In this document: positions 1 to 12,417 of the stretch, piece after piece
Position numbering within the stretch: the stretch's first letter is position 1
Layout of the letters: the number at the start of each line of letters is the position of its first letter
NCBI GenBank assembly: GCA_021797265.1
Contig: JAJZZZ010000035.1
Location: 1 to 12,417 of the forward strand
Direction: 5' to 3'
Origin: Thermoplasmata archaeon
GTDB lineage: Archaea; Thermoplasmatota; Thermoplasmata; Thermoplasmatales; Thermoplasmataceae
Length of the DNA stretch: 12,417 nt
Position numbers and translations under genes: made by a program
The notes under the pieces: model-generated
What the model saw: only the letters and a program-made list of their open reading frames with translations
Database searches by the model: none
Told to the model about the DNA's origin: nothing

Positions 1-410
1 ATAATTTCAGATGTTATGAAGCCCTTCAGATCTGCGGTTCAAACGAGTGTATGGAAGGTGATGAGGTTGACATTGACTGCCTTTCATCTCTGTGGGCCCG
101 TAGAGATGAGGAGGATGTTATTGTTGCCTCTCATTATTCACATCTTCTGGGTGCAGATTTTGTAATAATACTTGAGAGAGATCCTGAGCTAGTTGAGAAA
201 TCGCTTCTGGCCAGAGGTTACAGTTCTGAGAAGATCTTTGAAAATATGGACTCCCTGTATTCTGATATTATTTATCAGGAGTCGCTTGATCTGCTCCCCT
301 CCATTAGAATATGCCGCATAATGAATAAAGAAGGCAAACCGGCAGAGACAGCAGAAGCCATAATGAAGGTTGCCCTCAACATATTCTCAGGAAATGCCAG
401 TAAGTTGTGA
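1..410 (+). CDS. AK6/Fap7-type adenylate kinase (NMP kinase), 5'-truncated by the window
   Basis: The frame is open from base 3 to the TGA at 408-410, giving 135 visible residues; the start lies outside the window. The visible part fits the second half of archaeal AK6/Fap7-like kinases, which are usually about 170-190 residues. It has a HYSHLL segment after a hydrophobic strand, a strand FVIIL followed by an acidic residue, then LLARGYSSEKIFEN, the typical arginine/RGYS-x-x-K-I-x-E-N lid segment. The Walker A loop would be in the missing part, so activity cannot be judged. Known for the family: ATP/AMP kinase or ATPase activity, and in eukaryotes a role in small-subunit maturation through contact with Rps14 (uS11). 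In most relatives a glycine precedes the HYSHLL histidine; here it is serine (VASHYSHLL). An internal ATG at 51 is only a codon within the frame, since conserved-looking sequence continues upstream. Confidence 0.8.
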   Translation, partial: NFRCYEALQICGSNECMEGDEVDIDCLSSLWARRDEEDVIVASHYSHLLGADFVIILERDPELVEKSLLARGYSSEKIFENMDSLYSDIIYQESLDLLPSIRICRIMNKEGKPAETAEAIMKVALNIFSGNASKL

Positions 411-417
411 GGCACAA

Positions 418-430
418 CATATATTATATC
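418..430 (+). promoter_or_regulatory. TATA-box promoter for the CDP-alcohol phosphatidyltransferase gene
   Basis: The run TATATTATA at 420-428 is centred about 27 nt upstream of the ATG at 451. This is the archaeal TATA-to-start-site distance, so transcription would begin at or next to the ATG and give a leaderless mRNA. No Shine-Dalgarno sequence precedes 451, which fits. The box lies just past the stop codon of the preceding kinase gene (410). Confidence 0.55.
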
Positions 431-450
431 AGCAATCACGATCCAATCTC

Positions 451-1065
451 ATGGTTCTGGATAGCCTCAGAGGAAGAGCAGATGGGCTGATCACATCTAT
501 GAGCAGGCCATTTATGGGAATGAATCCGAACACCATCTCCTTTCTTTCCCTTATTCTTGCTGGACTTTCCGGATTAAACATCTGGTTGGGCGGCTTATAT
601 CTTGGCCTCGCCTTCATTTTCCTTGTCCTGTCAGCCCTTTTTGATGCGGTTGATGGCAAAGTGGCGAGGATCAGAAACCTCTCCTCCCCACTGGGAGACC
701 TCGTTGATCATGTACTGGACAGGTACTCCGATATTCTGATAATGATCGGCTTCATATTCAGCTCCCCTGGATCCGAGTTTCTAGGCATAATTGCGCTTAT
801 AGGTGTCCTTATGACCTCCTATATGGGAACTCAATCCCAGGCACTGGGACTGAAAAGAAATTACTCAGGGATACTTGGCAGGGCAGACAGGCTGGCGTTC
901 ATGATGGTATTTATCCTGATTCAGTTGCTGATTCCCTTTTCCATCCGCATGCCGCTTTTCAATCTCACCCCAACAGCCATACTGCTCCTCTGGTTTGCCA
1001 TTGCAGGAAATGCCACGGCATTGCTGAGGTTCAGGGACAGTTATTCATCCCTGAAGAACTATTAG
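451..1065 (+). CDS. CDP-alcohol phosphatidyltransferase (probable archaetidylinositol-phosphate synthase type)
   Basis: 204 residues. This is an integral membrane enzyme that would transfer an alcohol phosphate head group onto CDP-archaeol, releasing CMP. The complete family signature D-x2-D-G-x2-A-R-x8-G-x3-D-x3-D is present: D65, D68, G69, A72, R73, G82, D86, D90. About six hydrophobic segments surround it (roughly residues 28-45, 48-65, 92-108, 110-125, 146-165 and 172-192). Length and layout suit the archaeal archaetidylinositol-phosphate synthase group, but the head group cannot be read from the sequence. I chose ATG 451 over the in-frame ATGs at 370 and 394: those add an unfamily-like N-terminus and overlap the previous gene, whereas 451 has a TATA box at the leaderless distance. 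Its TAG overlaps the stop codon of the convergent glmM gene by 4 nt. Confidence 0.87.
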   Translation: MVLDSLRGRADGLITSMSRPFMGMNPNTISFLSLILAGLSGLNIWLGGLYLGLAFIFLVLSALFDAVDGKVARIRNLSSPLGDLVDHVLDRYSDILIMIGFIFSSPGSEFLGIIALIGVLMTSYMGTQSQALGLKRNYSGILGRADRLAFMMVFILIQLLIPFSIRMPLFNLTPTAILLLWFAIAGNATALLRFRDSYSSLKNY

Positions 1066-2411
1066 AGAAGAGAATTGATCACTTCTGTGACCTTTTTGTT
1101 AATTTTCTCTGCCTCTTCCATGCTCCTTCCATGTCCGTAAATACGCATGATTGGTTCAGTACCTGATGCCCTGACAAGTGCCCATCCCCCATCCAGGTAT
1201 ATTTTAAGCCCATCTGTCCTGTCAACCTTCTCTGAAAGGTTCTTCTTATCCAGTTCGTGGAGGATTTTCTGGGGATCCTTCCCGGATATTCGGACGGCCG
1301 TTCTGTAAAGCCTGAAACCTGGCAGCTCGGAGACGATCCGGGACAAGGGTTTCCTTTTTTCCGCAATAAGGTTGAGCATAAGTGCAACAGTCATGGCACC
1401 GTCCCTGCAGTACTGATGGTCACCATAAATTACTCCTCCGTTCTCCTCCCCTCCAATTTTTGCATTCTTCCCAATTATTGTGCGCGAGACTATCGGGGCC
1501 CCTACCTTTGTTCTGACAAGGTTGAAGCCTTTTTCTCTGGCTATATGCTCCAAATTATCCGAGCTGCTAACTGGCGTTACCACTGTATCCCCTTTTCCCG
1601 CTATACTGGAAATAAGAATGGACAGGGACTGGTCACCATCAATGAAATTCCCCTTTTCATCTATGAAAACAGCCCTGTCTGCGTCACCGTCATGTGCTAT
1701 TCCAAGCGAAAAGTTGCCGGATTTCATAACAGATATGAGGTCTGCCAGATTTTCTGGTTTAGGCTCGGATTGCCTGGAGGTGAATTGACCATCAGGGTAG
1801 GAATTCAGCTCAACTACACTGCAGCCCAGCTCTCTGAGCATTTTAGGTGTTGTGTGGTACGCTGCCCCATTTCCGCAGTCCACAGCAACCCTGAAATTGC
1901 TGGCACGGATCCTGGCTGCATCAACCTTTGCTATTACTGAATTAATGTACAGATCTCCACCCCTAGGATCGCCTGTAACCTGGCCAACTTCATCCCACCG
2001 GCAGAGTTTCCAATTGCCTCCAGATAGTGCATCCTCTATCCTTAACTCATCTTCCTGGCGCAATTCCGTCCCATCCATGTCTATGCACTTAATGCCGTTA
2101 AATTCTGGGGGGTTATGGGATGCAGTTATCACTATTCCATATAGCCCATGAATCTTGCAATAGTACTGTACTGCCGGAGTTGGGAGTATACCAAGGTCAA
2201 TAACATTAACTCCCGTTGACAGAACCCCAGACATGACTGCAGAGAAAAGCATGTCTCCGGTGTCTCTTGTATCTCTACCCATTGCAACTGTTTTTGTGCC
2301 AAAAATAGTAGCAGAAGCCCTGCCAACATTCAGGGCAAAATCTGACGTAAGATCTCTGTTCGGTGTCCCGCGTATTCCATTTGTGCCAAACAGCTTTCTC
2401 TCTCTTTGCAT
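1062..2411 (-). CDS. glmM: Phosphoglucosamine mutase / phosphomannomutase family phosphohexomutase (archaeal GlmM type)
   Basis: 449 residues, the full length for an alpha-D-phosphohexomutase. It should move phosphate between C6 and C1 of a hexose phosphate, probably glucosamine and/or glucose or mannose, feeding UDP-sugar or GDP-sugar synthesis for glycans and lipids. All four active-site loops are visible: phosphoserine loop TASHNPPEFNG with S98; metal loop DGDADR at 241-246; sugar-selectivity loop GGEENGG at 320-326; phosphate-binding loop RASGTEP at 414-420. The N-terminal LFGTNGIRGT is typical of the archaeal GlmM group. Substrate preference is uncertain because archaeal members are often promiscuous. 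No ribosome site precedes the ATG, but a TATA-like box lies 26 nt upstream, implying a leaderless mRNA. The gene converges on the lipid-synthesis gene with overlapping stop codons. Confidence 0.88.
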   Translation of the reverse strand: MQRERKLFGTNGIRGTPNRDLTSDFALNVGRASATIFGTKTVAMGRDTRDTGDMLFSAVMSGVLSTGVNVIDLGILPTPAVQYYCKIHGLYGIVITASHNPPEFNGIKCIDMDGTELRQEDELRIEDALSGGNWKLCRWDEVGQVTGDPRGGDLYINSVIAKVDAARIRASNFRVAVDCGNGAAYHTTPKMLRELGCSVVELNSYPDGQFTSRQSEPKPENLADLISVMKSGNFSLGIAHDGDADRAVFIDEKGNFIDGDQSLSILISSIAGKGDTVVTPVSSSDNLEHIAREKGFNLVRTKVGAPIVSRTIIGKNAKIGGEENGGVIYGDHQYCRDGAMTVALMLNLIAEKRKPLSRIVSELPGFRLYRTAVRISGKDPQKILHELDKKNLSEKVDRTDGLKIYLDGGWALVRASGTEPIMRIYGHGRSMEEAEKINKKVTEVINSLL

Positions 2412-2432
2412 AGTTTTTATAATGGTAGCCCC

Positions 2433-2441
2433 GTATTTATC
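2433..2441 (-). promoter_or_regulatory. TATA-like promoter element for glmM
   Basis: On the minus strand GATAAATAC is centred about 26 nt before the ATG at 2411, the spacing expected for an archaeal leaderless transcript. A second AT-rich run, TTATAAAA, sits too close to the ATG (about 13 nt) to be the box for this start codon. The 74-nt gap after the upstream glycosyltransferase gene supports a separate promoter. Confidence 0.4.
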
Positions 2442-2485
2442 ATTATAGTGGGATTTCTTCTCCCCTTTTCTCAGAAACCTTCAAA

Positions 2486-3580
2486 TCATGGGTCCTCGGT
2501 CCTGTCCAGCGGATACTCCCTTCCCCTCCATACTATAGATTTCATTCTTCCACCCTTTACAAGGTTGTAGAAATACACAAAAGGTATCATGAACTGTATT
2601 AGGAATCCACTTTTCCAGTGTTTTCCTGATCTTTTGGAAGATCTAATGGCATTTATGACAGCTGGAAGGAACAGGATAAGTACCGGGTAGAAGGGCCAGA
2701 AGATAACTATCAGGATTATTGCTGACAGGAACTCAAATATCGTTGCACCATAGAAAAGAACGCCATAACCAAGGACTTTCCTGGTTGCATATATGGATAG
2801 CGCAGTCTGCCTGTTGGCCCATTCGATAAATGTATTAAAGTCATCCGGAGACTTTACAAGTGGAGCTGCCTCGGGAACATATGCTATTTTCAGGCCATAT
2901 TTGCGGCATATCTTGGTAATTGCAATGTCATCTGAAACATAGGAACTGAAAAATTCCAGATCCTTTCCAGTTAGCAGTTCAGATCTGAATGCGAGCGAGC
3001 CTCCCCATCCAAACCTTGTCAGAGTAGACTGCATCATTCCCAGCCCAACATAACCCCATACCATCTTTACCTTAGACCAGAAACCACCCACAGGATCGAA
3101 GAAAGGGAATGTTGTTGATATTCCAACCCTGTTATCTCTGAGAGGTGCAATTAATACTGAAAGCCAATTGTCAGATACAACCGTATCGGAATCCACTATT
3201 ACAGTTACTTTATGTGATGAATGGTCCTCTTCTATAGCGGAAACGATTGCATTCACTTTTCCACTTCCATTTCCCGAATGTGATACAATATGCTCAATTC
3301 CGGCTTCATTGAGAAATGGAACAGCAGGGTCATCCTCAGAATCCACAACTGCAAGGAGCCTGAAATCACCATGCTTCTGGTTTTTCAACGAGAGGATGTT
3401 GTTCTCCATCCCATGATCTATACCTCTGCAGGGCAGTATAACAAGAACAGGGGTTTTTGTATCATTACCAAAGTTTTCGCTGTGGCCGCGAACTAAAGAA
3501 ATGTAAAGAAGACCGGCAAAGATGAGAATGTTAAGAGGAATAAAAAAGTAAAACAGAAAATCGTCAATAAGAGGGGACAT
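2486..3580 (-). CDS. Membrane-associated family 2 glycosyltransferase, ceramide-glucosyltransferase-like (GT21-like)
   Basis: 364 residues. One N-terminal membrane helix (about 8-30) is followed by a cytosolic GT-A domain. The nucleotide-sugar/metal motif VDSD is at 129-132. The acceptor-loop block FGWGGSLAFRS is at 190-200, the catalytic-acid motif SDD at 216-218, and a W-x2-R-Q motif at 254-258. Two or three hydrophobic segments follow (about 272-310 and 326-341), ending in a WRGREY block. The GWGGSLAFR and SDD blocks resemble ceramide-glucosyltransferase-like proteins. The enzyme probably transfers a sugar to a lipid or membrane-bound acceptor; donor and acceptor are unknown. It starts 2 nt after the aEF1B stop codon and has no ribosome site of its own, so it is probably translated by coupling in the zinc-ribbon - aEF1B operon. 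There is no obvious functional link to those partners. Confidence 0.82.
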   Translation of the reverse strand: MSPLIDDFLFYFFIPLNILIFAGLLYISLVRGHSENFGNDTKTPVLVILPCRGIDHGMENNILSLKNQKHGDFRLLAVVDSEDDPAVPFLNEAGIEHIVSHSGNGSGKVNAIVSAIEEDHSSHKVTVIVDSDTVVSDNWLSVLIAPLRDNRVGISTTFPFFDPVGGFWSKVKMVWGYVGLGMMQSTLTRFGWGGSLAFRSELLTGKDLEFFSSYVSDDIAITKICRKYGLKIAYVPEAAPLVKSPDDFNTFIEWANRQTALSIYATRKVLGYGVLFYGATIFEFLSAIILIVIFWPFYPVLILFLPAVINAIRSSKRSGKHWKSGFLIQFMIPFVYFYNLVKGGRMKSIVWRGREYPLDRTEDP

Positions 3581-3582
3581 GC

Positions 3583-3858
3583 CTAAACAAGGGTCATATC
3601 CTCTGTATCTACCTGCCCTACACCCTCAATCCCACTGAGGGCTGCCTCTACACTGTCAATTTTCCCCTCTTCATCCGGGATAATTATTTCAAGCCTGACT
3701 GCCTTGAGACCGAAGGCGACCTCCTGAACCTCCAATTTATTCAGGGTGCATTTTCCCTTCAGCTTTTCCCTCGCAGCACTCATGATGGTATTTATATCCC
3801 TGTCTGCATCCTCAGGCAGAATGCGCATTACGACAGCTACGTCTCCCACTGTTTTCAC
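3583..3858 (-). CDS. Archaeal translation elongation factor 1-beta (aEF1B)
   Basis: 91 residues, the normal length for archaeal EF-1 beta, which equals the C-terminal exchange domain of eukaryotic eEF1B-alpha. It would reload aEF-1 alpha with GTP after aminoacyl-tRNA delivery. Family features are visible: V-A-V-V-M-R-I-L-P near the start, the block EVAFGLKAVRLEIIIPDEEG at 46-65, and the end GIEGVGQVDTEDMTLV, where DTEDMTLV matches the usual terminal strand. The start codon is GTG and directly abuts the TAG of the zinc-ribbon gene. The next downstream gene begins 2 nt after its stop, so all three are very likely one transcript. The zinc-ribbon - aEF1B pairing is a recurrent archaeal arrangement. 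Confidence 0.9.
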   Translation of the reverse strand: MKTVGDVAVVMRILPEDADRDINTIMSAAREKLKGKCTLNKLEVQEVAFGLKAVRLEIIIPDEEGKIDSVEAALSGIEGVGQVDTEDMTLV

Positions 3859-4026
3859 CTAAGGCCCAACAAAGGAGCACTTGTTGCAGGTATATCTTGT
3901 AGAATGTTCCCTGCAATTCTTGCATCTGCCAATCAGTTCTTCCCCACACTGGGGGCATTCGAATATTGAATATCCTGGATCAACCAGGCCGACGCCGCAC
4001 GATGAACAGTTTTCCTTGTATCTCAT
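3859..4026 (-). CDS. Small double zinc-ribbon protein (HVO_2753-like) upstream of aEF1B
   Basis: 55 residues from ATG 4026, containing four C-x2-C pairs: CSSC (7-10), CPQC (24-27), CKNC (35-38) and CNKC (47-50), enough for two zinc sites, followed by a final FVGP. This matches the small archaeal zinc-finger family represented by Haloferax HVO_2753, which commonly sits beside aEF1B. Its molecular role is unknown; context suggests translation or RNA binding. An in-frame GTG at 4041 would add five residues, but it lies inside the ribosome-site sequence AGGTGA (4038-4043, minus strand), so ATG 4026 is preferred. The spacing of 11 nt from that site is a little long, so the GTG start is not fully excluded. 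It is the first gene of the operon zinc ribbon - aEF1B - glycosyltransferase. Confidence 0.82.
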   Translation of the reverse strand: MRYKENCSSCGVGLVDPGYSIFECPQCGEELIGRCKNCREHSTRYTCNKCSFVGP

Positions 4027-4037
4027 AAATTCACTTC

Positions 4038-4043
4038 TCACCT
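4038..4043 (-). promoter_or_regulatory. Shine-Dalgarno site of the zinc-ribbon gene
   Basis: Minus-strand AGGTGA lies 11 nt before ATG 4026 and overlaps the alternative GTG start at 4041. Its position is the main reason for choosing the ATG. Confidence 0.45.
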
Positions 4044-4046
4044 GTA

Positions 4047-4143
4047 AATATCCGCCATTTCAAGATGAAACAACAGTTTGCTGACATTTCACATGGATAT
4101 ATAATCTTTTCAAGAATTATTGCTGCCGCATATTGCGGATATT
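4047..4143. repeat. 9-bp inverted repeat flanking the zinc-ribbon operon promoter, with a nested 13-nt palindrome and TATTGC repeats
   Basis: AATATCCGC at 4047-4055 is the exact reverse complement of GCGGATATT at 4135-4143, with 79 nt between. The right arm overlaps a short palindrome, CCGCA-TAT-TGCGG, at 4126-4138. The hexamer TATTGC also occurs three times within 28 nt, at 4118, 4131 and 4140. The left arm sits just upstream of the ribosome site and the right arm just past the stop codon of the 129-residue gene. A regulatory or protein-binding role is possible but unproven. Confidence 0.4.
4096..4106 (-). promoter_or_regulatory. Probable TATA box for the zinc-ribbon - aEF1B - glycosyltransferase operon
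   Basis: Minus-strand GATTATATATCC is the best TATA-like element in the 126-nt gap upstream of the operon. A start site about 26 nt downstream (near 4075) would leave a leader of about 50 nt carrying the AGGTGA ribosome site. A weaker box, GATATTTA, lies nearer the ATG (about 22 nt) and is an alternative. Confidence 0.4.
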
Positions 4144-4152
4144 GCTGGGCAA

Positions 4153-4542
4153 CTATTTTCTGCCTTTCTCCAGCTCTGCCCATTTTTTCTCCAGCTGAAG
4201 CTTTAGTGCCTCCGGCTTCTTCGCCTTTTCATCGGAAGACCTCAACTCCTCTGGTATTCTCAGGCCCTCCTGAACATCATATTTGAAATTGATTATAGAG
4301 GACTGGGAAAGTTTGTATTTCTTTGAAAGATCTGAAATTCTTCCGTCAATTGTCTGGAGTATATCTTTCATTGCGCCATATTCCATGTTCTCCTGGATAA
4401 TGCGCATGATGGTGTCCTTGAGGGATTCTCCATCTCTCTGCAACAGGCTTATGGCTAAAAATTCTGATTTTGTAAGCTCAAGAGAGTAAGTCTCCTGACC
4501 ATTATCTTCCTGATCCTCATCAGGTATTTCATCTTCGGGCAT
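4153..4542 (-). CDS. Unrecognised 129-residue protein with ribbon-helix-helix-like N-terminus; candidate ParR-like partner of the actin ATPase
   Basis: I do not recognise this protein by name. Residues 1-17 are a very acidic tail. Residues 19-53 read as a short strand (YSLELT), a helix, a turn at G38 and a second helix (GESLKDTIMRIIQEN). That is the beta-alpha-alpha pattern of ribbon-helix-helix DNA-binding proteins, including the G-E-S-x3-I-x-R-I-I signature seen in VapB/CopG-like proteins. Residues 69-93 (around LSKKYKLSQSSIINFK) could alternatively form a helix-turn-helix. The C-terminus (104-129) is charged and probably helical or coiled-coil. It starts at ATG 4542, 6 nt after an AGGATGA ribosome site (4549-4555), 71 nt downstream of the ParM-like actin gene in the same direction. 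ParR of type II plasmid partition is also a small ribbon-helix-helix protein encoded just after parM. That parallel is inference; the gene itself is clearly real. Confidence 0.8.
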   Translation of the reverse strand: MPEDEIPDEDQEDNGQETYSLELTKSEFLAISLLQRDGESLKDTIMRIIQENMEYGAMKDILQTIDGRISDLSKKYKLSQSSIINFKYDVQEGLRIPEELRSSDEKAKKPEALKLQLEKKWAELEKGRK

Positions 4543-4588
4543 TTTGGTTCATCCTAATCTATGGCGACCAGAATGCATACAGGAGACA

Positions 4589-4604
4589 TATAAAAAAATA
4601 TATG
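4589..4604 (-). promoter_or_regulatory. AT-rich element after the actin gene: T7 terminator and/or TATA box of the 129-residue gene
   Basis: Minus-strand CATATATTTTTTTATAT lies 10-25 nt past the actin stop codon. The run of seven T (4592-4598) is a typical archaeal oligo-T terminator. The same stretch can act as a TATA element: a start site near 4571 would give the 129-residue gene a short leader with its AGGATGA ribosome site. Both readings may hold, so actin and the small gene may be transcribed partly together and partly apart. Confidence 0.35.
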
Positions 4605-4613
4605 CTAACCAGG

Positions 4614-5594
4614 TCAGTTTGAAGACCTGGCTGCAGCATCTCTGTATCCCAGGGCATTGGCGAACTGAATATCCTCCTGCGGTATCTTCACCATCGCACC
4701 TGGAGCAAGTTTCTCTAGCCTGTCACCAATAAGGGATGAACCTCCACCTACAGGTATCAGGGCGGTTATTCTGTCCAGTTCCTCCCTGAGGTTCTCCCTA
4801 AGTTTGTCCAGGATCCTGTTAGCGAGGTTAGCCATTATAGGTTCAGAAACCTTTGGCCCCCCTACTTCACGCTGCTTGAAGAGAACTGTCTGGCTGATTG
4901 CTTCCCTTGCCACATCGTTCGGCACAATAAACCCGGTTTCCTTTGCGATGGCCTTTGAAATGCCAGATACGAGGTCACCCACTCCTGCCTGAATACTGAA
5001 TGACATTTCAACAACCGGCTCCATGTTCTTCAGGTTTACAGTAAGAACATCAGTCGTCCTTGAACCTATATCCACGACCACGCCGTATCCGTACTGTGCC
5101 TTTAGCATGCCTTTGTCCAGAAGGTACAGGGCTGCCCCTACTCCCTGGGGCCTCATTATCAGTTTGGTTATGTTGAATGTCCGTGTTTCGCCGGCCACTG
5201 ACTTTATGGTGAACTCCTTTCCCTGTAGGTATTCCTTTGCTGCATTCAGTTCATGTTCAAATGTACCAAGAGGAGTTCCGCTTCCCAGAACTACTTCGGC
5301 CTTGTTTCCGTCCTTTCCTGCGCCGCTCATCCATAGAGCACCAGCGAGTAGTGGCAGAGAATCAGGATCAGAAAGCCTTCCGTCTCCCTGTGGTTCCCTT
5401 ACACCTGCACCGGTTGCATCATCGCCGAAGAAGAACGGATCGCTGTCATTTATTGTGAGGATTGTAGAAGATCCTCCGATTCCCCAGTTCTTCGCCTCTG
5501 TAGCTGCCCATCTGGATGGAAATTTTGCTCTTCCAGAGTCTGGGCCCACAACTTTTGTGTCACCATATCCCAAGTCTACTCCCAATACTATCAA
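4614..5594 (-). CDS. Actin-like ATPase, ParM/Ta0583 family
   Basis: 326 residues. The protein strongly resembles the T. acidophilum actin homologue Ta0583, an ATP-binding, filament-forming protein structurally closest to plasmid ParM. Actin-fold motifs appear in order: phosphate-1 loop VDLGYGDTK at 6-14; the Ta0583-like blocks FPSRWA at 25-30 and GSGTPLGTF at 104-112; phosphate-2 loop DIGSRTTD at 175-182; adenosine motif PVGGGSSLIG at 281-290; and FANALGYRDAA near the end. The start is TTG at 5594: the codon just upstream is a stop, and a strong GAGGTGA site lies 4 nt before the TTG. Polymer-based DNA segregation or cytoskeletal function is an inference from the family. The gene after it encodes a small putative DNA-binding protein, and the region before it is rich in palindromes, as in parC-parM-parR loci. 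I see no sign of truncation. Confidence 0.93.
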   Translation of the reverse strand: MIVLGVDLGYGDTKVVGPDSGRAKFPSRWAATEAKNWGIGGSSTILTINDSDPFFFGDDATGAGVREPQGDGRLSDPDSLPLLAGALWMSGAGKDGNKAEVVLGSGTPLGTFEHELNAAKEYLQGKEFTIKSVAGETRTFNITKLIMRPQGVGAALYLLDKGMLKAQYGYGVVVDIGSRTTDVLTVNLKNMEPVVEMSFSIQAGVGDLVSGISKAIAKETGFIVPNDVAREAISQTVLFKQREVGGPKVSEPIMANLANRILDKLRENLREELDRITALIPVGGGSSLIGDRLEKLAPGAMVKIPQEDIQFANALGYRDAAARSSN

Positions 5595-5598
5595 TTAT

Positions 5599-5605
5599 TC
5601 ACCTC
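5599..5605 (-). promoter_or_regulatory. Strong Shine-Dalgarno site fixing the TTG start of the actin-like gene
   Basis: Minus-strand GAGGTGA is a long match to the archaeal 16S anti-SD and lies 4 nt before the TTG at 5594. No ATG or GTG is available upstream in frame, because TAA immediately precedes the TTG. Confidence 0.75.
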
Positions 5606-5612
5606 TCGTGAA

Positions 5613-5625
5613 AGCGTCAGACGCT
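5613..5625. repeat. 13-nt perfect palindrome upstream of the actin-like gene
   Basis: AGCGTC-A-GACGCT has six-base arms around a single central base. It lies 19-31 nt before the TTG start. In the actin transcript it could form a GC-rich hairpin just upstream of the ribosome site, or it could be a dimeric protein-binding site. The half-site AGCG/CGCT recurs in the palindrome at 5738-5749. Confidence 0.6.
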
Positions 5626-5655
5626 ACCACATTGTTTTCCCAGCCCTACACTTTT

Positions 5656-5688
5656 CATAGTGCATACTATGGTTTACACTGTGGTAAA
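5656..5688. repeat. Two adjacent inverted repeats in the actin-like gene leader
   Basis: CATAGT-gcat-ACTATG (5656-5671) is followed one base later by TTTAC-actgtg-GTAAA (5673-5688). In addition, GTTTACAC at 5672-5679 pairs perfectly with GTGTAAAC at 5703-5710, so the second element has two possible partners. If the TATA box at 5711-5720 is used, both would lie at the start of the actin mRNA leader. They could be operators, RNA structures or part of a centromere-like site. Confidence 0.5.
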
Positions 5689-5710
5689 GTATCCCATTGA
5701 TTGTGTAAAC

Positions 5711-5720
5711 TATATTTAAA
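5711..5720 (-). promoter_or_regulatory. Probable TATA box of the actin-like gene
   Basis: Minus-strand TTTAAATATA is the best TATA element upstream of the actin gene. A start near 5690 would give a leader of about 95 nt containing the palindromes and the GAGGTGA site. This is unlike the leaderless genes in this window and suggests leader-based or operator-based control. Confidence 0.45.
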
Positions 5721-5737
5721 TTTTTTCTATTTGACAA

Positions 5738-5749
5738 AGCGATTTCGCT
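5738..5749. repeat. 12-nt inverted repeat between the divergent promoters
   Basis: AGCGA-TT-TCGCT lies upstream of the actin TATA box and between the actin and prpD promoters. It shares the AGCG...CGCT half-sites of the palindrome at 5613-5625, but with a central gap of four bases instead of five. It could be a regulator site for either direction. Apart from this and the other elements listed here, I see no gene or RNA in 5595-5878. Confidence 0.4.
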
Positions 5750-5849
5750 ATCTAAAAACGGCTGAAAAACTGAATTTAATGAAAAATGAATCTTTTATAC
5801 ATTTTTCCGCATGTTACTTATTCTCATGACTTGTATCAGGTAGTGCCGA

Positions 5850-5859
5850 ATTAAATATT
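5850..5859 (+). promoter_or_regulatory. TATA-box promoter of the methylcitrate operon
   Basis: ATTAAATATT is centred about 25 nt before the ATG at 5879, so the prpD mRNA should be leaderless; no ribosome site is present there. A TACCACA element (5869-5875) sits between box and start codon and also occurs in the actin leader region. Confidence 0.55.
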
Positions 5860-5878
5860 CAAAAGTGATACCACAGAT

Positions 5879-7213
5879 ATGGAACCTTCTTTAGAAACAA
5901 TGTATAATCACATGAGGGATCTCAGGGAACATGGAGTCAGCGACAAAAGCAGAGATGAGATGAAGAAAAGAATCGCAGATTCCATAATAACAGCATATGG
6001 GGCCATGAACGCTGAACCTGTTCGTATAGCAAGATCAGCACTGCTGCCATCAAAGGGAAAAAGAAACGGGAGAATTTTTTTCAGCAAGGATGAGGCACCG
6101 GTGGATATAACCGCATTTATTAACGGCACCATGACAAGATACCTTGATTATAATGACACCTATCTGTCAAAGGAGGCAATGCACCCCTCTGACAACATCC
6201 CGCCTCTGATTTCACTTGCCCATAGCCTTGATCTCAATGGTGAGGATATTATCAGAGCAGCCAACATATCATATGATGTTGCTGCCAACCTCTCTGATGA
6301 ATCATCCATAAGGGATAGGGGTTGGGATCATGTAACTTACATATCAATTTCTTCAGCAGCTGGGCTTTCAGCGCTGCTCGACCTGGACGAAAAGCGATTT
6401 GAACATGCAATCAGCCTTTCCTTGAATAACAACATAAGCATGCGGCAGACAAGAGCCGGAGAACTGAGTATGTGGAAAGGGGCAACTACTGCAAATGCCT
6501 GCAGGAACAGTGTATTCGGCACTTTGCTTGCAGCAGACGGTTTTACCGGCCCTTCACCGGAATTCTCTGGAGAGATGGGCTTTTTCAAACAGGTATCAGG
6601 GCCAATGAACATAAATCCAAAAAAGGATGCTGTTCTAAAAACAATGATAAAGAATTATCCGGTTGAATATCATGCTATGAGTGCGGCAGAAGCTGCCTGT
6701 TCAATTCATGAAGAACTGAAAGGAGAAATCAAGTCTGTCAGTGTTGAAACATTCAAAGTTGCTAATGACATAATAATAAAGGACCCTGAGAAATTGAGGC
6801 CAAGAACGCGGGAAACTGCTGACCACAGCATGCCATATATTGTTGCCTATTCCCTTGTTTATGGATCCCCAGGCCCTGGATCCTATGAGCAGAAATACCT
6901 GAAAGACCCAAAGATACTCAATGTTATCGATCATTCAAAGTATGTTGTTACAGATAGGTTCAACAAAATGTATCCGGAATACCTGCCTGTGAAAATGGTG
7001 GTGGAAACATCTTCGGGCAAGTACGAAAGAGAGATGGATGTTCCTAAGGGCCATCACAGGAAACCATACACATGGGATGATCTCTTCGAGAAGGGAAGAA
7101 AGGTTATGGGTGAGGACAATTCAAAAATCCTGATGAATGTGACCAGAAGACTTGAAAAGATCAAGATAAAGGAATTCATGGATGTGATATCTGATGTCCA
7201 TTTTAAGGGATAA
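5879..7213 (+). CDS. prpD: 2-methylcitrate dehydratase, MmgE/PrpD family
   Basis: 444 residues, near the usual 450-490 of the family. It should dehydrate 2-methylcitrate to 2-methyl-cis-aconitate in the methylcitrate cycle. MmgE/PrpD landmarks are visible: YLDYNDTYLSKEAMHPSDN at 88-106, carrying the D-x-N-D-T and H-P-S-D blocks; the MWKGATTANACRN block at 198-210; ETADHSMPYIVAYSL at 312-326; and the C-terminal GHHRKPYTWDDL at 391-402. The start ATG has a TATA box about 25 nt upstream, indicating a leaderless mRNA and supporting this codon. It is the first gene of a tight prpD-prpB-prpC operon and overlaps prpB by 20 nt. MmgE/PrpD proteins also include other dehydratases, but the two partners make methylcitrate the best reading. 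Confidence 0.88.
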   Translation: MEPSLETMYNHMRDLREHGVSDKSRDEMKKRIADSIITAYGAMNAEPVRIARSALLPSKGKRNGRIFFSKDEAPVDITAFINGTMTRYLDYNDTYLSKEAMHPSDNIPPLISLAHSLDLNGEDIIRAANISYDVAANLSDESSIRDRGWDHVTYISISSAAGLSALLDLDEKRFEHAISLSLNNNISMRQTRAGELSMWKGATTANACRNSVFGTLLAADGFTGPSPEFSGEMGFFKQVSGPMNINPKKDAVLKTMIKNYPVEYHAMSAAEAACSIHEELKGEIKSVSVETFKVANDIIIKDPEKLRPRTRETADHSMPYIVAYSLVYGSPGPGSYEQKYLKDPKILNVIDHSKYVVTDRFNKMYPEYLPVKMVVETSSGKYEREMDVPKGHHRKPYTWDDLFEKGRKVMGEDNSKILMNVTRRLEKIKIKEFMDVISDVHFKG

Positions 7214-8096
7214 TATTAACGCGGGACCTTCCGGATTTAAAAAACTTCTCTCAGAAGGTTTTATAGAGGCAGCTGGTGTATTCAATGGAATGAGTGCACT
7301 TCTGGCACAGCAGGCCGGATTCAGGGCACTGTACCTCTCTGGGTCAGGAGTTGCAGGTGCGATGGGCCTTCCTGACCTCTCCATTACAACACTTTCTGAA
7401 GTTGCGGACGAAACCCGCAAAATAACATCGGTTTCTGGACTCCCACTTATTGTTGATGCAGACACCGGATTTGGAGAGGCAATAAACGTAATGAGAACTG
7501 TGCGGGTGCTGGAAGATGCGGGCGCAGCTGCATTACATCTGGAAGACCAGGTTCTCCCAAAGAGATGCGGTCACCTCAACGGAAAGAAAGTGGTGGAGAT
7601 GGAGGAGATGGGAAAGAAGATAATGACGGCAATAGCCTCCAGGCACAATCCTGATTTCATGATCATAGCGAGGACTGATGCCAGGTCCGTGAACGGACTG
7701 GACGATGCCATTGAGAGAGCACTTTACTACAGGAAGTGCGGCGCTGACATGATATTCACTGAAGCACTGGAATCAGCTGAGGAATTCCTGGAATTTTCAT
7801 CAAAGGTTAAAACCCCTCTGCTTGCAAATATGACAGAGTTTGGAAAAAGCCCTCTTCTTTCGAGTTCAGAACTGAAAGACCTGGGTTACAGTGCTGTCAT
7901 ATTCCCACTTACAGGATTCAGAGTAGCTCTCAAATCCCTGCAAAAAACCTACGAGACTCTTATTAGGGAGGGAACTCAGAGAACCTTTATCGATGACCTG
8001 ATGACAAGAAGGCAGTTTTATGAGGTCATTGGCTATGATGAATATGAAAAGGACGATAGAGATATATTCAATATGAAAGGTGAAAAAGATGACTGA
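7194..8096 (+). CDS. prpB: 2-methylisocitrate lyase
   Basis: 300 residues, close to the usual 290-300 of the isocitrate lyase/PEP mutase superfamily lyases. It should split 2-methylisocitrate into pyruvate and succinate. Visible motifs are YLSGSG at 47-52, metal-site DADTGFG at 88-94, LEDQ at 116-119, the catalytic signature PKRCGH at 122-127 with the lyase-specific cysteine C125, ARTDAR at 159-164, TEALES near 189-194, and NMTEFG at 212-217. The KRCGH loop separates it from PEP mutase and oxaloacetate hydrolase relatives and points to (methyl)isocitrate lyase. True isocitrate lyases are much longer. The ATG lies inside the end of prpD and has no ribosome site, so translation is probably coupled. 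The end overlaps prpC by 8 nt. Confidence 0.92.
   Translation: MSILRDNINAGPSGFKKLLSEGFIEAAGVFNGMSALLAQQAGFRALYLSGSGVAGAMGLPDLSITTLSEVADETRKITSVSGLPLIVDADTGFGEAINVMRTVRVLEDAGAAALHLEDQVLPKRCGHLNGKKVVEMEEMGKKIMTAIASRHNPDFMIIARTDARSVNGLDDAIERALYYRKCGADMIFTEALESAEEFLEFSSKVKTPLLANMTEFGKSPLLSSSELKDLGYSAVIFPLTGFRVALKSLQKTYETLIREGTQRTFIDDLMTRRQFYEVIGYDEYEKDDRDIFNMKGEKDD
8078..8083 (+). promoter_or_regulatory. Shine-Dalgarno site of the citrate/methylcitrate synthase gene
   Basis: AGGTGA lies 5 nt before ATG 8089 and within the end of prpB. It selects the ATG over the in-frame GTG at 8080, which is part of the site itself. Confidence 0.7.
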
Positions 8097-9153
8097 AATA
8101 AGTGTTCCAAAGGGACTTGTTGGAGTTATAGTTGACAAAACTGCAATATGCACTACTGATGCTGAAGGAAACCTTGTCTACAGAGGATATAAGACGGTAG
8201 ATCTGGTCAATAAGAAAACCTTCGAAGAGGTTGCATACCTTGTAGTACATGGTGATCTCCCGAACAGCAATCAGCTTAAGGAGTTCAATGAAATGCTGGT
8301 AAATAGCGGAGAAATAGACTCAAGGGTACTGAAGATTATTGATCTTCTTAAGGAGAAAGATATAATGAAGAACCTTCGATCAATGATATCCCTGTATCCA
8401 TACAAATCTGCTGATCCTGAACATTTCCTGCCAGAAATCATCGCTAAGGTTCCCGGCATAATAGCTCATTCATATGCAGCGGAAACTGGTAAATCTGTTG
8501 GCAGGTCTGAAGCTTCCAGCTACAGCGGAAGGTTCTACCAGATGATTACCGGAAATACTGACGCCAGAAAATCGCAGTTCCTTTCAAAACTGATGATTCT
8601 TTACATGGAGCATGAGTTCAACGCATCCACTTTTGTACTCAGGGTAGCGGCATCAACACTTACTGATCCAGCTTCAGCATTCACCAGTGCACTGGGAACT
8701 CTAAAGGGGCCTCTCCATGGCGGTGCAAATGCCGAGATACTTGACTTCTTCAAAAGCTTCAGGAACGAGGATGAGGCCGTAAAATTTGTTGATGCACAGC
8801 TTGAATCCGGGAAGAAGGTAATGGGCTTTGGACACAGAGTTTACAAACAGAAGGATCCGCGTGCACAGCTCGTGAAACAGTTAATGAAAGAGCTGAACCC
8901 TGACTCTAAGGAACTGAGAATAGCAGAAGCCATCGAGGCTCGAGTTTGGGAGAAAAAGCATCTCCCCGCCAATCTTGATTTCTATGCTGCAATTCTTATG
9001 GATCAGCTTGGAATTCCTCAGGATCTCTATACTGCCATTTTTGCAGCAGCCAGAGTGTTTGGATGGTGGGCGCACTACGAAGAACAGCTGAGCGATAACA
9101 AGCTGATAAGACCTTCTTCTGAATATGTGGGCCCAAAAGACAGGGTTCTCTGA
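8089..9153 (+). CDS. prpC: 2-methylcitrate synthase / citrate synthase
   Basis: 354 residues. It should condense propionyl-CoA (and probably acetyl-CoA) with oxaloacetate. The citrate synthase catalytic residues are all present: H210 in GPLHGGAN, H249 in MGFGHRVYK and D297 in NLDFYAA. A further conserved histidine, H175, is in MEHEFNAST, and the substrate-binding arginines are R250, R322 and R341 (in IRPSSEYVGP). Its operon with prpD and prpB points to methylcitrate synthase. From memory, T. acidophilum also has a clearly different citrate synthase, so a specialised paralogue is reasonable, but dual activity is common in archaea. The start is ATG 8089, 5 nt after AGGTGA, overlapping prpB by 8 nt. 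The stop codon lies 2 nt from the convergent JAMM gene. No prpE (propionyl-CoA synthetase) follows. Confidence 0.88.
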   Translation: MTEISVPKGLVGVIVDKTAICTTDAEGNLVYRGYKTVDLVNKKTFEEVAYLVVHGDLPNSNQLKEFNEMLVNSGEIDSRVLKIIDLLKEKDIMKNLRSMISLYPYKSADPEHFLPEIIAKVPGIIAHSYAAETGKSVGRSEASSYSGRFYQMITGNTDARKSQFLSKLMILYMEHEFNASTFVLRVAASTLTDPASAFTSALGTLKGPLHGGANAEILDFFKSFRNEDEAVKFVDAQLESGKKVMGFGHRVYKQKDPRAQLVKQLMKELNPDSKELRIAEAIEARVWEKKHLPANLDFYAAILMDQLGIPQDLYTAIFAAARVFGWWAHYEEQLSDNKLIRPSSEYVGPKDRVL

Positions 9154-9155
9154 AT

Positions 9156-9518
9156 TCAGAGAACTTTCAGATCTATTTTTTCAGATTTTCTATTGAAAGC
9201 CTGAAAGTCAGAAATTCTGTAAGGGCTTGCCACAATTATGTGTATCTGCCCAGTATTGGAGAACATTGAAACGTCAGCATCCGAAGGTAATGCTACCCCT
9301 GAAGGATGTGAATGCACACTCCCAACTACAGAAAAATCGATTCCCTTATGGTAGAGGTTGAATATTGTGTGATGGTCTCCCTGTACAGTACCAGGGAGCA
9401 TAAGTATCTCATAGATTATCTCATGCTCTGCCTTCAGAAAGGCCCCAAACTCCCTTGGATAACTGTCTTTTGAGGCTTCCATTATCATTTTAAGTGTACG
9501 GAGCCTAATTGACCACAT
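9156..9518 (-). CDS. JAMM/MPN+ metalloprotease (Mov34-like)
   Basis: 120 residues, typical of short archaeal and bacterial JAMM proteins. All zinc and catalytic residues of the motif E-xn-H-S-H-P-x6-S-x2-D are visible: E23, H69, H71, S79 and D82, in GSVHSHPSG and PSDAD. The N-terminal block MWSIR...ASKDSYPREFGAFL matches archaeal Mov34 proteins and supports this ATG, although it overlaps the NAD kinase end by 14 nt. Characterised archaeal JAMM enzymes cleave isopeptide or linear bonds of ubiquitin-like SAMP proteins. Whether this one acts on SAMP-like modifiers or on other peptides is inferred. It is the last gene of a phosphatase - NAD kinase - JAMM cluster downstream of rpoD. Confidence 0.88.
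   Translation of the reverse strand: MWSIRLRTLKMIMEASKDSYPREFGAFLKAEHEIIYEILMLPGTVQGDHHTIFNLYHKGIDFSVVGSVHSHPSGVALPSDADVSMFSNTGQIHIIVASPYRISDFQAFNRKSEKIDLKVL
9174..9182 (+). terminator. Possible oligo-T terminator of the methylcitrate operon
   Basis: Six T on the plus strand (9176-9181) lie 22 nt after the prpC stop, inside the 3' end of the convergent JAMM gene. Archaeal transcription usually ends at short oligo-T runs, and the two genes leave only 2 nt of intergenic space, so termination must occur within the opposing gene. Confidence 0.35.
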
Positions 9519-10323
9519 TTCTTATCAGCTTCTCCCTGATTCTCTCATAGAATGAGTTTCTGAAAGTCACGAATCGAGCCCTTTCCGGAGATACAGTGAT
9601 CCTTATGTCGTCATTCTCGTCTACAGCGAACTGCTCCTGGCCATCAACAATAAGGTCACAGGATTGCTTCTTTCCGAAGATCCTGAGATTTATCTCCTGG
9701 GAGCTTGGTATTACAAGGGGCCTGCTTCTGGACCTGAAAGGTGCCAGATACGTTACAACCATGGCATCAAGGGTTGGATAAAGAATTGGCCCACCGGCAC
9801 TGAATGAGTATGAGGTTGAACCTATTGGTGTTGCAACTATCACACCATCGGATGTTGTACTGTCAAAAAAAGTCCCATCTACAAAAAGCCTGAACTTCCT
9901 GATCTTGGCTATTTTACTGGAATGAAGTACCACCTCATTGGTCGAGTCGATGATCTGTGTTCCATTTATGGTCAATCTGAGCTTCATGGTCTCCTCCACC
10001 TTGTAGTTCCCCTTTATCAACTTGTAAACTGAGGACTCCACCTCTCCGATCTCAACCTCTGAGAGGAACCCCAGGCTTCCCATGTTTATCCCGAGGACCG
10101 GCCCTTTTGCGAGCTGCAGTGACCTGAGGACAGAGCCGTCTCCGCCTACAGTTATAAGAATGTCGGCTTCCATTGATTCTATGCTGTTACCCTTTCTGTT
10201 GAGCATCCTGGCTGCTTCCCTGTCATATATGACTTCCCAGTCAGCAGGAAGTATCTCTACAATCCTTCGGACTATATTTGCACATCTTGTGCAGTCCTTT
10301 CTTACGATAAAACCTATCTTCAT
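9505..10323 (-). CDS. nadK: ATP-NAD kinase
   Basis: 272 residues, normal for NAD kinase. It phosphorylates NAD+ (or NADH) to NADP(H). The signature GGDGS is at 60-64, followed by NMGSLGFLSE at 80-89, the NE dipeptide at 129-130, the second conserved region SDGVIVATP at 158-166, and the glycine-rich GSTSYSFSAGGPI at 168-180. Most family members have TPTGSTAYS; here it is TPIGSTSYS, a mild variation. The ATG overlaps the TGA of the upstream phosphatase gene in an ATGA unit, with a GGAGG ribosome site 7 nt before it (10331-10335). Co-translation with the phosphatase is therefore very likely. The 3' end overlaps the JAMM gene by 14 nt. Confidence 0.94.
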   Translation of the reverse strand: MKIGFIVRKDCTRCANIVRRIVEILPADWEVIYDREAARMLNRKGNSIESMEADILITVGGDGSVLRSLQLAKGPVLGINMGSLGFLSEVEIGEVESSVYKLIKGNYKVEETMKLRLTINGTQIIDSTNEVVLHSSKIAKIRKFRLFVDGTFFDSTTSDGVIVATPIGSTSYSFSAGGPILYPTLDAMVVTYLAPFRSRSRPLVIPSSQEINLRIFGKKQSCDLIVDGQEQFAVDENDDIRITVSPERARFVTFRNSFYERIREKLIRNVVN

Positions 10324-11090
10324 TTTAGGGCCTCCGCAAATTCTCTACTGCTTGCTCCGATTATGGATTTTCTCTCCCTGACATCCAGCCCCATGTTAAA
10401 ATCATTGAAATGGCCATCTAATACAATGCCCCCAGCTTCCCTGAGGATAAGTACCCCTCCGGCCACATCTATATTTCTAAGTGAGTTGAAATCACCTACA
10501 TATGCCATAAGATCCGCTGATCCATTTGCCACCAGACAGAGTTCCAGTGAGGCACAACCAAGTGATCGGATTCTCCAGCCGCCCCTTAGGATCGGGGAAA
10601 CATGATCATGTCCTGCTCTTCCAAGGCCTCCGAGAGCGCATCCCCGTGGATCCTGGGAAACTTTTATTCTCTTTCCGTTTGCGAACGCTCCCTTGCCTTT
10701 TACAGCATGATAATTTGTTTTCCTGGCCAGGTCTGCAACTATAGCAATCCTCGCTGATGATAGATCCTCCTTTACAACCGCACCGGAAAATGAAAAGAAA
10801 GGTATGCCATTCTCCGCATTGTATGTTCCATCCAGCGGATCAACCATTAAAGACTCCCCATAGCCGAGGTCAGTAAAACCACTCTCCTCGCTTATGACAT
10901 TCAGAGGCAGATCCCTTTCGCGTATAAAATTCAGGATGTGATCATCACAGATTCTGTCAAGTTGATGGGTTGCGGTACCGTCTGCACCCATTCCGATGAT
11001 ATTGGTTCTATTGACTGAACCGGTCTGTGAGGAGATGAGTTCCCTTAAAGAATTTCCAAGTTCAATGAGTTCATTTTCAAGATCCGACAC
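10320..11090 (-). CDS. Inositol monophosphatase / FBPase-family phosphatase, probable NADP phosphatase or FBPase partner of NAD kinase
   Basis: 256 residues, the usual size of archaeal IMPase/FBPase class IV enzymes. Metal-site motifs are present: EES with E68 and E69; DPLDGT at 84-89 with D84 and D87; and the third-site aspartate D208. The tryptophan usually preceding that aspartate (W-D) is isoleucine here (NIDVAGG). Family members dephosphorylate inositol-1-phosphate, fructose-1,6-bisphosphate or NADP+. The gene overlaps nadK by 4 nt (ATGA). In Methanocaldococcus MJ0917 the same two domains are fused and have NADP phosphatase and NAD kinase activities, so NADP phosphatase is a good candidate. 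The start is GTG 11090; 51 nt separate it from rpoD, with a weak TATA-like run (TTATCTTTA) about 24 nt upstream. The N-terminal 30 residues look native to the family. Confidence 0.87.
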   Translation of the reverse strand: MSDLENELIELGNSLRELISSQTGSVNRTNIIGMGADGTATHQLDRICDDHILNFIRERDLPLNVISEESGFTDLGYGESLMVDPLDGTYNAENGIPFFSFSGAVVKEDLSSARIAIVADLARKTNYHAVKGKGAFANGKRIKVSQDPRGCALGGLGRAGHDHVSPILRGGWRIRSLGCASLELCLVANGSADLMAYVGDFNSLRNIDVAGGVLILREAGGIVLDGHFNDFNMGLDVRERKSIIGASSREFAEALK

Positions 11091-11110
11091 AGTGTCAATA
11101 TTATAACACT
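11091..11110. repeat. Short inverted repeat directly upstream of the phosphatase GTG start
   Basis: AGTGT at 11091-11095 and ACACT at 11106-11110 form an inverted repeat with a 10-nt AT-rich spacer containing TATAATATT. It abuts the GTG start codon and could be an operator in the rpoD-phosphatase gap. The five-base arms could also arise by chance. Confidence 0.25.
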
Positions 11111-11141
11111 AAAGATAACCTTTCTGGGAAAAATTGGAAAA

Positions 11142-11960
11142 TCAGTCTCCAACAACACTGTCCAGCAGAAGATTCAGCCTCTGAGAAAGCCTCTTAAGTG
11201 CATAGTCCAGCACATCTATTGCCTTCAGTGAGCCATCCGTCTCAAACTGGAACACGTATTTGGTATCATCCTCTGTTACCTTTACGTCAGGATTGTCAAG
11301 CAACTGCGAAAGAAATGTGCATCTGTTATCATCGCTGAACACTATCCTTTCAGCATTTTCCGATACAACTGAATCTAGACAGTGATTCTTGTAGGTCTCC
11401 CAGTTCTTAACCTTCTTCTTCTCTACCAGAAATTCTCTATGATACTTGTACGAGACCCCAGAGGTTACCTGCCATTTGGTGTGCTTTTTCCCTGTACCAA
11501 GTATGGCTTCGGCTGTAACCAGAATTGCCTGTCTCGGGCCAAGCTTCACAATTGGAATCTCCTTATCGGCAGGAACAAGATCTGACTTTCCGACAGGCTG
11601 GAGGTCACCTGAGTTTACGACGCCAGAGCCTATCTTGTTTATCGAAAATGTCATTGTGCATAGTGGGCAACCCTCACCTTTGCATGAGCAATTATCCCTG
11701 AAATTCATTGAAAGATCTGAAACAATAGGCACCAGAGAAAGCCTATGCGCTACTATTTCATCGAATAATGGAAGGGATGAGTCATACACATTGCCCTCAC
11801 TGTCTCTTATCTGGCCATGATGAAATATAACTTTATCTATGGCAAGCTTCGGGACGTCATCCATCAAAGTTCTTCTCAAGGCGTTTGCTGTTGATGGTGT
11901 GAGTCCATCCGCGGTGAACCGGATAAAGTCATCAGACATTGTGTTAATTGTCACTGACAT
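11142..11960 (-). CDS. rpoD: DNA-directed RNA polymerase subunit D (Rpo3)
   Basis: 272 residues. This is the archaeal counterpart of Rpb3/RpoA; it pairs with subunit L to begin polymerase assembly. Family features are [17 protein letters not shown] at 26-42 in the dimerisation domain and [14 protein letters not shown] at 66-79. The four-cysteine zinc loop is C91-x-C93-x4-C98-x2-C101, as in Rpb3. The C-terminal block [15 protein letters not shown] also fits. Domain 3 (about 115-220) has only scattered cysteines, C194 and C214, and no ferredoxin-like cluster motif, so the [4Fe-4S] cluster of some archaeal D subunits is probably absent. ATG 11960 was chosen, 4 nt after the uS11 stop; the frame is open further upstream inside uS11, but that sequence is not family-like. 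A GGAGAG run lies 10-15 nt before the ATG. Confidence 0.94.
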
Positions 11961-11964
11961 CTGT

Positions 11965-12348
11965 TTATACTCTCCTGCCTCTCTTACCGCCTTTCTTCTT
12001 TGTTCCGTCATGTGGAATCGGAGTTACCTCTTCAATTCTCAGGATCTTGAAGCCGGCTCTTGAAAGAGCTCTAATTGCACTCTGAGCACCTGGTCCAGGG
12101 ATCTTTGATTTGTTTCCGCCTGGAGCCCTTACCTTGATTATGAGATCAGATATCTCCTTCTCCCTCAGTTTTTCAGCAACCAGATCAGCTGCTTTCATTG
12201 CAGCATATGGGCTTGACTCATCTCTGTCATTCTTCACTACCATGCCGCCTGTGGCTTTGGCGAGGGTTTCAGCCCCTGTTGGATCAGTTACCAGAATTAT
12301 AGTATTGTTAGCTGAGGCAAAAATATGTGCTATTCCTGTTTTGTTCAT
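11965..12348 (-). CDS. rps11: Small-subunit ribosomal protein uS11
   Basis: 127 residues, the standard archaeal length. It is a component of the 30S platform. The sequence is typical: a strand beginning [18 protein letters not shown], the block [18 protein letters not shown] at 34-51, VRAPGGNKS at 73-81 followed by [12 protein letters not shown], and the basic tail [16 protein letters not shown]. The ATG forms an ATGA overlap with the frame upstream, and rpoD begins 4 nt after its stop, matching the conserved archaeal S13-S4-S11-rpoD order. Confidence 0.96.
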
Positions 12349-12417
12349 CTTCCTCTACCTCTTCTTCCCTGCCTGTCGTTCCTCCCACGGCTGCGCTCGG
12401 GAGGGACTTCCTCCTTC
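12345..12417 (-). CDS. Probable C-terminal end of ribosomal protein S4 (uS4), truncated by the window
   Basis: Only 23 codons before the TGA are visible. The frame whose TGA overlaps the uS11 ATG (ATGA, 12345-12348) encodes a very basic, arginine- and glycine-rich tail containing [19 protein letters not shown], which suits a ribosomal protein terminus. The S4-S11 order of archaea suggests uS4, but the body of the protein lies outside, so identity rests mainly on synteny. Another frame that ends at a TAG at 12355 is less basic and less convincing. Confidence 0.5.

Follow-up and report, generated by a model that had tools for sequence, protein, structure and literature searches.

Introduction

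The actin Ta0583 of Thermoplasma acidophilum, whose crystal structure is said to have been published in 2006 and whose filament biochemistry reportedly appeared in 2007, is the natural point of reference for the locus described here. According to the accessible part of one source, Ta0583 is the structure closest to the ParM of plasmid pSK41 (PMC4911067). It has also been credited, by citation, with a role in chromosome separation and plasmid partitioning, in a paper whose accessible part mentions no partner for it (PMC10354927); the background considered here further includes part of PMC7613921. In bacteria, the cParMR systems of Desulfitobacterium and Clostridium associate a chromosomal ParM with an adjacent protein predicted to be of the ribbon-helix-helix (RHH) type, and the portion of that report available to us states that the chromosomal ParR, besides depolymerising its ParM, binds a nearby parC (J Biol Chem 2025, PMC12270681). 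No partner of Ta0583 is described in the literature that we searched; because most subscription journals lie outside that literature, which covers few of them, the priority of the finding reported below is not proven.

We analysed a window of 12,417 nucleotides from an acidophilic Thermoplasmata archaeon (contig JAJZZZ010000035.1, positions 1 to 12,417), in which an initial annotation had recognised the layout of a ParMRC partition system, with a ParM-like actin followed by a small putative DNA-binding protein. We propose, at a probability of about 0.57, that this gene pair is a two-gene chromosomal system working like ParM-ParR, in which cargo bound by an RHH protein would be coupled to the ends of actin filaments.

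Results

A Ta0583 orthologue on an archaeal chromosome

The actin gene, whose TTG start is preceded by the Shine-Dalgarno sequence GAGAGGTG as read from the DNA, encodes the actin-like ATPase that had been annotated (Table 1). It matches the Pfam families ALP_N (5e-30) and MreB-like_C (1e-45) and contains DLGYGDTK, VDIGSRTTD and PVGGGSSLIG, which we take to be the phosphate- and adenosine-type motifs of actin. Once Ta0583 itself is set aside, ParMs are the closest solved structures, which bears out the resemblance to ParM claimed for actins of this type. The chromosomal location claimed for the locus also holds: the flanks include EF-1B and a methylcitrate-type gene set, together with genes that we take, by eye, for S11, RNA polymerase subunit D and an NAD-kinase-like protein, and these housekeeping-type flanks (EF-1B and citrate-synthase type), with relatives' contigs of up to 2.2 Mb, point to an archaeal chromosome rather than a low-copy plasmid.

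Two features of the flanks are recorded in passing. Divergent from the actin, PrpD-, PrpB- and methylcitrate/citrate-synthase-type genes stand in a row (5879-9153, +), with a TATA-like box whose distance from the first ATG is, by eye, short enough to allow a leaderless mRNA. Beyond them, a small JAB/JAMM-domain protein (9156-9518, -), with a likeness to haloarchaeal desampylase that falls below the cut-off, is encoded by a gene overlapping the end of the preceding NAD-kinase-like gene (9505-10323, named by eye).

Table 1. Features of the locus, in coordinates of the window
Feature	Position	Strand	Basis
Actin-like ATPase, Ta0583-type	4614..5594	-	326 aa, TTG start; E = 3.5e-133 against solved Ta0583 (2fsj); 61% identity over 325 aa with the actin of the T. 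acidophilum locus
Actin C-terminal helix D319..R323, proposed docking site for the partner	4626..4640	-	Conserved with partner, changed without
ParR-like partner (candidate), 129 aa	4153..4542	-	ORF, family profile, conserved neighbourhood
RHH part of partner, residues 18-55	4378..4491	-	Profile comparison; weakly, models
Predicted long helix of partner, residues 53-91, possible coiled coil	4270..4386	-	Model
C-terminal motif LKLQLEKKW of partner, residues 113-121, proposed actin-binding helix	4180..4206	-	Conservation and model
Actin core promoter: TATA-like box (about 5711-5722) and conserved 22-nt block (5689-5710), candidate operator	5689..5722	-	
Leader upstream of actin start, poorly conserved, no parC-like repeats	5595..5688	.	
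Actin-partner intergenic region, 71 nt; arms 4550-4556/4569-4575 can pair over partner Shine-Dalgarno	4543..4613	-	

Architecture of the partner

The 129-residue gene lies where it had been annotated, starting 71 nt downstream of the actin on the same strand, and this gap is identical in the nearest relative, a genome (G001) that shares 75% of the window's sampled 31-mers. An N-terminal RHH is followed, in order, by a long helix, by a linker that varies and by a C-terminal helix whose E..W core is invariant. In comparison with canonical RHH profiles the beta-alpha-alpha unit falls in register with a probability of 60, a score that 0 of 100 shuffles reach, and the N-terminal part on its own gives 80. 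The beta-alpha-alpha N terminus noted initially is upheld by this comparison and, weakly, by models, and the predicted fold indeed includes a unit of a type that binds DNA, the absence of which had been named as grounds for discarding the idea. The partner has, by profile, an RHH-type N terminus, which would dimerise and contact DNA through its strand.

General searches recognise little in the protein. No Pfam or NCBIfam family scores above cut-off for it; the partner family stays short of the cut-off for RHH_1 (PF01402), with two of 29 members listed and a best E of 0.26, and sub-cut-off matches to GreA_GreB_N and Mga (E 0.01-0.02) were dismissed as chance. There is no convincing PHROG (best E 0.22), sequence searching gives no significant relative with a known structure, and Foldseek gives no match with E < 0.001 for either model and lists no ParR, which is uninformative both ways. 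Four weak matches of the family profile (E 0.0017-0.0065) lie outside actin loci, but were rejected as orphan partners: the best is a 71-aa RHH antitoxin-like gene (L118 137-747 in G093, E 0.0017) that overlaps a PIN-type gene, both named by eye, and those in G037 and G038 lie inside frames of 816 and 817 aa; the fourth is in G010.

Behind the RHH, the pLDDT of the predicted model drops from 84 to about 51 along the long helix, and a further helix is modelled at residues 110-127. Its residues E118 and W121 are invariant in two alignments (20/20 and 44/44 sequences), and its conservation, which is as expected of an actin-docking tail, supports that reading. An RHH-type N terminus might also belong to a partner acting only as a transcriptional autoregulator of the actin operon, with no contact with the actin protein. 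We consider this quite improbable, as the C-terminal helix is kept as well as the RHH, supplying two of three invariant residues among 20 sequences and three of nine among 44.

The conserved Trp-bearing helix behind a variable linker is equally reminiscent of arcadin-2, and the partner could be an actin depolymeriser or sequesterer of that kind, serving shape, motility or division with no DNA role and with an RHH that merely dimerises. Several properties of the RHH would suit such a regulator. Strand positions T18, S20 and E22, which we take to be those facing DNA in canonical RHH proteins, are non-basic and vary between genera; the domain is acidic, with a charge of -4 against a median of -2 in relatives' canonical RHH domains; and the weak structural matches of the models include 1xrx (SeqA-N), a protein that uses its RHH for dimerisation only. 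RHH domains of the partner's kind are, however, mostly DNA-binding, and the best profile match off the actin loci is the antitoxin-like gene mentioned above. We regard an arcadin-2-like regulator as unlikely, but as a serious contender. At least one bacterial chromosomal ParR is itself a depolymeriser yet also binds parC, so that one protein may be both adaptor and depolymeriser (PMC12270681, in the part available).

Distribution of the pair

The actin is present in 37 of the 117 genomes of the order and in 23 of the 51 that are at least 90% complete, so that 80 and 28, respectively, are without it. An adjoining partner accompanies it in 28 of the 37 actin-bearing genomes found among the 117 searched: 26 passed the filter of the neighbourhood script, G072 was added by eye and G098 from its ORF list, and both of these partners are recovered by the family profile. 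This neighbourhood survey of Ta0583 homologues, suggested with the initial annotation, finds the pair conserved across genera. The window's partner, used as a lone query, matches 17 genomes, but the neighbourhood comparison reveals a small same-strand gene at the partner position in many more, with sizes from 102 aa (Thermoplasma) to 237 aa (g3). The family profile gives 30 strong matches (E < 1e-13) in 29 genomes, all adjoining actin by coordinates except in G094, whose contig ends at the partner, and no strong match away from actin in the actin-bearing genomes searched. Assembly ASS_A1 carries two actin-partner pairs, and relatives' ORF lists contain no other constant downstream neighbour of the actin.

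The Ta0583 locus of T. acidophilum (G099) itself has a 102-aa partner 7 nt downstream. This protein (P0034) is called a "hypothetical membrane protein" in one source; its sequence looks soluble and RHH-like. Three successive partner queries of protein databases returned 19, 46 and 31 relatives, those that are named coming from Thermoplasma, other Thermoplasmata or uncultured archaea. Judged by sequence, the partner is an unnamed family, restricted within the searches made to the same archaeal family as the actin. Because of its anatomy and its co-inheritance with the actin, the candidate role of ParR-like adaptor given to the 129-residue protein is supported.

The locus had further been seen as a captured segregation system. 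Capture as such is possible, the actin being closest to ParMs after Ta0583 (compare the available part of PMC2651865), but a recent one is unlikely. In particular, a complete plasmid ParMRC acquired recently, with its parC in 5595-5878, would explain a gene order resembling parC-parM-parR and an actin near plasmid ParMs, yet is very improbable on several counts. The actin occurs in 11 genera and, in a class sample of 400 genomes, all 33 matches of the actin profile (E <= 1e-20) belong to one archaeal family (f1); the ParMs of the 20 plasmid records found are only 25-29% identical; the viral, plasmid and phage collections searched contain no partner, and the viral contigs searched no actin of the Ta0583 kind; and the flanks are of housekeeping type. 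Because the actin is confined to one family in the class sample and these collections lack the pair's components, any capture is probably old.

Among the plasmids, conjugative plasmids of the acidophilic bacterium Sulfobacillus (L085 4121-4402, L086 4133-4414) encode a ParM that shares about 26% identity with the window actin and, downstream of it, a 93-aa RHH-like gene with a C terminus unlike that of the window partner. On a C. difficile plasmid (L087 2488-3003), a 171-aa gene after ParM shows by eye an RHH-like stretch at its C-terminal end, the reverse of the archaeal partner layout.

Actin residues altered where the partner is missing

The partner is missing from all nine Ferroplasma/Acidiplasma-type genomes that have the actin (g2, g5). 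Among these, the actin is broken only in G064 (a remnant) and G070 (in pieces), and that of G067 is an intact 323-residue ORF; among the 28 genomes with a partner it is broken in one, a Thermogymnomonas genome of 50% completeness (G098). In an alignment of 35 intact actins from 34 genomes (28 sequences with partner, seven without), exactly two sites are invariant in 28/28 partner-bearing actins and changed in 7/7 partnerless ones: D319, replaced by I or L, and R323, replaced by E, G or Q. They lie one turn apart near the C terminus, in the last helix, which presumably lines the groove between subdomains IA and IIA. Both residues are kept in the second ASS_A1 actin and in the Thermogymnomonas fragment, which have a partner.

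The number of such private sites is not unusual, because under the same rule other clades show 0-3 (g16 3, g6 2, g3 0, g7 0, g1+g9+g17 0). In the alignment D319 and R323 stand out by lying close together and by their radical, varied replacements; the private sites of g16 and g6 show uniform replacements, most of them mild. A second count, in which a site was conserved if shared by at least 27 of the 28 and six of the seven partnerless actins were used (G067 left out), finds four of 129 conserved sites wholly changed (R323, D319, V173I and R138K/Q), against 17 in g16, 11 in g6, six in g3, four in g7 and one in g17. Two of the four fall within the nine conserved sites of residues 312-326 (hypergeometric 0.024, a post hoc test). 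The tree sets two g2 rows apart, but one partnerless clade is not rejected (AU p 0.125); two independent losses were discarded on that ground, and the partnerless group may reflect a single event. D319/R323 form a possible docking site for the partner, and the alteration of two otherwise invariant actin residues where the partner was lost is a further argument against a partner that only regulates transcription.

Upstream and intergenic DNA

The 284-nt region before the actin had been described as palindrome-rich and as a parC-like binding site; neither description is supported. It contains five hairpin-type palindromes (arms of at least 5, loop of at most 10) against 3.7 +/- 2.0 expected, and 304 of 1000 dinucleotide shuffles reach five. 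Even the nearest relative has a changed version of the palindrome AGCGTCAGACGCT, and 5595-5878 holds no exact direct 8-mer repeat and no tandem repeat, the only pairs being short and imperfect. The lack of iterons and of a palindrome excess also tells against recent capture of a ParMRC system, and the lack of centromere-like repeats would suit an arcadin-2-like regulator.

What is conserved among relatives, in an alignment inspected by eye (three g1 and ten g9/g17 sequences), is the core promoter together with about 25-30 nt immediately past the TATA-like box. In six genomes checked the promoter block is near single copy, and dispersed copies were rejected as none is convincing: the extra matches (G001 C73:5072, inside a 409-aa ORF, and G105 C1:1658625) each have 3 mismatches, and the pattern missed even the actin promoter in G084. 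Because the block is near single copy and there are no repeats of note, it suits a promoter or operator rather than a centromere array. A conserved block at the actin promoter would be expected of an autoregulator and argues against a regulator with no DNA role.

In the intergenic region, the stem over the partner Shine-Dalgarno is of the CATCCTT/AAGGATG type in 10/10 g9/g17 loci and has a G-U version in g1 (3/3), these being the loci compared with the window (L003-L012, L015-L017); a different sequence forms an equivalent stem in 3/4 g3 loci. At 10 of the 11 loci tested, between 116 and 392 of 5000 shuffles match as well as the real sequence, and at the eleventh (L014) 4098 do; the same comparison for seven other window genes gives 4-5 of 7 pairs. 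The stem possibly serves translational control, and such a hint of dosage control is a point for autoregulation.

Relation to chromosome segregation

Constant linkage of the actin to the replication gene Cdc6 was rejected, since distances vary widely. Obtained by coordinate subtraction from the stronger Cdc6 match, with circular chromosomes assumed, they are about 54 kb in T. acidophilum, 140 kb in T. volcanium, 94 and 101 kb in two g5 genomes, 452 kb for the first copy in G075, 727 kb in G045 and 902 kb in G105, and about 578 kb for the broken G070 copy. Each such genome has a second, weaker Cdc6 match, that of G075 lying about 16 kb from its second actin. Nor is the pair indicated as a substitute for ParA or SMC: SMC-type ORFs (1149-1192 aa) are present in 10/10 genomes tested, including one with no actin match (G049), and a strong ParA-like AAA_31 (E < 1e-40) in 7/10, T. 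acidophilum, G045 and G007 having only weaker ones. The patchy presence of the actin, its variable distance from Cdc6 and the presence of ParA-like and SMC genes all argue against a core segregation role. More than half of the order's good genomes lack the pair, so that an essential role in segregation is unproven.

Discussion

The ParM-ParR-like system that we favour would work as follows. The Ta0583-type actin, including the window orthologue, would make ATP-driven filaments. The partner would dimerise via its N-terminal RHH and hold DNA, at least its own promoter, which would entail autoregulation, and perhaps other sites or other cargo. A helical or flexible stalk would let its C-terminal part reach the actin, where the LxxxLExxW-type helix would dock in the groove near the C-terminal helix (D319/R323). 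Such docking would couple filament ends to the RHH-bound cargo and place them under its control, so that force might be exerted on DNA. A more specific version is put forward tentatively, with the odds against it: a Thermoplasma-family actin-adaptor machine in which the RHH dimer and LExxW tail link the chromosome, at sites that are dispersed or of promoter type, to filaments of Ta0583, with no centromere array and with docking on the actin C-terminal helix. If true, it would be an actin-driven DNA-positioning system, long inherited, in cellular archaea.

With the pair, Ta0583 acquires a candidate adaptor with a predicted docking motif, and two residues of the actin offer themselves for mutation; the function of Ta0583 is therefore directly testable. 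If the pair moves DNA, actin-driven segregation extends to archaeal chromosomes, in parallel with the bacterial chromosomal ParMR of 2025.

Comparison with known systems places the locus among several relatives. The window actin is an orthologue of T. acidophilum Ta0583 (2fsj, 2fsk, 2fsn; 61% identity) and a partner lies downstream in both loci, although that of T. acidophilum is shorter (102 against 129 aa) and nearer (7 against 71 nt). With plasmid ParMRC (R1, pSK41) it shares the parM-parR order, a ParM-type actin and an RHH with a C-terminal tail, but it has no parC repeats, is off plasmid and its partner is unrecognisable by sequence. Like crenactin-arcadin-2, as far as the accessible part of PMC5173319 goes, it combines an archaeal actin with a co-encoded protein bearing a conserved Trp-containing C-terminal helix behind a variable linker, whereas arcadin-2 sits in a multi-gene arcade cluster and the actin clade differs. 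On balance, we read the locus as a ParM-ParR-like system of an archaeal chromosome and as a variant of the chromosomal ParMR reported from bacteria in 2025. It resembles cParMR, as described in the accessible part of PMC12270681, in having a chromosomal ParM-type actin adjoined by a small, sequence-divergent, predicted-RHH protein, and differs from it in that no repeat-type parC was found and in being archaeal, with an LExxW-type C-terminal helix and an actin of the Ta0583 clade.
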